Shown: piece after piece, positions 1 to 64,000 of the stretch | Position numbering within the stretch: position 1 is the first letter of the stretch | Layout: every line of letters begins with the position of its first letter | Source of the DNA: Collimonas sp. OK242 | Lineage (GTDB): Bacteria > Pseudomonadota > Gammaproteobacteria > Burkholderiales > Burkholderiaceae_D | Direction of reading: 5' to 3' | DNA: 64,000 bases | NCBI RefSeq assembly: GCF_900107095.1 | Contig: NZ_FNOR01000017.1 | Coordinates: forward strand, 1-64,000 | Made by a program: the position numbers and the translations under genes | The notes under the pieces: generated by a model | The model's database searches: none | The model's input: the letters and a program-made list of their open reading frames with translations, nothing else | Told to the model about the DNA's origin: nothing

Positions 1-368
1 GCCTGGCCCATCAATTTCACCTGCTCGATCAGCTTCGTGATGATGATGTACCAGCTGCCCATCGACATCAGCACCAGGATGATCAGGGTGCCGCGGGCAA
101 CGAAGTCGCCGCCTTTCCACAGGGCGTCCAGGCCGTACGGGTTATCGACGGTTTCCTTGGCGGCCGGCTGTGGCGGCGGGGTCGGGGTGTCTGCCAGCGA
201 CGCGGCTGCATCGGCAGCTTTAGGGGCGTCGGCAGCCGGTGCAGAAGCGGTAGCCGCAGCAGATGCTGCAGCTGGTGTTTGGGCGATTGCGGCCAGCGGC
301 GAGATCGCCATGGCAGAGATCATCAGGGCGGCAGCCAGGGCGGATAAGCGGTTACGAGTGATAGTCAT
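1..368 (-). CDS. exbB: ExbB/TolQ-type proton channel subunit, N-terminal part (cut by the left edge)
   Basis: Inner-membrane ExbB subunit, which with ExbD uses the proton gradient to energise TonB. Only the first about 122 residues are present because the gene runs off the left edge. It begins with a hydrophobic signal-like segment (about residues 8-28), then an Ala/Pro-rich periplasmic linker, then the first conserved helix around GTLIILVLMSMGSWYIII, typical of ExbB proteins with an extended N terminus. It lies 109 nt downstream of tonB on the same strand, so a tonB-exbB(-exbD) operon is inferred, with exbD expected beyond the edge. A MotA/TolQ relative cannot be fully excluded, but the adjacent tonB makes ExbB the best call. 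Confidence 0.85.
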   Translation of the reverse strand, partial: MTITRNRLSALAAALMISAMAISPLAAIAQTPAAASAAATASAPAADAPKAADAAASLADTPTPPPQPAAKETVDNPYGLDALWKGGDFVARGTLIILVLMSMGSWYIIITKLIEQVKLMGQ

Positions 369-477
369 GCTGATACTCCAAATTTAGAAAGTAGATTGCC
401 GCAATCGCGACGTGATGAATGCTTCGCGCGCTGTGCGCTTGCTTGCGCTGTGTGCGTTTATTTACGCTTGACCGCGC

Positions 478-1131
478 CTATTCCAGCTTCCAGACATATT
501 GCATTTTTGTGGTTGACTGCACAGGTTTACCGTCGGCCATGGCAGGGGTGAAATGGCACAAGCTCCAGGCTTTCACTGTGGCTCTGTCCAGATCTTTGAA
601 ACCACTGCCCTTTTCGACAGAGGAGTCGACCACATTACCGTCGGCGCCTATCGTCAGCTTGACAGTAACAGTACCCTGTTCTTCATTACGCAACGAAGTC
701 CTTGGATACTCCGGCTTTTCGCAATTGCCGGCAATTTTTGCGCTGGTATGCGATGGCCCGGCTTCGCCGGTAGCCGATGGTTGCGCTACAGAAGTAGGCA
801 AGTCATTGGTCGGTGGTTTGACGTTGGTGACAGCTGCAATCACGTTCTCTTGTGGCGGCGGCGTTACTTTTACCTCTGGTGGAGGTACGAACGGTGGCGG
901 TGGCGCAACCGATTTTGGCGGCGGCGGAACCGGCTTGTCCGGTGGTGGTGGCGGTGGCGGCGGCTTGATCTCCTCGATGATCTTGGTTTCGACCGGTTGC
1001 TGAATCACTTCAACAACTTTACGGGCTAGCCCTGTAATCAACGCATAAATTAGAGCTACGTGCAGAAGAACAACCACGCTGATGCCAACTATATTCTTGG
1101 AAGGGTTTCTCCCATCCTGCGTGAAATCCAT
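478..1131 (-). CDS. tonB: Energy transducer TonB
   Basis: TonB links ExbB/ExbD to outer-membrane receptors across the periplasm. The 217-residue protein has an N-terminal membrane anchor (about residues 15-38, IVGISVVVLLHVALIYAL), a long proline-rich stretch with PPPPPPPP runs (about 55-90) and a C-terminal TonB domain ending in YVWKLE. The start at 1131 is chosen because GGAGGAAAGAGGC immediately precedes that ATG; an upstream start would add 10 residues without a ribosome site. It sits between exbB and a TonB-dependent receptor on the same strand, which suggests a dedicated transducer for that receptor. Length and domain order are normal for the family. Confidence 0.92.
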   Translation of the reverse strand: MDFTQDGRNPSKNIVGISVVVLLHVALIYALITGLARKVVEVIQQPVETKIIEEIKPPPPPPPPDKPVPPPPKSVAPPPPFVPPPEVKVTPPPQENVIAAVTNVKPPTNDLPTSVAQPSATGEAGPSHTSAKIAGNCEKPEYPRTSLRNEEQGTVTVKLTIGADGNVVDSSVEKGSGFKDLDRATVKAWSLCHFTPAMADGKPVQSTTKMQYVWKLE

Positions 1132-1484
1132 GCCTCTTTCCTCCGATACTACATTATTCAATTGCTAAAACCACATGCAATCAGATGAGTGAACTACTAG
1201 CCAATCTACGATAACGCAAAAACCGTACCAATCAAACTGCGCCTGCTATGCAAACTGATTTAGTACTGGGATGAGTCATCAGACATTTTTTTATTATCAA
1301 TCCAACAAAAAAATATCAGGTCATCCTCCCCTAATTAGTGCGCGTCCGCAAATACTACATCAATGCCTAATAAAACAGCAGAAAGATCGTTCTCAGCCTA
1401 CACATTCTGAAAAGCCAAAACCACCTGGAAAACTTCCCAGGTGGTCTGCTTACTATAAGTGCTTAAGCCAATCGATTCCCGTGA
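1132..1484. other. Intergenic region between tonB and the TonB-dependent receptor gene
   Basis: No credible gene is visible. The stretch contains the terminator of the receptor gene (1405-1447) and about 270 AT-rich bases that must hold the tonB promoter on the minus strand. No clear Fur-like palindrome was found. Confidence 0.5.
1405..1447 (-). terminator. Intrinsic terminator of the TonB-dependent receptor gene
   Basis: Nine-base perfect stem ACCACCTGG (1420-1428) / CCAGGTGGT (1437-1445) with an 8-nt loop. On the minus strand it is followed by TTTTGGCTTTTC. It lies 40 nt past the receptor stop codon. Confidence 0.8.
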
Positions 1485-4196
1485 TTAAAAGAATTGATAG
1501 TTGGCGCGAACGAAGAACGCACGGCCAATAGGATCGCCATAACGGGCATCGTAACCATACTGGAAGTTATCGGATACGTTGGAGGCCGGTGGCTTAGTAT
1601 CGAACAGGTTCTTGATGCCAGCAGTCAAGGTCAGGTTCTTAAAGCCGGTGTAGTTACCCGACAGGTTGTAACGTGTATAAGAACCGACTTGATGTTGCTT
1701 GTAGGCCGCTACAACGTTAGGACCGTTTTGATCGCGGTAGCCTGTTGCATATACCTGTTGCAGCGCGCCGCTCCATGGACCTTGGCTCCAGTTGAGCGTA
1801 GCCGTATGACGCCAGCGGAACACCACGCCGCCGGCAGCACCGACGCCACCGCCGTAGACCGCCAGGTTGTTCAGGTATGGGCCGCCAACTGCGGTTTGAT
1901 AGTCGTACTGAGTGACGTAAGTGCCATCCAGCGACAGACCGAAGTTACCCCATGCAGTCTTAGGCGCGCGCCATGCAAAGCCAAGATCGAAACCTTGCGT
2001 ATGGACATTGCCCAGATTGACGTTGGTATCAGTGACGTAGTTCAGGGAACCGTCCGCATTACGCACATAGTTAGCCGCGTATTTGACCGGATCGCCGAAA
2101 ATGTCGCCTTCGGAGACTACCGAAATCTGATTCTTGATCTTGATGTTGAAGTAGTCGACAGAAGCTGTCACCGACGGAATCGGCTCGATCACCATACCCA
2201 GCGTGAAGGATTTCGATTTTTCCGGTTGCAAATTCTTGTTACCGCCTTGCAATTTGAAAAACTGCTGGCCGCAATCGCGTGCTTCGACACCACCTGCAGC
2301 AACACTACCGCCTGGGCACAGGACCGGGTCATTGTAAGCACTGTTGGTGAAAGTCTTCGAGTTCGGATCATTCAGCTCATACAGGCTCGGAGCGCGGAAG
2401 CCAGTGCTGTACGAAGAACGGAACATGATCTCTTTAGCCGGCTGGAAACGCAGGCCGACCTTAGGGTTGAGAGTGCCGCCGACATCGCTATATCTATCGT
2501 AGCGAGCTGCCAGTTGCGCTTCCAGGCTTTTGAAGATCGGTACGCTCAATTCAGTGAACACAGCTTTCACGTTACGCGTGCCGGACGACGACTTGGCATC
2601 TTGCGAACCGGTGCTGGAATCCAGATCGGCCAGCGCATGGTCAACATTGAAGTTAGCCTTTTCCTTGCGGAATTCGCCGCCGATCGCAAAGCCTACCGCA
2701 CCGGCCGGCAATTGGAACAGCTCGCGGCTGGCAGTGAAGTCGATCGACGTCGTTTGCGTACGTGCATCCTCATAGGTACCGTACAACTGGGCGCTCTTCA
2801 TGTAAGCGGTGCCAGCTGCAGTTTGCGGGCCAAACGGGTTGATGATGCCGTTCAACAATCCGGCCTTCACCATATCGTTGTTCAGGTAGCCGCCAGCCAG
2901 ATTGTCTTCCGCCTTGCTCACCGAGTAGGAGAAACCGGTCTTGTAGTCCCAACCGAATTGGTTGCCTTCCAGGCTCAGCAGCAAGCGGTCGGTGCTGTTC
3001 TTCGACTCAGTAATACGGCCACCTGCATCCTGCGAGCGGTAGTTGAGCGACAGCGGGCCGCCACTAGCGTTAGCGTTGCCCGGAGTGATGCCATTGCCAG
3101 GATAGAACGGGCTGGTGTTGGTAATGTAATAGTCGCTGCCGGTGCCGCTGACGTCGCCGGCAAACACGTCGCCGGCAATATAGGTTTTAACCTTGCTTTG
3201 CGAGTGCAGGTATTCAATCGATGCCGTATTGTCAGCATCCAGCTTGAAGGAGCCCTTGCCGAGCAGTGCAATTTCCTCTGTTTTCGGGACGATGCCGATA
3301 GTCGCCTGGCTGTTGTAACGGCAAATACCTTTCCGGTTGAACGCAAATGGCGACACGGAGCTGCAGTTGCCTGCGTACGGATTGCCGCTTGCGCCGGAAT
3401 TGATATCGGTGAAATTGGCAGGGAAAGAGTTGCCGCTGCTGGCGTTCAAGCCGACGCCAGGATTCTGGCCGCCAAGTTTCGAGATATCGCGATCGGAGGC
3501 TTTCACACCGTTTTGGGTGTGGTAGTCGATCACGCCAAAGAAATTGTAGCGATCCTTGTCCAGGTCGCCGATACCGCCCGACAGGTTGACACGCTTTTCA
3601 GCGCCGCCAGCCTGCTCAGGCAAGATGCCTTCAGCGCTCAGGTTCAGACCAGTATATGAACGTTTGGTGATGAAGTTGATCACGCCGCCGATCGCGTCGG
3701 TACCGTAGATCGCAGAAGCGCCGTCGCGCAGTACTTCAACGCGGTCCAAGGCTGCAATTGGGATCACATTCAGGTCGACTGCGGAGCCGTCGAACGCGCT
3801 ATTGGCCAAACGACGGCCGTTCAGCAGCACCAGTGTCTTGTTGGAGCCCAGGCCGCGCAAGTCAGCGGCGGCACCGACAGTTTTACCAGCACCAACGTTG
3901 GACGAGGTATTGAATTGTGTCTGGTTGCCCGAAACACTGGACAAGACTTCAGCCGCTGTAGTCGATCCCATCTTGGTGAAATCGTCGGCCTTGATAACGG
4001 TGATCGGCGATACGCCTTCAGCCGCAATCCGTTTAATCGACGAGCCAGTAATTTCGACCCGTTGCATTTGTTGCGGAGCATCGTCCGTTTTTGTCTCCTG
4101 CGCCTGCACTGAATGGGCCATCAGACCTAGCCCAACAGCTACGCCGCCCGAAAACATCAGTCGCAGCGAACGTGGCAATCCCCGTTCCTTCATCAT
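1485..4196 (-). CDS. TonB-dependent outer-membrane receptor
   Basis: A 903-residue outer-membrane beta-barrel importer. A signal peptide ends near residue 32 (HSVQA). A TonB-box-like region (QRVEITGSSIKR) is followed by the plug domain (about 55-170, with LRGLGSNKTLVLLNGRRL and VEVLRDGASAIYGTDAIGG), then the barrel, which ends in aromatic residues (ANYQFF) as required for barrel assembly. GGGAGTTTGGTT precedes the ATG at 4196; a TTG two codons upstream is less likely. The protein resembles the large group of receptors with GSSIKR plugs, often linked to peptide or other organic substrates rather than siderophores. Its neighbours (peptide-binding proteins, peptidase, peptide ABC transporter) suggest oligopeptide uptake; the substrate is inferred. 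Confidence 0.92.
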   Translation of the reverse strand: MMKERGLPRSLRLMFSGGVAVGLGLMAHSVQAQETKTDDAPQQMQRVEITGSSIKRIAAEGVSPITVIKADDFTKMGSTTAAEVLSSVSGNQTQFNTSSNVGAGKTVGAAADLRGLGSNKTLVLLNGRRLANSAFDGSAVDLNVIPIAALDRVEVLRDGASAIYGTDAIGGVINFITKRSYTGLNLSAEGILPEQAGGAEKRVNLSGGIGDLDKDRYNFFGVIDYHTQNGVKASDRDISKLGGQNPGVGLNASSGNSFPANFTDINSGASGNPYAGNCSSVSPFAFNRKGICRYNSQATIGIVPKTEEIALLGKGSFKLDADNTASIEYLHSQSKVKTYIAGDVFAGDVSGTGSDYYITNTSPFYPGNGITPGNANASGGPLSLNYRSQDAGGRITESKNSTDRLLLSLEGNQFGWDYKTGFSYSVSKAEDNLAGGYLNNDMVKAGLLNGIINPFGPQTAAGTAYMKSAQLYGTYEDARTQTTSIDFTASRELFQLPAGAVGFAIGGEFRKEKANFNVDHALADLDSSTGSQDAKSSSGTRNVKAVFTELSVPIFKSLEAQLAARYDRYSDVGGTLNPKVGLRFQPAKEIMFRSSYSTGFRAPSLYELNDPNSKTFTNSAYNDPVLCPGGSVAAGGVEARDCGQQFFKLQGGNKNLQPEKSKSFTLGMVIEPIPSVTASVDYFNIKIKNQISVVSEGDIFGDPVKYAANYVRNADGSLNYVTDTNVNLGNVHTQGFDLGFAWRAPKTAWGNFGLSLDGTYVTQYDYQTAVGGPYLNNLAVYGGGVGAAGGVVFRWRHTATLNWSQGPWSGALQQVYATGYRDQNGPNVVAAYKQHQVGSYTRYNLSGNYTGFKNLTLTAGIKNLFDTKPPASNVSDNFQYGYDARYGDPIGRAFFVRANYQFF

Positions 4197-4651
4197 AACC
4201 AAACTCCCTATGGGTAAAAGTTAGAGTTGAAATTTAAGTTTTTGTAATAAAGCAAACACGATTTGTTAATCGCCTTCTGAGCGATGCGTCAAAAATCTAT
4301 TCACAACAACGACCAAAAAGCAGATTTTATTTCGCGTGTAAAACAGTACTGCTCGGTTGCTTTCCTGGTCCCAATTTGTGATTGTCTGCCAGAAATATTT
4401 CCGTTGATACCTACAAGCAAAAAACATGCCACACAATGTAATGCAGCTAAAATAGTGTATCCTAAAAAAAATAAAAACAGCATTAAATTTGGGAACGCCT
4501 GCGATACTGTTGCTTATATACGCCAAATAACAAATACGCATACGGGTATAAACAAAACCGCATAAGCCTGTTTAATGGCGTAAACAAGCCATTTCCGATT
4601 GGAAAATAAAGTAATTTGATGCTTAAAAGGCAATGGGAAAGAATTTAGACG
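4197..4651. other. AT-rich divergent promoter region between the receptor and the first peptide-binding protein
   Basis: No gene is supported in these 455 bases, which are much richer in A/T than the flanks. They must hold the minus-strand promoter of the receptor and the plus-strand promoter of the binding-protein cluster. A short inverted repeat AATGGC (4574-4579) / GCCATT (4588-4593) lies about 60 nt before the first binding-protein start and could be an operator. No recognised riboswitch was found. Confidence 0.5.
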
Positions 4652-6451
4652 ATGTGGAACTTTAAACAATTCAAGCGATCGTGCATTGCAGCAATAATGC
4701 TGATTGGCGGTATCACAAGTGCAACATTTCCGGTGTATGCGGGCAATAATCCGGCAGACCCGTCCAAAGTGGTGCATGCGGTCTTCGAGGCGGCGGACGA
4801 CGGCATCGATCCGGTTCGCACCGTTAACGCCTATACCAGCTGGCTATCCGAAGCGATTTTCGAGCGCCTCTTGACATATGACTATCTGGCGCGCCCCGCC
4901 AAACTGGTACCTGGAACCGCAGAGGCCATGCCCGCGGTGAGCGACGGCGGCAAGACCTATGTCTTCCATATCAAGAAGGGAATTTACTTTGCGCCAGACC
5001 CCGCCTTCAAAGGAACTCGCCGCGAACTGACTGCCCAAGACTACGCCTATACGTTCAAGCGCTTTCTCGACCCCAAGAACCGTTCGCCATCCGCCAATGT
5101 CTTGCAAGGCAAAATTGCCGGCATGGATGAGTTGATCGCCAAAGCACAAAAAACCGGCCGCTTCGACTACGACGCGCCGGTAAGCGGCCTGCAAACCCCT
5201 GACCGCTATACCTTGCAGATCACGCTCAATGCACCCGACTACAATTTCCTGTACATCATGGGATTCGTTGCCTTTGGCGCGCAGGCGCGTGAAGCAGTCG
5301 ACGCCTACGGTGATCAGACAGGAGCCCATCCGGTCGGCACTGGTCCCTATATGCTGCAGGAATATGTTCCACGCAGCAAAATCGTATTGGTCGCCAATCC
5401 TGAATACCGCGGCTATACGTGGGATTTCAAATCGTCCGGCTCCGCCTGGGACGACCAGCTGGTGCACGACATGAAGGGCAAGAAGATGCCGCAAGTCGGC
5501 CGTGTCGAGGTCAGCATCATTGAGGAGGAGCAATCGCGCTGGCTGGCTTTTCAAGGCAAACAAATCGACCTGGACTACCTGCCGCAGGCAGCGGCTCCAA
5601 CCGTATTGGACGGAAAAAACCTGAAACAATCCTTCCTGGATCAAGGGATCCGCATGAACACCCTGATTGAGCCGGGCGTGGTCTATACGTTTCTGAACTA
5701 CAAAGATCCGGTCATCGGTGGCAGCAGCCTGGAAAAAAACGCCCTGCGGCGCGCAATCGCAATGGCCTACAGCATCCAGGATGAAATATCCCAGGTCCGC
5801 CTCGGGCTGGCGGTGAAAGCAGAAATGGCGATCCCTGCCGGCGTTGTCGGCCATGATCCCAACTACCGCAACAGCATTGCCTATGATCCGGCACTGGCAA
5901 ACAAATTGCTTGATCGCTTCGGTTACAAGCGTGGCGCCGACGGTTACCGCACCCTCCCCGACGGCAAGCCTCTGATTTTGAAAATAGCCACCGAAGCACA
6001 GGCGATCAATGTGGTTCTCTCGGAAATATGGAAGCGTGGGCTCGACAAAATAGGTATTCACGCCGATTTTCGGGTGAGCAATTTTGCCGACAACCTGAAG
6101 GCAGCGACGGAATGCAAATTGATGATGTGGAACGGTTCCTGGATTGCAGACTACCCGGAAGGCGATAATTTCATGCAGTTGCTATATGGCCCCAATGTGG
6201 GGCAAGGCAACAACGGCTGCTATAGCTCGCCAGCCTTCGATGCGCTCTACGTCAAAGCCAAAGCACTGCCGCCGGGCCCGGAACGCAATCAGTTGTATGT
6301 GGAGATGAGCCGCCAGATGGAAGCCGATACTGCCTGGGTGCTTACCGTGTCGCGCCTGCGCAACTGGCTGATCCGGCCATGGATCAAGGGCTTCAAACGC
6401 CACCCTATCCTGCAGGCGGACTGGATGTATCTGGATGTTGAAAAACACTAA
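4652..6451 (+). CDS. Peptide ABC transporter substrate-binding protein (family 5), copy 1
   Basis: Periplasmic family-5 solute-binding protein (DppA/OppA type), 599 residues. A signal peptide ends near residue 30 (FPVYA/GNNPAD). The mature part has the family-5 features DYLARPAKLVP, KTYVFHIKKGIYF and HPVGTGPYML, and closes with WMYLDVEKH. Cysteines in ATECKLMMW and NNGCYSSP have counterparts in all three copies and may form a disulfide. The first of three tandem paralogues ahead of a peptidase and the DppBC/DF-type transporter. The ribosome site is weak (GGGAAAG about 16 nt upstream). It delivers a ligand, probably oligopeptides, to the inner-membrane permease; the exact ligand is unknown. 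Confidence 0.9.
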   Translation: MWNFKQFKRSCIAAIMLIGGITSATFPVYAGNNPADPSKVVHAVFEAADDGIDPVRTVNAYTSWLSEAIFERLLTYDYLARPAKLVPGTAEAMPAVSDGGKTYVFHIKKGIYFAPDPAFKGTRRELTAQDYAYTFKRFLDPKNRSPSANVLQGKIAGMDELIAKAQKTGRFDYDAPVSGLQTPDRYTLQITLNAPDYNFLYIMGFVAFGAQAREAVDAYGDQTGAHPVGTGPYMLQEYVPRSKIVLVANPEYRGYTWDFKSSGSAWDDQLVHDMKGKKMPQVGRVEVSIIEEEQSRWLAFQGKQIDLDYLPQAAAPTVLDGKNLKQSFLDQGIRMNTLIEPGVVYTFLNYKDPVIGGSSLEKNALRRAIAMAYSIQDEISQVRLGLAVKAEMAIPAGVVGHDPNYRNSIAYDPALANKLLDRFGYKRGADGYRTLPDGKPLILKIATEAQAINVVLSEIWKRGLDKIGIHADFRVSNFADNLKAATECKLMMWNGSWIADYPEGDNFMQLLYGPNVGQGNNGCYSSPAFDALYVKAKALPPGPERNQLYVEMSRQMEADTAWVLTVSRLRNWLIRPWIKGFKRHPILQADWMYLDVEKH

Positions 6452-6765
6452 ACCCTAATTTATCTGCTCATCTATCTTTTTGTACGGGATTCTGTAGTAT
6501 GCCGCCTTAACCTGGAATAGACGGCTGTCATCAGCCACAAAATCACACACAACAGGAGACAAACCACATGCCAGGTTTCACTTAAACAGCATAAAACGCA
6601 TAGATTCGGATATTATTTATTTACCAAGTAAAAAAGGTATTGATCACGCGTTCGCCTACCGGTGAATTAGCGCGATGTCATCGGAGATGACGCTATTTTG
6701 TACCAAAGATAAGCAATCTTAAGTGCATATAGAAAATAACCACCTGCTCAAAAGGCAAAAAGAAA
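6452..6765 (+). other. Intergenic spacer between binding-protein copies 1 and 2
   Basis: No full gene. It contains a strong ribosome site (AGGAG, 6554-6558) followed 9 nt later by a five-codon ORF, ATG at 6568 to TAA at 6585 (MPGFT), which may be a gene remnant or leader. A hairpin GTCATC/GATGAC (6677-6682 / 6686-6691) followed by ATTTTG could be a weak terminator of copy 1. The remaining AT-rich part probably contains a promoter for copy 2. Confidence 0.45.
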
Positions 6766-8586
6766 ATGCTTAGCAAAATGTCGAACTTGTCGAACTCAGT
6801 CAGATTCAAAAAGATATTGCTGGCGCAAATGCTGGCCTTTACAGTATTCGCGGGCAGCGCCGTCGGCGCCCATGCCGGGACCAGTCCGGCCGACCCGGCG
6901 AAGGTCATACAAACCGCATTCGAAGCGGCAGACGATGGCTTCGATATGGTCCGCACCCAGAATTTCTACTCAGGCTGGGTCAGCGAAGTCATCTATGAAA
7001 CCTTGCTTACCTACGACTATCTGGCGCGGCCAGCCAAATTGGTGCCGGAGACGGTAGAGGCGATTCCGGAAATCAGCGAGGACGGCAAGACCTATACCTT
7101 CCACCTCAAAAAAGGCATCTATTTCTCGCCCGACCCGGTTTTCAAGGGCGCGCGCAGAGAGCTCACTGCCGCAGACTATATTTACACCTTCATGCGGGTC
7201 ATGGATCCGCAAACTCGCTCGCCACACGCCAATTTCGTCGCAGGTAAGATTGTCGGCCTCGACGACCTCGCCGAGCAGGCCAGGAAAACCGGGCATTTCA
7301 ACTACGATGCCTCGATAGCCGGATTACAGGCGCCTGACCGCTATACCTTAAAAGTCACTCTGAATGCCAAGGACTATAACTTCCTGAACGTAGTCGCCTA
7401 TACCGCATTCGGCGCGGTGGCACGCGAAGCCGTCACTGCCTATGGACAACAAAGCGGTCAGCATCCGGTCGGCACCGGTCCATATATGCTGGAAAAATAT
7501 GTCCCGCGCAGCAAGATCATATTGGTCGCCAATCCTGAGTATCGCGGCTACACCTGGGACTTCAAGCCGTCTGCAGACGCCATCGACAAGCAAATCATCA
7601 AAGATATGCAGGGCAAGAAGATGCCGCAGGTTGGCCGCGTCGAGATCAGCATCATCGAAGAAAACCAATCGCGCTGGCTGGCATTCCAGGGGAAGCAAGT
7701 CGATTTCGATAAGGTACCGGAAACGGCAGCTCCGACCCTGCTCGACGGCGACAAGCTGAAACCTGAATTTACCGAACAAGGCGTACAGTTGCAGCGCGTC
7801 GTCGATGCCGGCATCACCTACACTGTATTGAATATGAGGGATCCAACCATAGGCGGTTACAGCAACGACAAAATTGCGCTGCGGCGTGCCATCGTGATGT
7901 CCTATAACAATAAGGAAGAAGCAAACTTATTGCGCAATGGCCAGGCCCTCACGCTGGAAATGCTGATTCCGCCGGGAGTCGGCGGCTATGATCCTAAATA
8001 TCGCAGCAGCATCGGCTACAACCCGGTATTGGCTAACAAACTGCTGGACCACTTCGGCTACAAGCGGGGTGTAGATGGCTATCGCAACATGCCGGATGGC
8101 TCACCACTACTGCTGAAATATACGAGCAATCAGGGCAGCATTTCGCAAGAACAGTCAGAACTCTGGAAACGCGGCCTCGACCTGATAGGCATCCGGACCA
8201 AATTCATCGTCAGCAATTTTGCCGACAACCTGAAAGCCGCGACCTCTTGCGAATTGATGATGTGGGGTGCGGCCTGGAATGCCGACTATCCGGAAGCCGA
8301 GAATTTCCTGCAATTGCTGTACGGGCCGAACTCCGGCCACGGCAACCACGGCTGCTATCAATCGCCAGCCTTTGATGCCCTCTACGTCAAAGCCATGGCG
8401 CTGCCTTTGGGCCCCGAGCGCGATAAAGTCTACGAGCAAATGAATCGACAGTTCGAAGCCGACACCGCCTGGTCCCTGAACACCACAAGAATCCGCAATT
8501 GGCTGGTACGGCCGTGGGTCAAGGGTTTCAAAAAACACCCTATCCTGCACGCTGAATGGCAGTACATCGATGTCGAGAAACACTAA
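6766..8586 (+). CDS. Peptide ABC transporter substrate-binding protein (family 5), copy 2
   Basis: 606-residue paralogue of the preceding binding protein. It has the same blocks: ADP..VIQTAFEAADDGFD after the signal peptide, LLTYDYLARPAKLVPE, KTYTFHLKKGIYFSPDP, HPVGTGPYMLEKYVPRSK and the C-terminal WQYIDVEKH. The signal peptide ends near GAHA/GTSPADP. An in-frame ATG at 6778 is an alternative start; the AAAAAGAAA tract before 6766 is only a weak ribosome site. Close similarity to copy 1 points to tandem duplication. A separate promoter in the 313-base spacer is possible, so the copies may be expressed at different levels. Confidence 0.9.
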   Translation: MLSKMSNLSNSVRFKKILLAQMLAFTVFAGSAVGAHAGTSPADPAKVIQTAFEAADDGFDMVRTQNFYSGWVSEVIYETLLTYDYLARPAKLVPETVEAIPEISEDGKTYTFHLKKGIYFSPDPVFKGARRELTAADYIYTFMRVMDPQTRSPHANFVAGKIVGLDDLAEQARKTGHFNYDASIAGLQAPDRYTLKVTLNAKDYNFLNVVAYTAFGAVAREAVTAYGQQSGQHPVGTGPYMLEKYVPRSKIILVANPEYRGYTWDFKPSADAIDKQIIKDMQGKKMPQVGRVEISIIEENQSRWLAFQGKQVDFDKVPETAAPTLLDGDKLKPEFTEQGVQLQRVVDAGITYTVLNMRDPTIGGYSNDKIALRRAIVMSYNNKEEANLLRNGQALTLEMLIPPGVGGYDPKYRSSIGYNPVLANKLLDHFGYKRGVDGYRNMPDGSPLLLKYTSNQGSISQEQSELWKRGLDLIGIRTKFIVSNFADNLKAATSCELMMWGAAWNADYPEAENFLQLLYGPNSGHGNHGCYQSPAFDALYVKAMALPLGPERDKVYEQMNRQFEADTAWSLNTTRIRNWLVRPWVKGFKKHPILHAEWQYIDVEKH

Positions 8587-8684
8587 TTCGCCGCTCGTTC
8601 GGTAACAAGATTCCTGATCCGGCAGGCAATCCGCGTCTGCCGCAGGCCCAATTTAGCTAGAGATATTTGAAGGAGACAAATGGT

Positions 8685-10493
8685 ATGAACTCGCTTTGGT
8701 TACGCGGGATATTGGTTGCCTGTTTAGCGTGCGCGCTGCCGATGAAAGCATCGGCAGCTGCATCGGCAGCGCCAATTTCCCCGGCAGATCCCGACAAAGT
8801 ACTGCGCTTTGTATTCGTAGCACCTGAAACCGGTTTCGATCCGGCCGTTACACGCGATTTGTATTCGCAGCTGGTCAATCAGTCGGTATTTGAAACACTG
8901 TTCGCCTATGAATACCTGGCGCGGCCGGCCAAACTGATGCCATCGGCGGCGGCCGCGCTGCCGGAAGTCAGCCCGGATGGCATGACCTATACCATCCGCC
9001 TGAAAAAAGGCGTCTACTTTGCCGATGATCCGGTGTTCAACGGCAAGAAGCGCGAACTGACCATGGCCGATTTCGTCTATTCGTGGAAACGCCTGTTCGA
9101 TCCGCAGCTGGCTTCGCCGCAAACCTGGCTGCTGGAAGGCAAAGTGGTCGGCCTCGACGAAGTGGCGGCGCAAGCCAAGAAAACCGGCCATTTCGACTAC
9201 GACGCCAATGTCCCCGGCTTCGAACTGCTGGATCGCTATACCCTGCGGATCCACCTGAAACAGCCTGATTTCAACCTCGGCATGATCCTGGCGCATCAAC
9301 CGACCAGTGCAGTCGCGCGCGAAGTGATCGAAAAATATCGCGATGCGCAAGGCACCGTGATGGGGCATCCGGTCGGCACCGGCCCTTACATACTGAGCCA
9401 ATGGATACGCGGTTCACGCATGGTGTTGACTGCCAATCCGGATTACCGCGGTTATACCTGGGATTTCCAGCCCAGCACCGACCCGGGCGATGCCGCCATC
9501 GTCGCCAAGATGAAGGGCAAACGCATGCCGCAAATCGGCCGTGTGGAAATCAGCGTCATGGTGGAAGACCAGTCGCGCTTGCTGGCGTTCGAAGGCGATG
9601 AAGTCGATATCACCGAATTGCAGGGGCCGCTGGCGCCGCAAGTCATGGCGGGCGGCAAGCTGAAGCCGGAGTTTGTAAAAAAAGGGGTGCAACTGTCGCG
9701 TATCGTCGACCCTGAAATCAGCTATTTCTACTGGAACATGCAAGACCCGGTAGTGGGCGGCATGAGCAAGGAAAAAATCGCCCTGCGCCGCGCCATCGCA
9801 ATGGCGCACAACGTGCGCGAAGAAATCAAGGTGGTCTGGAACGACGAAGCGATCCCGCTGGAATACCCGATCCCGCCCGGCGTGGTCGGCTACGACCCGG
9901 ACTACAAGAGCAGCATCCAGTACGAACCGGAAGTCGCCAATGCCTTGCTCGACAAGTTCGGCTACAAGATCGGCAAGGATGGCTACCGCACCCTGCCGGA
10001 CGGCAAGCCGCTGACGATACGCTACTCGGCCCGCGCCGACTCCAACGGCCAGCAGCAATCGGAAATGTGGAAAAAGACTTACGACACCATCCACATCCGC
10101 ATGGTCGGCGACCTCAAGACCTTTCCTGACCTGCTCAAGGCGGAAAAAGAGTGCCAACTGCAAACCCGTACTGCGCCATGGATTGCCGACTATCCGGACG
10201 GCGACAACTTCATGCAGTTGTTCTACGGGCCTAATGTCGGCCAGAACAACAACGGCTGCTCCAAGATCCCCGAATACGATGTGCTCTACGCCGCCTCGCA
10301 GAAATTGCCGGCCGGCCCGGAACGCGACCTGCTGTATCACAAGATGACACGCATCCTGGAAGTCGATGCACCGGCGCGTATCGGTTATGCCCGCTACCGC
10401 AACATGATCGCGCAACCGCGTGTGATCGGTTACAAGAAGCATCCGGTCATGCCTACCGAATGGATGTATTTCGATATCGAAAAACGTAAATAA
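8685..10493 (+). CDS. Peptide ABC transporter substrate-binding protein (family 5), copy 3
   Basis: 602-residue member of the same tandem family, the most diverged of the three: the segment after the signal peptide reads VLRFVFVAPETGFDPAVT, and HPVGTGPYILSQW replaces the shared form. The signal peptide ends at KASA/AASAAP. The start at 8685 is set by GGAGACAAATGGT upstream; a TTG 18 nt earlier overlaps that site and is rejected. The conserved cysteines (KECQL, NNGCSKIP) remain. It is 98 nt from copy 2 and 94 nt from the peptidase gene, so it probably belongs to the downstream transporter transcript. Divergence suggests a different peptide preference. Confidence 0.9.
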   Translation: MNSLWLRGILVACLACALPMKASAAASAAPISPADPDKVLRFVFVAPETGFDPAVTRDLYSQLVNQSVFETLFAYEYLARPAKLMPSAAAALPEVSPDGMTYTIRLKKGVYFADDPVFNGKKRELTMADFVYSWKRLFDPQLASPQTWLLEGKVVGLDEVAAQAKKTGHFDYDANVPGFELLDRYTLRIHLKQPDFNLGMILAHQPTSAVAREVIEKYRDAQGTVMGHPVGTGPYILSQWIRGSRMVLTANPDYRGYTWDFQPSTDPGDAAIVAKMKGKRMPQIGRVEISVMVEDQSRLLAFEGDEVDITELQGPLAPQVMAGGKLKPEFVKKGVQLSRIVDPEISYFYWNMQDPVVGGMSKEKIALRRAIAMAHNVREEIKVVWNDEAIPLEYPIPPGVVGYDPDYKSSIQYEPEVANALLDKFGYKIGKDGYRTLPDGKPLTIRYSARADSNGQQQSEMWKKTYDTIHIRMVGDLKTFPDLLKAEKECQLQTRTAPWIADYPDGDNFMQLFYGPNVGQNNNGCSKIPEYDVLYAASQKLPAGPERDLLYHKMTRILEVDAPARIGYARYRNMIAQPRVIGYKKHPVMPTEWMYFDIEKRK

Positions 10494-10587
10494 AAATATA
10501 AACACGATCGAGCGGGATGGCGCAGCGCCTTCCGCCTGTATTCCTTCTAACCACTGATTTTTACTAAGCCCCTATTTGAGGAAATGC

Positions 10588-12603
10588 ATGAAACCATCAT
10601 CATTTTTCTTGCCGGTCACGACAGCGTTATTCACGCTGATGCTGAACCAGGCAGCCGCCCAAGGTACGCAACGCCCGCTGATTCCCTTGCTGAAAGCAGA
10701 CGACATCCCGGCGCTGTGCAAGGACACCCTGGCCAGCCTGCGCAAGCGCGTATCGCTGTTGGAAAAACTACCGGCGGCCCATGCCAAAGACAGCAAGAAA
10801 GTGCTGACCGAGTGGAACGATCTGCAGATCGCCCTGGAAGACCTGCAAGGTCCGGTCGATATCCTCAACAATGTTTCACCAGACGCAAAAGTACGCGGCA
10901 GCACCGAAGCCTGCCTGATTGAAACCAATAGGTTCGCTACCGACCTGCTGCAAAGCGAAAAACTGTACGCCCGCTTCAAAGCCATCCAGCCTAGCGATCC
11001 AATAGAGAAAAAACTGCGTCAGGACATCCTGTACAGCTTCGACGACACCGGCGTCTCGCTGCCGCCCGCAAAGCGCGCCAGGATGAAAGAGATCCTCGAC
11101 AAGCTGGGTGAGCTGAGCCAGGAATTCGCCCGCAATATCCGCGACAATAATCAGAAGCTGAGCTTCACTCCGGCGGAACTGCAAGGCATGCCGGCCGCCT
11201 ATCTGGCCCGCGCCAAGCGCGACGACAAGGGCAACTACCTGCTCGGCTTCGACTACCCGGATTACAAACCGTTCATGGAATCGGCGGATAACGGCGATGC
11301 GCGCCGCCGCTATCAGATCGCGTTCGCCAATCATGGTACGCCAAAGAATCTGGAGATTCTGAAAGAAGCCATGAACCTGCGCCATGAAATGGCGGCATTG
11401 TTCGGCCTGCCAAGCTACGCCGATCTGGTGACCCGGCGCCGCATGGTGAAAAATCCGCAAACCGTCGACAAGTTCCTGACCGAAGTAAAAACCGCTGTCA
11501 CACAGCTGGAAATCAAGGAAATCGAAGAACTGCGCGCATTCAAGTCGGAAACCCTGAAGACGCCGCTGGCCGATACCAAGTTGGAACGCTGGGATGCCGA
11601 GTACTGGCAGCAGAAGATCAAACAGGCGCGTTACAACGTCGACCAGGAAGCCCTGCGCAAGTACTTCCCTACCGATGCCGCCGTACCGTGGATCCTGCAT
11701 GTCTCCGGCACCTTGTATGGCGTTGAATTCAAGCGTGTCGAGGTACCGGTCTGGGATCCTGAAGTCCAGTACTACGACGTTATCGACAGCAAGAGCAAGA
11801 CACGTATCGCCGGCATCTATCTGGACCTGTTCCCGCGCGAAGGCAAATACGGCCACGCCGCCGCCTGGGGCACCCGTGGCGTCAGCACCCTGGCCCGGCG
11901 CACGCCGGTTTCAACGCTGGTTACCAACTTCGATCGCAATGGCTTGAACAGCGATGAACTGGAAACCCTGGTGCATGAATTCGGCCACGTCTTGCATGGC
12001 GTGCTGTCGAACACTAAATATGTCGTCCAGGCCGGCACCAACGTCGAGCTCGACTTTGTCGAAGCGCCATCGCAGATGTATGAAGAATGGGCGCGCCGTA
12101 AAGAGTCGCTGACGCTGCTGGCCGGCTTCTGCAAGACAGCATGTCCAACCATCGACGACGCTTTGCTGCAACGCCTGACAGCGGCCCATAACTATGGCCG
12201 CGGCATACGCTATGCACGCCAGCTGCTGTACGCGAGCTATGACATGACTATCCATAACGACAAGGCTGATCAGGAACAAGCGCTTGCAATATGGCAACAA
12301 ATGGAAGGCGCCACGCCGTTGGGCTATGTGCCCGACACTGAATTCCCGGGCCAGTTCGGCCATTTGATGGGCGGCTATGCCGCCGGTTACTATGGCTACA
12401 TGTGGTCGGAAGTGCTGGCGCTGGACATGCTGTCGCGTTATAACGGCAAACTGATGAACCCGGAAGTCGGCCATCTGTACCGCCAGGACATCCTGTCGCG
12501 CGGCGCTGAAAAACCGGCCGGCGAGATGGTCAGCGCCTTCCTCGGCCGCGAGCCTAACAGCAAGGCATTCTTTGCCGAAATTTCAGGCCAACGCCTGCAT
12601 TGA
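10588..12603 (+). CDS. Exported M3-family metallopeptidase (oligopeptidase)
   Basis: Zinc metallo-oligopeptidase of the thimet oligopeptidase/oligopeptidase A family, 671 residues. The catalytic motif HEFGH is at about residues 463-467 and the third ligand Glu at about 492 (FVEAPSQMYEEW). Unusually for M3 enzymes, which are mostly cytosolic, the N terminus (MKPSSFFLPVTTALFTLMLNQAAAQ is hydrophobic and ends in an AxA-like site) looks like a signal peptide, so periplasmic action is inferred. The start is at 10588 because GAGGAAATGC precedes it. It lies between the peptide-binding proteins and the permease gene (19 nt to the latter), so it may trim peptides before or during import. Confidence 0.9.
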   Translation: MKPSSFFLPVTTALFTLMLNQAAAQGTQRPLIPLLKADDIPALCKDTLASLRKRVSLLEKLPAAHAKDSKKVLTEWNDLQIALEDLQGPVDILNNVSPDAKVRGSTEACLIETNRFATDLLQSEKLYARFKAIQPSDPIEKKLRQDILYSFDDTGVSLPPAKRARMKEILDKLGELSQEFARNIRDNNQKLSFTPAELQGMPAAYLARAKRDDKGNYLLGFDYPDYKPFMESADNGDARRRYQIAFANHGTPKNLEILKEAMNLRHEMAALFGLPSYADLVTRRRMVKNPQTVDKFLTEVKTAVTQLEIKEIEELRAFKSETLKTPLADTKLERWDAEYWQQKIKQARYNVDQEALRKYFPTDAAVPWILHVSGTLYGVEFKRVEVPVWDPEVQYYDVIDSKSKTRIAGIYLDLFPREGKYGHAAAWGTRGVSTLARRTPVSTLVTNFDRNGLNSDELETLVHEFGHVLHGVLSNTKYVVQAGTNVELDFVEAPSQMYEEWARRKESLTLLAGFCKTACPTIDDALLQRLTAAHNYGRGIRYARQLLYASYDMTIHNDKADQEQALAIWQQMEGATPLGYVPDTEFPGQFGHLMGGYAAGYYGYMWSEVLALDMLSRYNGKLMNPEVGHLYRQDILSRGAEKPAGEMVSAFLGREPNSKAFFAEISGQRLH

Positions 12604-12622
12604 GCCAGATTAAGGAATCATC

Positions 12623-13561
12623 ATGACCGCTTATATCCTGCGACGCCTCTGGCAAATGCTGCCGACCATGCTCGGCGTCATCGTACTTGTATTTTTCCTG
12701 TTCAACTGGGTCGGCGGCGACCCGGCCTATATCCTGGCCGGGAAGATGTCGAACCCGCAACAGATCGCCAACATCCGTACCCAGCTGGGCATCGACCAGC
12801 CGTACTACGTCCAGCTCTGGATCTTCATCAAGCAAATCGTCACCTTCAATTTCGGCACCAGCTGGAGCACCGGCGAGTCGGTGGCCAACGTCATCCTGAC
12901 CCGTCTCGGGCCATCCCTGACCGTGCTGATTCCGCTCACCATCCTGGAAACCCTGATCGCGGTGGCGCTGGCGCTGGCGGTGGCCTTCGTGCGCGGCTCC
13001 AAGACCGACCGCGCGGTGATGGTGGCTTGTACCGTCGGCATGTCGATCAGCATCCTGGTCTACATCATCCTGTTCCAGTACTGGTTCGCCTACAAACTGA
13101 GCTTGTTCCCGGTGCAAGGCTGGGGCAACGGTTTCCTCGAAAACCTGTTCCACTACTCGGCCCTGCCGATCCTGATCATGCTGGCGGTAAGTCTCGCCCC
13201 CAGCCTGCGCCTGTACCGCACGTTTGTGCTGGACGAAGTCAACCAGGACTATGTCCGCACCGCGCGCGCCAAGGGCGTCAAGGAACGCCGCATCCTGTGG
13301 GTGCATGTGTTGCGCAACGCCGCGATTCCTATCATCACCAATGTCATGTCGAACCTGCCGGCGCTGTTGATCGGCGCCTTCCTGATCGAGCGCTTCTTCT
13401 CGATTCCAGGCATCGGCCGTGAAGTGATCCTGGCGGTTGAGCGCAGCGATTTCCCGGTGATCAAGGCGATCACGATCTATGTCGCCGCCGCCACCATGAT
13501 ATTCAACCTGTTGACTGACTTGCTGTACCAAGCCGTCGACCCACGCGTTCAACTGAAGTAG
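12623..13561 (+). CDS. Peptide ABC transporter permease, DppB/OppB type
   Basis: Inner-membrane permease, 312 residues with about six membrane helices. The N-terminal MTAYILRRLWQMLPTMLGV and the QLGIDQPYYVQ segment are typical of OppB/DppB. The cytoplasmic coupling loop (EAA region, DYVRTARAKGVKERRILWVH, about residues 208-228) contacts the ATPase. It starts 19 nt after the peptidase gene and ends 8 nt before the second permease, so the transporter genes form one transcript. The channel is expected to pair with the DppC-type permease. Confidence 0.93.
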   Translation: MTAYILRRLWQMLPTMLGVIVLVFFLFNWVGGDPAYILAGKMSNPQQIANIRTQLGIDQPYYVQLWIFIKQIVTFNFGTSWSTGESVANVILTRLGPSLTVLIPLTILETLIAVALALAVAFVRGSKTDRAVMVACTVGMSISILVYIILFQYWFAYKLSLFPVQGWGNGFLENLFHYSALPILIMLAVSLAPSLRLYRTFVLDEVNQDYVRTARAKGVKERRILWVHVLRNAAIPIITNVMSNLPALLIGAFLIERFFSIPGIGREVILAVERSDFPVIKAITIYVAAATMIFNLLTDLLYQAVDPRVQLK

Positions 13562-13569
13562 GAGCCGCC

Positions 13570-14766
13570 ATGACTCAAAGTATCCACCAGGCCCCTACCC
13601 AAGCGGCGCCTGCAGCAAGCACCGTAACCCTGGCCACCGGTCCAGATATTGCCCAATCCTCCAGCCACTCTCCTGGCCTGTGGGCCCTGGCCTGGCGCCG
13701 CCTGCGCGCCGATCACGTCGCCATGGCCGCACTTGCCGTCGTCGGCCTGTACCTGCTCATGCTGGCGCTGTCGGCCAGCGGCCTGATCGCCGGCGACTGG
13801 TCGAAGGAAGTCGGCGTCAACTACGCGCCGCCTAGCTTCGTGGGCGCGCAAACCGAGGCCGAGCGCGGCTTCAGCGACAACGACGCCGCGCTTGAAGCGC
13901 CGCCGCCGGAAAATCCGGTCGATCCGCTGCGCGACATCCTGCGCGATTTGCGCAAGAGCGGTACCGCAGCAGCTACGCCGCCGGTGATTGCCAACGACTA
14001 TGGCATCGCCGATCCGCTGGCGAAAGAAATGGCTGAAATCCGCGCCGAGCTGGCTAAAAAAGGCGGCAGCGAGACTCTGATCCGCAAACCGACGCTGCCG
14101 TTCGGCGCCGACAAATGGGGCCACGACATCATCAAGAAAACCATCAAGGGCGCCGAAACCTCGATCATCGTCGGCCTGGTTGCAGCGCTGGTGGCGGTTA
14201 CTTTAGGCACCATCTTCGGTGCGGTCTCCGGCTACTTCGGCGGCTGGGTCGATGACGCCTTCAACTGGTTCTATAGCATATTCACTTCCATCCCTTACCT
14301 GCTGCTGATCCTGGCGGTCGCCGCGGTGCTCCAGCAAAAAGGCGTGACAGCGATCGTGCTGATTCTAGGCCTGACCGGCTGGACCGGCACCTATCGCCTG
14401 ATCCGCGCCGAATACATGAAACACAAATCGCGTGAATACGTGATGGCGGCAGATGCTATCGGCGCCAGCCACTGGAGCAAGATGTTCAGCCACATTTTCC
14501 CTAACGTCAGCCATGTGTCGCTGGTGCAGCTGTCGATCTCGGTGGTCGGCTTCATCAAGTCGGAAGTGATCTTGAGCTTCCTCGGTTTCGGCGTGCCGGT
14601 CGGCGTCGTATCCTGGGGCAGCATGCTGAACGAAGCGCAAAACGAATTAATTCTGGGTAAGTGGTGGCAGCTGGCGGCTGCAAGTATCGCCATGGCGATA
14701 CTGGTGACGGCGTTCTCGCTGTTCACCGATGCGCTGCGCGACGCCCTTGATCCGAAGCTGAAATAG
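13570..14766 (+). CDS. Peptide ABC transporter permease, DppC/OppC type, with long periplasmic insertion
   Basis: Second permease, 398 residues, about 100 longer than DppC of enteric bacteria. The extra length lies between the first helix (about residues 50-75) and the second (about 195 on): a hydrophilic, Pro/Glu-rich segment around NDNDAALEAPPPENPVD-like sequence and KEMAEIRAELAKK. That loop would face the periplasm and could touch the binding proteins. The coupling region is EYVMAADAIGASHWSKM. It is 8 nt after the DppB gene and 8 nt before the ATPase gene, indicating translational coupling. Confidence 0.92.
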   Translation: MTQSIHQAPTQAAPAASTVTLATGPDIAQSSSHSPGLWALAWRRLRADHVAMAALAVVGLYLLMLALSASGLIAGDWSKEVGVNYAPPSFVGAQTEAERGFSDNDAALEAPPPENPVDPLRDILRDLRKSGTAAATPPVIANDYGIADPLAKEMAEIRAELAKKGGSETLIRKPTLPFGADKWGHDIIKKTIKGAETSIIVGLVAALVAVTLGTIFGAVSGYFGGWVDDAFNWFYSIFTSIPYLLLILAVAAVLQQKGVTAIVLILGLTGWTGTYRLIRAEYMKHKSREYVMAADAIGASHWSKMFSHIFPNVSHVSLVQLSISVVGFIKSEVILSFLGFGVPVGVVSWGSMLNEAQNELILGKWWQLAAASIAMAILVTAFSLFTDALRDALDPKLK

Positions 14767-14774
14767 GAGACATC

Positions 14775-16499
14775 ATGGAATCGACTAAGCACACCCATCC
14801 AGCGGACAACGGCGAACAACCGTTGTTGCGCGTACGCGATCTGCGCGTCAGTTTTCGCACCGATAAAAAAACCATGGTGGAAACCGTCAAAGGGATTTCC
14901 TTTGATATTCCACGCAACACCACTGTCGCCCTGGTGGGCGAATCAGGCAGCGGCAAATCGGTCAGCTCGCTGGCCGTGATGGGCTTGCTGCCCAAGGAAA
15001 ACTCCAGCATCGCCGCCACCAGCGTCATCGAGTTTGAAGGCCGCAACCTGCTGACCATGTCGCCCGATGAACGACGCGACATGTGCGGCAAGGAAATCTC
15101 CATGATTTTCCAGGAGCCGATGACGTCGCTCAACCCGGTATTCACCGTCGGTTTCCAGATCGGCGAAGTATTGCAACTGCACATGGGCATGAACGCCAAG
15201 CAGGCACGTGCGCGCGCGATTGCCTTGCTGGAGGAAGTCGGGATTCCGTCGCCGGCAACCAAGATCGATGCCTACCCGAGCCAGATGTCCGGCGGCCAGC
15301 AACAGCGCGTGATGATCGCCATGGCGATCGCCTGCGAACCCAAGCTGCTGATTGCCGATGAACCGACCACCGCGCTCGACGTCACGATCCAGAAGCAGAT
15401 CATCGACCTGATCGAAGCCTTGCGCAAACGTCACAAGATGTCGGTGTTGTTCATCACCCATGACCTGGCGCTGGTCGGCGAAATCGCTGACCAGGTGATC
15501 GTCATGCGCCACGGTGAAGTGCGCGAAAAAGGCGATGTACGGCAAATCTTTGAAGCGCCGCAAGACCCGTACACCAAAGCCCTGCTGATGTGCCGCCCTT
15601 CGCTCGATACCCGCCCTTGGCGCCTGCCGGTCATCAGCGACTATATGAACGGCCACAACGGCGCCGACCTGGATTTACGGGAACGCAGCCGCGGTTGCAG
15701 CGGACACGAAGACATCCTGTTGGACGTGCGCAACCTGGGCAAGAGCTTTTATTTCCGCGAGGGCTTGTTTGGCCGCAAGGAATTCAAAGCGGTGCAGGAC
15801 GTGTCGTTCAAGCTGGCGCGCGGCAAGACCTTGGGCGTGGTGGGGGAATCCGGCTCCGGCAAGACCACCGTCGGCCTGACCCTGATGCGCCTGCATCAGG
15901 CCACTGCGGGGCAGGCGCTGTTTGAAGGCAAGGACATCATCGGCATGTCCAACCACGATTTCATGTCCTACAAGCGGCGCATCCAGATCATTTTCCAGAA
16001 TCCCTACGCTTCGCTCAACCCGCGCTTCACCATCGGCCAGATCCTGCTGGAACCGATGCGCATCCACCAGATAGGCAGCGACGACAATGAGCGTACCGAG
16101 ATGGCCATGCAATTGTTGCAAAAAGTGGGCCTGCCGCCGCAGGCCTATCACCGCTATCCGCATGAGTTCTCCGGCGGCCAGCGGCAGCGGATCGCGATTG
16201 CCCGCTGCCTGACCTTGCGCCCTGAAATCCTGGTGTGCGATGAATCGGTGTCGGCGCTGGACGTCTCGGTGCAGGCGCAAGTGTTGAATCTGCTGCAAGA
16301 CTTGCAGGAAGAGTTCGGCATGAGCTACATCTTCATCTCGCATGATCTGTCGGTAGTCAAATACCTGGCCGACCAGGTGATGGTGATGCATCAGGGTAAA
16401 GTGGTGGAACTGGCCAACTCGGATGAGCTGTACCACAATCCGACCCATCCTTACACGCGCCAGTTGCTGAGCGCGATTCCACGCGGTTTGCAAAACTAG
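14775..16499 (+). CDS. Fused two-domain peptide ABC transporter ATPase (DppD-DppF type)
   Basis: One 574-residue polypeptide carrying two nucleotide-binding domains. The first has Walker A GESGSGKS (residues 55-62), signature SGGQQQR and Walker [13 protein letters not shown]; the second has GESGSGKTT (about 357-365), SGGQRQR and [12 protein letters not shown]. The fused arrangement resembles YejF and GsiA, whereas Dpp/Opp systems usually have separate subunits. It drives the import channel formed by the two upstream permeases and is the last gene of the peptide cluster, followed by a hairpin. Confidence 0.94.
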
Positions 16500-16553
16500 A
16501 AAGCCTGCGAATACGGCAGGAAGCTGCTCGTAGCTTGACGATGGCATACACAA

Positions 16554-16600
16554 CGGAGTACAGCGAGCGCCGCAAGCGCGACCTGTACTCCGCTCTCGTT
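16554..16600 (+). terminator. Hairpin after the peptide transporter operon
   Basis: Ten-base perfect stem CGGAGTACAG (16554-16563) / CTGTACTCCG (16583-16592), followed on the plus strand by CTCTCGTTT. It lies about 55 nt after the ATPase stop codon. The T-tract is imperfect, so termination is likely rather than certain. Confidence 0.6.
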
Positions 16601-16665
16601 TACATCATGTCATATGGCGGGCATTGACCACAGGCGACGCTCTGACAAACGACTCAACTGTCCAG

Positions 16666-17322
16666 TCATGCCGGCAGTGGCGTCACACACTCTCTCAACA
16701 GCGAAATAGCGACCAGAATGATCCAGCTGGCTTGGGCAAGAATAATCAGACCGAATCCATGCGCATCCATCTGCACATGGCCGCTCAGCAAGGCAATCAG
16801 GGGGCACAATCCGACAATACCGCCGCCGATTCCCAGCTTTCTTGTGGTTTTCCCGAGACGTATCAGCGCAATCGACCACAGGATAAATGCACATGACGAG
16901 CCGGCAATATACACTTTCGCCAATGCCTGGTTCAGCTGAAAATTGTAATGCAGCGCCATCATCAGCATCTGCCGCTTGCTGTCGTCGACGTTGATTGCTT
17001 CCTGGGCCAGGCTGGAACCGATCAGGCCGTCGGCCACCGCCGCCAGCATGACAGCTACCGATGCAAAACAATAGACAATGAACGCGCTTAGTCCATGCAT
17101 GTTGTTCCAGCCGATACGGCTGGATATCCCGAAAACTCCCAGCAGGGTGACCGGTATGCTTGCCAGGCCGAGTATATGCGTCACGGTATTGACGTGATTG
17201 ACATGGGCGATGGCTTCTGCCGAGGCATGGAGATCGAAGCTGGTCGGGTGAATCGACATGGTGACGATGCCGGCCAGCATGCCGATAATCAGGGCTGTCG
17301 CATGAATTCGTTGATTCGTCAT
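16666..17322 (-). CDS. Small integral membrane protein of unknown function
   Basis: 218-codon protein with about six hydrophobic helices (for example IIGMLAGIVTMSI, VTHILGLASIPVTLLGVF, FIVYCFASVAVMLAAVA, GLIILAQASWIILVAI). No motif I recognise. The start is put at 17322 (MTNQRIHATAL), after GGAAAAGC; a longer frame has no ribosome site. It is transcribed away from the adjacent TetR gene with about 90 nt between them, so the regulator probably represses it. A membrane protein paired with a divergent TetR often responds to a small hydrophobic compound, but no function is claimed. Confidence 0.7.
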   Translation of the reverse strand: MTNQRIHATALIIGMLAGIVTMSIHPTSFDLHASAEAIAHVNHVNTVTHILGLASIPVTLLGVFGISSRIGWNNMHGLSAFIVYCFASVAVMLAAVADGLIGSSLAQEAINVDDSKRQMLMMALHYNFQLNQALAKVYIAGSSCAFILWSIALIRLGKTTRKLGIGGGIVGLCPLIALLSGHVQMDAHGFGLIILAQASWIILVAISLLRECVTPLPA

Positions 17323-17411
17323 ATTTGCTTTTCCGGTTGAAAAAAGGAGGTTGGGGTTGCTTTGCGATAACATAGGAGCCACGAGTATTTCGTCAAAGCC
17401 GCGTGACTGCA

Positions 17412-18038
17412 ATGTACAAACCCGAATTTATGTCTGATACCGAACAAAAATCTGCTTCTGTTCAGGAACACGTCGATATGCGTTCTCGCCGCAGCCGCCA
17501 CGACATCGATGCTGCCCTGGCCACGCTATTGCTGCGCCGTTCGTACGACGCCATTCGCGTCAGCGACATTGCAAAAAAGGCGGCCGTCGGCAGAGGCACG
17601 TTTTACGCCCATTTCGACAACAAGGACGAACTGCTTCGAACCCAGCTGGAAGGCGTTTTAGACTGCCATATTTCGGTGTCGACAGACCTGCCAGCACTGT
17701 TGGATGCAAGCAGGCTGTTCGCTCATCTGCGTGAGGTGCCGCAAATGTACCAGGCGTTGATGAGTGGTATTACCGGTCCGGCGGTATCGCGCATGGCGCA
17801 GGAAATACTGGAGCGCAGGCTGAACGCCATTCTGGGCGCGCGCGAAGAATTGCCGGCCAGCCTGCACGGGCGTTTCATTTCAGCGTCCTTGTTCACGGTG
17901 CTTGCATGGTGGAGCGAGAACGGCATGCTGCAGACGCCATCGGAAATACAATCTATTTTTGCAGAACTTTGCACTACCGCATTTACCAAAAAAACTTGTG
18001 AATCAAGCCTGTTTTCACAGCAGCCGCATCAGGGATAA
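17412..18038 (+). CDS. TetR-family transcriptional regulator
   Basis: A 208-residue one-component regulator. The N-terminal helix-turn-helix is clear: ALATLLLRRSYDAIRVSDIA.KAAVGRGTFYAHFDNKDELL in residues about 30-75. The C-terminal half (ligand and dimer domain) is poorly conserved, as usual for TetR. Starts at 17412 and 17430 are both possible; neither has a strong ribosome site. It is divergent from the small membrane-protein gene and is followed after 4 nt by a truncated lysE-like fragment. Confidence 0.88.
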   Translation: MYKPEFMSDTEQKSASVQEHVDMRSRRSRHDIDAALATLLLRRSYDAIRVSDIAKKAAVGRGTFYAHFDNKDELLRTQLEGVLDCHISVSTDLPALLDASRLFAHLREVPQMYQALMSGITGPAVSRMAQEILERRLNAILGAREELPASLHGRFISASLFTVLAWWSENGMLQTPSEIQSIFAELCTTAFTKKTCESSLFSQQPHQG

Positions 18039-18042
18039 GCAC

Positions 18043-18138
18043 ATGACCCCATATCTGATTTTCTTGCTGGCTTTTGCCTCCTCGGCAGCACTGCCCGGGC
18101 CGGGTACCGAAATCGGACTTGGGCTGGCGACGCGTTGA
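18043..18138 (+). pseudogene. Truncated LysE/RhtB-type exporter fragment
   Basis: A 31-codon frame begins right after the tetR stop. Its first about 20 residues (MTPYLIFLLAFASSAALPGP) match the start of LysE-family amino-acid exporters, where PGP is the conserved turn of helix 1. The rest of the about 200-residue protein is missing: the frame runs into unrelated residues and stops at 18138, just before the AraC gene. This looks like a deletion junction. A genuine small membrane peptide is a less likely alternative. Confidence 0.6.
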
Positions 18139-18160
18139 TCCGCCGCCTGCCAGTATCATC

Positions 18161-19129
18161 ATGACATCGCAAGAAAACCAGGCCGTCTATGCCCGGCGCA
18201 TGCACAGGGTGCTTGAATATATCGACCGCCATCTCGATCAAGTGCTTGAGCTGAGCACCCTGGCGGAAGTCGCCCATTTTTCTTCGTTTCATTTTCACCG
18301 TCTGTTCTCGGCCTGGATGGGCGAAACCTTCGGCGATTATCTGCGCCGGCGCCGGCTGGAAGTCGCGGCGTTGCGTCTGGTCGCCCAGCCCGCAGTGCCG
18401 GTGCTGGAGATTGCCCTGTCGGTAGGTTTCGGTTCGGCCGAAGCGTTTGCGCGCGCCTTCAAGACCAGGTTCGGCTGCACCGCCACCGAGTGGCGCCAGG
18501 GACAGGCGGACCGCTGGGCTGGCCAACTTGAAGAAAGCCATGGCAAGCCATCCGGCCAAGACAGCAATCCTGGTCAGTTGCATGGCAAGCAGGATCAGGC
18601 TAGCAAGCAGCGTCTGGACCATCATGGAAACTCTCAACCAGCCACCAGGGAGATTCCCATGAAAGTCAAAGTCATTGAACGGCAGCCAGCCAAAATCGCC
18701 TACCTGCGCTACATCGGAGTATACGGCCCGCCCATCTCGGAATTCTGGGTCGAAACCGTCAGCCCCTGGATGGATACCAACAATCTGTTCGGCCGTCCCC
18801 GCTACGGCATCAGCCACAATGACCCAGCGATTACCAGTTCAGAAAAATGCCGCTACGATGCAGGCGTTGAAGTGCCGGCGGATTTTGTCGCCAGCGGCCA
18901 GTCATTTGTCACCACCATCCCCGGCGGCAGTTATGCAGTGACCCGCTACGTTGGCAACGGCCGCGATATCGGCGATTCCTGGACCCGGCTGCTACGCGAC
19001 TGGCTGCCAGCCAGCGGCATGCAGCTCGATGCCCGGCCATTCTTCGAGTACTACCCGACAGACGCCGCCTGCGATCCGCAAACCGGCGCATTCGAGTGCG
19101 ATCTTTGCGTCCCGGTGGTGCCGCTTTAA
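18161..19129 (+). CDS. AraC-family regulator with GyrI-like effector domain
   Basis: 322 residues. The N-terminal AraC DNA-binding domain (about 10-110) has both helix-turn-helices: LSTLAEVAHFSSFHFHRLFS and ALSVGFGSAEAFARAFKTRFG. After a Gln/Lys-rich linker (about 120-165) comes a GyrI-like small-molecule domain (about 167-322) with IAYLRYIGVYGP and the C-terminal FECDLCVPVVPL. Such proteins sense hydrophobic or cationic compounds (Rob, SbmC and BmrR relatives). The ATG at 18161 has no good ribosome site; it is only 22 nt after the LysE fragment, so its original upstream region was probably lost in the rearrangement. Confidence 0.87.
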   Translation: MTSQENQAVYARRMHRVLEYIDRHLDQVLELSTLAEVAHFSSFHFHRLFSAWMGETFGDYLRRRRLEVAALRLVAQPAVPVLEIALSVGFGSAEAFARAFKTRFGCTATEWRQGQADRWAGQLEESHGKPSGQDSNPGQLHGKQDQASKQRLDHHGNSQPATREIPMKVKVIERQPAKIAYLRYIGVYGPPISEFWVETVSPWMDTNNLFGRPRYGISHNDPAITSSEKCRYDAGVEVPADFVASGQSFVTTIPGGSYAVTRYVGNGRDIGDSWTRLLRDWLPASGMQLDARPFFEYYPTDAACDPQTGAFECDLCVPVVPL

Positions 19130-19154
19130 AACATGGCGATTGGCGCGGATAGAG

Positions 19155-20045
19155 TCAAGCCGCCGCGATCCTGCGGACGGTTTCCTGCACCGCCTGCAGC
19201 AGCAGCTCCTCCAGGCGGTTCACCGCCGGCCCTGCCATTGTTTGCGCACGATACAAGGACAAGCCGATTTGCGGCAGCGCCGGTAAGCCGGCCTCTTGCG
19301 GATTGATGATGCGCAAGCTGGCCGGCAAGCCGATCGGCGTGCGTACAGTCAAGCCGAGCCCTGCCGCCGAGGCCGCCCACAATGCCGACAGGCTGGCGCT
19401 GGTGAAGGCGTGACGCCAGGCGATTCCGGCCGAGTCCAGCGCAGTTTCAGCGAGGTCGCGCAGCAGGCAAGGCGCATCCATCAACACCAAAGACAAGGGC
19501 GAGGCGAGCGGTCCGGCTGCATCCTGCGCCGGCCCGATCCAGCATAGCGGCAGATCGGCGACGCGCTCGCCATTCAATGCCGGCGTGCCGCCTTCCCATA
19601 GCAACGCCAGATCGATGCGTCCCAAGGTCACGCGCTCGCGCAACTCCGTGCTGCGCGCGACACAAATTTCGACACGTACCTTCGGATGCGCCCGCATGAA
19701 ACGGCCCAGCACATCCGACAACAGCGCTTCGCCGAAGTCTTCCTGCAAACCCAGTTTCACCTCCCCTGCCAGTTCGACGCCGCGCACCGCGCTCGTGGTT
19801 TCATCGTTGAGGTCGAGCAAGCGGCGCGCGTAACCCAGCAACGTCTGGCCGGCCTCGGTCAGCGCCAGGCCGCGCCCGGCTTTACGAAAAATCGGCGCAC
19901 CGGCCTGTTCTTCGAGTTTTTTCAGCTGCGCGCTCACAGCTGAAGTGGATCGGCCCAGACGATCGGCGGCCTTGGCGTAGCTGCCGAGGTCGATGCCGGT
20001 GGTGAAGGTGCGCAATACGTCTATGTCGAAGCTGATTTGTCGCAT
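19155..20045 (-). CDS. LysR-family transcriptional regulator
   Basis: A 296-residue LysR-type regulator. The winged helix-turn-helix is at the N terminus (SYAKAADRLGRSTSAVSAQLKKLE), followed by the substrate-binding co-inducer domain. The start at 20045 (MRQISFDI) is preceded by AGGATAG. It is divergent from the MFS transporter gene 152 nt away, which is the likely target. It converges with the AraC gene; the 3' ends are 25 nt apart. The effector is unknown. Confidence 0.9.
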   Translation of the reverse strand: MRQISFDIDVLRTFTTGIDLGSYAKAADRLGRSTSAVSAQLKKLEEQAGAPIFRKAGRGLALTEAGQTLLGYARRLLDLNDETTSAVRGVELAGEVKLGLQEDFGEALLSDVLGRFMRAHPKVRVEICVARSTELRERVTLGRIDLALLWEGGTPALNGERVADLPLCWIGPAQDAAGPLASPLSLVLMDAPCLLRDLAETALDSAGIAWRHAFTSASLSALWAASAAGLGLTVRTPIGLPASLRIINPQEAGLPALPQIGLSLYRAQTMAGPAVNRLEELLLQAVQETVRRIAAA

Positions 20046-20197
20046 GACAACTATCCTGTTTTTCAAAACAATCGATTCAAAATTATCTGATATTCAAAAG
20101 TATCACGCAAAGCGATACTTGCTGCAAGGGCTTAAAACAAGGTTTGTGATTGCCGCTCTTGTTGCTTCGCCGGCCATATCGTCATAGGAGAATTTCA

Positions 20198-21475
20198 ATG
20201 TCTCAAGCTTTCACCAACAACCGCCGCCATCGCTGGAAGGTCCTGGGCGTGGGCGTTGCGGCCAATGCCAGTTTTTCGGCAGCTTTCAGCGGCATTCCGA
20301 CAACTGCCGTCTTGATACGCTCTGCTTATCATCTGGGCAATGCTGAACTCGGCCTGGTGCTGGGTCTGATGGGCCTCGGTATCGCGATCAGCGAATTGCC
20401 ATGGGGCTTGCTGACCGATCGCTGGGGCGACCGTCCGGTGCTGTTGTCGGGCTTGGCCACCACTGCGCTGGCACTGGCGCTGATGGCCATGTTCGCTGCG
20501 CCGACTGCCGGCTACGTGCCTGGCCTGCCGCTGCTGGCCGCCGGCTTGCTGCTGGTCGGCCTGCTTGGCGGCAGCGTCAACGGTTCCAGCGGGCGGGCGG
20601 TGATGACCTGGTTCGGCGAAGGCGAACGCGGAATGGCGATGAGCATACGCCAAACCGCGGTGCCTCTGGGCGGCGCTGCCGGCGCGCTGATCTTGCCGTC
20701 GCTGGCGACCCATTTCGGCTTTGCCTCGGTGTACGGCGTACTCGCCCTGCTCTGCGGCGTGACGTTGTTTTTCACCTGGCTCTGGCTCTATGAACCAGTC
20801 GCAAGCGCTGCAGATAAAGCGCATGTGAACCACACTGCGCTGTCATCCTCATCTGCGCCATTGAAGGATCGCCAGCTGTGGCGCATCGTCGCCGCGATCG
20901 GCATCCTGTGTGCGCCGCAGTTTGCCATACTGTCCTTCGGCACGGTGTTCTTGCACGATTTCAGCCACGCCGGCATCGCCGCCATCACGGCCTCCATGGC
21001 GGCGCTGCAATGCGGCGCCATGGTCATGCGCGTATGGAGCGGCCGCTGGACCGACCGCAAGCGCAACCGGCGCGAATTCTTGCGCGTCTGCACCGTCGCC
21101 AGTGCGATTGCCTTCGCCGCGCTGGCTGCACTGGTGACGCTGGCCGGCCAGCTGCCGACAGTCGGTCCGGCCATGGCAGCGCTGCTGATCGTCATGCTGG
21201 TGCTGACCGGCGTCAGCGTCTCCGCCTGGCACGGCGTCGCCTATACCGAACTCGCGACAATCGCCGGCGCACGCAACGCCGGCACCGCGCTCGGCATGGC
21301 GAATACCAGTGTGTTCGTGATGTGCTTCCTGACACCGCTGGCGATTCCGCACATCCTCACACTCGGCAACTGGCCGGCCGTGTGGCTGGCCGGGAGTGTC
21401 TGTGCGCTGATTGCCTTGCAGTTTTTTCCCAAGTCTGCGCCAGCGACGATTGTGTGCGCGCGAGAGGCTTTTTAG
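20198..21475 (+). CDS. Major facilitator superfamily transporter
   Basis: 425-residue inner-membrane secondary transporter with about 12 helices. The loop 2-3 motif reads GLLTDRWGDRPVLL and the second half has a similar GRWTDRKRNRREFL loop, the duplicated signature of the superfamily. The start is set by TAGGAGAATTTCA. Divergent LysR upstream. The substrate cannot be deduced; relatives include cyanate and sugar/drug exporters. Confidence 0.88.
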   Translation: MSQAFTNNRRHRWKVLGVGVAANASFSAAFSGIPTTAVLIRSAYHLGNAELGLVLGLMGLGIAISELPWGLLTDRWGDRPVLLSGLATTALALALMAMFAAPTAGYVPGLPLLAAGLLLVGLLGGSVNGSSGRAVMTWFGEGERGMAMSIRQTAVPLGGAAGALILPSLATHFGFASVYGVLALLCGVTLFFTWLWLYEPVASAADKAHVNHTALSSSSAPLKDRQLWRIVAAIGILCAPQFAILSFGTVFLHDFSHAGIAAITASMAALQCGAMVMRVWSGRWTDRKRNRREFLRVCTVASAIAFAALAALVTLAGQLPTVGPAMAALLIVMLVLTGVSVSAWHGVAYTELATIAGARNAGTALGMANTSVFVMCFLTPLAIPHILTLGNWPAVWLAGSVCALIALQFFPKSAPATIVCAREAF

Positions 21476-21501
21476 CCGCAGGATTTCCGGCAATTCGAGG
21501 A

Positions 21502-22251
21502 TCAGGATCGTTTTGTCGCCGTGAGCTCGGCCAGCAACGCTTGCATGCTCCGCCAGTGCGTCCCTTCCCAGAACACACGCTGGCAGAGATCGCATGTGCT
21601 GAAGCGCTCGAAATGCGCGCTTACCTTCGGCGGCAAGCGCTCTTCCACCAGTGCTTTGTCGATGCTGCGTAAAGGCGCATTGCACTGCAAGCATAAGGTG
21701 AAGGGCCGCGCGCTGCGTGCCAGGTCCAGCCGGTCGAAGATTTCCTTCAGCTGCCGGGCCGGCTTGAGCGCATGCACATAGCAGCCATGCGTGATGATGC
21801 GGCGCTTGAGGAGTTCACGGTCACGGGTGAGTACGATCCGCTCCTCCTTTTCCGCGATGGAGGCGATCGCGCTGTCACGGAAATTATTGTCGTAGAGCGT
21901 GTCGAAGCCAGTCATGCGCAGCAGATGAGCCAGGCCACCCAAGTGCGCGTCGGCAATGAAGCGGCTCTTGCGCAATGGATGGCCGCGCACACGCAACAGT
22001 GGACTGATATCAAGTGCCTCGAACTTGGGATAAACGGCAACCCGGTCGCCGTCCCGCAGCAGCCGGTCGAAACCGGCAGTTTCGCCGTTGACCAATACCA
22101 GTTCAACCTCGGTGTGCGGCACTCCCAGCGCCTCGATCATGTGCTTGGTGGTAGCCGCACGCGCAGATACGGCATCGAACGCGCGCTTGCGCCGTTCGAT
22201 GGGCAGGAAGGTATTTAATTCTTCATAGAAACGAAATGTTGCGGTAACCAT
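21502..22251 (-). CDS. Mut7-C RNase-domain protein with N-terminal ubiquitin-like fold
   Basis: 249 residues. The first about 85 residues look like a beta-grasp domain (VTATFRFYEELNTFLP, LVNGETAGFDRLLRDGDRVAVYP). Residues about 95-249 are the Mut7-C PIN-like domain: FIADAHLGGLAHLLRMTGFDTLYD, ERIVLTRDRELL and two Cys pairs (CLQC and CDLC) forming a zinc ribbon. Mut7-C proteins are predicted nucleases of unknown biological role. It is convergent with the MFS gene (26 nt apart), and the ATG is the only reasonable start. Confidence 0.85.
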   Translation of the reverse strand: MVTATFRFYEELNTFLPIERRKRAFDAVSARAATTKHMIEALGVPHTEVELVLVNGETAGFDRLLRDGDRVAVYPKFEALDISPLLRVRGHPLRKSRFIADAHLGGLAHLLRMTGFDTLYDNNFRDSAIASIAEKEERIVLTRDRELLKRRIITHGCYVHALKPARQLKEIFDRLDLARSARPFTLCLQCNAPLRSIDKALVEERLPPKVSAHFERFSTCDLCQRVFWEGTHWRSMQALLAELTATKRS

Positions 22252-22343
22252 GTCGTGCTGCCATTCTTACCTGTAATCATAGATGAATTCGCAGGCAAGT
22301 CACGGCGACGCACATATTGCCAACGGCGTTCGGGAGGTGCAGT

Positions 22344-22424
22344 ATGGATATAGCAAGATCGAATTTGCTTTGTGGCTGTGTCAAATTCAACGAATCCTTC
22401 TTTACCACGAGGCGCTCCGTATGA
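22344..22424 (+). CDS. Candidate small ORF (26 residues)
   Basis: A short frame with a very strong ribosome site (GGGAGG, 6 nt before the ATG at 22344) and a TGA at 22422. The peptide begins MDIARSNLLCGCVKF; its CGC is faintly like the start of GFA-type zinc enzymes, so it could be a gene remnant. It lies 29 nt ahead of the small secreted protein gene and may be co-transcribed with it. Expression is unproven. Confidence 0.35.
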   Translation: MDIARSNLLCGCVKFNESFFTTRRSV

Positions 22425-22453
22425 AGAGCGCGAATTGAGAAAGGAGTAGTCCA

Positions 22454-22819
22454 ATGAAACATGCCATCATTTTCGCCGCTATCAGTATCCTGTCGCTCAT
22501 CGTAACGACTGGAGCCGTCGCCGCAGGCGGCCCCGGCAGAGCGGTAGCGGTCCCGCACACTGGTGCGACATCTGCAGCGACAACGAGCGTTGGAAAGCCG
22601 GTTGCCACCGTGACCAAGCAGACGGGACAACCCAATCAATCTTGCGGCAGCGCTACAGCCCCCAATACTCCAGGTAACGCAGCGACGGCGCCCGGCGCCG
22701 CTTTCAACCCGGACGGGCAGGCCGGAACGGTTTACGCCGGGCAACAACCGCAGAATTCGCGGAACCCCACAAGCGTCTCTCAATACGACGTCGCTTGCTC
22801 TAAACAACCCTCGAGATAA
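22454..22819 (+). CDS. Small secreted protein of unknown function
   Basis: 121-residue protein with a signal peptide (residues 1-23, MKHAIIFAAISILSLIVTTG) and a low-complexity mature part rich in Ala, Thr, Pro and Gly. Recognisable short blocks are QPNQSCGSATAPNTPGNAAT, FNPDGQAGTVYAGQQPQNS and SQYDVACSKQ; two cysteines may form a disulfide. I recall proteins with these blocks as uncharacterised in Burkholderiales, some carrying a doubtful adenylate cyclase label; nothing here supports that activity. AAAGGAG precedes the ATG. Confidence 0.75.
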   Translation: MKHAIIFAAISILSLIVTTGAVAAGGPGRAVAVPHTGATSAATTSVGKPVATVTKQTGQPNQSCGSATAPNTPGNAATAPGAAFNPDGQAGTVYAGQQPQNSRNPTSVSQYDVACSKQPSR

Positions 22820-22902
22820 ATTGCATGCCGAGGCGGGAAGAGCCTGCGACTGGCGCGGGCTCTTTCATTGTCAGGTTTCGTTTCGAAAATTGAGATGCGT
22901 GC

Positions 22903-22946
22903 TTGAATTTATTCAATATTTCAATAATAATTGAAATATTGAATAA
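22903..22946 (+). promoter_or_regulatory. ArsR operator palindrome and overlapping arsR promoter
   Basis: Perfect inverted repeat: 17-base arms TTATTCAATATTTCAAT (22909-22925) and ATTGAAATATTGAATAA (22930-22946), with a 4-base spacer AATA. A promoter fits across it: TTGAAT (22903-22908), 16 nt, TAATAA (22925-22930). ArsR bound here would block RNA polymerase. It ends 12 nt before the arsR start codon. Confidence 0.85.
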
Positions 22947-22958
22947 TAAAGGCCGCCC

Positions 22959-23288
22959 ATGGAAACCAGGAACATCATCAACGCGCTTGCCGCGCTCGCA
23001 CAAGAATCCCGCCTGGCGGTTTTCCGCCTGCTGGTTCAGGTCGGGCCTGAGGGTATGGCTGCCAGCAAAATCGGCGAGCAGTTGTCCATTCCCCCCTCCT
23101 CCATGTCTTTCCATCTGAAAGAGCTTTCCCATGCGCAGCTGGTGAGTTCCCGGCATGAAGGACGCTTCGTCATTTACTCGGCCAACTTCGGCACCATGAA
23201 CGGCTTGATCGGTTTCCTGACTGAAAACTGCTGCGGCGGCAATGCCGTCTGTGCCCCGGCCGCCGTTTGCTGCCCTCAGACAGCTTGA
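22959..23288 (+). CDS. arsR: Arsenic-responsive repressor ArsR
   Basis: 109-residue ArsR/SmtB winged-helix repressor (helix-turn-helix about residues 35-60, ASKIGEQLSIPPSSMSFHLKEL). The classic ELCVCD metal motif of plasmid ArsR is absent. Instead Cys91, Cys92 and Cys98 lie at the C terminus, with the same spacing (0, +1, +7) as the As(III)-binding Cys95, 96 and 102 of Acidithiobacillus ferrooxidans ArsR. Two further cysteines follow at 104-105. As(III) binding should release the palindromic operator just upstream. First gene of the arsenic operon. Confidence 0.93.
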   Translation: METRNIINALAALAQESRLAVFRLLVQVGPEGMAASKIGEQLSIPPSSMSFHLKELSHAQLVSSRHEGRFVIYSANFGTMNGLIGFLTENCCGGNAVCAPAAVCCPQTA

Positions 23289-23310
23289 AATGAACACGGA
23301 GAATTCACCC

Positions 23311-24381
23311 ATGTCCGCCCAAACCAAAGTCATCGGCCAGCGCGCCGAAACTGCATCACTAAGCGTCTTTGAACGTTACCTGACGATCTGGGTAGCCTTG
23401 TGCATCGTGATCGGCGTATTGCTGGGACAAGCATTTCCGCATGGCGTAAAAGCAATCGGCGGCCTGGAGATCGCCAAGGTGAATCTGCCGGTTGGCTTGC
23501 TGATCTGGGTAATGATCATTCCGATGCTGCTCAAGATCGACTTCGCCGCCTGGCGCCAGGTGAAGGGGCATGCGCGCGGCATCGGCGTTACCTTGTTCAT
23601 CAATTGGGCGGTGAAACCATTCTCGATGGCCTTGCTCGGCTGGCTATTCGTACGCCACTGGTTCGCGCCCTATCTGCCGGCCGCGCAACTCGATTCCTAC
23701 GTGGCAGGGTTGATCCTGCTGGCCGCTGCGCCGTGCACCGCGATGGTTTTCGTGTGGAGCCGGCTGACCGGCGGCGATCCTTATTTCACCCTGTCGCAAG
23801 TAGCCATCAACGACCTGATCATGATCTTCGCCTTCGCACCGCTGGTAGCGCTGCTGCTGGGCGTATCGAGCATCGTGGTGCCGTGGGCGACGCTGCTGAC
23901 TTCGGTGGTGTTGTATATCGTGGTTCCCGTCATCATCGCCCAGCTATGGCGCAGAGCACTGCTGCGCCGGGGCCAGGCGGCATTTGACGCCGCGATGCAC
24001 AACATCCAGCCGTGGTCCATCGCGGCGCTGTTGCTGACTTTGATCTTGTTGTTTGCATTCCAGGGCGATGCCATCGTCGAGCAGCCGTTGGTCATCGCGC
24101 TGCTGGCGGTTCCGATTCTGATACAAGTGTTCTTCAACTCGGCGCTGGCTTACTGGCTCAATAGAGTGCTCGGTGAAAAACATTCGATCGCCGGCCCGTC
24201 GGCCCTGATAGGCGCATCCAATTTTTTCGAGCTGGCGGTTGCAGCAGCGATCAGTCTGTTTGGTTTCAAATCCGGCGCCGCACTGGCCACTGTGGTTGGC
24301 GTGCTGATCGAAGTCCCTGCCATGTTGCTGGTGGTCGGCATCGTGAACCGCAGCCGCGGCTGGTACGAAGCCAGGCATTGA
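23311..24381 (+). CDS. acr3: ACR3-family arsenite efflux pump
   Basis: 356-residue inner-membrane arsenite exporter with ten predicted helices. Family blocks: FERYLTIWVALCIVIGVLLG, PVGLLIWVMIIPMLLKIDF, the conserved cysteine in LAAAPCTAMVFVWSRL, and ASNFFELAVAAAISLFG. It expels As(III) produced by ArsC. The start is at 23311 after GGAGAATTCACCC; an ATG at 23290 (overlapping upstream) is less likely. It is 22 nt after arsR and 34 nt before arsC. Confidence 0.95.
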   Translation: MSAQTKVIGQRAETASLSVFERYLTIWVALCIVIGVLLGQAFPHGVKAIGGLEIAKVNLPVGLLIWVMIIPMLLKIDFAAWRQVKGHARGIGVTLFINWAVKPFSMALLGWLFVRHWFAPYLPAAQLDSYVAGLILLAAAPCTAMVFVWSRLTGGDPYFTLSQVAINDLIMIFAFAPLVALLLGVSSIVVPWATLLTSVVLYIVVPVIIAQLWRRALLRRGQAAFDAAMHNIQPWSIAALLLTLILLFAFQGDAIVEQPLVIALLAVPILIQVFFNSALAYWLNRVLGEKHSIAGPSALIGASNFFELAVAAAISLFGFKSGAALATVVGVLIEVPAMLLVVGIVNRSRGWYEARH

Positions 24382-24415
24382 CAGACCTTCCCTGCCCTAC
24401 AAAGGAAATATCATC

Positions 24416-24847
24416 ATGACCATCACGATTTATCACAACCCGGCCTGCGGCACATCGCGCAATACCCTGGCCCTGATCCGTAACTCCGGCGACGAACCGG
24501 AAGTGATCGAATACCTGCAACAGCCGCCTTCGCGCAGCACGCTGCAGCAACTGATCCTTGATGCCGGCCTTACGGTGCGCGCAGCGATCCGCGAAAAGGG
24601 AACTCCTTATGCCGAACTGGGCCTGGACGATCAGAGCTTGAGCGACGAACAGTTATTGGATGCGATGCTGGCGCATCCGATCCTGATCAACCGCCCCTTT
24701 GTTGTGACAGCCATCGGCACGCGCCTTTGCCGGCCGTCGGAACTGGTGCTGGAGATTCTGCCGCATGCGCAACGCGGCGCGTTCACCAAAGAAGACGGTG
24801 AAAGTGTGATCGATGCGGAGGGGCAGCGTGTCACGCCATCTGCTTGA
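24416..24847 (+). CDS. arsC: Arsenate reductase, glutaredoxin-linked ArsC
   Basis: 143-residue arsenate reductase of the glutaredoxin/thioredoxin-fold (Spx/ArsC) class. The catalytic cysteine is Cys11 in NPACGTSRN, and [15 protein letters not shown] carries the substrate-binding arginines. It reduces As(V) to As(III) using glutathione and glutaredoxin so that Acr3 can export it. Length is normal. Its last 20 bases overlap the start of arsH. Confidence 0.95.
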
Positions 24848-25550
24848 TTTACCGAACCTGGACGCCGAATTATTTCATCCGCCGCTGGCGGCCGATTTTT
24901 CCTGCGTCGCACGTGCCACGCATGCACCGCGCTTCCTGCTGCTGTATGGCTCGGTACGTGAAAAATCCTATAGCCGTTTTTTGACGATGGAAGCCGCCCG
25001 TCTGCTGCAAGCGATGGGTGGCGAAATCAGGATTTTCGATCCGCGGGGATTGCCGTTGCCCGATGGCGCGCCCGATACCCATTCCAAAGTGCAGGAGCTG
25101 CGCGAGCTGGCTGCATGGGCCGAAGGCATGGTCTGGTGTTCGCCCGAACGGCATGGCGCCATGACCGGCATCATGAAAGCGCAAATCGACTGGATCCCGC
25201 TAGCGGTAGGCGCGGTACGGCCAACCCAAGGCAAAACGCTGGCCGTCATGGAAGTCTCCGGCGGCTCGCAATCCTTCAACGCCGTCAACCAGATGCGCAT
25301 ACTGGGGCGCTGGATGCGGATGATCACGATCCCGAATCAATCCTCGGTCGCCAAGGCATTCCTGGAATTCGACGACAGCGGCCGCATGAAGCCCTCGTCT
25401 TATTACGAGCGGGTGGTCGATGTAATGGAAGAGCTGTATAAATTTACCTTGCTGACGCGCGATGTTTCCGGATTCCTGACGGACCGTTACAGCGAACGCA
25501 GGGAGAGCGCGGAGCAGCTAAGCAAGCGGGTAAATCAAAAATCGATCTAG
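24828..25550 (+). CDS. arsH: ArsH, NADPH-dependent FMN reductase / organoarsenical oxidase
   Basis: 240-residue flavoprotein. The FMN phosphate loop is [11 protein letters not shown], followed by [12 protein letters not shown] and the ArsH block [21 protein letters not shown]. ArsH oxidises trivalent organoarsenicals or reduces quinones with NADPH. I favour the GTG at 24828, which is 5 nt after GGAGGGG; an in-frame ATG at 24813 lies upstream of that site. The start lies inside arsC, so the two are translationally coupled. Last gene of the ars operon. Confidence 0.92.
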
Positions 25551-25594
25551 GGCGTGTTGACGAATTTTGCAACGATTCCAGCTTCGATGCAGCG

Positions 25595-26071
25595 TTACGA
25601 TGTAACTGCTGCAGCGACATATTTCTCGATATTCTTCATTTGCGCTTCCCAGCCGCCGCTGTTCATGCGAAACGCTTCCTGGCGCCGCTCTGCCGGGATA
25701 TTGTCAAACCCGGACTCGACCAAGCGCAGCAAGGTGCCCTCCTCGACTGCCGTCAGTTCGAAGACGACCAGCGTGGTCGGTTCCTGCGAATAATCGACGG
25801 CGGGGTCAACCGCATAGGGATGCCAGCGGAAGGACAGCAATTCCTCCGGCAGCATGCGTTCTATCACGACTTCCCAGACCAGATGCTCGTAGCCGGCATA
25901 GGAAATTTGTCCCCGGACTGCTTGTCCGGCGACGAAGGCTTTTCCCTTCAGCGCCACCCCGAACCAGTCGCCGAACTCCTCCGCATTCGATAACGCACGC
26001 CAGACCCGCGAACGTGCGGCTTTGAGCACAATCTCTCTTTCAATCCGATCCGTAGATTTATTCATATCCAT
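25595..26071 (-). CDS. SRPBCC (AHSA1-like) domain protein
   Basis: 158-residue protein of the START/Bet v1-like superfamily, AHSA1 branch: ERE.VLKAARSRVWRALSNAEEFGDWFG at the N terminus, YEHLVWEVVIERMLPEELLSFRW-type strands in the middle, a C-terminal helix ending NIEKYVAAAVTS. Such proteins bind hydrophobic ligands or chaperone partners; the specific role is unknown. The start at 26071 follows AGGAGG with a 6-nt spacer. It converges with arsH (44 nt apart). Confidence 0.88.
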   Translation of the reverse strand: MDMNKSTDRIEREIVLKAARSRVWRALSNAEEFGDWFGVALKGKAFVAGQAVRGQISYAGYEHLVWEVVIERMLPEELLSFRWHPYAVDPAVDYSQEPTTLVVFELTAVEEGTLLRLVESGFDNIPAERRQEAFRMNSGGWEAQMKNIEKYVAAAVTS

Positions 26072-26121
26072 GTGTCGCCTCCTGCTTGCATATTAGCTCA
26101 AGCAAGGAAAATGTAGCCAGG

Positions 26122-26190
26122 CAAAAAAAAACCCGCCTGACCTTGCGGTAGCGGGTTGAATCCAAACCTTAGGAGGTGTTGGAGGAGACA
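26122..26190 (-). ncRNA. Candidate 70-nt sRNA with anti-Shine-Dalgarno block and intrinsic terminator (element A)
   Basis: Minus-strand element. The 5' block TGTCTCCTCCAACACCTCC (from 26190) is followed by TAAGGTTTGGATT and a terminator: stem AACCCGC / GCGGGTT with an inner ACC-GCAA-GGT stem, then nine T. A -10-like TATAGT lies exactly 6 nt upstream of TGTCTC (CAGACA 17 nt further up), placing the RNA start at the block. CACCTCCT equals the 16S rRNA anti-Shine-Dalgarno core. The same architecture recurs at 51938-52007. It lies 87 nt past the lrp stop codon. No homology search was run. Confidence 0.65.
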
Positions 26191-26276
26191 GGTGTAACTA
26201 TATGGCAGTGCAACATGCATGTCTGCTTTATTATTCGCATAACAGTTATAGATAAAGCACATATCTTCCAGGTAAA

Positions 26277-26723
26277 TCAGATTGGCCCGCGATCGATACG
26301 TTTGCTGAGAATGATCGAGGTCGAGGTATGCCTTACCCCTTCCATCGCGCCGATCTGGTCCAGCAAACGGTCTAGCTCATCAGTGGACTGGCAGCGCAGG
26401 GTCAGCATGTAGTCGATCACGCCGCTCACCGCGCACAGGGTTTCCACCTGCGACATTGTTTGCAGCTGCTGCACCAACAGCGGCGCATTGCGGGAATCGA
26501 TGGAGATGCCGACGTAAGCGCGCACTGCCGGCTGGTACAGCTCCAGGTCGAGGCGCACGCCGTAACCGGCGATCACCCCCTTCTTTTCCATCGCCGCCAG
26601 ACGGGCTATCGCCGTGGTTCTGGCGACGCCGACCCGCTTGGCGATAGTCGCCATGGAGAGCCGGGCATCATCCATCAGCAAGGCCAGGATTTTGTGGTCG
26701 ACTTCGTCAAGCTTATCTCTCAT
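26277..26723 (-). CDS. Lrp/AsnC-family transcriptional regulator
   Basis: 148-residue feast/famine regulator. The N-terminal helix-turn-helix is DEVDHKILALLMDDARLSMATIAKRVGVARTTAIARLAAM; the C-terminal RAM domain (about 65-148) binds an amino acid and controls oligomer state. It is divergent from the saccharopine-dehydrogenase-like gene, separated by about 160 AT-rich bases with an inverted repeat, so control of that gene by lysine or a related amino acid is inferred. Confidence 0.93.
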   Translation of the reverse strand: MRDKLDEVDHKILALLMDDARLSMATIAKRVGVARTTAIARLAAMEKKGVIAGYGVRLDLELYQPAVRAYVGISIDSRNAPLLVQQLQTMSQVETLCAVSGVIDYMLTLRCQSTDELDRLLDQIGAMEGVRHTSTSIILSKRIDRGPI

Positions 26724-26756
26724 TTTTCCCTAATCGCGACATTTAATCTTTAATAT

Positions 26757-26791
26757 TCGTCAAAACGTATCGTTATTATACATATTGACGA
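26757..26791. promoter_or_regulatory. Candidate Lrp operator between divergent genes
   Basis: Inverted repeat TCGTCAA (26757-26763) / TTGACGA (26785-26791) with a 21-base AT-rich centre, midway between the lrp and dehydrogenase start codons. Spacing and AT-rich centre fit Lrp-type binding, but only the symmetry is seen. Confidence 0.5.
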
Positions 26792-26882
26792 CTATTTACA
26801 CTCTATTATCTGACTTCGCTTGAATTTACAATTGCTTCAGCAGAACTGCAGCATTGACTAAAACACCAACGTGAGCGACGAC

Positions 26883-28043
26883 ATGACTACCAAACTGATA
26901 CTTTTAGGCGCCGGCAAAATCGGCGATGCCATTCTTAACCTGTTGTCCCACACCGGCGATTACATCCTGACCGTGGCCGACCGCGATCCGCAACGGCTGG
27001 AATATGTGAAGCAAGCCGGCTTTCCCAACGTCACAACGATCCTGGCGGATATTTCGCACGCACCGACCGTGACCAAGCTGATCAGCGGCCACGACGTCAC
27101 ACTGTCGGCCTGCCCTTACTTCCTGACACCGGTCATCGCCGGCGCTGCAAAAGCAGCGAAATCGCATTATTTCGATTTGACCGAAGATGTCGAAAGCACC
27201 CGTTTCGTCAAAGCGCTGGCGCTCGATTCAAGCACCGCCTTTGTACCGCAATGCGGCCTGGCGCCTGGCTTCATTTCGATTGTGGCGAACGATGTGGCAA
27301 GCCGCTTCGAGCAATTGCATGATGTGAAGATGCGCGTCGGCGCGCTGCCGACCTATCCTAGCAATGCGCTCAAATACAATCTGACCTGGAGCACCGACGG
27401 TCTGATCAACGAGTACTGCAATCCTTGCGAAGCGATTGTCGACGGCATCCTGCGCGAAACTTCGCCGCTGGAAGAGCTGGAACGTTTCTCGCTCGACGGC
27501 GTCGATTACGAGGCATTCAATACTTCAGGCGGCCTGGGCACCTTGTGCGAAAGCCTGCGCGACCGGGTGCAGAACCTGGATTACAAAACCGTGCGTTATC
27601 CCGGCCATCGCGACATCATCAAGATCCTGGTGCGCGACCTGCAGCTGGGCAAGCTGGAACGTCGTCCGATCCTGAAGGAAGTGCTGGAAAACTCGATCCC
27701 GATCACCAAACAGGATGTGGTGCTGACCTTCGTCAGCGTCAGCGGCATGCGCGATGGCCGTCTTGAGCAGGAAACCTATGCCAAGAAGATCTATAGCCAG
27801 CACGTCAACGGCCAGTTGCTGTCGGCGATCCAGCTGACTACCGCAGCCGGCATCTGCGCCATGGTTGATTTAGTGGTGACCGGTGTCTTGCCGCAAAGCG
27901 GTTTTGTGCGGCAAGAGCAAGCCACGCTGACAGATTTCCTGGCCAACCGCTTCGGCCAGTTCTATGCAAACCACGCACCCGCCCATGGCGGTTTCGCGCC
28001 GGCCAGCAATACCGATTTCAATCAACTGAAAGCGGTTGCCTGA
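26883..28043 (+). CDS. Saccharopine dehydrogenase-like / lysine dehydrogenase family oxidoreductase
   Basis: 386-residue NAD(P)-dependent enzyme. The Rossmann motif GAGKIGDAILNLL is at the N terminus, then the saccharopine-dehydrogenase blocks YFDLTED and PQCGLAPGFISIVANDV, and a C-terminal substrate domain. The family contains saccharopine dehydrogenase and lysine 6-dehydrogenase; which of these applies cannot be told here. The ATG at 26883 is used; a GTG 12 nt upstream (26871) is also in frame and neither has a strong ribosome site. The divergent Lrp gene supports a role in amino-acid metabolism, probably lysine breakdown. Confidence 0.85.
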   Translation: MTTKLILLGAGKIGDAILNLLSHTGDYILTVADRDPQRLEYVKQAGFPNVTTILADISHAPTVTKLISGHDVTLSACPYFLTPVIAGAAKAAKSHYFDLTEDVESTRFVKALALDSSTAFVPQCGLAPGFISIVANDVASRFEQLHDVKMRVGALPTYPSNALKYNLTWSTDGLINEYCNPCEAIVDGILRETSPLEELERFSLDGVDYEAFNTSGGLGTLCESLRDRVQNLDYKTVRYPGHRDIIKILVRDLQLGKLERRPILKEVLENSIPITKQDVVLTFVSVSGMRDGRLEQETYAKKIYSQHVNGQLLSAIQLTTAAGICAMVDLVVTGVLPQSGFVRQEQATLTDFLANRFGQFYANHAPAHGGFAPASNTDFNQLKAVA

Positions 28044-28094
28044 GCGCGCAGAAAAACCCGTTCAGACACAAAGCACAAAGCGCATTGCAAAACG

Positions 28095-28133
28095 GCCTGT
28101 ATAGCTCGCGAGAGTTATACAGGCTGTTTGTTT
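28095..28133 (+). terminator. Intrinsic terminator after the dehydrogenase gene
   Basis: Nine-base stem GCCTGTATA (28095-28103) / TATACAGGC (28116-28124), followed by TGTTTGTTT. The loop itself contains CTCGCGAG. It lies 52 nt past the stop codon and just before the convergent DsbA-family gene. Confidence 0.8.
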
Positions 28134-28145
28134 AACCCCCTAACG

Positions 28146-28877
28146 TTACGCACCCAAGACAGCTTTCCAGGCCTCCACCTGGCCAAAGAACCGGCCGCCA
28201 TCCAACATCTCGATTTGCGTTCCTCGTTGCAACGCAAAGGTAGGAAAGCCCTGGCCACCGACACGCGCCAGCAAGGCACGGCTGGCGACAATGTGGGCCT
28301 GTGTGGCCGCTCCGCCAAGCTCGGCGAATTTGTTATCGAACAGCGCCGCATCGATACCGATCTCAGTCGCCAGGGTGCGCAACAGCGCAGTCTCGGCAAC
28401 CCGCAAGCCTTGCACGTAGTGCGCAGCCTGTATACGCTCCAGCATTGCCAGACCACGCCCCGCGCTTGCGTCAGCTGCCAGGATCGCTGTGGTCGGCGGA
28501 CCGGAGTCCAGCACCGCCGCGGTATCCAGCAGCAGCCCGTTAAAATAATCGTCGCCGAATTGCTGGCCGGTGATCGCCGCAATCCGATGATCGTGCTGCA
28601 TCACATAGTTGCGCAATTGCGTGCTGACCTGTTTGCGATTGCTGCCGGTCATCATGCCGCCGCCGTGCAATTCAATCCTCAGGCCTGCGACCTCACCTGC
28701 TGCCTGCAGCAAAGGCGCTGCACCGTAACACCAGCCGCACATCGGATCGTAAATGTAATGCAGCACGGGACTCGTGGCCGCAACTGCGGCCGATTCCATG
28801 GCCAATTCTGCTGCGCCCATCACAACCACGCCGGGTAGCGGACAACTGCTGTCGCCGCAATCATGATTCTCTACCAT
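28146..28877 (-). CDS. DsbA-family thiol oxidoreductase-like protein
   Basis: 243-residue thioredoxin-fold protein of the DsbA/FrnE group. The active site is CGWC at residues 47-50 (YIYDPMCGWCYGAAPLL) and the cis-proline loop is VGGQGFPTFAL. The N-terminal extension holds extra cysteines (HDCGDSSCPL); internal ATGs at residues 20 and 27 would remove it. The start codon overlaps the stop of the upstream metallo-beta-lactamase-fold gene by 7 nt, so the two are coupled. It has no evident signal peptide, so cytoplasmic action is likely. Substrate unknown. Confidence 0.86.
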   Translation of the reverse strand: MVENHDCGDSSCPLPGVVVMGAAELAMESAAVAATSPVLHYIYDPMCGWCYGAAPLLQAAGEVAGLRIELHGGGMMTGSNRKQVSTQLRNYVMQHDHRIAAITGQQFGDDYFNGLLLDTAAVLDSGPPTTAILAADASAGRGLAMLERIQAAHYVQGLRVAETALLRTLATEIGIDAALFDNKFAELGGAATQAHIVASRALLARVGGQGFPTFALQRGTQIEMLDGGRFFGQVEAWKAVLGA

Positions 28878-29755
28878 TTCATTTCACCTTTGCTCACTTT
28901 GGCGCCGAGTTCCAGCGAGGACACGCCGTCCAGATTTGGATAATGCTTTTTCATTGCGTCGATCAGGGCGGCGGAATCCTTGGCTTGGACGGTTTCTACT
29001 TCATAAGTCTTCAGGTAGTTTTTGGTAAAGCGTACAGCTTCGATGTTTTGCGGCGCACCGGCGCTGAAATGTCCCGGCACCACCACCTTCGGATGCAAGG
29101 CGGCAATCTTGTCCAGCATCCTGATCCATTGCTGGCGCGCAGCCAAGGTCTGGGTATCGGCCGTCCACACGTGTTCGTTGCCGACCACCAGCACGCCGCC
29201 AACAACCGCTTTCAATGATGGAATCCAGACGAAAGTGCGATCCGGGCTGGCGCCGTCTAGGCCGATCACTTCCAGCTTGCGGCCTTCCAGCGTCAGCGCA
29301 TTGCCTTGCAGTGGTTCCGGCACGATCAACTGCTTGGGCGCATTGGCGCCCAGCTTAGGCCCCCAGAATGCCAGTTTGTCCTGCATGGTGGCCTTGATGT
29401 GCGCGATCACAGGCGCTGGCGCCAGGATCTTGGCGTCCGGATAAGCTTCCTTCAACACTTCCAGTCCGAAGTAGTAGTCAGGGTCGCCGTGGCTGATGTA
29501 GATCGTGGTCAGTTTCTTGCCGCTGTCCTGGATCTTTTTCAGCAATTGGCCGGCATTGGCGCGATCGAACTGAGCATCGATCACGATGGCGTCGCTGTTG
29601 CCGGTAATGAGCTCGGAAGACACCGGGAAAATGCCGTTGGCGCCGGGATTATAGACTTCCAGCTTCAAAAGTTGCGGCGCTGCAACTGCCGAGCCGGCGA
29701 TCATCAGGCCAGCGGCGGTTGCCAGCAGCGAATGGAATAGTGAGCGTGTAAACAT
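28871..29755 (-). CDS. Exported metallo-beta-lactamase-fold hydrolase
   Basis: 294-residue protein with a signal peptide (residues 1-25, ending GSAVAA). The fold is recognisable from SELITGNSDAIVIDAQFDRA and VVPGHFSAGAP. The usual zinc motif HxHxDH reads SHGDPDYYFG here, so the second and third histidine positions are replaced; this occurs in a subgroup of relatives and implies altered metal binding. Translated just ahead of, and overlapping, the DsbA-family gene. A LysR gene is divergent 115 nt away with paired repeats in between. Substrate unknown. Confidence 0.86.
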   Translation of the reverse strand: MFTRSLFHSLLATAAGLMIAGSAVAAPQLLKLEVYNPGANGIFPVSSELITGNSDAIVIDAQFDRANAGQLLKKIQDSGKKLTTIYISHGDPDYYFGLEVLKEAYPDAKILAPAPVIAHIKATMQDKLAFWGPKLGANAPKQLIVPEPLQGNALTLEGRKLEVIGLDGASPDRTFVWIPSLKAVVGGVLVVGNEHVWTADTQTLAARQQWIRMLDKIAALHPKVVVPGHFSAGAPQNIEAVRFTKNYLKTYEVETVQAKDSAALIDAMKKHYPNLDGVSSLELGAKVSKGEMKW

Positions 29756-29789
29756 CGATTTCTCCAGTGAGAGGTGAAAGAACCATCAT

Positions 29790-29852
29790 CATAGTTGCCA
29801 AAAACGATGTGAAAAACCTCATAATGGTGCATAGTTTGTTGCAAAAACCGAT
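29790..29852. promoter_or_regulatory. Paired direct repeats between the LysR and hydrolase genes
   Basis: CATAGTTGCCAAAAACGAT (29790-29808) recurs, with small insertions, as CATAGTT-TGT-TGCAAAAACCGAT (29830-29852), 40 nt start to start. They lie in the 115-nt region between the divergent genes and could be LysR sites overlapping the promoters. Confidence 0.5.
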
Positions 29853-29870
29853 CAAATAAGCGAGAAAATC

Positions 29871-30779
29871 ATGGACAGGCTGATCGCAATGCAAGTATTT
29901 GTCGAGATAGCGGATCAGGGCAGCCTGACCGCCGCCGCCGACAAACTAGACATGTCGCGCGCCATGGTGTCGCGTTATCTGGCGGAACTGGAGGCGTGGG
30001 CAGGCGCCCGCCTGCTCCATCGCACCACACGCAAATTGAGCCTGACATCGGCCGGCAGCGATACCCTGCCGCGCTGCCGTCAGATGCTAGGCATGGCCAG
30101 CGATATCCAGGCTTCCGCGATGACGCCCGAAAATACCCCGCGCGGCACGCTCAGGCTGACTTGCAGCATGTCCCTCGGACAAGCATACCTGGCGCCGCTG
30201 CTGACGCGCTTCCTGAAACGCTACCCCGGCACTGCCGTGGATATGCTGCTGGTCGACCGGACCGTGAATCTGATCGAAGAGCGGGTTGATCTGGCAATCC
30301 GCATCACCAATGCACTCGATCCCAACCTGATCGCACGCAAACTGGCGGTGTGCCGCTCGGTGGTATGCGCATCGCCGGCCTACCTGGAACAGCATGGCAC
30401 GCCGGAAACGGCAGAAGACCTGGCCTTGCACAACTGCCTGACTTATTCCTACTTCGGCAAAAGCCTGTGGGAATTCGAGAAAGACGGCGTACCGGTCGCG
30501 GTGCCGGTAGGCGGCAACATGAGCGCCAACGAATCGTCGGTATTGCTGGAAGCTGCGGTCCATGGCGCCGGCATCACCCTGCAACCGCTGTATGCGGCCA
30601 CAGAATTGCTGCGCAGTGATAAACTACGCGCGCTGCTCGGAGCATACCGACCGCGCGAAATGAGCATTTACGGCGTCTATGCTTCGCGCCGCCAAATGCC
30701 TGCCATCCTGCGCGCCATGCTCGATTTTCTGATCGAGGAATTCAGCGCAGACAGCGACTGGGCAACACCAGTCGTTTGA
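29871..30779 (+). CDS. LysR-family transcriptional regulator
   Basis: 302-residue LysR-type regulator. Winged HTH: VEIADQGSLTAAADKLDMSRAMVSRYLAELE; then the co-inducer domain (about 90-300), with LVDRTVNLIEERVDLAIRI typical of the DgdR/CrgA-like branch. It is divergent from the hydrolase-DsbA pair, its likely target, and ends about 110 nt before the MFS exporter gene. Confidence 0.92.
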   Translation: MDRLIAMQVFVEIADQGSLTAAADKLDMSRAMVSRYLAELEAWAGARLLHRTTRKLSLTSAGSDTLPRCRQMLGMASDIQASAMTPENTPRGTLRLTCSMSLGQAYLAPLLTRFLKRYPGTAVDMLLVDRTVNLIEERVDLAIRITNALDPNLIARKLAVCRSVVCASPAYLEQHGTPETAEDLALHNCLTYSYFGKSLWEFEKDGVPVAVPVGGNMSANESSVLLEAAVHGAGITLQPLYAATELLRSDKLRALLGAYRPREMSIYGVYASRRQMPAILRAMLDFLIEEFSADSDWATPVV

Positions 30780-30890
30780 ATCGAAGTCGTTTAAATCAAG
30801 CGAGTCCGTCCGTGACACCCACAGGGCATCTGCCGCCGGCGCGTTAGCCAATGCCGCAATGGTCACCGCTTCACCCAGTAAAACCAAAAA

Positions 30891-32138
30891 ATGCAAAAAA
30901 TCTCCACGCTTACCCGTAATACCCTGATGTTCCCGCTGGCTCTGGTCTTGTTTGAGTTTTCGGTGTATATCGCCAACGACATGATCCAGCCGGGCATGCT
31001 GACGGTCACCCGCGAATTCGGCGCCAGCGCCGCCTGGATGGCTTCGGCCATGACCGCATTCCTGGTGGGCGGCGCCATCTTCCAATGGCTGTTCGGACCG
31101 CTCTCGGACCGTATCGGACGCCGTCCCGTGATGCTGGGCGGCACCATCTTCTTCATCCTGGCCTGCCTGGCGACGCTATTCTCCCAAAGCATCGAGAGTT
31201 TCATCGCCTTGCGCGTATTGCAGGGCATGGGCTTGTGCTTTATTTCTTCGGTCGGCTACGCCGTGGTGCAAGAAGCGTTTGAAGAAAAAGCCGCGATCCG
31301 GGTCACCGCGCTGATGGCCAATGTGGCGCTGATTGCACCGCTGATCGGCCCGGTGGCGGGCGCTTTCATGATTGGAATCCTGCCTTGGCGCATGGTGTTC
31401 GTGTTCATCGCCGCGATTGCCTTTATCGCCCTGATCGGCCTGGCGCGGCATATGCCCGAAACTGTCAAGCAGCGCAAAGAAAAATTGCCGCTGACGCAGA
31501 TTTGGCACGACTACCGCGCAGTGGTCGGCAACCGCCATTTCCTGAAAGCCGCCATGTGCATGCCGTTGCTGGCGACTCCACTGATCGGCTGGATCGCCAT
31601 GTCACCCGAAATCCTGGTCGCCGACGGCCATCTGAGCGTGATCGAATACGGCTACTGGCAAATCCCGGTGTTCGCCTGCCTGATTGCCGGTAACCTGATG
31701 CTGGCGCGGCAAGTCGACCGCTGGCGCCTGGGCAGCTCGATCAAGCTGGCCATGTATCCGATCGCCGTGGGCGTCCTGATCATGCTGCTGGGCGCTGCGT
31801 TCCTAGACAAACCTTACTTCCTGGTGGCGGCGATCAGCGTAATTGCCTTCGGTGAAGGCTTGTCGGCAGCCGTCATGATCCGTTTCACGCTGACCGAGAG
31901 CGCCGTCTCCAAAGCCACTGTCGCTGCCACCATGGGCATGATCAACATGACTTTGTACGGCGTCGGCATCGAGCTATACAAGGTGTTTTACCTGTATGCG
32001 GGCATGCTGGGTTTTGCCTTATTTTCACTCGCGGTAATTGCGCTGTATTGGTATTTATCGCGTAGCGTGGTGGCGCGCGCCATGCTGGCCCGGGTTACCG
32101 GGCGTGAAGAGAAAGACGATTCCGCAGCGCTGATCTGA
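30891..32138 (+). CDS. mdfA: MdfA-type multidrug efflux transporter (MFS)
   Basis: 415-residue proton-coupled exporter with 12 predicted helices. Helix 1 carries the MdfA-specific acidic pair Glu22 and Asp30 (FEFSVYIANDMIQPGM), which in E. coli MdfA (Glu26, Asp34) recognise substrate and protons. The loop 2-3 motif is GPLSDRIGRRPVMLGG. Expected to export cationic and neutral drugs. The ATG is preceded by an A-rich tract only. It follows the LysR gene with 111 nt between them. Confidence 0.85.
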   Translation: MQKISTLTRNTLMFPLALVLFEFSVYIANDMIQPGMLTVTREFGASAAWMASAMTAFLVGGAIFQWLFGPLSDRIGRRPVMLGGTIFFILACLATLFSQSIESFIALRVLQGMGLCFISSVGYAVVQEAFEEKAAIRVTALMANVALIAPLIGPVAGAFMIGILPWRMVFVFIAAIAFIALIGLARHMPETVKQRKEKLPLTQIWHDYRAVVGNRHFLKAAMCMPLLATPLIGWIAMSPEILVADGHLSVIEYGYWQIPVFACLIAGNLMLARQVDRWRLGSSIKLAMYPIAVGVLIMLLGAAFLDKPYFLVAAISVIAFGEGLSAAVMIRFTLTESAVSKATVAATMGMINMTLYGVGIELYKVFYLYAGMLGFALFSLAVIALYWYLSRSVVARAMLARVTGREEKDDSAALI

Positions 32139-32153
32139 ATCCTGCTGGAATGC

Positions 32154-32173
32154 GCTCCGACGGGCGTCGGAGC
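32154..32173. terminator. Hairpin between convergent mdfA and folE
   Basis: Nine-base perfect stem GCTCCGACG / CGTCGGAGC with a GG loop, 16 nt after the mdfA stop. There is no T-tract, so it may protect 3' ends or act in both directions. Confidence 0.5.
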
Positions 32174-32200
32174 CACCTAACAAAGGCGAACAAGCGCGAT

Positions 32201-32827
32201 TTACTCGTTGCGCTTTTGACTGATGATGCTCATGAACTCGCGCCGCGTCGACGGATCGTCGCGGAACGCGCCCAGCATGCGGCTGGTCACCAGGCTGCTG
32301 CCCGGCTTGTGGATACCGCGCGTCGTCATGCAGCCGTGCGATGCCTCGATCACTACGGCCACACCTTTCGGCAACAACACTTGCTGCAAGGTATCAGCAA
32401 TCTGGACCGTCATTTTTTCCTGGATCTGCAAACGCTTGGCGAAAATATCGACCAATCGCGCCAGTTTGGAAATACCGACCACACGATGGTCCGGCAGATA
32501 GGCGACGTGCGCTTTGCCTATGATAGGCGCCATGTGATGCTCGCAATGGCTCTCGAAACGGATATTGGTCAACACCACCATCTCGTCGTAACCTTCAACT
32601 TCGGAAAACGTGGTCGACAGAATTTCCACCGGATCCTTGCTGTAACCGGCAAAAAATTCTTCATAAGCCCGGGCCACGCGCCCCGGCGTATCCAGCAAAC
32701 CTTCGCGGTCCGGATCATCCCCGGCCCAGCGCAACAAGGTACGAATCGCCGATTCCGCCTCGGCACGGCTTGGACGTTCTGACAAGGCGCTAGCCGCCAC
32801 CGCCGGCACTGGATCTTTTGAGGCCAT
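32201..32827 (-). CDS. folE: GTP cyclohydrolase I
   Basis: 208-residue FolE, first enzyme of folate (tetrahydropterin) synthesis, converting GTP to dihydroneopterin triphosphate in the cytosol. Zinc ligands are in [40 protein letters not shown] and CMTTRGI are the other family blocks. The N-terminal about 35 residues are variable, as usual. AAAAGGTAAACAG precedes the ATG. It converges with the mdfA gene. Confidence 0.95.
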
Positions 32828-33060
32828 CTGTTTACCTTTTCTAAAAAAATTTTTCGCCAGCCATTGTGCAGTTGCACACGGCGGCTGATGCCGACAGTGT
32901 AATTCAGCTATCGCATTACTGCATTGGATTCGTCAAAGCCCGGGAATTGCGCAGCGCAACATCGAAACTTGCGCTGGTAATAACCAGTTATTACCTGACA
33001 AATTTTTACAGTCCCATACTCGACCTTCCCTACCCCAGCAATCTCACTGAAAGGCCTATC

Positions 33061-33642
33061 ATGAGCGCAAAGAAAATCCTGATTCTCGCCGGCGATTACG
33101 TTGAAGATTATGAATTGATGGTGCCGTTCCAGGCCCTGCAGATGGTCGGCCACCAGGTCGACGTGGTGTGCCCCGACAAAGCCGCAGGCGCCCAGATCCG
33201 CACCGCCATCCATGACTTCGAAGGCGACCAGACCTATAGCGAAAAACCCGGCCACAACTTTACCCTGAATGCCGCATTCAGCGATGTCGACGTCAGCCGC
33301 TACGATGCCCTGCTGATCCCTGGCGGCCGCGCACCGGAATACCTGCGCCTGAATCCGCGCGTGATCGAAATCGTCCAGCAGTTCCATGCGGCCGACAAGC
33401 CGATTGCCGCAGTCTGCCACGGCCCGCAACTACTGGCGGCAGCCGGCGCGCTGGAAGGAAAAACCTGCTCCGCCTACCCGGCTTGTGCGCCGGAAGTAAA
33501 ACTGGCGGGCGGCAAATATGCGGAAATCGCCGTGACGGCGGCCCATCGCGACGGCAATCTGGTCACTGCGCCGGCATGGCCGGCACACCCGGCCTGGCTG
33601 GCGCTGTTCCTGACTGCACTGGGGACACGCATCGAGTTATGA
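33061..33642 (+). CDS. DJ-1/PfpI-family protein
   Basis: 193-residue protein of the class I glutamine-amidotransferase-like superfamily. The nucleophile elbow is [16 protein letters not shown] with Cys in the expected position; the conserved Glu is near [17 protein letters not shown] and the loop [12 protein letters not shown] is typical. Relatives are proteases, glyoxalases or deglycases. The start at 33061 follows GAAAGGCC; the long upstream in-frame extension reads as non-coding. The 233-base region between folE and this gene has no gene. Confidence 0.9.
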
Positions 33643-33650
33643 TGGAATTT

Positions 33651-33678
33651 GTGCGGCCGGCCGCAAGACCGGCCGCAC
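33651..33678 (+). terminator. GC-rich hairpin after the PfpI gene
   Basis: Ten-base perfect stem GTGCGGCCGG (33651-33660) / CCGGCCGCAC (33669-33678), loop of 8 nt, 8 nt past the stop codon. There is no T-run, so termination strength is uncertain. Confidence 0.55.
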
Positions 33679-33741
33679 CATATATTTGCCGGCATCAGCG
33701 GCAACGATTGCGCAAGAAATGTTCAGAAAGCGAGGTGTTCG

Positions 33742-34062
33742 ATGTGTCAGATTTATGCCCAGGCCGATCCCATACTGTATGAATCGCGCGCCCGTTCGGT
33801 GCGCATCATGGGTGTCATCACCACCATCAAGCTGGAAAACCTGTTTTGGCAAACCCTGGCGGAACTGGCTGCAGATAACGATTTGACCACCAACCAGCTG
33901 ATCGCAAAATTGCACGAAGAAGTCACCACACATTTCGGTGAAGCCAGCAATTTCGCTTCTTTCCTGCGCGTCACCTGCCTGCGTTACCAGGCTCTGAAAA
34001 CCCACGCAGGATTCGAAACCAAGGTAATCGGCTCATCCAATAAAATCAACGCTGCCGCATAG
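33742..34062 (+). CDS. Ribbon-helix-helix domain protein
   Basis: 106-residue protein. The core VRIMGVITTIKLENLFWQTLAELAADNDLTTNQLIAKLHEE has the strand-helix-helix pattern of the ribbon-helix-helix DNA-binding group (DUF4082-like/RHH_4 type), which usually functions as a dimeric regulator or antitoxin. The start at 33742 follows GAGGTGTTCG. No toxin gene is adjacent, so a stand-alone regulator is likely. Targets unknown. Confidence 0.75.
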   Translation: MCQIYAQADPILYESRARSVRIMGVITTIKLENLFWQTLAELAADNDLTTNQLIAKLHEEVTTHFGEASNFASFLRVTCLRYQALKTHAGFETKVIGSSNKINAAA

Positions 34063-34166
34063 GCAAGCGATCAGACTGACGCTGGCCACCCCGCACAGCA
34101 GCATGATAGCGGCAAGAAAGAGAATGATCCAGGCCCTGCGAGCTCCAGAAAAGAGGGGCGTCCCGG

Positions 34167-35171
34167 TCAATGCACGCCGATGTATCCCAGCCCGGCGGCA
34201 AACAGCAAGTACAACAAGCCGAAGACAGCCAGACGGCCAGCGCTCAACATGCCCTTGCGCAGCAGCGTATACAAGCCGAACATCGACATCATCGTCACCG
34301 CCGCGGCCCAGATCAGCGGCGGACCCAGCATCCATGGCGTAAAGATCAATACCAGCGCGGTCGGGATAGTCGCCTGGATCATCATGGCGCCGCTGATATT
34401 GCTCAGGGCCAGGCTTTGCTTGCCCTGCTTCACCCAGATCACCGCGTTCAGGATCTCCGGCAACTCGGTAGCGATCGGGCTGAGCAAGAGCGCGGCCAAT
34501 TGCGGCGAGATACCCAGCCAAGGTGCGATGTCCCCCAGCTGATGCACGAACAACTGGGAACCCAGGAAAATCACCACCAGCGCCACCAAGGTTTGCAGCA
34601 AAGCCCAGCCAATTCCCGGCTGCGGATCGTGCGGCCGGAATTTCAAAGGCTCCAGATCATTCACTTCGGCATCGGCATCTTCTTCCTTGCGCATTTCGCC
34701 CCAGATATACACACCGTAGGCCAGCAGGAAAAGCACACCCAGCCAAGGCTTAATGGCAAACGCCACCAGGCCGAGGCCGACCTTGACCACAAAAATACCG
34801 ATGAACCAGGCTTGGTCCCGGCGCAGCCGTTGCGCAGCGCTGGCTGACAGCAGGACGGTAGCGAGTTTTTTACGATTCAGGATGAACATAAGGCCGACCA
34901 CCGCGTAGGCGATCGTCGCCAGCACCAGCGGCCCGCCGAGCGCAGCGCCGACGCCGATTTCCCGGTGTGCCGCATCGCGCCCGAACACCACGGCGACAAA
35001 AGTCACCACGCTTTCCGGCAACGCCGTACCAAACGCTGCCAGCACCGTGCCCACGGCGCTTTGCGCAATGCCCAGCCGGCGCCCGACCCATTCGATGCTA
35101 TTGACGAAATATTCACAGGACAGATAAATCACCACGGCTGCGCCGAGCAGCAGAGCAACGCTGAGCATCAT
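34167..35171 (-). CDS. CaCA-family cation exchanger (Ca/Na or Mn exporter)
   Basis: 334-residue inner-membrane exchanger of the YrbG/CaCA type with ten predicted helices in two homologous halves. The alpha repeats are GTVLAAFGTALPESVVTF and LLSPIATELPEILNAVIW, the acidic residues of which bind the cation. Relatives are annotated as calcium/sodium antiporters. Here the leader carries a Mn-sensing riboswitch (35360-35480), so a role in manganese or calcium efflux is favoured. GGGAG precedes the ATG at 35171, with a second ATG directly after it. No partner gene is visible. Confidence 0.88.
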   Translation of the reverse strand: MMLSVALLLGAAVVIYLSCEYFVNSIEWVGRRLGIAQSAVGTVLAAFGTALPESVVTFVAVVFGRDAAHREIGVGAALGGPLVLATIAYAVVGLMFILNRKKLATVLLSASAAQRLRRDQAWFIGIFVVKVGLGLVAFAIKPWLGVLFLLAYGVYIWGEMRKEEDADAEVNDLEPLKFRPHDPQPGIGWALLQTLVALVVIFLGSQLFVHQLGDIAPWLGISPQLAALLLSPIATELPEILNAVIWVKQGKQSLALSNISGAMMIQATIPTALVLIFTPWMLGPPLIWAAAVTMMSMFGLYTLLRKGMLSAGRLAVFGLLYLLFAAGLGYIGVH

Positions 35172-35310
35172 GCGCGTGCTCCCGCCTGATCAATCAGGGC
35201 TGCGGATGACGCAGGTGAAAAAGATGACACGAAGGGTAGTTCAGTGAAGCTGGCGGCGGCAGAACACTGAGGCTGCCATTGGCGGTAAATAAGCATGAGG
35301 AAATCCTGAG
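35172..35310. other. Riboswitch-distal leader of the exchanger gene
   Basis: About 140 bases between the downstream hairpin and the start codon; no gene. A small hairpin CCTGAT-TG-ATCAGG lies directly upstream of the GGGAG ribosome site and could sequester it. Confidence 0.4.
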
Positions 35311-35350
35311 GGCCGGGCACTGACGAATGGCGCAACACCTTCGCCCGGCC
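35311..35350 (-). promoter_or_regulatory. Hairpin downstream of the riboswitch aptamer
   Basis: Eight-base perfect arms GGCCGGGC (35311-35318) / GCCCGGCC (35343-35350) in the leader, about 20 nt after the aptamer. It may be part of the expression platform that couples ligand binding to transcription or translation. Confidence 0.45.
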
Positions 35351-35359
35351 GGGTAAAGG

Positions 35360-35480
35360 GAAGCACCATAGGTCTTGCCAAACCGTGCGGTCGCGCATGC
35401 CATGGCGTAAATTTGGTACAGCGCCAAGTATGTTGACATGCGCTCTTCGAAAGAAACGAAGGCGGCTACTCCCCTAAGGA
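35360..35480 (-). promoter_or_regulatory. yybP-ykoY (manganese) riboswitch upstream of the cation exchanger
   Basis: On the minus strand the order of conserved blocks is that of the yybP-ykoY class: GGGGAGTAGC (35465-35474), a CGAAGxxxCTTCG-like hairpin region, GTCAACATACTTGG (35424-35437), then GGCAAGACC (35371-35379) and a closing segment GCTTCCC. Members of this class bind Mn(II) and raise expression of Mn efflux or TerC-like proteins. It lies about 190 nt ahead of the CaCA exchanger start codon. The exact ends are uncertain. Confidence 0.8.
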
Positions 35481-35732
35481 AGCGCAATATTAACATCGAA
35501 ATATTATTGGCGGCAATGTTGGAGATGCGCTTCCACAACCTTCCCTATTGCAGCCATACAGCTTAACAAACGCAGCAAGATCGCTGTTACTAGCCGCAAA
35601 AGGGATAAAATGGCGGTTGACTTAATTTTAGTTGCCAATATCCCATTCTTTTTCCTCACCATGTAATGCGCGCCAGGCACGCGCCGGCAACGCAACGGTG
35701 ACCAGCCATTTTTTGAAACGGAGCACATTTTT
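35481..35732. other. Divergent promoter region between the exchanger leader and lpxO
   Basis: About 250 bases with no convincing gene. They should contain the minus-strand promoter for the riboswitch leader and the plus-strand promoter of lpxO. No confident -35/-10 pair could be singled out. Confidence 0.4.
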
Positions 35733-36635
35733 ATGAAATGGGCAGTAGTCAGTATTTTTATATTATCGGTGCTGTACGTGCACTTTCGCGGCAAGGCGCG
35801 CCTGCCCTTCTTCCGGCAGATATTCGACCATTCGTCGATCATGGCCCCGCTCAACATCTTCATGTACATGTTTTCCAAGGTGCCTACCAATACACCGTAC
35901 CTGCCGACCAGCACCTTTGCCGATCTCAAGATTTTGGAAGACAACTGGGAAACCATCCGCGATGAAGCGCAGGGCCTGATCGGCTTGGAGAAAATCCGCG
36001 CAGCGGAAAAGAATGACGATGCCGGCTTCAATTCCTTCTTCAAGGCCGGCTGGAAACGCTTCTACCTGAAATGGTATGACGCCAGCCATCCGTCGGCTGA
36101 ACAGTTCTGCCCCAAGACCGTTGCCCTGCTGCGCCGTACGCCCAGCGTCAAGGCTGCGATGTTTGCCGAACTGGCTCCCGGCGGCACGTTAAACCCGCAC
36201 CGCGATCCGTTCGCCGGTTCGCTGCGCTATCACCTCGGCCTGGTCACCCCTAACGACGATCGCTGCTTCATCGAAGTCAACCAGCAGCGCTACAGCTGGC
36301 GCGATGGCCAGGGTGTGGTGTTCGACGAAACCTTTATCCACTGGGCGCAAAACGGTTGCGACAGCAATCGCATCATCATTTTCTGCGACATAGAGCGCCC
36401 TATGCGTTACCGCTGGGCGCAGGCGATCAACCGCTGGCTCGGCCGCCACATGATGAGCGCGGCGGCATCGCCCAACGAAACCGGCGATGAAACCGGCGGC
36501 ATCAATAAATTATTCCGTTTTGTCTGGGCCGCCGGCCAATATCGGCGCGCCCTGAAGAAATTCAGCAAGCCGCTGTATATGTGCATCAAGTTCGCTCTGA
36601 TTATCGGCGTTGTGCTGGCCATCATCTATCTTTGA
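35733..36635 (+). CDS. lpxO: LpxO-like lipid A / aspartyl-asparaginyl beta-hydroxylase family dioxygenase
   Basis: 300-residue Fe(II)/2-oxoglutarate dioxygenase. The N-terminal hydrophobic segment (residues 2-18) anchors it in the inner membrane. The iron-binding HxD is in LNPHRDPFAG, the distal His in FIHWAQNG, and the 2-oxoglutarate Arg is expected in SNRIIIFCDIERPMR. LpxO hydroxylates secondary acyl chains of lipid A. A second hydrophobic segment lies at the C terminus. It is followed by a strong terminator. Confidence 0.88.
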   Translation: MKWAVVSIFILSVLYVHFRGKARLPFFRQIFDHSSIMAPLNIFMYMFSKVPTNTPYLPTSTFADLKILEDNWETIRDEAQGLIGLEKIRAAEKNDDAGFNSFFKAGWKRFYLKWYDASHPSAEQFCPKTVALLRRTPSVKAAMFAELAPGGTLNPHRDPFAGSLRYHLGLVTPNDDRCFIEVNQQRYSWRDGQGVVFDETFIHWAQNGCDSNRIIIFCDIERPMRYRWAQAINRWLGRHMMSAAASPNETGDETGGINKLFRFVWAAGQYRRALKKFSKPLYMCIKFALIIGVVLAIIYL

Positions 36636-36660
36636 TCCGCCAGCTCGAGAACACGAACTT

Positions 36661-36683
36661 AGCCGCCTTTTGGCGGCTTTTTT
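36661..36683 (+). terminator. Intrinsic terminator after lpxO
   Basis: Seven-base stem AGCCGCC (36661-36667) / GGCGGCT (36672-36678) with a TTTT loop, followed by a run of T. It lies 26 nt past the stop codon. Confidence 0.9.
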
Positions 36684-36777
36684 ACGCCTGGAAAATTGCT
36701 CAAAAATATTGCAAAACGGTAACAATAATCGATTTTCACAGGTAGACTAGCAGTTCCACTTGCCACCAGGAAAGCCC

Positions 36778-37842
36778 ATGATGACTCGCTCGCTTATTGC
36801 CACAGCCGTTCTATCGCTTACCGCCTGCGCCACCGGTCCATCGATCGCGCAGGACCGGGGCAACGATGCGCTGGCCGAATCGAATGCACAGAACCGCCCG
36901 GTCAAAGTAATGATCATTACCATGTTCGGCCCCGAAGGCCAGGCCTGGCTTGATCGCATCGGCCCTTGGAAAACCATTGCGGTGCCAGGCCTGTCGCCGG
37001 ACTATCCCAACGTTAACTGCAACAAGCAAGACGTCTGCGTAATCACGACCGGCATGGGCTACGCCAATGCCTCGGCGTCGGTCATGGCGCTGACGTTCTC
37101 GTCGCGTTTCGATCTGCGCCATACGTATTTCCTGATCTCCGGGATTGCCGGCATCGATCCTGCGCGCGGTACCGTCGGTTCGGCGGCGTGGGCCAAGTAC
37201 CTGGTAGATTTCGGCATCCAGTGGGAACTGGATGCACGCGAAATTCCGGCCGGCTGGAAAACCGGCTATCTCGGCATCAACACCAAGAGTCCGAGCGAAA
37301 AGCCGCCGCTCGATTATCGCAACGAAGTATTCCAGCTCAATCCGAAACTGGCCGATGCTGCGTTCGCACTCTCGCGCAACGTGGTGCTGGCCGATAGCCC
37401 GCAGGCGCAGATAGCGCGCTCGAAGTTCAATTACGCGCCCGCGAATCAGCCGCCGTCGGTAGTCCAGTGCGATATCGCTTCCGGCAATACCTGGTGGTCA
37501 GGCACGCTGCTGGGCGAACGTGCACGCGAATGGACCAAGATCCTGACCGACAACAAGGGCGTGTATTGCATGACGGCGCAGGAAGACAATGCAAGCTTCG
37601 AAGCATTGAAACGCGCAGCGAGCATCAAGCGGGTCGATCTGAACCGCGTGGCGGCGTTGCGCACCGGGTCGGATTTCGATCGGCCGTATCAAGGGCAGAC
37701 TAGCGCTGACAATCTGCTCAATTATGCCGACCAGGGCGGCTTCGTACCGGCGACGGAGAATCTGTATCGCGCGGGTAATCCGCTGGTGCAGGATATCGTC
37801 ACGCATTGGGGTGAATGGCGGGATGGCGTGCCGCACCGATAA
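36778..37842 (+). CDS. Purine nucleoside permease-like lipoprotein
   Basis: 354-residue protein. The N terminus has a lipobox (LTAC, Cys17), so it should be anchored as a lipoprotein. The mature region has blocks of the NUP family of purine nucleoside permeases (VMIITMFGPEGQAWL, FLISGIAGIDPARGTVGSAAWAKYL, YCMTAQEDNASFEALKRA), which structurally resemble nucleoside phosphorylases. Whether it carries or binds nucleosides in the periplasm is not known here. The start at 36778 follows AGGAAAGCCC. It is flanked by terminators, so it forms a single-gene unit. Confidence 0.85.
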   Translation: MMTRSLIATAVLSLTACATGPSIAQDRGNDALAESNAQNRPVKVMIITMFGPEGQAWLDRIGPWKTIAVPGLSPDYPNVNCNKQDVCVITTGMGYANASASVMALTFSSRFDLRHTYFLISGIAGIDPARGTVGSAAWAKYLVDFGIQWELDAREIPAGWKTGYLGINTKSPSEKPPLDYRNEVFQLNPKLADAAFALSRNVVLADSPQAQIARSKFNYAPANQPPSVVQCDIASGNTWWSGTLLGERAREWTKILTDNKGVYCMTAQEDNASFEALKRAASIKRVDLNRVAALRTGSDFDRPYQGQTSADNLLNYADQGGFVPATENLYRAGNPLVQDIVTHWGEWRDGVPHR

Positions 37843-38057
37843 GTCGCTGAGAGAACGATGCCGCGCCACGGTTCGGTGCCGGACCGGAGGCGTAAGGCTT
37901 CCACCTATTTCATTCCAAGCCGCCCTGGGCGGCTTTTTTGTACCCGCTTATCTCGTGTTCGCAGCGGAAAGATGTAATGCAGCGTGTAATCAGAAACCGC
38001 TTTTCAGGCTTTTACCACTATTGAAAAAACCCGTACTTCTCCACACTTCGCCACTAA
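37843..38057. other. Intergenic region between the nucleoside permease and the hicAB remnant
   Basis: It holds the terminator at 37917-37939. The stretch upstream (37843-37916) is GC-rich and folded-looking (CGGTTCGGTGCCGGACCGG), but no known riboswitch was identified. The rest up to 38057 has no credible gene. Confidence 0.5.
37917..37939 (+). terminator. Intrinsic terminator after the nucleoside permease gene
   Basis: Eight-base stem AAGCCGCC (37917-37924) / GGCGGCTT (37928-37935), loop CTG, followed by TTTTTT to 37939. It lies 75 nt past the stop codon. Confidence 0.9.
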
Positions 38058-38138
38058 CCCGTGCTAGTTCCGCATCCGAAGAAAGACCTGCCTGTTGGAA
38101 CCGCCGAGAGCATCTTGCGACAGACCGAATTGAAATAA
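38058..38138 (+). pseudogene. hicA: Truncated hicA toxin remnant
   Basis: Twenty-six in-frame codons ending in TAA at 38136-38138 read PVLVPHPKKDLPVGTAESIL..., which matches the C-terminal half of HicA toxins (GxVTVPHPKKDLPxGTxRSIxKQAG). A TAA at 38055-38057 stops the frame upstream and the N-terminal dsRNA-binding-fold half with the catalytic His is not found. Its stop is 8 nt before hicB, the normal hicAB spacing. It is therefore a decayed toxin gene. Confidence 0.75.
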
Positions 38139-38146
38139 GGACGAAA

Positions 38147-38530
38147 ATGTTATATCCACTGTATGTATGGAAGGACAGCAATAGCGCTTACGGCGCCAGC
38201 TTTCCGGATCTTCCTGGCGTCTTTACAGCGGCAGACGAATTGAATGATCTCCCGGCAAAGGCCCAGGAAGCAGCAGAAACCATGTACCAGGGCGAAGCGC
38301 ATATTCCTGAAGCATCATCCATCGAGAAATGGAAAGACGCGGCAGACTATGCCGACGGCTACTGGATGCTGGTCGATATTGATCGATCAAAAATCAATAC
38401 CAAGCCTGTGCGGCTCAACATCTCATTGCCGGAAAGTCTGTTGCGTGACATCGATGCTTACGCCAAGTCGCATCAAATGACGCGCTCCGGCTTTCTGGCT
38501 CAGGCTGCATTGAAAGCGATGGCTCAATAA
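38147..38530 (+). CDS. hicB: HicB-family antitoxin, apparently without an intact toxin
   Basis: 127-residue HicB. The N-terminal RNase H-like fold (LYPLYVWKDSNSAYGASFPDLPGVFTAADELND) neutralises HicA, and the C-terminal ribbon-helix-helix (RLNISLPESLLRDIDAYAKSHQMTRSGFLAQAALK) binds the operator. AAGGACGAAA precedes the ATG. The hicA toxin upstream is reduced to a C-terminal fragment. An orphan antitoxin may persist as a regulator or neutralise a HicA encoded elsewhere. Confidence 0.88.
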   Translation: MLYPLYVWKDSNSAYGASFPDLPGVFTAADELNDLPAKAQEAAETMYQGEAHIPEASSIEKWKDAADYADGYWMLVDIDRSKINTKPVRLNISLPESLLRDIDAYAKSHQMTRSGFLAQAALKAMAQ

Positions 38531-38620
38531 ACAGCAAGAATACCTCAGCGATCTTGTCGAATCGGATCAACTATGAGCAACCCGCTTGGAATTGCTCATA
38601 GAGTGCTACCCCATTTTTTA

Positions 38621-39892
38621 TCAGTCTCGCGCCGGCAATATCTTGCCGCTGACCACACCGAAACCAACGCGATAACCATCGCCCTGGCACCAGCCCGTCA
38701 TCCTCACCTCATCGCCATCCTGGATAAAGCTGCGCTGGCTGCCATCCGCCAGCGTCAGCGGATTCTTGCCGTTCCATGTCAGCTCCAGCAAACTGCCGAA
38801 AGCATCCGGCGTGCTGCCGCTGATGGTGCCTGAACCCATCAGGTCGCCGATGCGGGTGTTGCAGCCGGATATGGTGTGATGCGCCAGTTGCTGCACCATG
38901 GTCCAGTACATGGCTTTGAAATTGGTGCGGCAGATGGTTTGCGCTGCGGCGTTCGCGCCAGGCGTGAGCGCTACCTCCAGGGTGATGTCGTAGCCATTCT
39001 TGCCGCTCTGCTGCAAGTATGGCAGCGGCGCCGGCTGCTGCACCGGGCTGGCGACGCGGAACGGGTCCAGCGCGTCCATGGTGACTACCCACGGCGAAAT
39101 CGAAGTGGCGAAGGATTTGCTGTTGAACGGTCCGAGCGGTACATATTCCCACTGCTGCAGATCGCGTGCGCTCCAGTCGTTGAGCAAAACCATGCCGAAA
39201 ATATGCTGTTCCGCATTGGCGATGTCGATCGGTTCTCCCAGCGCGTTCGGCACGCCGATGATGAAGCCGGTTTCCAGTTCGAAATCCAGTTTACGGCAGG
39301 CGCCAAAGACCGGCGCGTCGGCGTCCGGCAATTTCAGCTGTCCCTTGGGGCGCCGCACCGGCGTGCCGCTGACCACTACCGAGCTGGCGCGGCCGTTATA
39401 GCCGATCGGGATATGCAGCCAGTTCGGCAGCAGCGCATTGGCCGGATCGCGGAACATGGAGCCGACATTGGTGGCGTGTTCTTTCGACGAATAGAAATCG
39501 GTATAGCCGGGAATCGCCAGCGGCAGATGCAGGCTGGCCTGATCCTGGGCGACCAAGACTTTGGCGCGCAGGGCCTGGTTGTCGCGCAGTTGCGGGTTGT
39601 CATCACGCAGCAGTGCGCTGATGGCCGTGCGGGTGCTGCGCCAGCTTGCGCGGCCCAGTGCGATGAAAGGATTCAAACTAGCCTGGCGGAATACGGCGGG
39701 GCTGACGTTCAGCAAGCCGGCTTCGGCTAGCGCAGCCAGATCCAGTATCTGGTCGCCGATGGCGATGCCGACGCGCGGCGCCGGATTGGCAGCGGTGCTG
39801 AATACGCCGAACGGTAAATTCTGGATAGGGAAATGCGACTCCGCCGGAGTCGGAATGAATGATTTCAGTGCTGGATCGTTAGTTTGCATCAT
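38621..39892 (-). CDS. fahA: Fumarylacetoacetase
   Basis: 423-residue fumarylacetoacetate hydrolase, last step of homogentisate breakdown: fumarylacetoacetate to fumarate and acetoacetate. Family blocks: YTDFYSSKEHATNVGSMFRD (with metal and catalytic His region), LDFELETGFIIG, LNDWSARDLQQWEYVPLG and SKSFATSISPWVV. Two ATGs in tandem (39892, 39889) open the gene. It is 25 nt after hmgA and the third gene of the transporter-hmgA-fahA operon. Confidence 0.96.
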   Translation of the reverse strand: MMQTNDPALKSFIPTPAESHFPIQNLPFGVFSTAANPAPRVGIAIGDQILDLAALAEAGLLNVSPAVFRQASLNPFIALGRASWRSTRTAISALLRDDNPQLRDNQALRAKVLVAQDQASLHLPLAIPGYTDFYSSKEHATNVGSMFRDPANALLPNWLHIPIGYNGRASSVVVSGTPVRRPKGQLKLPDADAPVFGACRKLDFELETGFIIGVPNALGEPIDIANAEQHIFGMVLLNDWSARDLQQWEYVPLGPFNSKSFATSISPWVVTMDALDPFRVASPVQQPAPLPYLQQSGKNGYDITLEVALTPGANAAAQTICRTNFKAMYWTMVQQLAHHTISGCNTRIGDLMGSGTISGSTPDAFGSLLELTWNGKNPLTLADGSQRSFIQDGDEVRMTGWCQGDGYRVGFGVVSGKILPARD

Positions 39893-39917
39893 GTCTTTTC
39901 TCTCATGTCTTGTTGCA

Positions 39918-41237
39918 TCATGGCTGGCCGTTGAAATTCTTTTTCAAACCGTGCCAGCATTGCAGATAGTCCTTCTGCAGCAGCGGCGTCGCCAGCGCAT
40001 AGGGCGTGGGATGAATCATGTAGCGGCTTTCAAACATGAAGGCCATCGTATTGGCTATGCGTTGCGGCGCCAACGTCGTACTGGACGCTTTGTCGAACGT
40101 TGCCGCATCGGGGCCGTGGCCGCTCATGCAGTTGTGCAGGCTGCCGCCGCCCGGTGTAAAACCCTCGGCCTTGGCATCGTAGGCGCCCTCGATCAGGCCC
40201 ATGTATTCGCTCATGATGTTGCGGTGGAACCATGGCGGCCGGAAGGTGTGCTCGGCCACCATCCAGCGTGGCGGGAAAATCACGAAATCGACGTTGGCGG
40301 TGCCGGCCGTATCCGTGGGCGAAGTCAGCACCGTGAAAATGGATGGATCCGGGTGATCGTAGCTGACCGTGTTGATGGTGTTGAACAAGCTCAGGTCGTA
40401 TTTGTACGGCGCGTAATTGCCATGCCAGGCCACCACGTCCAGCGGCGAATGATCGATGCGCGCGGTCCATAACTGGCCGCCGAATTTGGCCAGCAATTGG
40501 AACTCTCCTTCGCGATCTTCGTAGGCCGCCACCGGCGCCTGGAAATCGCGCGCATTGGCCAGGCCGTTGGCGCCGATCGGGCCCAGTTCCGGCAATTGAA
40601 AAGCAGCGCCGTAGTTTTCGCAGATATAACCGCGCGCGCTGCCGTCCGGCAGTTCGATCCGAAAGCGCATGCCGCGCGGGATCACGACGATTTCGCCAGG
40701 TTTGACTTCCAGCACGCCGAGTTCGGTCCTGGCCAGCAAACGTCCTTCTTGCGGCACGATCAGCAATTCGCCGTCGGCATCGTAAAAGAAGCGGTCATGC
40801 ATGGAGCGATTTGCCGCGTACAGGTGAATTGCAATCCCGGCCTGCGCTGCGGCGTCGCCGTTGCCGGCAAAGGTGACGATGCCATCGATAAAATCGGTGG
40901 GCTGATCGTCGGCCGGCAATGGCAATGGATTCCAGCGCAACTGGTTGGGCGGCGTATCGATCTGGGTGAACGGACCGCTGGCCAGCAAAGGTTGCAGAGA
41001 TTGCGCGATTTTTTCAAATTCGTGGTGCATTGCGCCCGGCCGGATACGGTACAACCAGGAGCGCCGGTTGTGCGCGCGCGGCGCGGTAAATGCGGTGCCG
41101 GACAGTTGTTCCGCATACAGGCCGTAAGGCGCTTTCTGCGGTGAATTCTGAGTTGCGGGTAAGGCGCCGGGCAGGGCTTCGCTGGCGAAGTCATTGCAGA
41201 ATCCGGACTGGTAACGCAGCGCGTTGATGTTTTCCAT
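39918..41237 (-). CDS. hmgA: Homogentisate 1,2-dioxygenase
   Basis: 439-residue Fe(II) dioxygenase opening the ring of homogentisate to maleylacetoacetate, in tyrosine and phenylalanine catabolism. Iron ligands lie in [17 protein letters not shown] (His and Glu) and [13 protein letters not shown] (His). The N terminus [19 protein letters not shown] is diagnostic. Loss of this enzyme gives brown melanin-like pigment. Second gene of the operon, 46 nt after the MFS transporter gene and 25 nt before fahA. maiA (maleylacetoacetate isomerase) is not in the window. Confidence 0.97.
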
Positions 41238-41283
41238 GGGTTTTATCCTCGGTTCAAATTTCGACCTGGTTCAAGTTCTCATC

Positions 41284-42648
41284 CTAGTGCGCAATAACAA
41301 CATGCGCTGCCTTACGTTGCGAAGTCTCTTGCATCAGCATCAGCATCACGGCCGACACCAGCGCCGGCACGGCCAACAAGATGAAGATGCTGCTGTTCGG
41401 CCAGTTCAGGCGGATCAGCTCACCGCCCAGCACCGGACCGACGATAGAACCGACGCGGCCTATGCCCAGGCTCCAGCCGATGCCGGTGGAACGCAATGTG
41501 GTCGGGTAGTAGGTGCCTGCCAACGCGTTCACCGCAGGCTGGCCGCCGACTATGCAGAAACCGGCAACGAAGATGCTGGCAAACAGGAACAGCAACGAGA
41601 CCTCGGGACGGCCGATCAAGGCCACTGCCATTCCTGCGATCAGGAATACCGGAATCAGCACGCGGCGGAAGCCGGAGCGGTCAATCAACTGCCCCATGAT
41701 CAGGGTGCCCAGCGTGCCGCCGATCTGCAAGGTGGTGCCGGCCATCACCGCGGTGGCGGTGGACAGGCCGGCATCCTTGGCAATCGTCGGCAACCAGTTC
41801 GACAGGAAATACAGATTCACCAGGTTCATGAAATTGATGATCCACAATAGGATAGTGACCTTGGCCCTGCCCTCCTGGAACAATTGCAGCATAGGCGCGC
41901 CCTTGCCGGCTTTTTCGTTGACGACGTAGCGCGTATCCTGACTGATCACGACCGCAGGATCGATACGGCGCAGCCACTTGCCGACCTGCTCCAGCCGTTT
42001 GCCGCGCAACACCAGGAATTGCATCGACTCCGGCAGCAGGAAGATCATCAGCACGCCGATCACCAGCGGCACGACGCCGCCGACATGGAATACCGATTGC
42101 CAGCCGAAGCGCGGAATCAATGCCGCCGACAACAAACCGCCCAGCACCGCGCCCAAGGTGAAACCGCAGGAAACCAGCATCATCAAGGTGACCCGCTTGC
42201 GCACGGGACTGTATTCGCCGGCCAGCGCCATCGCATTCGGCATGATCGCGCCCAGCCCGAGGCCGGTCACGAAGCGCAGTACGATGAGTTGCCCGACCGT
42301 GCCGGCCAGAGGCGTCAACAACATGCAGGCGGCGAAGAACAAAGTGGCGGCAATCAACACCGGGCGGCGGCCGATGCGGTCGGCCAGGATGCTGAAACAG
42401 AGCGAGCCCACCAGCATGCCGAATAAGCCGGCGCCGAACACCGGCCCCAGATTGGCTTTGGCGATGCCCCATTCCTGGATGATGGCAGGCGCCACATAAC
42501 CCATGGCCTGGACGTCGAAACCGTCGATGATCAGGCAGATGGCGCACAGGATCAGCATGACGACCTGGAAATTGCCGATGCGGCTGCGGTCGATCAGGGC
42601 GGGAATGTCTATCTGACTACTATTCGTATTCTTCGTCGCAGTGGCCAT
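41284..42648 (-). CDS. Aromatic acid:H+ symporter family MFS transporter
   Basis: 454-residue MFS permease of the AAHS group. Helix 1 has the family DGFD motif (LIIDGFDVQAMGYVAP), and GSLCFSILADRIGRRPVLI is the loop 2-3 signature. Members import benzoate, 4-hydroxybenzoate or related acids. Operon position ahead of hmgA and fahA suggests uptake of homogentisate or another aromatic precursor. Start at 42648 follows AAGGAGACACGC. A divergent LysR gene lies 138 nt upstream. Confidence 0.88.
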   Translation of the reverse strand: MATATKNTNSSQIDIPALIDRSRIGNFQVVMLILCAICLIIDGFDVQAMGYVAPAIIQEWGIAKANLGPVFGAGLFGMLVGSLCFSILADRIGRRPVLIAATLFFAACMLLTPLAGTVGQLIVLRFVTGLGLGAIMPNAMALAGEYSPVRKRVTLMMLVSCGFTLGAVLGGLLSAALIPRFGWQSVFHVGGVVPLVIGVLMIFLLPESMQFLVLRGKRLEQVGKWLRRIDPAVVISQDTRYVVNEKAGKGAPMLQLFQEGRAKVTILLWIINFMNLVNLYFLSNWLPTIAKDAGLSTATAVMAGTTLQIGGTLGTLIMGQLIDRSGFRRVLIPVFLIAGMAVALIGRPEVSLLFLFASIFVAGFCIVGGQPAVNALAGTYYPTTLRSTGIGWSLGIGRVGSIVGPVLGGELIRLNWPNSSIFILLAVPALVSAVMLMLMQETSQRKAAHVVIAH

Positions 42649-42786
42649 GCGTGTCTCCTTGTGTAAGTGTTGGCGTCGTATCAATACGATCTGGTTTTTG
42701 GCATTATCATCCTTTTTAATAATCAGAAAAATAGTCAATAATTAAAATCATTTTTTAAATATCTTAAATAATATAAAATCGTCACC

Positions 42787-43683
42787 ATGGACAGGCTGGA
42801 ATCGTTACGGGTATTTTGCCAGGTGGTGGAACTGAACAGCTTCAGCCGCGCGGCTGAGCAGCTGGAGATGTCGAACGCCACCATCACCAATCACATTGCC
42901 GCCCTGGAGCGGCATTTCGGCGTACGCCTGCTGAATCGCACCACCCGCAAGATTTCCCTGACCGACGATGGCCATAGCTGCTATCAGCGCGCGCAACGCT
43001 TGCTGGGCGACATGAGCGAACTGGAAGATGCATTGCAGGGCCGGCGCGTGACGCCCCAGGGTATCTTGCGCGTCGATGTGCCTACCGTGATTGCCCGCAT
43101 TTACCTGGCGCCGGCGCTGGAGCGCTTTGCCGCGCTGTATCCCGATCTGTCGATCAGGCTGAACGTCGGCGACCGCATGGTCGACATGGTGGAGGGGCGC
43201 GGCGATGTCTGGATCCGCATCGGCGAGCTGAAGGATTCCAGCATGGTGGCGCGCCGCATCTATCAAACCCGCAACCTGTGCTGCGCGTCGCCGCAGTTCC
43301 TGGCGCGCTACGGAACTCCGCAGACGCCGCAGGAACTAAGCGGTTTCCGTTGCCTCGCTTTCATTCACCCCAACAGCGGCCAGAACGTCCCCTGGACCTT
43401 CAGCAAGGGCAGGCAAGAATTCAGTTGGGCGCCGCCCGGCAATATCGCCATCAATCACGCTGAAACACTGATCCATGCCGCCGGCAGCGGCGCCGGCATC
43501 GTCCAGCTGCTGACGCTCTCGCTCAATCCGCAGATTCGCGATGGCCTCTTGACCCCGGTTCTGGCAGACTGGGCGACGCCGGGGCCGCCGGTATCGGTGG
43601 TGTATCACCAGAGCCATCAGTTGTCGGCCAAGGTAAGGGTATTTGTCGATTTTGTTACAGAGCTGTTTGCGGCTATCGACTAG
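42787..43683 (+). CDS. LysR-family transcriptional regulator
   Basis: 298-residue LysR-type protein. HTH: FCQVVELNSFSRAAEQLEMSNATITNHIAALERHFG; C-terminal co-inducer domain with DVPTVIARIYLAPALERFAALYPDLSIRL. It is divergent from the transporter-hmgA-fahA operon across a very AT-rich 138-base region that probably holds its operator. It is a candidate regulator of homogentisate catabolism, replacing the IclR-type HmgR known in pseudomonads. Confidence 0.91.
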   Translation: MDRLESLRVFCQVVELNSFSRAAEQLEMSNATITNHIAALERHFGVRLLNRTTRKISLTDDGHSCYQRAQRLLGDMSELEDALQGRRVTPQGILRVDVPTVIARIYLAPALERFAALYPDLSIRLNVGDRMVDMVEGRGDVWIRIGELKDSSMVARRIYQTRNLCCASPQFLARYGTPQTPQELSGFRCLAFIHPNSGQNVPWTFSKGRQEFSWAPPGNIAINHAETLIHAAGSGAGIVQLLTLSLNPQIRDGLLTPVLADWATPGPPVSVVYHQSHQLSAKVRVFVDFVTELFAAID

Positions 43684-43741
43684 AGTTCCAGAGTTGCAGA
43701 ATTTTGTTTTATCTACGTTTTATTTTTAGCCGGGAGAAATC

Positions 43742-44071
43742 ATGCATTGGGTCTATCTATTGATCGCCATCGTTGCCGAAGTGATTGCCACCAGTGCCTT
43801 GAAAGCCAGTGCCGAATTCACCCGGCTGGTGCCGTCGATTGCCGTGGTGGCGGGCTACCTGACGGCCTTCTACTTCCTGTCGCTCACATTGCGCACGATG
43901 CCGGTGGCGATCGTCTATGCGCTGTGGTCGGGTATCGGCATTGCGCTGATCGCCCTGGTCGGCTGGCTGTTCCTGAAGCAAAGCCTGGATGCAGCGGCGC
44001 TGATCGGCGTCGGCCTGATTGTTTCCGGCGTGCTGGTGTTGAACGTGTTCTCCAAATCGGTAGCGCACTAA
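43742..44071 (+). CDS. Small multidrug resistance (EmrE-type) transporter
   Basis: 109-residue SMR protein with four helices. The essential membrane-embedded glutamate is Glu13 in YLLIAIVAEVIATSALKAS, the exact family motif; PVAIVYALWSGIGIALI is the second diagnostic block. It works as a proton-coupled dimer exporting quaternary ammonium compounds or, in some relatives, guanidinium or polyamines. CGGGAGAAATC precedes the ATG. It follows the LysR gene by about 60 nt. Confidence 0.93.
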   Translation: MHWVYLLIAIVAEVIATSALKASAEFTRLVPSIAVVAGYLTAFYFLSLTLRTMPVAIVYALWSGIGIALIALVGWLFLKQSLDAAALIGVGLIVSGVLVLNVFSKSVAH

Positions 44072-44086
44072 GCGGCACGGCGACGT

Positions 44087-45079
44087 TCATGTCTGCCACA
44101 GCGGCGGCTCATCCATCAGCGCGATTTGTTCGCGCAACTCCAACACCCGGTCTTGCCAATAGCGCTGGGTATTAAACCAGGGGAAGGCCACGGCGAAAGC
44201 CGGGTCGTCCCAGCGCCGCGCGATCCAGGCTGCGTAGTGGATCAGGCGCAGCGTGCGCAGGGCTTCGATCAGGTACAGCTCGCGCGTATCGAAATCGCAG
44301 AAATCTTCATAGCCGGCCAGCAAGCTGCCCATTTGCCGCACCATGTCCCTGCGTTCGCCGGACAATAGCATCCACAAATCCTGCACCGCCGGCCCCATGC
44401 GGCTATCGTCGAAATCGACAAAATGCGGCCCGGCGTCGGTCCACAGCACATTGCTGCCATGGCAATCGCCATGCAGGCGCAAGGCGCCGACACTGCCGGC
44501 ACGCTCGAAACAGCGGCGCACGCCCAGCAGGGCCTGGGTCACGGTGCTGCGATAAGCTTCCAGCAGATCGTCCGGCACAAAATTGTTGGCCAGTAAAAAT
44601 GCGCTAGGTTCTTCGCCAAAACTGACGATATCCAGTGTCGGCCGGTGTTGATAATTGCTGAGTGCGCCGACTGCGTGGATGCGGCCGAGGAAACGGCCCA
44701 GCCATTCCAGCGTGGCGCTATCTTCCAGCTCCGGCGCGCGGCCGCCGTGGCGCGGAAACACCGCAAAGCGAAAACCCTCGAACTGATGCAGGGTGCGGCC
44801 GTCTTCCGCCGCCCATGCAGCCACCACCGGGATCTCGCGTTCCACCAGCTCTTGCACGAAACCGTGTTCTTCCAGGATGGCGGCGTCGCTCCAACGTTGC
44901 GGCCGATAGAATTTCGCCACCAGCGGCGGCCCTTGCTCCATGCCGATCTGGTACACGCGGTTTTCGTAGCTGTTCAGCGCCAGCAGACGGCCATCGCCAT
45001 GCAGGCCGATGCTGTCGAGCGCGTCCAGTACAGTATCAGGCGTGAGGGTAGAAAATGATGCGGGGCTTGGAATAGTCAT
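44087..45079 (-). CDS. srkA: Stress-response kinase A-like protein kinase
   Basis: 330-residue member of the YihE/SrkA family (APH/ChoK-like fold). Motifs: LALNSYENRVYQIGMEQGPPLVAKFYRP (ATP loop and lysine), RLHGDCHGSNVLW (catalytic HGD) and HFVDFDDSRMGPAVQD (DFG-like metal site). In E. coli SrkA, a Ser/Thr kinase, limits death from envelope and oxidative stress. Convergent with the SMR gene (15 nt apart). The start at 45079 has no strong ribosome site. Confidence 0.9.
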   Translation of the reverse strand: MTIPSPASFSTLTPDTVLDALDSIGLHGDGRLLALNSYENRVYQIGMEQGPPLVAKFYRPQRWSDAAILEEHGFVQELVEREIPVVAAWAAEDGRTLHQFEGFRFAVFPRHGGRAPELEDSATLEWLGRFLGRIHAVGALSNYQHRPTLDIVSFGEEPSAFLLANNFVPDDLLEAYRSTVTQALLGVRRCFERAGSVGALRLHGDCHGSNVLWTDAGPHFVDFDDSRMGPAVQDLWMLLSGERRDMVRQMGSLLAGYEDFCDFDTRELYLIEALRTLRLIHYAAWIARRWDDPAFAVAFPWFNTQRYWQDRVLELREQIALMDEPPLWQT

Positions 45080-45327
45080 GTCGGCTATTGTAAGCGTCAG
45101 CGGCTTAGTTAAGGTCTTCGGGGGTGAGCATTCTGCTTTTCATATAAGATAATGTGATCTGGTAGTCAATAAACTCTTACCTCGCTATCCTGCCGCAGCT
45201 TCAGGTAGACTTTCACAGAATAAATGGTTGCCCACGGACAAGTACCTCGAATATTTTGCAGCTTGAGCGCATTTCAATCGTAAAATCCGTATCCCCATTT
45301 CCATCGTAAATTTAAGCGGCCATCTCC

Positions 45328-46026
45328 ATGAATCTCGACGAACCCCTCTCAGACAAAGAATTTGACGAACTGGACGATTTTTTATTGTCCGATCGTTGCG
45401 CTGAAGACAGCATGACCATGGATACCCTGCACGGCTATCTGACGGCGCTGGTAATCGGCCCGGAACAGGTTTTGCTGGGCGAATGGCTGCCGCATGTGTG
45501 GGGGCCGTCGCTGAAGGATGCGCCGAAATTCAAGTCCGACAAGGAATATGAAAGGATCGTCGGCCTGATTGCGCGCTACATGAATGAAATCGCGGTCACG
45601 CTGGAAGTGGCGCCGAAAGAATACGAACCGCTGTTTTGCGAACATGAGCACGAAGGTAAGAGCCTGCTCGACGGCGAAGCCTGGACCTGGGGTTTCTGGG
45701 AAGGCATCAACCTGCGCGCCAAAGCCTGGGAACCGATCTGGCACTCCAACCTGGCGACGGTGGTGCGCCCTATCTACTTGCTAGGCGCGGAAGAACTGGA
45801 AGAGGAAGAAATGGCGTTGCGCGAAGATCCGGTACAGCGCCATAAGCTGGCAGTAGAGGTGGAAGCGGCGATTCCGGAAATCTACCGTTACTGGCTGCCG
45901 CACCGTAAATCGGCGGTCACCACCATCCAGCGCGACCGGCCGAAAGTCGGCCGCAATGATGAGTGCATCTGCGGCAGCGGCAAGAAATTCAAGAAATGCT
46001 GCGGCATCGATTCCAGCGAAGACTAA
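45328..46026 (+). CDS. YecA/UPF0149-family protein with C-terminal SEC-C zinc motif
   Basis: 232 residues. The N-terminal UPF0149 helical domain (about 10-180, [29 protein letters not shown]) is followed by a SEC-C motif at the end ([20 protein letters not shown]), which binds zinc, as in SecA and YecA. YecA-type proteins contact ribosomes or SecA-like partners; no precise role is known. A 248-base region upstream (45080-45327) has no gene. Confidence 0.88.
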
Positions 46027-46037
46027 ACCAGGCAGCA

Positions 46038-46063
46038 GGTGGATAGCGCCAAGCGCATCCACC
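46038..46063. terminator. Hairpin between convergent yecA-like gene and orn
   Basis: Stem GGTGGAT / ATCCACC with an inner GCGC-CAA-GCGC helix, 12 nt past the yecA-like stop. No T-run in either direction. Confidence 0.45.
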
Positions 46064-46088
46064 CGTCGGCATCCAGCTTGATGCGGCG

Positions 46089-46694
46089 TTATTCCCTGAT
46101 GAAATGCTCGCGGTAATAGCGCAGCTCTTCAATCGATTCGATGATGTCCGCCAGCGCGGTGTGCTTTTGATGCTTCTTGAAGCCGCTGGCCAGTTCCGGC
46201 TTCCAGCGGCGGCATAGTTCTTTCAGGGTGGAAACATCCAGGTTGCGGTAGTGGAAAAACGCTTCCAGCTTGGGCATCCCGCGCGCCATGAAGCGGCGAT
46301 CCTGGCAAATCGTGTTGCCGCACATAGGCGATTTGCCGTTCGGCACGTATTTTTTCAGGAACGCGATCAGCGCCAATTCGGCCTCGCTTTCGGTCACGGT
46401 CGAGGCTTTCACCTTTTCGATCAGGCCGGAGCGGCCGTGGGTGCCCTTGTTCCAGGCATCCATGCCATCCATTATTTCGTCAGGCTGATGAATCGCAAAC
46501 ACCGGCCCTTCCGCCAGGATATTCAATTGCGGATCGGTCACCACTACCGCCACTTCAATGATGCGGTCGCTATCCGGATTGAGCCCGGTCATTTCCATGT
46601 CGACCCAGATCAGGTTGAATTCGTTAGGCCGCACCGGCGCCGCGGGAACTGGCGGAGCTTCAGGTGTAGCGGATATATCGTCGGCTTGTGACAT
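46089..46694 (-). CDS. orn: Oligoribonuclease
   Basis: 201-residue DEDDh 3'-5' exonuclease that degrades 2-5 nt RNAs and pGpG. The first acidic pair is in [20 protein letters not shown], the next Asp near [19 protein letters not shown] and the His/Asp in [16 protein letters not shown]. Usually essential or important. It diverges from the M48 protease gene. An N-terminal Pro/Ala-rich extension of about 20 residues is present. Confidence 0.96.
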
Positions 46695-46782
46695 AATTGT
46701 TCTCTTGGTTGTATTAGCTAAGGCAGGCCCAACGTTTGTTTGCGTAAGCCATAAAACGGCTATTTTCTCACATAGGGACTAC

Positions 46783-48090
46783 ATGTCTTCATTTGCATTT
46801 TCTGTTTTATTCATCGTTTTCCTGGTGATCACCCTGGTGCTGCGCTTTTGGCTGAGTTCGCGCCAGATTCGCCATGTGCTGGCCCACCGCAGCGCCGTAC
46901 CGGCCGAATTCGCCGAAAAGATCCCCTTGGCCGCGCACCAGCGCGCTGCCGACTACACCGTCGCCAAGACCAAATTCGGCCTGTTTTCGATGCTGGTGAG
47001 CGCTGCGGTCCTGATCGGCTTCACGCTATTGGGCGGTTTGCAGTTGCTTTCCAACATCATATTCAACTGGGCCGGGCCCGGCATGGTCTATCAGCTGGGC
47101 TTGCTGATGGCATTCGGCGCCATTTCCGGCCTGATCGACCTGCCGCTGGATTATTACAAGCAATTCGTGCTGGAAGCCCGGTTCGGCTTTAACAAGATGA
47201 CGGTCCGGCTGTTCCTTACCGATATGCTGAAAAATACCTTGATCGGCGCCGCCATCGGCTTGCCGCTGATCTGGGTAGTGTTGCAGCTGATGGCTAAATC
47301 GGGCGATCTCTGGTGGTTTTACGCTTGGCTGGTATTCAGCGCTTTCCAGCTGTTGATGCTGGTGCTCTACCCTACCGTGATTGCGCCGCTGTTCAATAAA
47401 TTCACGCCACTCAACGACGACAGCCTGCGCGAGCGTATCGAAGGCTTGATGAAACGGGTCGGCTTCGCTTCCAAGGGCTTGTTCGTGATGGACGGCTCTA
47501 AGCGCAGCGCCCACGGCAACGCCTATTTCTCTGGCTTCGGCGCCGGCAAGCGGATTGTTTTTTTCGACACCCTGCTGGCGCGCCTGGCGCCGCATGAAAT
47601 CGAAGCGGTGCTGGCGCATGAACTGGGCCACTTCAAGCTCAAGCACATAGCCAAACGCATTGTCGTCATGTTCGCGCTTTCGCTGGCGTTCCTGGCCTTG
47701 CTCGGTTACCTGAAACTGCAATTCTGGTTTTACACCGGCCTCGGCGTCAATCCGCTGCTGCTGGTCGACTTCAGCAACAACGATGCGATGGCGCTGATCC
47801 TGTTCATGCTGGCGCTGCCGATCTTTACCTTCCTGCTGTCGCCGCTGTCGTCGATCAGCTCGCGCAAACACGAATTCGAAGCCGACGCATTTGCCGCACA
47901 GCACACCGACGCCAACGATCTGGTGGCGGCGCTGGTCAAGCTGTATGAAGACAATGCCTCAACCCTGACACCGGATCCCCTGCACTCTGCGTTCTACGAT
48001 TCGCACCCGCCGGCCTCGGTGCGGATCAAAAAATTAAGCAATAAGTTGTCAGATAAATTGGGCGACAAGCCGATGGCAGCACATGGTTGA
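46783..48090 (+). CDS. M48-family membrane metallopeptidase (Ste24/CAAX protease type)
   Basis: 435-residue integral membrane zinc protease. The zinc site is HELGH in EAVLAHELGHFKLKHIAKR; the third ligand Glu lies in SSRKHEFEADAFAAQH. Several helices flank the domain. Ste24-type homologues degrade or process membrane proteins; HtpX is a more distant relative. The start at 46783 follows GGGACTAC; a longer upstream frame overlaps the orn promoter. Its stop overlaps the rsgA start by 8 nt. Confidence 0.93.
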   Translation: MSSFAFSVLFIVFLVITLVLRFWLSSRQIRHVLAHRSAVPAEFAEKIPLAAHQRAADYTVAKTKFGLFSMLVSAAVLIGFTLLGGLQLLSNIIFNWAGPGMVYQLGLLMAFGAISGLIDLPLDYYKQFVLEARFGFNKMTVRLFLTDMLKNTLIGAAIGLPLIWVVLQLMAKSGDLWWFYAWLVFSAFQLLMLVLYPTVIAPLFNKFTPLNDDSLRERIEGLMKRVGFASKGLFVMDGSKRSAHGNAYFSGFGAGKRIVFFDTLLARLAPHEIEAVLAHELGHFKLKHIAKRIVVMFALSLAFLALLGYLKLQFWFYTGLGVNPLLLVDFSNNDAMALILFMLALPIFTFLLSPLSSISSRKHEFEADAFAAQHTDANDLVAALVKLYEDNASTLTPDPLHSAFYDSHPPASVRIKKLSNKLSDKLGDKPMAAHG

Positions 48091-49063
48091 TCACAGCAAG
48101 CCAAGCCGCCACAAGCAACACAGCAACCAGGCCGGCAGCGGCCTGGTGATTGCCGCCCACGGCCGGCACTATCTGGTGCAAGGAAAAATTGGCGAAGGGT
48201 CGCTGCAAGAGTCGCTCAAATTGCAATGCGTCACGCGCGGCAAGAAAAGCGATGTCGCCGTCGGCGACCGGGTTCAGTTGAAGCTGACTTCGCCCAACCA
48301 GGGCGTGATCGAAGCCATCGATGAGCGCCACAGCCTGCTGTACCGCTCCGACCAGTACAAATCCAAGCTGCTGGCGGCCAACGTCACCCAGCTGTTCATC
48401 GTGGTGGCCACCGAACCCGGTTTTGCCGACGATCTGATTTCACGCGCGCTGGTGGCCGCCGAAGCCGCCGGCGTGACCGCGCATATCGTGCTGAACAAGA
48501 CCGATATCGTCGAATCGCTGGCCAAGACCCGGCAACGGCTGCAACTGTATGCCGGCCTCGGCTACCCGGTGCATGAAGTGTCGGCACGGGCATTTCCGGA
48601 ACAAACCTGCGCCACGCTGGCGCCCCTGCTGGCGGGAAAGTCAACCATCCTGATCGGCCAGTCCGGCATGGGCAAATCGTCGCTGATCAACCTGATCATG
48701 CCAGGCGCCGATATTGCCGTGCGCGAAATTTCCGCCGCCCTCGATACCGGCAAGCACACCACTACCTTCACCCGCTTGTACGAAATGGATGCGGCTGACA
48801 CCAGCCTGGGCGGCAATCCCGCCAACATCATCGATTCGCCGGGATTCCAGGAATTCGGCTTGTACCAGCTGAGCGAAGGCATGCTGGAGCGCGCCTTCAC
48901 CGAATTCTCACCCTATCTTGGCAAATGCAAATTTTACAACTGCCACCATCTGACCGAGCCGAGCTGCGCCGTGCTGGAAGCGGTCAAGGAAAACAGAATA
49001 TCGCCGATGCGGCATCAGTTGTACGTGCAGTTGTTGCATGAATCGTCGCAAAAACTGTATTGA
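48083..49063 (+). CDS. rsgA: Ribosome small-subunit-dependent GTPase A
   Basis: 326-residue circularly permuted GTPase acting late in 30S subunit assembly. The N-terminal OB domain (about 1-75) is followed by NKTD (G4), then G1 GQSGMGKSSLIN, then G3-like DSPGF; the zinc-binding Cys/His cluster is CKFYNCHHLTEPSC. Translationally coupled to the M48 protease gene by the 8-nt overlap. Confidence 0.96.
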   Translation: MVDHSKPSRHKQHSNQAGSGLVIAAHGRHYLVQGKIGEGSLQESLKLQCVTRGKKSDVAVGDRVQLKLTSPNQGVIEAIDERHSLLYRSDQYKSKLLAANVTQLFIVVATEPGFADDLISRALVAAEAAGVTAHIVLNKTDIVESLAKTRQRLQLYAGLGYPVHEVSARAFPEQTCATLAPLLAGKSTILIGQSGMGKSSLINLIMPGADIAVREISAALDTGKHTTTFTRLYEMDAADTSLGGNPANIIDSPGFQEFGLYQLSEGMLERAFTEFSPYLGKCKFYNCHHLTEPSCAVLEAVKENRISPMRHQLYVQLLHESSQKLY

Positions 49064-49214
49064 TTATCAAAACAACCACTTTTCGACGGGTATCTTTTCT
49101 ACTGAAATCCCTTATAATTGAAGCACTTATTTCATTTCTAAGCCAATCTCGGGTAGTCGGGAAGCGGGCAGTGCGGCAATTGAGCAGTTGTTTTAAAAAT
49201 GGAATTCCAACTAT

Positions 49215-49250
49215 CGGCGGCAGTCGCCACAGCGGCCGCCGTTTTCATTT
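49215..49250 (+). promoter_or_regulatory. Terminator-like hairpin directly before argF
   Basis: Seven-base stem CGGCGGC (49215-49221) / GCCGCCG (49235-49241), then GTTTTCATTT up to the argF start codon. An alternative smaller stem GGCG / CGCC (49216-49219 / 49225-49228) would compete with it. No ribosome site lies between hairpin and ATG. Could attenuate argF or terminate readthrough from rsgA. The 187-base rsgA-argF gap also has a TATAAT near 49113. Confidence 0.5.
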
Positions 49251-51559
<2,309 letters not shown>

Positions 51560-51596
51560 AATCCACGCCTACAAAAAAACTCAAAAAGAACTCAAC

Positions 51597-51911
51597 ATGA
51601 CTACACAATTCGACAATGTCACTGTCCTCAAGCAAGGCAATGTCTATTTCGACGGCAAATGCATTTCCCACACCGTCGTTTTCGCGGATGACAGCAAGAA
51701 GACGCTCGGCGTCATCTTGCCGTCAGCCCTGACGTTCAACACCGGCGTGGCGGAAATCATGGACATCACCAGCGGCAGCTGCCGCGTACGCCAGAAAGAC
51801 CAGCAAGCATGGACTACGTACAACGGTGGCGATAGCTTCGAAATCCCGGCCAATTCGAGTTTCGATATCGAGACGCTGGAAACCGTGAACTACGTTTGCC
51901 ATTACGCCTAA
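51597..51911 (+). CDS. ppnP: Pyrimidine/purine nucleoside phosphorylase
   Basis: 104-residue cupin-fold protein (formerly DUF1255) that phosphorolyses diverse nucleosides. Blocks: YFDGKCISHTVVFADDSKKTLGVILP, FNTGVAEIMDITSG and ETVNYVCHYA at the C terminus. Length matches the family (about 95-105). AAAAAGAACTCAAC precedes the ATG. It is the last plus-strand gene before the murB/sRNA region. Confidence 0.94.
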   Translation: MTTQFDNVTVLKQGNVYFDGKCISHTVVFADDSKKTLGVILPSALTFNTGVAEIMDITSGSCRVRQKDQQAWTTYNGGDSFEIPANSSFDIETLETVNYVCHYA

Positions 51912-51937
51912 GAAGTCAGGAAAACGTAAAAGCGTGC

Positions 51938-52007
51938 AAAAAAAGCCCGTGATGCAGTTGCATGACGGGCTAAGTCCATTACTTTAGGGAGTGTTGGAGA
52001 TGAGACA
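51938..52007 (-). ncRNA. Candidate 70-nt sRNA with intrinsic terminator (element B)
   Basis: Paralogue of the element at 26122-26190 and on the same strand. The 5' block TGTCTCATCTCCAACACTCC is followed by CTAAAGTAATGGACTT and the terminator: stem AGCCCGT / ACGGGCT enclosing ATGCA-AC-TGCAT, then seven T. A -10-like TAAACT lies exactly 6 nt upstream of TGTCTC, as in the first element. It sits 64 nt past the murB stop codon. Expression is not shown. Confidence 0.65.
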
Positions 52008-52071
52008 TAACGGAGTTTAATGCCGTTATGTGACCTGATAATGACACATTGAGATGCGAACCGCTTGCGGC

Positions 52072-53103
52072 TCAAATAAAAATCGGTTCCGGCTCCAGCG
52101 TTACGCCAAATTTACTCCTCACATCAGCCTGCACCGCTTGCGCCAGGCGCACCACATCCTGGCCGCTGGCGCCGCCGCGGTTGACCAGCACCAGCGCCTG
52201 TTTTTCATAAACGCCCGCGGCGCCCAGGTTTTTCCCTTTCCATCCGCACTGGTCGATCAGCCAGCCGGCAGCCAGTTTGTAACTGCCGTTCGGCTGCAGG
52301 TAATTCACCAATTGCGGATGTTGTTCCAGCAGCGCATTGCGCTGTAGCGCCGTCACTATCGGATTTTTGAAAAAGCTGCCGGCATTGCCGATCACTGCAG
52401 GGTCCGGCAGCTTGCGGGTGCGGATGGCAATCACCGCATCGCTGACATCGCGCGCGTTTGGCTGCAGCAATTTGCGAGCGTCCAGCTCTTGCGCCACATC
52501 GGCATAACGCAAAGCAGGCTGCCAGCGCTTCGGCAAGGCGAAGGTAACGTCGAGCACTACTGCCCGGTCGCGCAGGCTGTGCTTGAACACGCTGTCGCGA
52601 TAATCAAACGCGCAGGCGCTGCGATCGAGGGTCAGGATTTCGCCGCTCTCCATATCGATTGCCGTCAGCGCATGGAAACGCTCTTGCAATTCAATACCGT
52701 AAGCGCCTATGTTCTGGATCGGCGCAGCACCGACGTTGCCGGGAATCAGGGACAGGTTCTCCAGCCCCGCCAGCCCTTGCTCCAGCGTCCATAACACCGT
52801 CTCATGCCAGTTTTCGCCGGCTGCCGCCCGTACATAGACAGCGTCATCGTCGGCGCCGACAACTTCCCGTCCGCGATTACACATATGCAACACCAGTCCC
52901 GGAAAATCCTGGGTCAGGATCAGATTGCTGCCGCCGCCCAGCACCAGCCGCGGCAGACGGGCAGCATCAGGATCTGACCTGAGTATCTGCAGAGTTTCCA
53001 GCGAAGCGACCGGCAGGTAGGCATGTGCGCTGGCATCGATACCAAAGGTATTATGCTGGCGCAGCGAAAAATCGAATTGGTAGGGAAGCTTGGAGATAGT
53101 CAT
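52072..53103 (-). CDS. murB: UDP-N-acetylenolpyruvoylglucosamine reductase
   Basis: 343-residue FAD enzyme of peptidoglycan precursor synthesis, reducing the enolpyruvyl group with NADPH. FAD loop [25 protein letters not shown] and the catalytic Ser block [12 protein letters not shown] are clear. The start at 53103 ([12 protein letters not shown]) lacks a Shine-Dalgarno site; TATAAT lies 9 nt before it, so the transcript may be nearly leaderless. Confidence 0.95.
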
Positions 53104-53310
53104 AGCATCGGGATTATAAGCGTAACTAACTGCGGCAAGCGAATCCGGCCAGCGGCTGGCCCGGGCGCCAAAAGATAGACGGGCACATAAGAAATAGACC
53201 GGCCAGACCGACATCTCGGGTTTCTTGTCCGTTAAAATGCGCATAGCTCGACGGCGGCGCCACTTATTGAGCCTGCCGGCTTTGTTTGAACATACTGAAG
53301 GAGTATCACC

Positions 53311-53796
53311 ATGCCATCATTCGATACCGTATCGGAAGCTAATCTGGTCGAAGTAAAAAATGCCAACGATCAAGCCAACAAGGAAATCTCGACCCGCTTC
53401 GACTTCAAGGGCAGCGACGCCCGCATCGAGTTGAAGGAACGCGACCTGACTGCGTATGCCGACTCGGAATTCCAACTGGCCCAGGTGCGCGACGTCCTGA
53501 CCTCGAAACTGGTCAAACGCAACGTCGACGTGCGCTTTCTCGACATCGGCAAGATCGAAAAAATCGGTGGCGACAAGGTCAAGCAAGTGATCAAGATCAA
53601 GAACGGTATCGAATCTGAAGCCGCCAAGAAGATCGTCCGCATCGTCAAGGACAGCAAGATGAAGGTCCAGGCCAGCATCCAGGGCGACGCCGTCCGCATC
53701 ACCGGCGCCAAGCGCGACGATTTGCAGGCAGCAATGGCGATGTTGCGCAAGGAAGTGGCCGATTTGCCACTGGAATTCAATAATTTCCGCGACTAA
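53311..53796 (+). CDS. YajQ-family cyclic-di-GMP-binding protein
   Basis: 161-residue cytosolic YajQ-type protein with two ferredoxin-like domains. Motifs: [34 protein letters not shown] and [15 protein letters not shown]. Family members bind c-di-GMP (and other nucleotides or RNA) and regulate virulence or stress genes. AAGGAGTATCACC precedes the ATG. The 207 bases between murB and this gene have no other gene. Confidence 0.94.
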
Positions 53797-53905
53797 ATTG
53801 TAGCTTGGCAACTTATAGGGTTATTATCCACCTGCTGTTGCCAGCTGTTCAAGATATCGGCACTACGGCGCTACCTTAACCTCTTGCCAGGAAAGCCGGA
53901 CAACA

Positions 53906-54556
53906 ATGCGCCCGTTTGCTCTAGTCAACCGCCTGTTTTTACTTGCTTCCATTTCTTGCGTTGCCTGTGCTGCACAAGCTTCCGATATTGGCGTAGTCGG
54001 CCTGTTTCCGGGAAAAGCTGTGCTGGTGATCGACGGCTCCGGACCGAAGACTTTCTCGGTTGGCAGCAAAGTCACCGACGACGTAAAGCTGGTGGAAGCC
54101 AACGGCTCCACCGCCACGCTGGAGGTGAAAGGCAAGCGGCAAGTGATCGGCATCGGCGAATACGTCAGCCGCAGCGCGCCCGGCGCTGCTTCCAGCGTCA
54201 CCTTGAAAGTCAATCCGCAGGGTCATTTTGTGGCGCAGGCCCAGATCAACGGCGCCATGATGACCATGCTGGTCGATACCGGCGCCACCATGATCGCCCT
54301 GCCCGCATCGGACGCAGTACGGCTCGGCGTGGACTACAAAAAGGGCAGGATGGTCGCGGTCAATACCGCCAACGGCGCGGCGCCGGCGTATATGGTCAAG
54401 CTGAATACCGTCAAGATCGGCGACATTGAAATGAATCAGGTCGATGCCCTGGTGCAAGAGGCCGGACTACCGTTCGCACTGCTCGGCATGTCGTTCCTGA
54501 ACCGCACCGAGATGCGGCGCGAAGGCGAGATGATGGTGTTGACCAAGCGCTTCTGA
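53906..54556 (+). CDS. Exported retropepsin-like aspartic protease
   Basis: 216-residue clan AA protein with a signal peptide (ends VACAAQA, about residue 25). The single catalytic motif is MLVDTGATMIALP (DTGA), consistent with a homodimeric retropepsin-like protease; the C-terminal block LLGMSFLNR is typical of the group. The N-terminal domain (about 27-100) is strand-rich. Presumed periplasmic; substrate unknown. Convergent with aroG. Confidence 0.86.
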   Translation: MRPFALVNRLFLLASISCVACAAQASDIGVVGLFPGKAVLVIDGSGPKTFSVGSKVTDDVKLVEANGSTATLEVKGKRQVIGIGEYVSRSAPGAASSVTLKVNPQGHFVAQAQINGAMMTMLVDTGATMIALPASDAVRLGVDYKKGRMVAVNTANGAAPAYMVKLNTVKIGDIEMNQVDALVQEAGLPFALLGMSFLNRTEMRREGEMMVLTKRF

Positions 54557-54575
54557 CAGCGCTTGATACACCAGC

Positions 54576-54596
54576 GGGCGGATAACATGTCCGCCC
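54576..54596. terminator. Hairpin between the convergent protease and aroG genes
   Basis: Stem GGGCGGA (54576-54582) / TCCGCCC (54590-54596), loop TAACATG, 20 nt past the protease stop and 16 nt past the aroG stop on the other strand. There is no clear T-run, so it may serve both directions weakly. Confidence 0.5.
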
Positions 54597-54612
54597 TGTG
54601 TCAGCTAGCCGT

Positions 54613-55680
54613 TCAGGCCGGGCTGCTATTGAGCAAACGGCGTTGTTTTACTGCCGCCGCCAAACCTTCCAGCACCGCCACGCTTTCTTCCCAGTTGATG
54701 CAACCGTCGGTCACCGATTGGCCGTAGACCAGTTCTTTGCCCGGCACCAGATCCTGGCGGCCGGCGACCAGGTGCGACTCCACCATGACGCCCACGATGC
54801 GATCGTCGCCGGCGGCGATCTGCTTGCCGATATCGGCGCATACCGGGATTTGATTTTCCGGCTTCTTCGAACTGTTGGCGTGCGACGCATCGATCATCAG
54901 GCGCGATGCCAGTCCGCTGTTGGCGATATCCTTGCAAGCCGCATCGACACTGGCAGCGTCATAGTTCGGCGCCTTGCCGCCGCGCAGAATGATATGGCAA
55001 TCTTCATTGCCATTAGTCGACACAATCGCCGAGTGGCCGCCCTTGGTCACCGACAAGAAATGATGCGGCTGCGAAGCTGCCTTGATGGCATCCACCGCAA
55101 TCTTGATATTGCCGTCGGTGCCGTTCTTGAAACCGACCGGGCATGACAAGCCGGAAGCCAGTTCGCGATGCACCTGCGATTCGGTAGTGCGGGCGCCGAT
55201 TGCGCCCCAGCTGATCAGGTCGGCAATGTATTGCGGGCTGATCACATCCAGGAATTCGGTGCCGGCCGGCAAGCCCAGCTGGTTAATGTTCAACAACAGC
55301 TCGCGCGCCATGCGCAAACCGTCGTTGATGCGGAAGCTGTTGTCCATGTACGGATCGTTGATCAAACCTTTCCAGCCGACCGTGGTGCGCGGCTTTTCGA
55401 AGTAGACCCGCATCACGATTTCCAGCTCGCCCTTGAAGCGCTCGCGCTCGCCCGCCAGACGGCCCGCATATTCCAGCGCCGCCTTGGTGTCGTGGATCGA
55501 GCACGGTCCGATCACCACCATCAGGCGGTCATCCTGGCCATGCAAAATGCGATGCAGCGCAATCCGCGAATTGGCGGCGGTTTCCGCCACTTTCTCGGAG
55601 CAGCCGAATTCGCGTATCAAATGGGATGGCGGGACTAGTTCTTTCATTTCTCGTATGCGCAAATCATCGGTGCGTAGCAT
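54613..55680 (-). CDS. aroG: 3-deoxy-7-phosphoheptulonate (DAHP) synthase, class I
   Basis: 355-residue enzyme starting the shikimate pathway: phosphoenolpyruvate plus erythrose 4-phosphate to DAHP. Family blocks: VVIGPCSIHDTKAALEYA, RVYFEKPRTTVGWKGL, GARTTESQVHRELASGLSCPVGFKNGT and MIDASHANSSKKPENQ. E. coli has Phe-, Tyr- and Trp-inhibited versions (AroG/F/H); the leader peptide suggests Phe/Tyr-linked control here. The start at 55680 follows AGGAGAAAAAC. Confidence 0.96.
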   Translation of the reverse strand: MLRTDDLRIREMKELVPPSHLIREFGCSEKVAETAANSRIALHRILHGQDDRLMVVIGPCSIHDTKAALEYAGRLAGERERFKGELEIVMRVYFEKPRTTVGWKGLINDPYMDNSFRINDGLRMARELLLNINQLGLPAGTEFLDVISPQYIADLISWGAIGARTTESQVHRELASGLSCPVGFKNGTDGNIKIAVDAIKAASQPHHFLSVTKGGHSAIVSTNGNEDCHIILRGGKAPNYDAASVDAACKDIANSGLASRLMIDASHANSSKKPENQIPVCADIGKQIAAGDDRIVGVMVESHLVAGRQDLVPGKELVYGQSVTDGCINWEESVAVLEGLAAAVKQRRLLNSSPA

Positions 55681-55712
55681 GTTTTTCTCCTGGCTCAAAA
55701 GTGACTGGGTAT

Positions 55713-55741
55713 AAAAAAACCGCCATCGCTGGCGGTTTTTT
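55713..55741 (-). terminator. Attenuator terminator in the aroG leader
   Basis: Strong hairpin CCGCCA (55720-55725) / TGGCGG (55730-55735) flanked by A/T runs, so on the minus strand it ends in TTTTTTT. It lies between the leader peptide stop and aroG. GGCGGT within the end of the leader peptide (55787-55792) can pair with the ACCGCC arm, giving an alternative antiterminator. Confidence 0.75.
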
Positions 55742-55764
55742 AGAAATTTCGGTTTGCTCTTTAC

Positions 55765-55845
55765 TTACGAACGCTTACCGCTTTTCACCGCCGTGGGGCT
55801 GGAATAGCTAAAGTAAAAAAAGAAATAAGCGCGTGCGAAAGACAT
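55765..55845 (-). CDS. Phe/Tyr-rich leader peptide of aroG
   Basis: 26-codon frame (ATG at 55845, TAA at 55765). It contains YFFFYFSY: five Phe and three Tyr in the first 14 residues, far above random. Stalling at these codons when charged Phe- or Tyr-tRNA is scarce would leave the downstream antiterminator free, as in pheA and tyr-type leaders. There is no strong Shine-Dalgarno; a candidate promoter TTGCCA-N17-CACTAT lies upstream. The 84-nt spacer to aroG contains the terminator. Confidence 0.7.
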   Translation of the reverse strand: MSFARAYFFFYFSYSSPTAVKSGKRS

Positions 55846-56005
55846 GTTTTTCAGTAAAGGATTATTAAAATCAAGACCAATAGTGCAGGATTTCCGGCGA
55901 TTTGGCAAGGCCCGTATTACCACATTATTTATATACAACAAGACAATGCCGGCCCGCCAAGGCCAGAAGCCCGGCACCTTGCCGAAGGCGAAAGCCCCCA
56001 TTTAA

Positions 56006-56971
56006 CTACTTGTCCTGTAGTGCGTAGCGCGCGCAGTATTCGTCGGTGATCAAACCCGACCACCAACCGCCGCGCAATACCGCCCGGATCGCTTCAGCCT
56101 TCTTGACGCCGCCGGCCATGCCGATCACCGGGCGCGTCGGCGGCGAAGTCAGCGGCAAACTGGTGATACGCTCCTCAAGCGGCGATGCAATCAGGCGGCC
56201 GTCGCCGGCAATGGCATGCCCGATCATTTCGCCCACCGCCCCGTATTCCTGCAACTGCTTAACCTCTTCAGCCGTGATAAAACCATCCTCATGCATCGGG
56301 CAGCCAAGTGCAATCGTACCGACACCGATAAAGGTCACATCCGCCAGCTGCGCCAGATCGGCGACGATCCGATACACCCGATGGCTGCACCACTGCCGCA
56401 TATCCTCCGCACTGTCGGCCACCAGCGGCGCCGGCAAGAAAAAGAAACGCGCCTGGATTTTATCGGCAGCGGTAAGCGCCACGTCATAACGGTTTGACGA
56501 ACCATCGGCAGCAATCGCCCCCACCATCGAAACGATCCGGTGCTGCGGCCGCTCCATCTCGGTAACCGCTTCCAGCACCGCCTTCAAGGTCCGTCCCGAA
56601 CCGACATTGACCACCAGCGGCGTCTCCTGCTGCAGATAGCGCTCCATCACTTCAGCCCCCACCACCGCCAGCATCTGCTGCACGCCGGCCTCGTCGACCA
56701 CGCTGCCGCCCGCGCCTTCGCTCGGCACCACATGGCATTGCTCAAGGCCGTAGCGCTGCTGCAATGCCGCCGCCAGCTCCAGGCAAGTCGACACCGGATG
56801 TTCCACCCGGACCTTGACCAACCCGGATTCGCGCGCGTAGGCCACCAGCCGCTGCGCCATCTGGCGCGAAATGCCAAGGTGATCGGCGATTTCGTTTTGC
56901 GTATTGCCAGCTACGTAATACATCCACGCCGCACGCGCGGCCAGATCCAGCTTTTCATTTCTTGATGCCAT
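56006..56971 (-). CDS. SorC/DeoR-family sugar-binding transcriptional regulator
   Basis: 321-residue SorC-type regulator. N-terminal HTH: MYYVAGNTQNEIADHLGISRQMAQRLVAYARESGLV; the C-terminal sugar-phosphate effector domain (about 60-320) has VNVGSGRTLKAVLEAV, and GVGTIALGCPMHEDGFI. It probably senses a polyol or sugar phosphate and controls the divergent ABC operon. TTTCC-type spacing before the ATG at 56971 contains AAAAGGAAAAC. The AT-rich region between (56972-57312) holds candidate operators. Confidence 0.92.
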   Translation of the reverse strand: MASRNEKLDLAARAAWMYYVAGNTQNEIADHLGISRQMAQRLVAYARESGLVKVRVEHPVSTCLELAAALQQRYGLEQCHVVPSEGAGGSVVDEAGVQQMLAVVGAEVMERYLQQETPLVVNVGSGRTLKAVLEAVTEMERPQHRIVSMVGAIAADGSSNRYDVALTAADKIQARFFFLPAPLVADSAEDMRQWCSHRVYRIVADLAQLADVTFIGVGTIALGCPMHEDGFITAEEVKQLQEYGAVGEMIGHAIAGDGRLIASPLEERITSLPLTSPPTRPVIGMAGGVKKAEAIRAVLRGGWWSGLITDEYCARYALQDK

Positions 56972-57312
56972 CTGTTTTCCTTTTTTGGCATGGATCGCTA
57001 GGCGCGCGTCTCCACAACATCCACCGCCAGCGTCGCTGCTGCTACCCTGTTTGTTGGCATTCGACCTGGGAATTGTCCCAGATAGTGCAGCGCAGCAGAA
57101 CTAAATCTTGACACGCATTGAATCATGATTGATTATTTGCTCAACGAAAAGTCTTTTGCTCAATGCCGAATATTTAAATCGGCAATGCAAAAATACAAAG
57201 ACAACGTTAAATAATTTTTCAAGCGGCAACCAAACTACCGCCTGAGAAAGTGATAACGCGAAGCCGCGCAAGTCGGCATGGCGTATTGATCATTCCAACC
57301 ATGGAGACAAAC
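56972..57312. promoter_or_regulatory. Divergent regulatory region of the SorC gene and the polyol operon
   Basis: 341 bases without a gene. Two direct repeats TTTGCTCAA (57136-57144 and 57155-57163) are 19 nt apart, about two helical turns. Directly after is an inverted repeat TGCCGA (57164-57169) / TCGGCA (57179-57184). TTGACA-like boxes are near 57110. These are candidate SorC operators over the operon promoter; none is proven. Confidence 0.55.
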
Positions 57313-58659
57313 ATGAAACGTCGCAGCATTCGCGCCAGCTCGCTTGCAGCCGTCCTGGCGCCGTTCAGCCTCATCTCGATAGCGATGCTCTGCAGCAGCG
57401 CCTGGGCCGCACCGACTACCGTCAACATCGCAACGATCAACAATCCGGACATGATCGAACTGCAAAAACTCTCATCGAATTTCGAAGCAGCCAACCCCGA
57501 CATCAAATTGCGCTGGGTAGTACTGGAAGAAAACGTGTTGCGGCAACGGGTCACCACCGACATCGCCACCGGCAGCGGCCAGTTCGATCTGATGACTATC
57601 GGCGCATATGAAGCGCCGATCTGGGCCAAGAAAGGCTGGCTGGCGCCGATGGAAGGCTTGCCTGCCAGCTACGATGAAGCCGACCTGATCAAGACCGTGC
57701 GCGAAGGCCTGACTGAAGGCGGCAAGTTGTACGCGTTGCCGTTCTACGCCGAAAGCTCGATGACTTATTATCGCAAAGACCTGTTTGCGGAAAAGGGCTT
57801 GAAAATGCCTGAACACCCGACTTTCCAGGATATCGCCGGTTTCGCTGAAAAGCTGACCGACAAGCAAAACGGCATCGCCGGCATCTGCCTGCGCGGCCGC
57901 GCCGGATGGGGCGAGAATATGGCGCTGGTGGGCACCATGGTGAATACCTACGGCGCCCGCTGGTTCGACGAAAAATGGCAGCCGCAACTCAATTCTCCCG
58001 AGTGGAAAAATGCGGTCACCACCTATGTCGACCTGCTGCGCAAATACGGCCCCGCCGGCGCTACCTCCAACGGTTTCAACGAAAACCTGGTGCTGTTCTC
58101 CAGCGGCAAATGCGGCATGTGGATCGACGCTACCGTGGCGGCCGGCATGATCTACAGCAGCAAGGAATCGAAAGTAGTCGGCAAGGTCGCATTTGCGCCG
58201 TCGCCGGTGGCGGTCACGCCCAAGGGCGCGCACTGGTTGTGGATCTGGTCGCTGGCGATTCCGAAATCGTCGAAATCGCAGGACGCCGCCAAGAAATTTG
58301 CAGCCTGGGCGACTTCCAAGGAATACGTGCAGCTGGTAGCCAAGGAAAAAGGCTGGGGTCTGGTGCCTCCTGGCACCCGCATGTCGACCTACGCTTCGCC
58401 CGAATATAAAAAAGCGGCGCCGTACTCCGAGTTCGTGCTGAACGCGATCCAGTCAGCCGACACCAAAGATGCGACCTTGCAAAAAGTACCCTACACCGGC
58501 ATCCAGTTCGTGACGATTCCCGAGTTCCAGTCGCTGGGCACGGTAGTCGGCCAGGCGATTGCCGGCGCGCTGGCCGGCAAGTCGACCGTCGAAGCTGCCT
58601 TGCAGACATCGCAGGCGCAAGCGGACCGGGTGATGCGTCAAGGGCGCTATATAAAGTAA
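57313..58659 (+). CDS. Polyol/sugar ABC transporter substrate-binding protein (SmoE type)
   Basis: 448-residue extracellular family-1 solute-binding protein. A signal peptide ends near residue 37 (SSAWA/APTTV). Mature blocks: LRWVVLEENVLRQRVTTDI, YALPFYAESSMTYYRKDLF and GKCGMWIDATVAAG, typical of the mannitol/sorbitol (SmoE/MtlE) binding proteins. The start at 57313 is preceded by GGAGACAAAC; an in-frame ATG 12 nt earlier overlaps that site. First gene of the operon; delivers the polyol to the two permeases. Confidence 0.92.
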   Translation: MKRRSIRASSLAAVLAPFSLISIAMLCSSAWAAPTTVNIATINNPDMIELQKLSSNFEAANPDIKLRWVVLEENVLRQRVTTDIATGSGQFDLMTIGAYEAPIWAKKGWLAPMEGLPASYDEADLIKTVREGLTEGGKLYALPFYAESSMTYYRKDLFAEKGLKMPEHPTFQDIAGFAEKLTDKQNGIAGICLRGRAGWGENMALVGTMVNTYGARWFDEKWQPQLNSPEWKNAVTTYVDLLRKYGPAGATSNGFNENLVLFSSGKCGMWIDATVAAGMIYSSKESKVVGKVAFAPSPVAVTPKGAHWLWIWSLAIPKSSKSQDAAKKFAAWATSKEYVQLVAKEKGWGLVPPGTRMSTYASPEYKKAAPYSEFVLNAIQSADTKDATLQKVPYTGIQFVTIPEFQSLGTVVGQAIAGALAGKSTVEAALQTSQAQADRVMRQGRYIK

Positions 58660-58751
58660 TGCTCCGTGCGGCGGGCAGATCGTGCTCACGATGTGCCCGC
58701 CCTGCCCGTCCCGCCAATCGGCGCGAAAAAAAATGTAAGAGGTAAATCATC

Positions 58752-59681
58752 ATGTCGATTCCTTCCTCACAGGTCGCCAACGCGGCTGCGCCGGTACGGC
58801 CGAACGCCAGCAAATTCAAGCCGGTACGGCTGCTGCAAACGCCCTCGGTCTTCTTGCTGCTGCTATGGATGATAGTACCGCTGGCGATGACGCTGTACTT
58901 CTCGGTCATCCGTTATAACTTGATGATGCCGGACGTAAGCGGCTTTGTCGGACTGGACAACTATGCCTTCCTGTTCAACGATCCGGCGTTCTGGCCGTCT
59001 ATCCTTAATACGCTGCTACTGATCGGCTCGGTGTTGGTCATCAGTGTGGTCTCCGGCACGCTGCTGGCGGTGCTGTTCGACCAGCCTTTTTTCGGCCGCG
59101 GCATCGCCCGCCTGCTGGTGATCGGGCCGTTCTTCGTCATGCCTACCGTCGCCGCCCTGATCTGGAAAAACATGATCCTGCATCCAGTGTACGGCCTGCT
59201 GGCCTGGGCCATGCGCCTGCTTGGCCTGGAGCCGATCGACTGGCTGGCCGAATATCCGATGCTGTCGGTGATCATGATCGTCGCCTGGCAATGGATTCCA
59301 TTCGCCTTCCTGATCCTGCTGACGGCGCTGCAATCGCTGGATACGGAACAGAAAGAAGCAGCGCAACTGGATGGCGCCGGACCGGTCCGGGTGTTCTGGT
59401 ACGTAGTGCTGCCCCATCTCAAGCGCGCCATCACGGTGGTCATCATGATCGAAACCATTTTCCTGCTGTCGATCTTCGCCGAAATCTTCACCACCACCGC
59501 CGGCGGTCCTGGCACGGCGACCACCAACCTGGCTTACCTGGTGTATTCGATCGGCCTGCAACAGTTCGACATCGGCATCGCCTCGGCCGGCGGCATCATC
59601 GCTGTGATCCTGGCCAATATCGTGTCGTTCTTCCTGGTACGGATGATGGCCAAGAACCTGAAAGGAGCGAACGAAAAATGA
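58752..59681 (+). CDS. Polyol ABC transporter permease 1 (SmoF type)
   Basis: 309-residue inner-membrane permease of the MalF-like group with six core helices. The coupling loop is EQKEAAQLDGAGPVRVFWYVVLPHLK. Shares the operon with the binding protein and second permease; its TGA overlaps the next start (ATGA, 59678-59681), so the two subunits are translationally coupled. AAGAGGTAAATCATC precedes the ATG. Confidence 0.93.
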   Translation: MSIPSSQVANAAAPVRPNASKFKPVRLLQTPSVFLLLLWMIVPLAMTLYFSVIRYNLMMPDVSGFVGLDNYAFLFNDPAFWPSILNTLLLIGSVLVISVVSGTLLAVLFDQPFFGRGIARLLVIGPFFVMPTVAALIWKNMILHPVYGLLAWAMRLLGLEPIDWLAEYPMLSVIMIVAWQWIPFAFLILLTALQSLDTEQKEAAQLDGAGPVRVFWYVVLPHLKRAITVVIMIETIFLLSIFAEIFTTTAGGPGTATTNLAYLVYSIGLQQFDIGIASAGGIIAVILANIVSFFLVRMMAKNLKGANEK

Positions 59682-60493
59682 ACGCCAAAAATAAGAATCG
59701 CCTGTGGCTTGGGCTGCTGGCATGGGCCTGCGCCATCGTCCTGTTCTTCCCCATTTTCTGGGTTGCCATCACTGCCTTCAAGAGCGAGCACCAAGCCTAC
59801 GTACCGACCTTGATTTTCTGGCCGACGCTGGAAAGTTTCCATGAAGTGATGGCGCGCAGTAATTACATGGATTTTGTCGTCAATTCACTGATCGTCTCGC
59901 TCGGCTCTACCGTGCTGGCACTGCTGATCGCGGTGCCGGCAGCGTATGCGATGGCATTCTTCCCTACCGCACGCACGCAGAAACTGTTGCTGTGGATGTT
60001 GTCTACCAAGATGATGCCGGCAGTCGGCGTACTGATCCCGATCTATCTGCTAGCCAAGAATACCGGCCTGCTCGATACGGTAACCGGACTGACGATCATC
60101 TACACCTTGATCAACCTGCCGATTGCGGTATGGATGGCATTCACCTACTTCAACGACGTGCCAAAGGAAATCCTGGAAGCGGCACGGATCGACGGCGCCA
60201 ACGCCTGGCAGGAAATGGCGTACCTGCTGCTGCCGACCTCCATGCCGGGGCTGGTCTCGACCGGCCTGCTGCTGATCATCCTGTCGTGGAACGAAGCATT
60301 CTGGAGCATCAACCTGACCAGCGTCAGCGGTGCGCCGCTGACCGTGTTCATTGCCTCCTACTCGAATCCGGAGGGCCTGTTCTGGGCCAAGCTGTCGGCC
60401 GCTTCTCTGCTGGCGATCGCGCCGATCATGGTGCTCGGCTGGCTGGCACAAAAGCAACTGGTGCGCGGCCTTACCTTTGGCGCGGTGAAATGA
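59678..60493 (+). CDS. Polyol ABC transporter permease 2 (SmoG type)
   Basis: 271-residue MalG-like permease. The N-terminal helix LGLLAWACAIVLFFPIFWVAI and the coupling loop PKEILEAARIDGANAWQEMAYLLLP are typical. The start ATG lies in an ATGA overlap with permease 1, preceded by AAAGGAGCGAACGAAA. Its stop overlaps the HAD phosphatase start in a second ATGA (60490-60493), giving tight coupling. Pairs with permease 1 to form the channel. Confidence 0.93.
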   Translation: MNAKNKNRLWLGLLAWACAIVLFFPIFWVAITAFKSEHQAYVPTLIFWPTLESFHEVMARSNYMDFVVNSLIVSLGSTVLALLIAVPAAYAMAFFPTARTQKLLLWMLSTKMMPAVGVLIPIYLLAKNTGLLDTVTGLTIIYTLINLPIAVWMAFTYFNDVPKEILEAARIDGANAWQEMAYLLLPTSMPGLVSTGLLLIILSWNEAFWSINLTSVSGAPLTVFIASYSNPEGLFWAKLSAASLLAIAPIMVLGWLAQKQLVRGLTFGAVK

Positions 60494-61203
60494 CGCATTC
60501 ACCGAATACATCGATGACTACCCACATCAGCCACCTCATCTGCGATTGCGACGGCGTTCTGCTGGATAGCGAAAGCATCGCCCTCAGCGTGCTGCATCGC
60601 CAGCTGACGCCGTATTTACCGCCTTCGATGTTGCAGGCCGGCCCCGCATTGCACGCCGCAATCGCCGAACGGCTGGGCATGATGACCGATCAGCTGCTCG
60701 ATGAGATCAATCGCGAGTTCAAGCTGGGGCTGGCGGCGCCAGAGCACGGCGCGATCAACGCGATCGTCAGCCGTGCCTGCAGCGAGGAAGTCAATCCCGT
60801 CCCTGGCGTCCGGCAAGCGTTGGCCGCGATCCCGTTACCCAAGGCAGTGGCCAGCAACAGCAGCCTGGACCGCATCCGTGCCGGCTTGCGTCGCTGCGAC
60901 ATGCTGGAGCAGTTCGACGGCCACATCCATAGCGGTCACGAGATAGGCAATCCCAAGCCGGCGCCCGACGTCTACCTGGCCGCAGCCGCCGGCTTCGGCG
61001 TGCTGCCGCAACAATGCATCGCGATTGACGACAGCGTCACCGGTGTCCGTTCTGCAGTTGCCGCCGGCATCCGGGTCATAGGCTTCACCGGTGTTGCACA
61101 CGATCGCAAACGCGCCGGCGCAAGATTGCTGGCGGCGGGCGCCGAATGGATATTCGACGACATGCAGCAGCTGGCACAGCTGCTCGGCAGACAGACAGCG
61201 TAA
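60490..61203 (+). CDS. HAD-superfamily phosphatase/phosphomutase in the polyol operon
   Basis: 237-residue haloacid dehalogenase-type hydrolase. The nucleophile Asp is in ICDCDGVLLDSE (residues about 18-30); then VASNSS, GNPKPAPDVY and IDDSVTGVRSAVAAG. The cap domain resembles beta-phosphoglucomutase and sugar-phosphatase relatives. It sits inside a polyol transport operon and overlaps permease 2, so it likely acts on a polyol or ketose phosphate made in the pathway; substrate is inferred only. Confidence 0.87.
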   Translation: MTHSPNTSMTTHISHLICDCDGVLLDSESIALSVLHRQLTPYLPPSMLQAGPALHAAIAERLGMMTDQLLDEINREFKLGLAAPEHGAINAIVSRACSEEVNPVPGVRQALAAIPLPKAVASNSSLDRIRAGLRRCDMLEQFDGHIHSGHEIGNPKPAPDVYLAAAAGFGVLPQQCIAIDDSVTGVRSAVAAGIRVIGFTGVAHDRKRAGARLLAAGAEWIFDDMQQLAQLLGRQTA

Positions 61204-61290
61204 TTCCACGCATTTCCACGCATTTCGATTGCGTCGCCGCCATCCCTGATCCATGGCGGCGATCTACGAAAAAAACAGAAGGAGACCATC

Positions 61291-62445
61291 ATGGCAGGCG
61301 TAACGATCAGAAATCTCATCAAGAGCTACGACGACAATGAAGTCATGCGCGACATCAATCTCGACATTGACGACGGCGAATTCGTCGTCTTCGTCGGCCC
61401 CAGCGGCTGCGGCAAATCGACGTTGCTGCGCATGATCGCCGGCCTGGAAGATATCAGCAGCGGCGACCTGTTCATCGGCGACGCCCGCATGAACGATGTG
61501 CCGCCAGCCAAGCGCGGCATTGCGATGGTGTTCCAGTCGTACGCGCTGTATCCGCACATGACGCTGTACGACAACATGGCCTTCGGCCTCAAGATCGCCG
61601 GCAAATCGAAGTCTGAGATCGACATTGCGGTCCAGCGTGCCGCCAAGACCTTGCACATCGATCATCTGCTCGATCGCAAGCCAAAGGCCTTGTCGGGCGG
61701 CCAGCGCCAGCGGGTGGCCATCGGCCGCGCCATCACGCGTGAGCCGAGCGTGTTCCTGTTCGACGAACCTTTGTCGAATCTGGATTCCGCGCTGCGGGTC
61801 AAGATGCGCCTCGAATTTTCACGGCTGCACGACCAGCTCAAGACCACCATGATCTACGTCACCCACGACCAGATCGAAGCCATGACGCTGGCCGACAAGA
61901 TCGTGGTGCTGTCTGCGGGCCGGGTCGAACAAGTCGGTTCGCCGCAACAGCTCTATCATCATCCGGCGAATCGCTTCGTTGCGGGCTTCATCGGCTCGCC
62001 AAAAATGAATTTCATTGATGGCAAGGTAACTGCGATAGCCAGCCAAGGCGTGCTGGTCGAACTGGCCAGCGGCGGCCGCCAATCGGTTGCGGTTGATGGC
62101 GCCAGCCTGCAGATCGGCGCCCCTGTCAGCATCGGCGTACGTGCCGAGCACCTGATGCTTGATCCGCACAATCCTATGCTGAAGGCAAAATTCACGGTGC
62201 TGGAAGCGCTCGGCGATTTTTCCTATCTGTACGCCGATTCCACACTGTCCGAAGAACCGCTGGTGCTGCGCGTGGCCGATACCGTGAACATGCAGCACGG
62301 CAGCGAAATCGGCGTGTCCGCCGATCCGCAACGCTGCCACCTGTTCGATCAAAGCGGCCGCGCCTTGCGCCGGCTGGATTCGGCGGCCTCCGCCCCGCAT
62401 GCTGCGACTGGCCAGGCGCACCAGGCGGCTTCACAGACGGCATAA
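61291..62445 (+). CDS. Polyol ABC transporter ATPase (UgpC/SmoK/MalK type)
   Basis: 384-residue cytoplasmic ATPase. Walker [11 protein letters not shown]-loop [11 protein letters not shown], signature LSGGQRQR and Walker [12 protein letters not shown] occupy the first about 235 residues; the rest is the OB-fold/TOBE regulatory domain (VGVRAEHL-type) of MalK-like proteins. It energises permeases 1 and 2. The gene is 87 nt after the HAD gene, with AAGGAGACCATC before the ATG. Confidence 0.95.
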
Positions 62446-62496
62446 AACATTATTTATAAAAAAACGGCGCTCGCCATTATTTATCCAGGACACACC

Positions 62497-63903
62497 ATGC
62501 AAGTCACTTCCTCCGCTTCCGCTGCCGAGCCTGCCGACAACATCTGGCTGCACATAGGCGCAGGCTCTTTCCACCGCGCGCACCAGGCCGTATATCTGCA
62601 TCACCTGATGGAAGCGGGCGCTACCGGCTGGTCGCTCGCGCTGGCCAATATCCGCGACGACATGACGCCGCTGCTGGATGCGCTGGAGCGCCAGGGCGGC
62701 GTATATACGCTAGAAACCGTGACGCCCGCCGGTGTGCGCAATTACGAAACGATCCGTTCGATCAAGACCATCGTACCCTGGGATGCGGCACTGCTTGAAT
62801 TGACAAGCTTCGGCGCGAGAAGCGCTACCAGGATAATTTCATTCACCGTCACCGAAGGTGGTTATTATCTTGATCACCATCACCGCCTGGACACCAGCAA
62901 TCCCGATCTGGCCGCCGACCTGCAAGGCGAGCTGAATACGATCTACGGCGCCCTCACGGCCATCCTGCGCGCTCGCGCTGCCGCCAACGGCGGCCCGCTC
63001 ACCCTGCTCAATTGCGACAACCTGCGTCACAACGGCGAACGCTTTCATGACGGCTTGCTGCAGTTTCTGGCATTGCGCGGCGAAACCGCTTTGCAGCAAT
63101 GGGTGGCAGAACACACCAGCAGCCCCAACTCCATGGTCGATCGCATCACGCCGCGTCCCACCGAAGAAGTCCGGACGCGCGTGGCGCAAGCCTGCGGCCG
63201 GGCCGATCCCTGCGCGCTGATGGCGGAGTCGTTCATCCAATGGGTGATCGAAGATAATTTTGCGGCTGGGCGGCCGGCATTGGAACAAGCCGGGGTCGAG
63301 ATGGTGCGCTCGGTGCAGCCCTATGAAGAAGCCAAGATCCGCATACTCAACGCCACCCACAGCTGCATCGCGTGGGCCGGTACATTGCTCGGACTGAACT
63401 ACATCCATGAAGGTTGCGCGCGCGCTGATATTCGCAAAATGGCTTACGACTATGTCACGCAAGACGTCATCCCTTGCCTGACGCCGAGCCCGCTCGACCT
63501 GGAGAATTATCGCGACGTCGTGCTGGAACGTTTTGGCAATCCGAATATCCAGGACAGCAACCAGCGGGTTGCCGCCGACGGTTTCTCGAAGATCCCCGGC
63601 TTCATCGTGCCGACCTTGCAGGAATGTATCGCGCGCGGCGTCGTACCGCATGCCACCCTCGTCCTGCCGGCGCTATTCTTCCTGTTCTTGCAACGCTGGG
63701 CCAAAGATGAATTGCCCTATGCTTATCAGGACGGCGTCTTCGACGAAACCGCCACCCGCGTCATGCTAAACAGCGCCGACCCGGTGCGCGCCTATTGCGC
63801 CGATCCCGCCTTATGGGGCACACTAGCTGGCAGCTTGCAGCTTGAGTTGCCGCTGCGTGAAGCGTTGGTTCATGTCCAGGATTGGCTTGCAAGGCAAACC
63901 TGA
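62497..63903 (+). CDS. Mannitol dehydrogenase family; probably D-arabinitol 4-dehydrogenase
   Basis: 468-residue long-chain polyol dehydrogenase. The NAD-binding N terminus is [20 protein letters not shown], with [11 protein letters not shown] in the middle; the catalytic Lys/Asn region is [19 protein letters not shown]. The length and the first block resemble D-arabinitol 4-dehydrogenase (DalD), which oxidises D-arabinitol to D-xylulose; mannitol or sorbitol dehydrogenase is the alternative. It is the last complete gene of the operon, 51 nt after the ATPase gene. Confidence 0.85.
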
Positions 63904-64000
63904 ATGGGTGCTGCGCGACCAGCATCAGTTGCCGCAACGCGCACGCAATACGTGAAAAACACGCAAAAGCACGCGAAAAAAATACCATGAGGATGGAGAC
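63904..64000 (+). other. Spacer at the right edge
   Basis: About 97 bases. The final ATGAGGATGGAGAC holds GAGGATGGAGA, which looks like the ribosome site of a next operon gene just beyond the edge. A xylulokinase-type kinase would fit there. Confidence 0.4.

Follow-up and report, generated by a model that had tools for sequence, protein, structure and literature searches.

Results

An aromatic-rich leader lies immediately upstream of aroG

In the soil bacterium Collimonas sp. OK242 we analyzed a 64-kb stretch of DNA (64,000 nt), hereafter the window, in which aroG is preceded on its own strand by a promoter-like site, a short ORF rich in aromatic codons, a GGCGG sequence within the tail of this ORF, and an intrinsic terminator, in that order (Table 1). 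The aroG product belongs with the type I DAHP synthases (AroG/AroF/AroH), passing both NF006723 (593.6 bits versus a cut-off of 568) and TIGR00034 (541.4 versus 173.2). Since the genome contains only two PF00793 genes, aroG and a KDO-8-phosphate synthase, and yielded zero matches for a type II DAHP synthase, aroG is the only DAHP synthase gene that these searches find. The next gene upstream, which encodes a SorC-like regulator, has the same orientation, and its end is 160 nt away from the leader.

Table 1. Coordinates of aroG and of the elements of its leader in the window
Feature	Position	Strand	Basis or remark
-35-like hexamer TTGCCA, putative leader promoter	55903..55908	-	Best-scoring site, compared across loci
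-10-like hexamer ACTATT with TG extension	55879..55884	-	Spacer to TTGCCA of 18 nt
Leader peptide ORF, 26 codons, MSFARAYFFFYFSYSSPTAVKSGKRS*	55765..55845	-	ORF reading; aromatic-rich ORF in 78/80 (best 80 of 587 AroG loci)
Control codons Tyr-Phe-Phe-Phe-Tyr-Phe-Ser-Tyr	55804..55827	-	ORF translation, codon comparison
Predicted protector (1:2) hairpin in which part of GGCGG is paired	55780..55808	-	RNAalifold, 5 VKSGKRS-class leaders
Region 2, GGCGG, antiterminator 5' strand in ORF tail	55788..55792	-	Alignment, folding, covariation
Region 3, CCGCC, common to antiterminator and terminator	55731..55735	-	Alignment, covariation
Intrinsic terminator: stem 55741-55714, 12/12 pairs, loop GCGA, T run 55719-55713	55713..55741	-	Sequence reading, scripts
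aroG, 3-deoxy-7-phosphoheptulonate (DAHP) synthase	54613..55680	-	NCBIfam

The first-pass annotation of this DNA had described a 26-residue aromatic frame ending 84 nt before aroG, a strong terminator with a T run after it, and a GGCGGT sequence in the 3' codons of the peptide that can pair with an ACCGCC terminator arm. Each of these elements is present where it was placed: the frame ends at that distance from the aroG ATG at 55680, the terminator has a perfect 12-bp stem, and GGCGGT begins at 55792, within the Pro-Thr-Ala-Val codons, its pairing being kept among relatives with one covarying position beside the core. The distance from the end of the terminator to the aroG ATG is 33 nt, and its hairpin does not overlap the CAGGAG before aroG. 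It was missed by a simple terminator scan of the window and detected by dedicated scripts.

When the best-scoring promoter-like site per locus was compared in a selection of 31 loci, the -35-like hexamer was TTGCCA in 24 and TTGTCA, TTGCGA, TTGCAA or TTGCAT in the other 7. The -10-like match is weak in Collimonas sp. OK242 and stronger in many of these selected loci, TATAGT being present in many relatives, and the distance from its end to the leader ATG ranges from 23 to 65 nt among the 31.

Elsewhere in the window, an Rfam Mn2+ riboswitch (RF00080, 58.2 bits) was found at 35308-35479 on the minus strand, upstream of an ORF (34167-35171) that matches calcium/sodium antiporter models below their cut-offs, as well as a Betaproteobacteria toxic sRNA (RF02278, 53.1 bits) at 26123-26190, also on the minus strand.

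The leader stays with aroG across much of the order

Relatives were drawn from the best 80 of 587 confirmed AroG loci, the titles of which are mostly Oxalobacteraceae and Burkholderiaceae, with Collimonas sp. OK607 as the nearest (98%). Among these best 80, an aromatic-rich ORF precedes aroG in 78, and both ORF and terminator are present in 77. Two main peptide forms recur and can be aligned in both position and layout: ...FYFYFSYSSPxAVE(KR) and a second one, MSAKFYFYFFWxLRPLADREG, which is that of Burkholderia, Caballeronia, and Paraburkholderia. In Collimonas sp. OK242, one base is missing after GGCGGT, which sets its VKSGKRS ending apart from the common AVEKR ending.

Across the GTDB order, 49 of 109 aroG upstream regions have a leader (38 with the strict anatomy and 11 judged by eye) and 60 were read as having none. 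This proportion is to be read with the sampling in mind, as 30 of the 109 regions, including that of the window's genome, had been pre-chosen by covariance model R1 and all 30 are within the 49; among the 79 regions picked by AroG alone, 19 have a leader. By family, the leader was found in 14 of the 29 read and in none of the remaining 15. The order sample comprised AroG matches down to about E 1e-149 at roughly one per genus, which places families with a more distant AroG outside of it. The retention of Phe and Tyr codons in relatives, which the first-pass annotation had offered as the check on its reading, is thus borne out in 78 of the best 80 of 587 loci and in 49 of 109 regions across the order, while other parts of the peptide vary. 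Outside the order, the layout was found in 2 of 40 regions (L200 and L207), both from one family (f59), for which transfer together with aroG and an older origin are both possible.

Several loci depart from this pattern. The leader is absent at 2 of the best 80 of 587 AroG loci (L012 and L055); at L012 and L120, which are probably one genome, and at L055, aroG lies shortly after a tldD-like gene, that of L012 being TldD. In another genome (G123, locus L189), a terminator lies about 130-110 nt before aroG and no aromatic ORF was seen, while its genus-mates L186 and L247 have weak leaders; L189 is possibly a decaying attenuator. In Candidatus Burkholderia humilis (L057), a frameshift follows the aromatic run and the frame continues through the stretch encoding the terminator, so this locus may be a natural variant that has lost attenuation.

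The anatomy of the leader is not readily produced by chance. A count over both strands of the window gave 6 short ORFs with 5 or more aromatic residues in a stretch of 8; among these, the aroG leader alone has a terminator within the 190 nt searched downstream. The strict anatomy, which was present in 38 of the 109 upstream regions of the order (26 of the 30 chosen by the RNA model and 12 of the 79 chosen by AroG), was found in 0 of 1,090 dinucleotide-shuffled upstream regions and in 0 of 109 reverse complements.

These comparisons bear upon the possibility that the hairpin serves only to terminate the upstream SorC-like gene at its 3' end, the aromatic ORF being a chance frame. The upstream gene does have the orientation and proximity that such an arrangement calls for, and T-rich DNA naturally encodes Phe. 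However, that gene and the leader are separated by a promoter-like site, and the leader stays with aroG regardless of what precedes it: in the best 80 of 587 AroG loci, the upstream gene is tldD in 56 and not in 24, and the regulator of the window is found in none. Together with the absence of the anatomy from the shuffled sequences and the pattern of third-position variation described below, this makes such a coincidence very unlikely.

The aromatic run and the tail of the leader appear to be constrained differently

We collected 121 leaders, of which three (L094, L095, and L122) were missed by the anchor patterns and dropped, leaving 118; L057 was left out because a terminator was not detected downstream of the late stop of its shifted frame. 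The 118 were selected by three features, namely an ORF rich in aromatic codons, a terminator, and either GGCGG or GGCGA, and the presence of these among them is therefore not independent evidence. Leaders picked in this way as aromatic-rich have from 3 to 11 aromatic codons before GGCGG (median 7). All have at least 2 Phe codons, 117 have Tyr, 46 have Trp, and 45 have all three.

In 38 disjoint nearest leader pairs, formed independently of any peptide motif, the aromatic codons (n = 275) differ at positions 1, 2, and 3 in 20, 18, and 39 cases, versus 23, 22, and 30 for the non-aromatic codons before GGCGG (n = 283) and 30, 30, and 50 for the whole run region. In aromatic codons, position 3 therefore varies at about double the rate of position 1 or 2. 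Of the 59 changed aromatic codons, 32 stay aromatic (25 synonymous and 7 aromatic to aromatic) and 27 involve an exchange with a non-aromatic residue (Tyr/His in 12), which indicates that single codons are replaceable. By this pattern of substitution, the run is constrained as codons to a moderate degree. The third-position excess likewise speaks for translation of the ORF, yet, as read by eye, there is no clear Shine-Dalgarno sequence before the leader ATG in Collimonas sp. OK242. Two further measures were set aside: codon-position variation of 0, 0, and 0.198 among 21 Burkholderia-type leaders is circular, as that group was picked by a peptide motif that fixes positions 1 and 2, and a frame-0 excess of aromatic codons is a product of the leader selection.

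The tail of the ORF behaves otherwise. GGCGG occurs in all three reading frames (frames 2, 0, and 1 in 103, 8, and 7 of the 118 leaders), because small indels between the run and the tail alter the peptide and spare the RNA, and this distribution argues that the tail is constrained as RNA. Such indels are visible in the alignment for L006, L042, L044, and L074. Through such natural frameshifts, a single alignment distinguishes constraint on codons from constraint on the RNA.

A short segment after the aromatic run, AGCNATTCCA (within 55766-55845 of the window and in relatives), hardly varies among 47 leaders, even at wobble bases, and the fixed Ser wobble bases of the leaders with a YFSxS motif likewise point to constraint on the RNA. 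The segment is compatible with a place in the 5' arm of the predicted 1:2 hairpin, and a second role is also possible.

One might suppose instead that the conserved RNA is a metabolite riboswitch or a protein-controlled terminator, with a ligand or regulator acting upon the RNA and the short ORF being incidental. Such a device would be consistent with RNA conservation and a terminator in front of a biosynthetic gene, and with the fixed wobble bases of the Ser codons, which are always AGC and TCC in the leaders with a YFSxS motif (n = 47). Against this, 1) no Rfam family reaches its gathering score on the leader, in the window or in 10 loci, 2) what is conserved consists of end-product codons and one GGCGG/CCGCC/GGCGG triple, with no other large conserved core, and 3) the peptides diverge between families while their aromatic content stays. 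We regard this explanation as highly improbable.

Folding predicts a kinetic switch

In folding calculations that employed an assumed ribosome footprint, a ribosome stalled at the last aromatic codon would cover part of GGCGG in 13 of 118 leaders. In the 105 leaders with GGCGG free, the GGCGG:CCGCC pairing had a predicted probability of at least 0.5 in all 105 when arm 4 of the terminator was still unmade. In this stalled state, CCGCC was paired at 0.9 or above in 105 of 118 real leaders, compared with 166 of 1,180 having a shuffled middle segment, even though shuffled middles still pair CCGCC with something (median 0.70). With arm 4 present, the terminator was favored at equilibrium in 114 of 118 leaders, even with the ribosome stalled, so the switch would have to be kinetic. 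Classical attenuators likewise switch kinetically.

The remaining states were predicted less cleanly. With the ribosome at the stop codon, CCGCC was paired below 0.5 in 112 of 118 leaders, partly because all upstream RNA was left out of the fold. In Collimonas sp. OK242, the stop codon of the leader begins 25 nt downstream of the first base of GGCGG, and a terminating ribosome may consequently not mask region 2. Without a ribosome, where the protector hairpin should prevail, the antiterminator (2:3) was predicted at 0.5 or above in 49 of 118. A 1:2 hairpin that pairs part of GGCGG was predicted by RNAalifold in four leader classes.

Covariation was tested on the 81 distinct leaders of the 118 with 5,000 permutations that ignore kinship. 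The pair beside the 2:3 core is Watson-Crick (T-A, C-G, or A-T) in 38 of 81 leaders versus 22.4 expected, a count that 0 of 5,000 permutations reached. At the other four extension positions, 708, 167, 914, and 3,317 of 5,000 permutations were as high, meaning that one position of the five covaries clearly. To the leader elements and their conservation, which are observed, folding thus adds a predicted switch, in that a stalled ribosome would, as far as folding goes, allow an antiterminator mutually exclusive with the terminator.

A covariance model locates the leader before DAHP synthase genes

Of 250 genomes from the order, 55 were matched by covariance model R1, which was built from 55 leaders; some of the matched genomes are sources of the model leaders or their close kin. 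In the Collimonas sp. OK242 genome, the top match scored 125 bits and the next 28.2 bits. Just upstream of a DAHP synthase gene and on the same strand lie 51 of the 55 matches, as determined by tblastn (30/30), by coordinates (19), and by tblastn on fetched DNA (2). The other four, none of them before a DAHP synthase gene, were rejected: two are ordinary terminators (G169 and G198), one matches the terminator part only (G142), and the fourth (G096) precedes an ORF that resembles MraZ.

Discussion

The current study describes a leader upstream of aroG that is very likely a ribosome-mediated transcription attenuator. This is the interpretation proposed by the first-pass annotation, and it gains support from the retention of both the aromatic ORF and the antiterminator in relatives. 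It has an evident limit as well, as about half of the families of the order that were read are without the leader. Promoter use, leader translation, ribosome stalling, and termination would all follow the pheA/trp paradigm, from which we infer them. RNA polymerase would start just upstream, yielding a leader of about 160 nt. With Phe- and Tyr-tRNA charged in good supply, the ribosome would pass the aromatic run and disturb region 2, and the nascent RNA would fold into the CCGCC/GGCGG terminator ahead of aroG. When either tRNA is scarce, the ribosome would presumably stall within the aromatic run, GGCGG would stay unmasked and pair with CCGCC ahead of the synthesis of the second terminator arm, and the polymerase could read into aroG. 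That the peptide instead controls aroG translation or mRNA stability is extremely unlikely, for although translation effects could run in parallel, the hairpin and its T run are those of a textbook intrinsic terminator, one that ends short of the aroG ATG and is clear of CAGGAG.

Several known systems offer parallels. The E. coli trpL leader and the multivalent ilvGMEDA leader, the latter having control codons for more than one amino acid, both act through ribosome-mediated attenuation, but they serve different genes and amino acids. According to one source (PMC11802643), pheA, pheST, and the trp operon are all attenuated in E. coli, and the pheL-pheA attenuator (Rfam Phe_leader, RF01859) shares with our leader a Phe-rich peptide and the attenuation of an aromatic-pathway gene via Phe-tRNA. 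In contrast, the Collimonas leader precedes a DAHP synthase gene rather than pheA, and the run mixes Phe with Tyr and, in the family, often Trp. Membership in RF01859 was considered and rejected: with 30.5 bits (E 0.0035 on 501 bases) versus a gathering score of 55, the leader is not a member by that test, and the gathering score was reached at none of 10 loci, the window's own among them. Likewise, 0 NCBIfam/Pfam families matched each of 5 leader peptides, these being very short queries that give such a search low power.

The closest functional precedent is the AroR leader of C. glutamicum aroF, reportedly described by Neshat et al. in 2014. As presented in the same source (PMC11802643), a Phe-Tyr-Phe leader precedes the DAHP synthase gene of the aroF operon, and expression increases under Phe limitation. 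However, C. glutamicum is an actinobacterium, the two leaders are likened by description and not by sequence, and Tyr supply is said there to be without effect (PMC11802643), whereas nearly all leaders of our set carry Tyr codons. Attenuation of a DAHP synthase gene therefore has a precedent, which limits how notable the arrangement is relative to what the first-pass annotation had claimed. The uORFC-13-1 motif of Acholeplasma aroF is also similar in that a Phe-coding uORF and a terminator are predicted before a DAHP synthase gene (PMC8632094); it comes from a distant lineage, has 24 representatives, is a prediction only, and is specified by "at least one" Phe, in contrast to the long run of mixed aromatic codons seen here (PMC8632094).

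Among the accessible portions of the broader surveys, a study of Proteobacteria regulons names RNA-level control for trpEDCBA and pheA (PMC5343134), a survey of premature terminators does not name aroG in the portion available (PMC2965389), and a database of putative attenuators is cited in PMC1173090. Judging by titles and abstract openings among the matches listed, we found no description of this aroG leader in Betaproteobacteria, and an earlier sighting is possible in a table of short 5' UTRs from B. cenocepacia (PMC5688073). Hence, among the sources consulted, the mechanism is known and the gene class has precedents, and no description was found of this widespread family with its mixed aromatic run.

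A more ambitious reading, which we consider rather unlikely as a whole, would join these observations. Under this reading, the leaders are one old RNA family of the GTDB order, through which a single DAHP synthase responds jointly to how fully Phe- and Tyr-tRNA, and in many lineages also Trp-tRNA, are charged, one multivalent leader thereby standing in place of the three isozymes and two repressors of E. coli. The terminated leader RNA, with its sequence-conserved tail, might also act in trans. Action in trans is reported for the trp leader peptide of Sinorhizobium (PMC7298713).

Given that no Rfam family matched at its gathering score (window and 10 loci) and that the peptides matched no NCBIfam/Pfam family (5 peptides), the leader could be a useful addition to annotation pipelines. 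Its distribution suggests that attenuation of the shikimate entry enzyme is widespread and not a peculiarity of Corynebacterium. Ribosome-mediated attenuation of aroG, as proposed here, provides a testable answer to how bacteria of this order with only one DAHP synthase could adjust the amount of that enzyme to the supply of aromatic amino acids.
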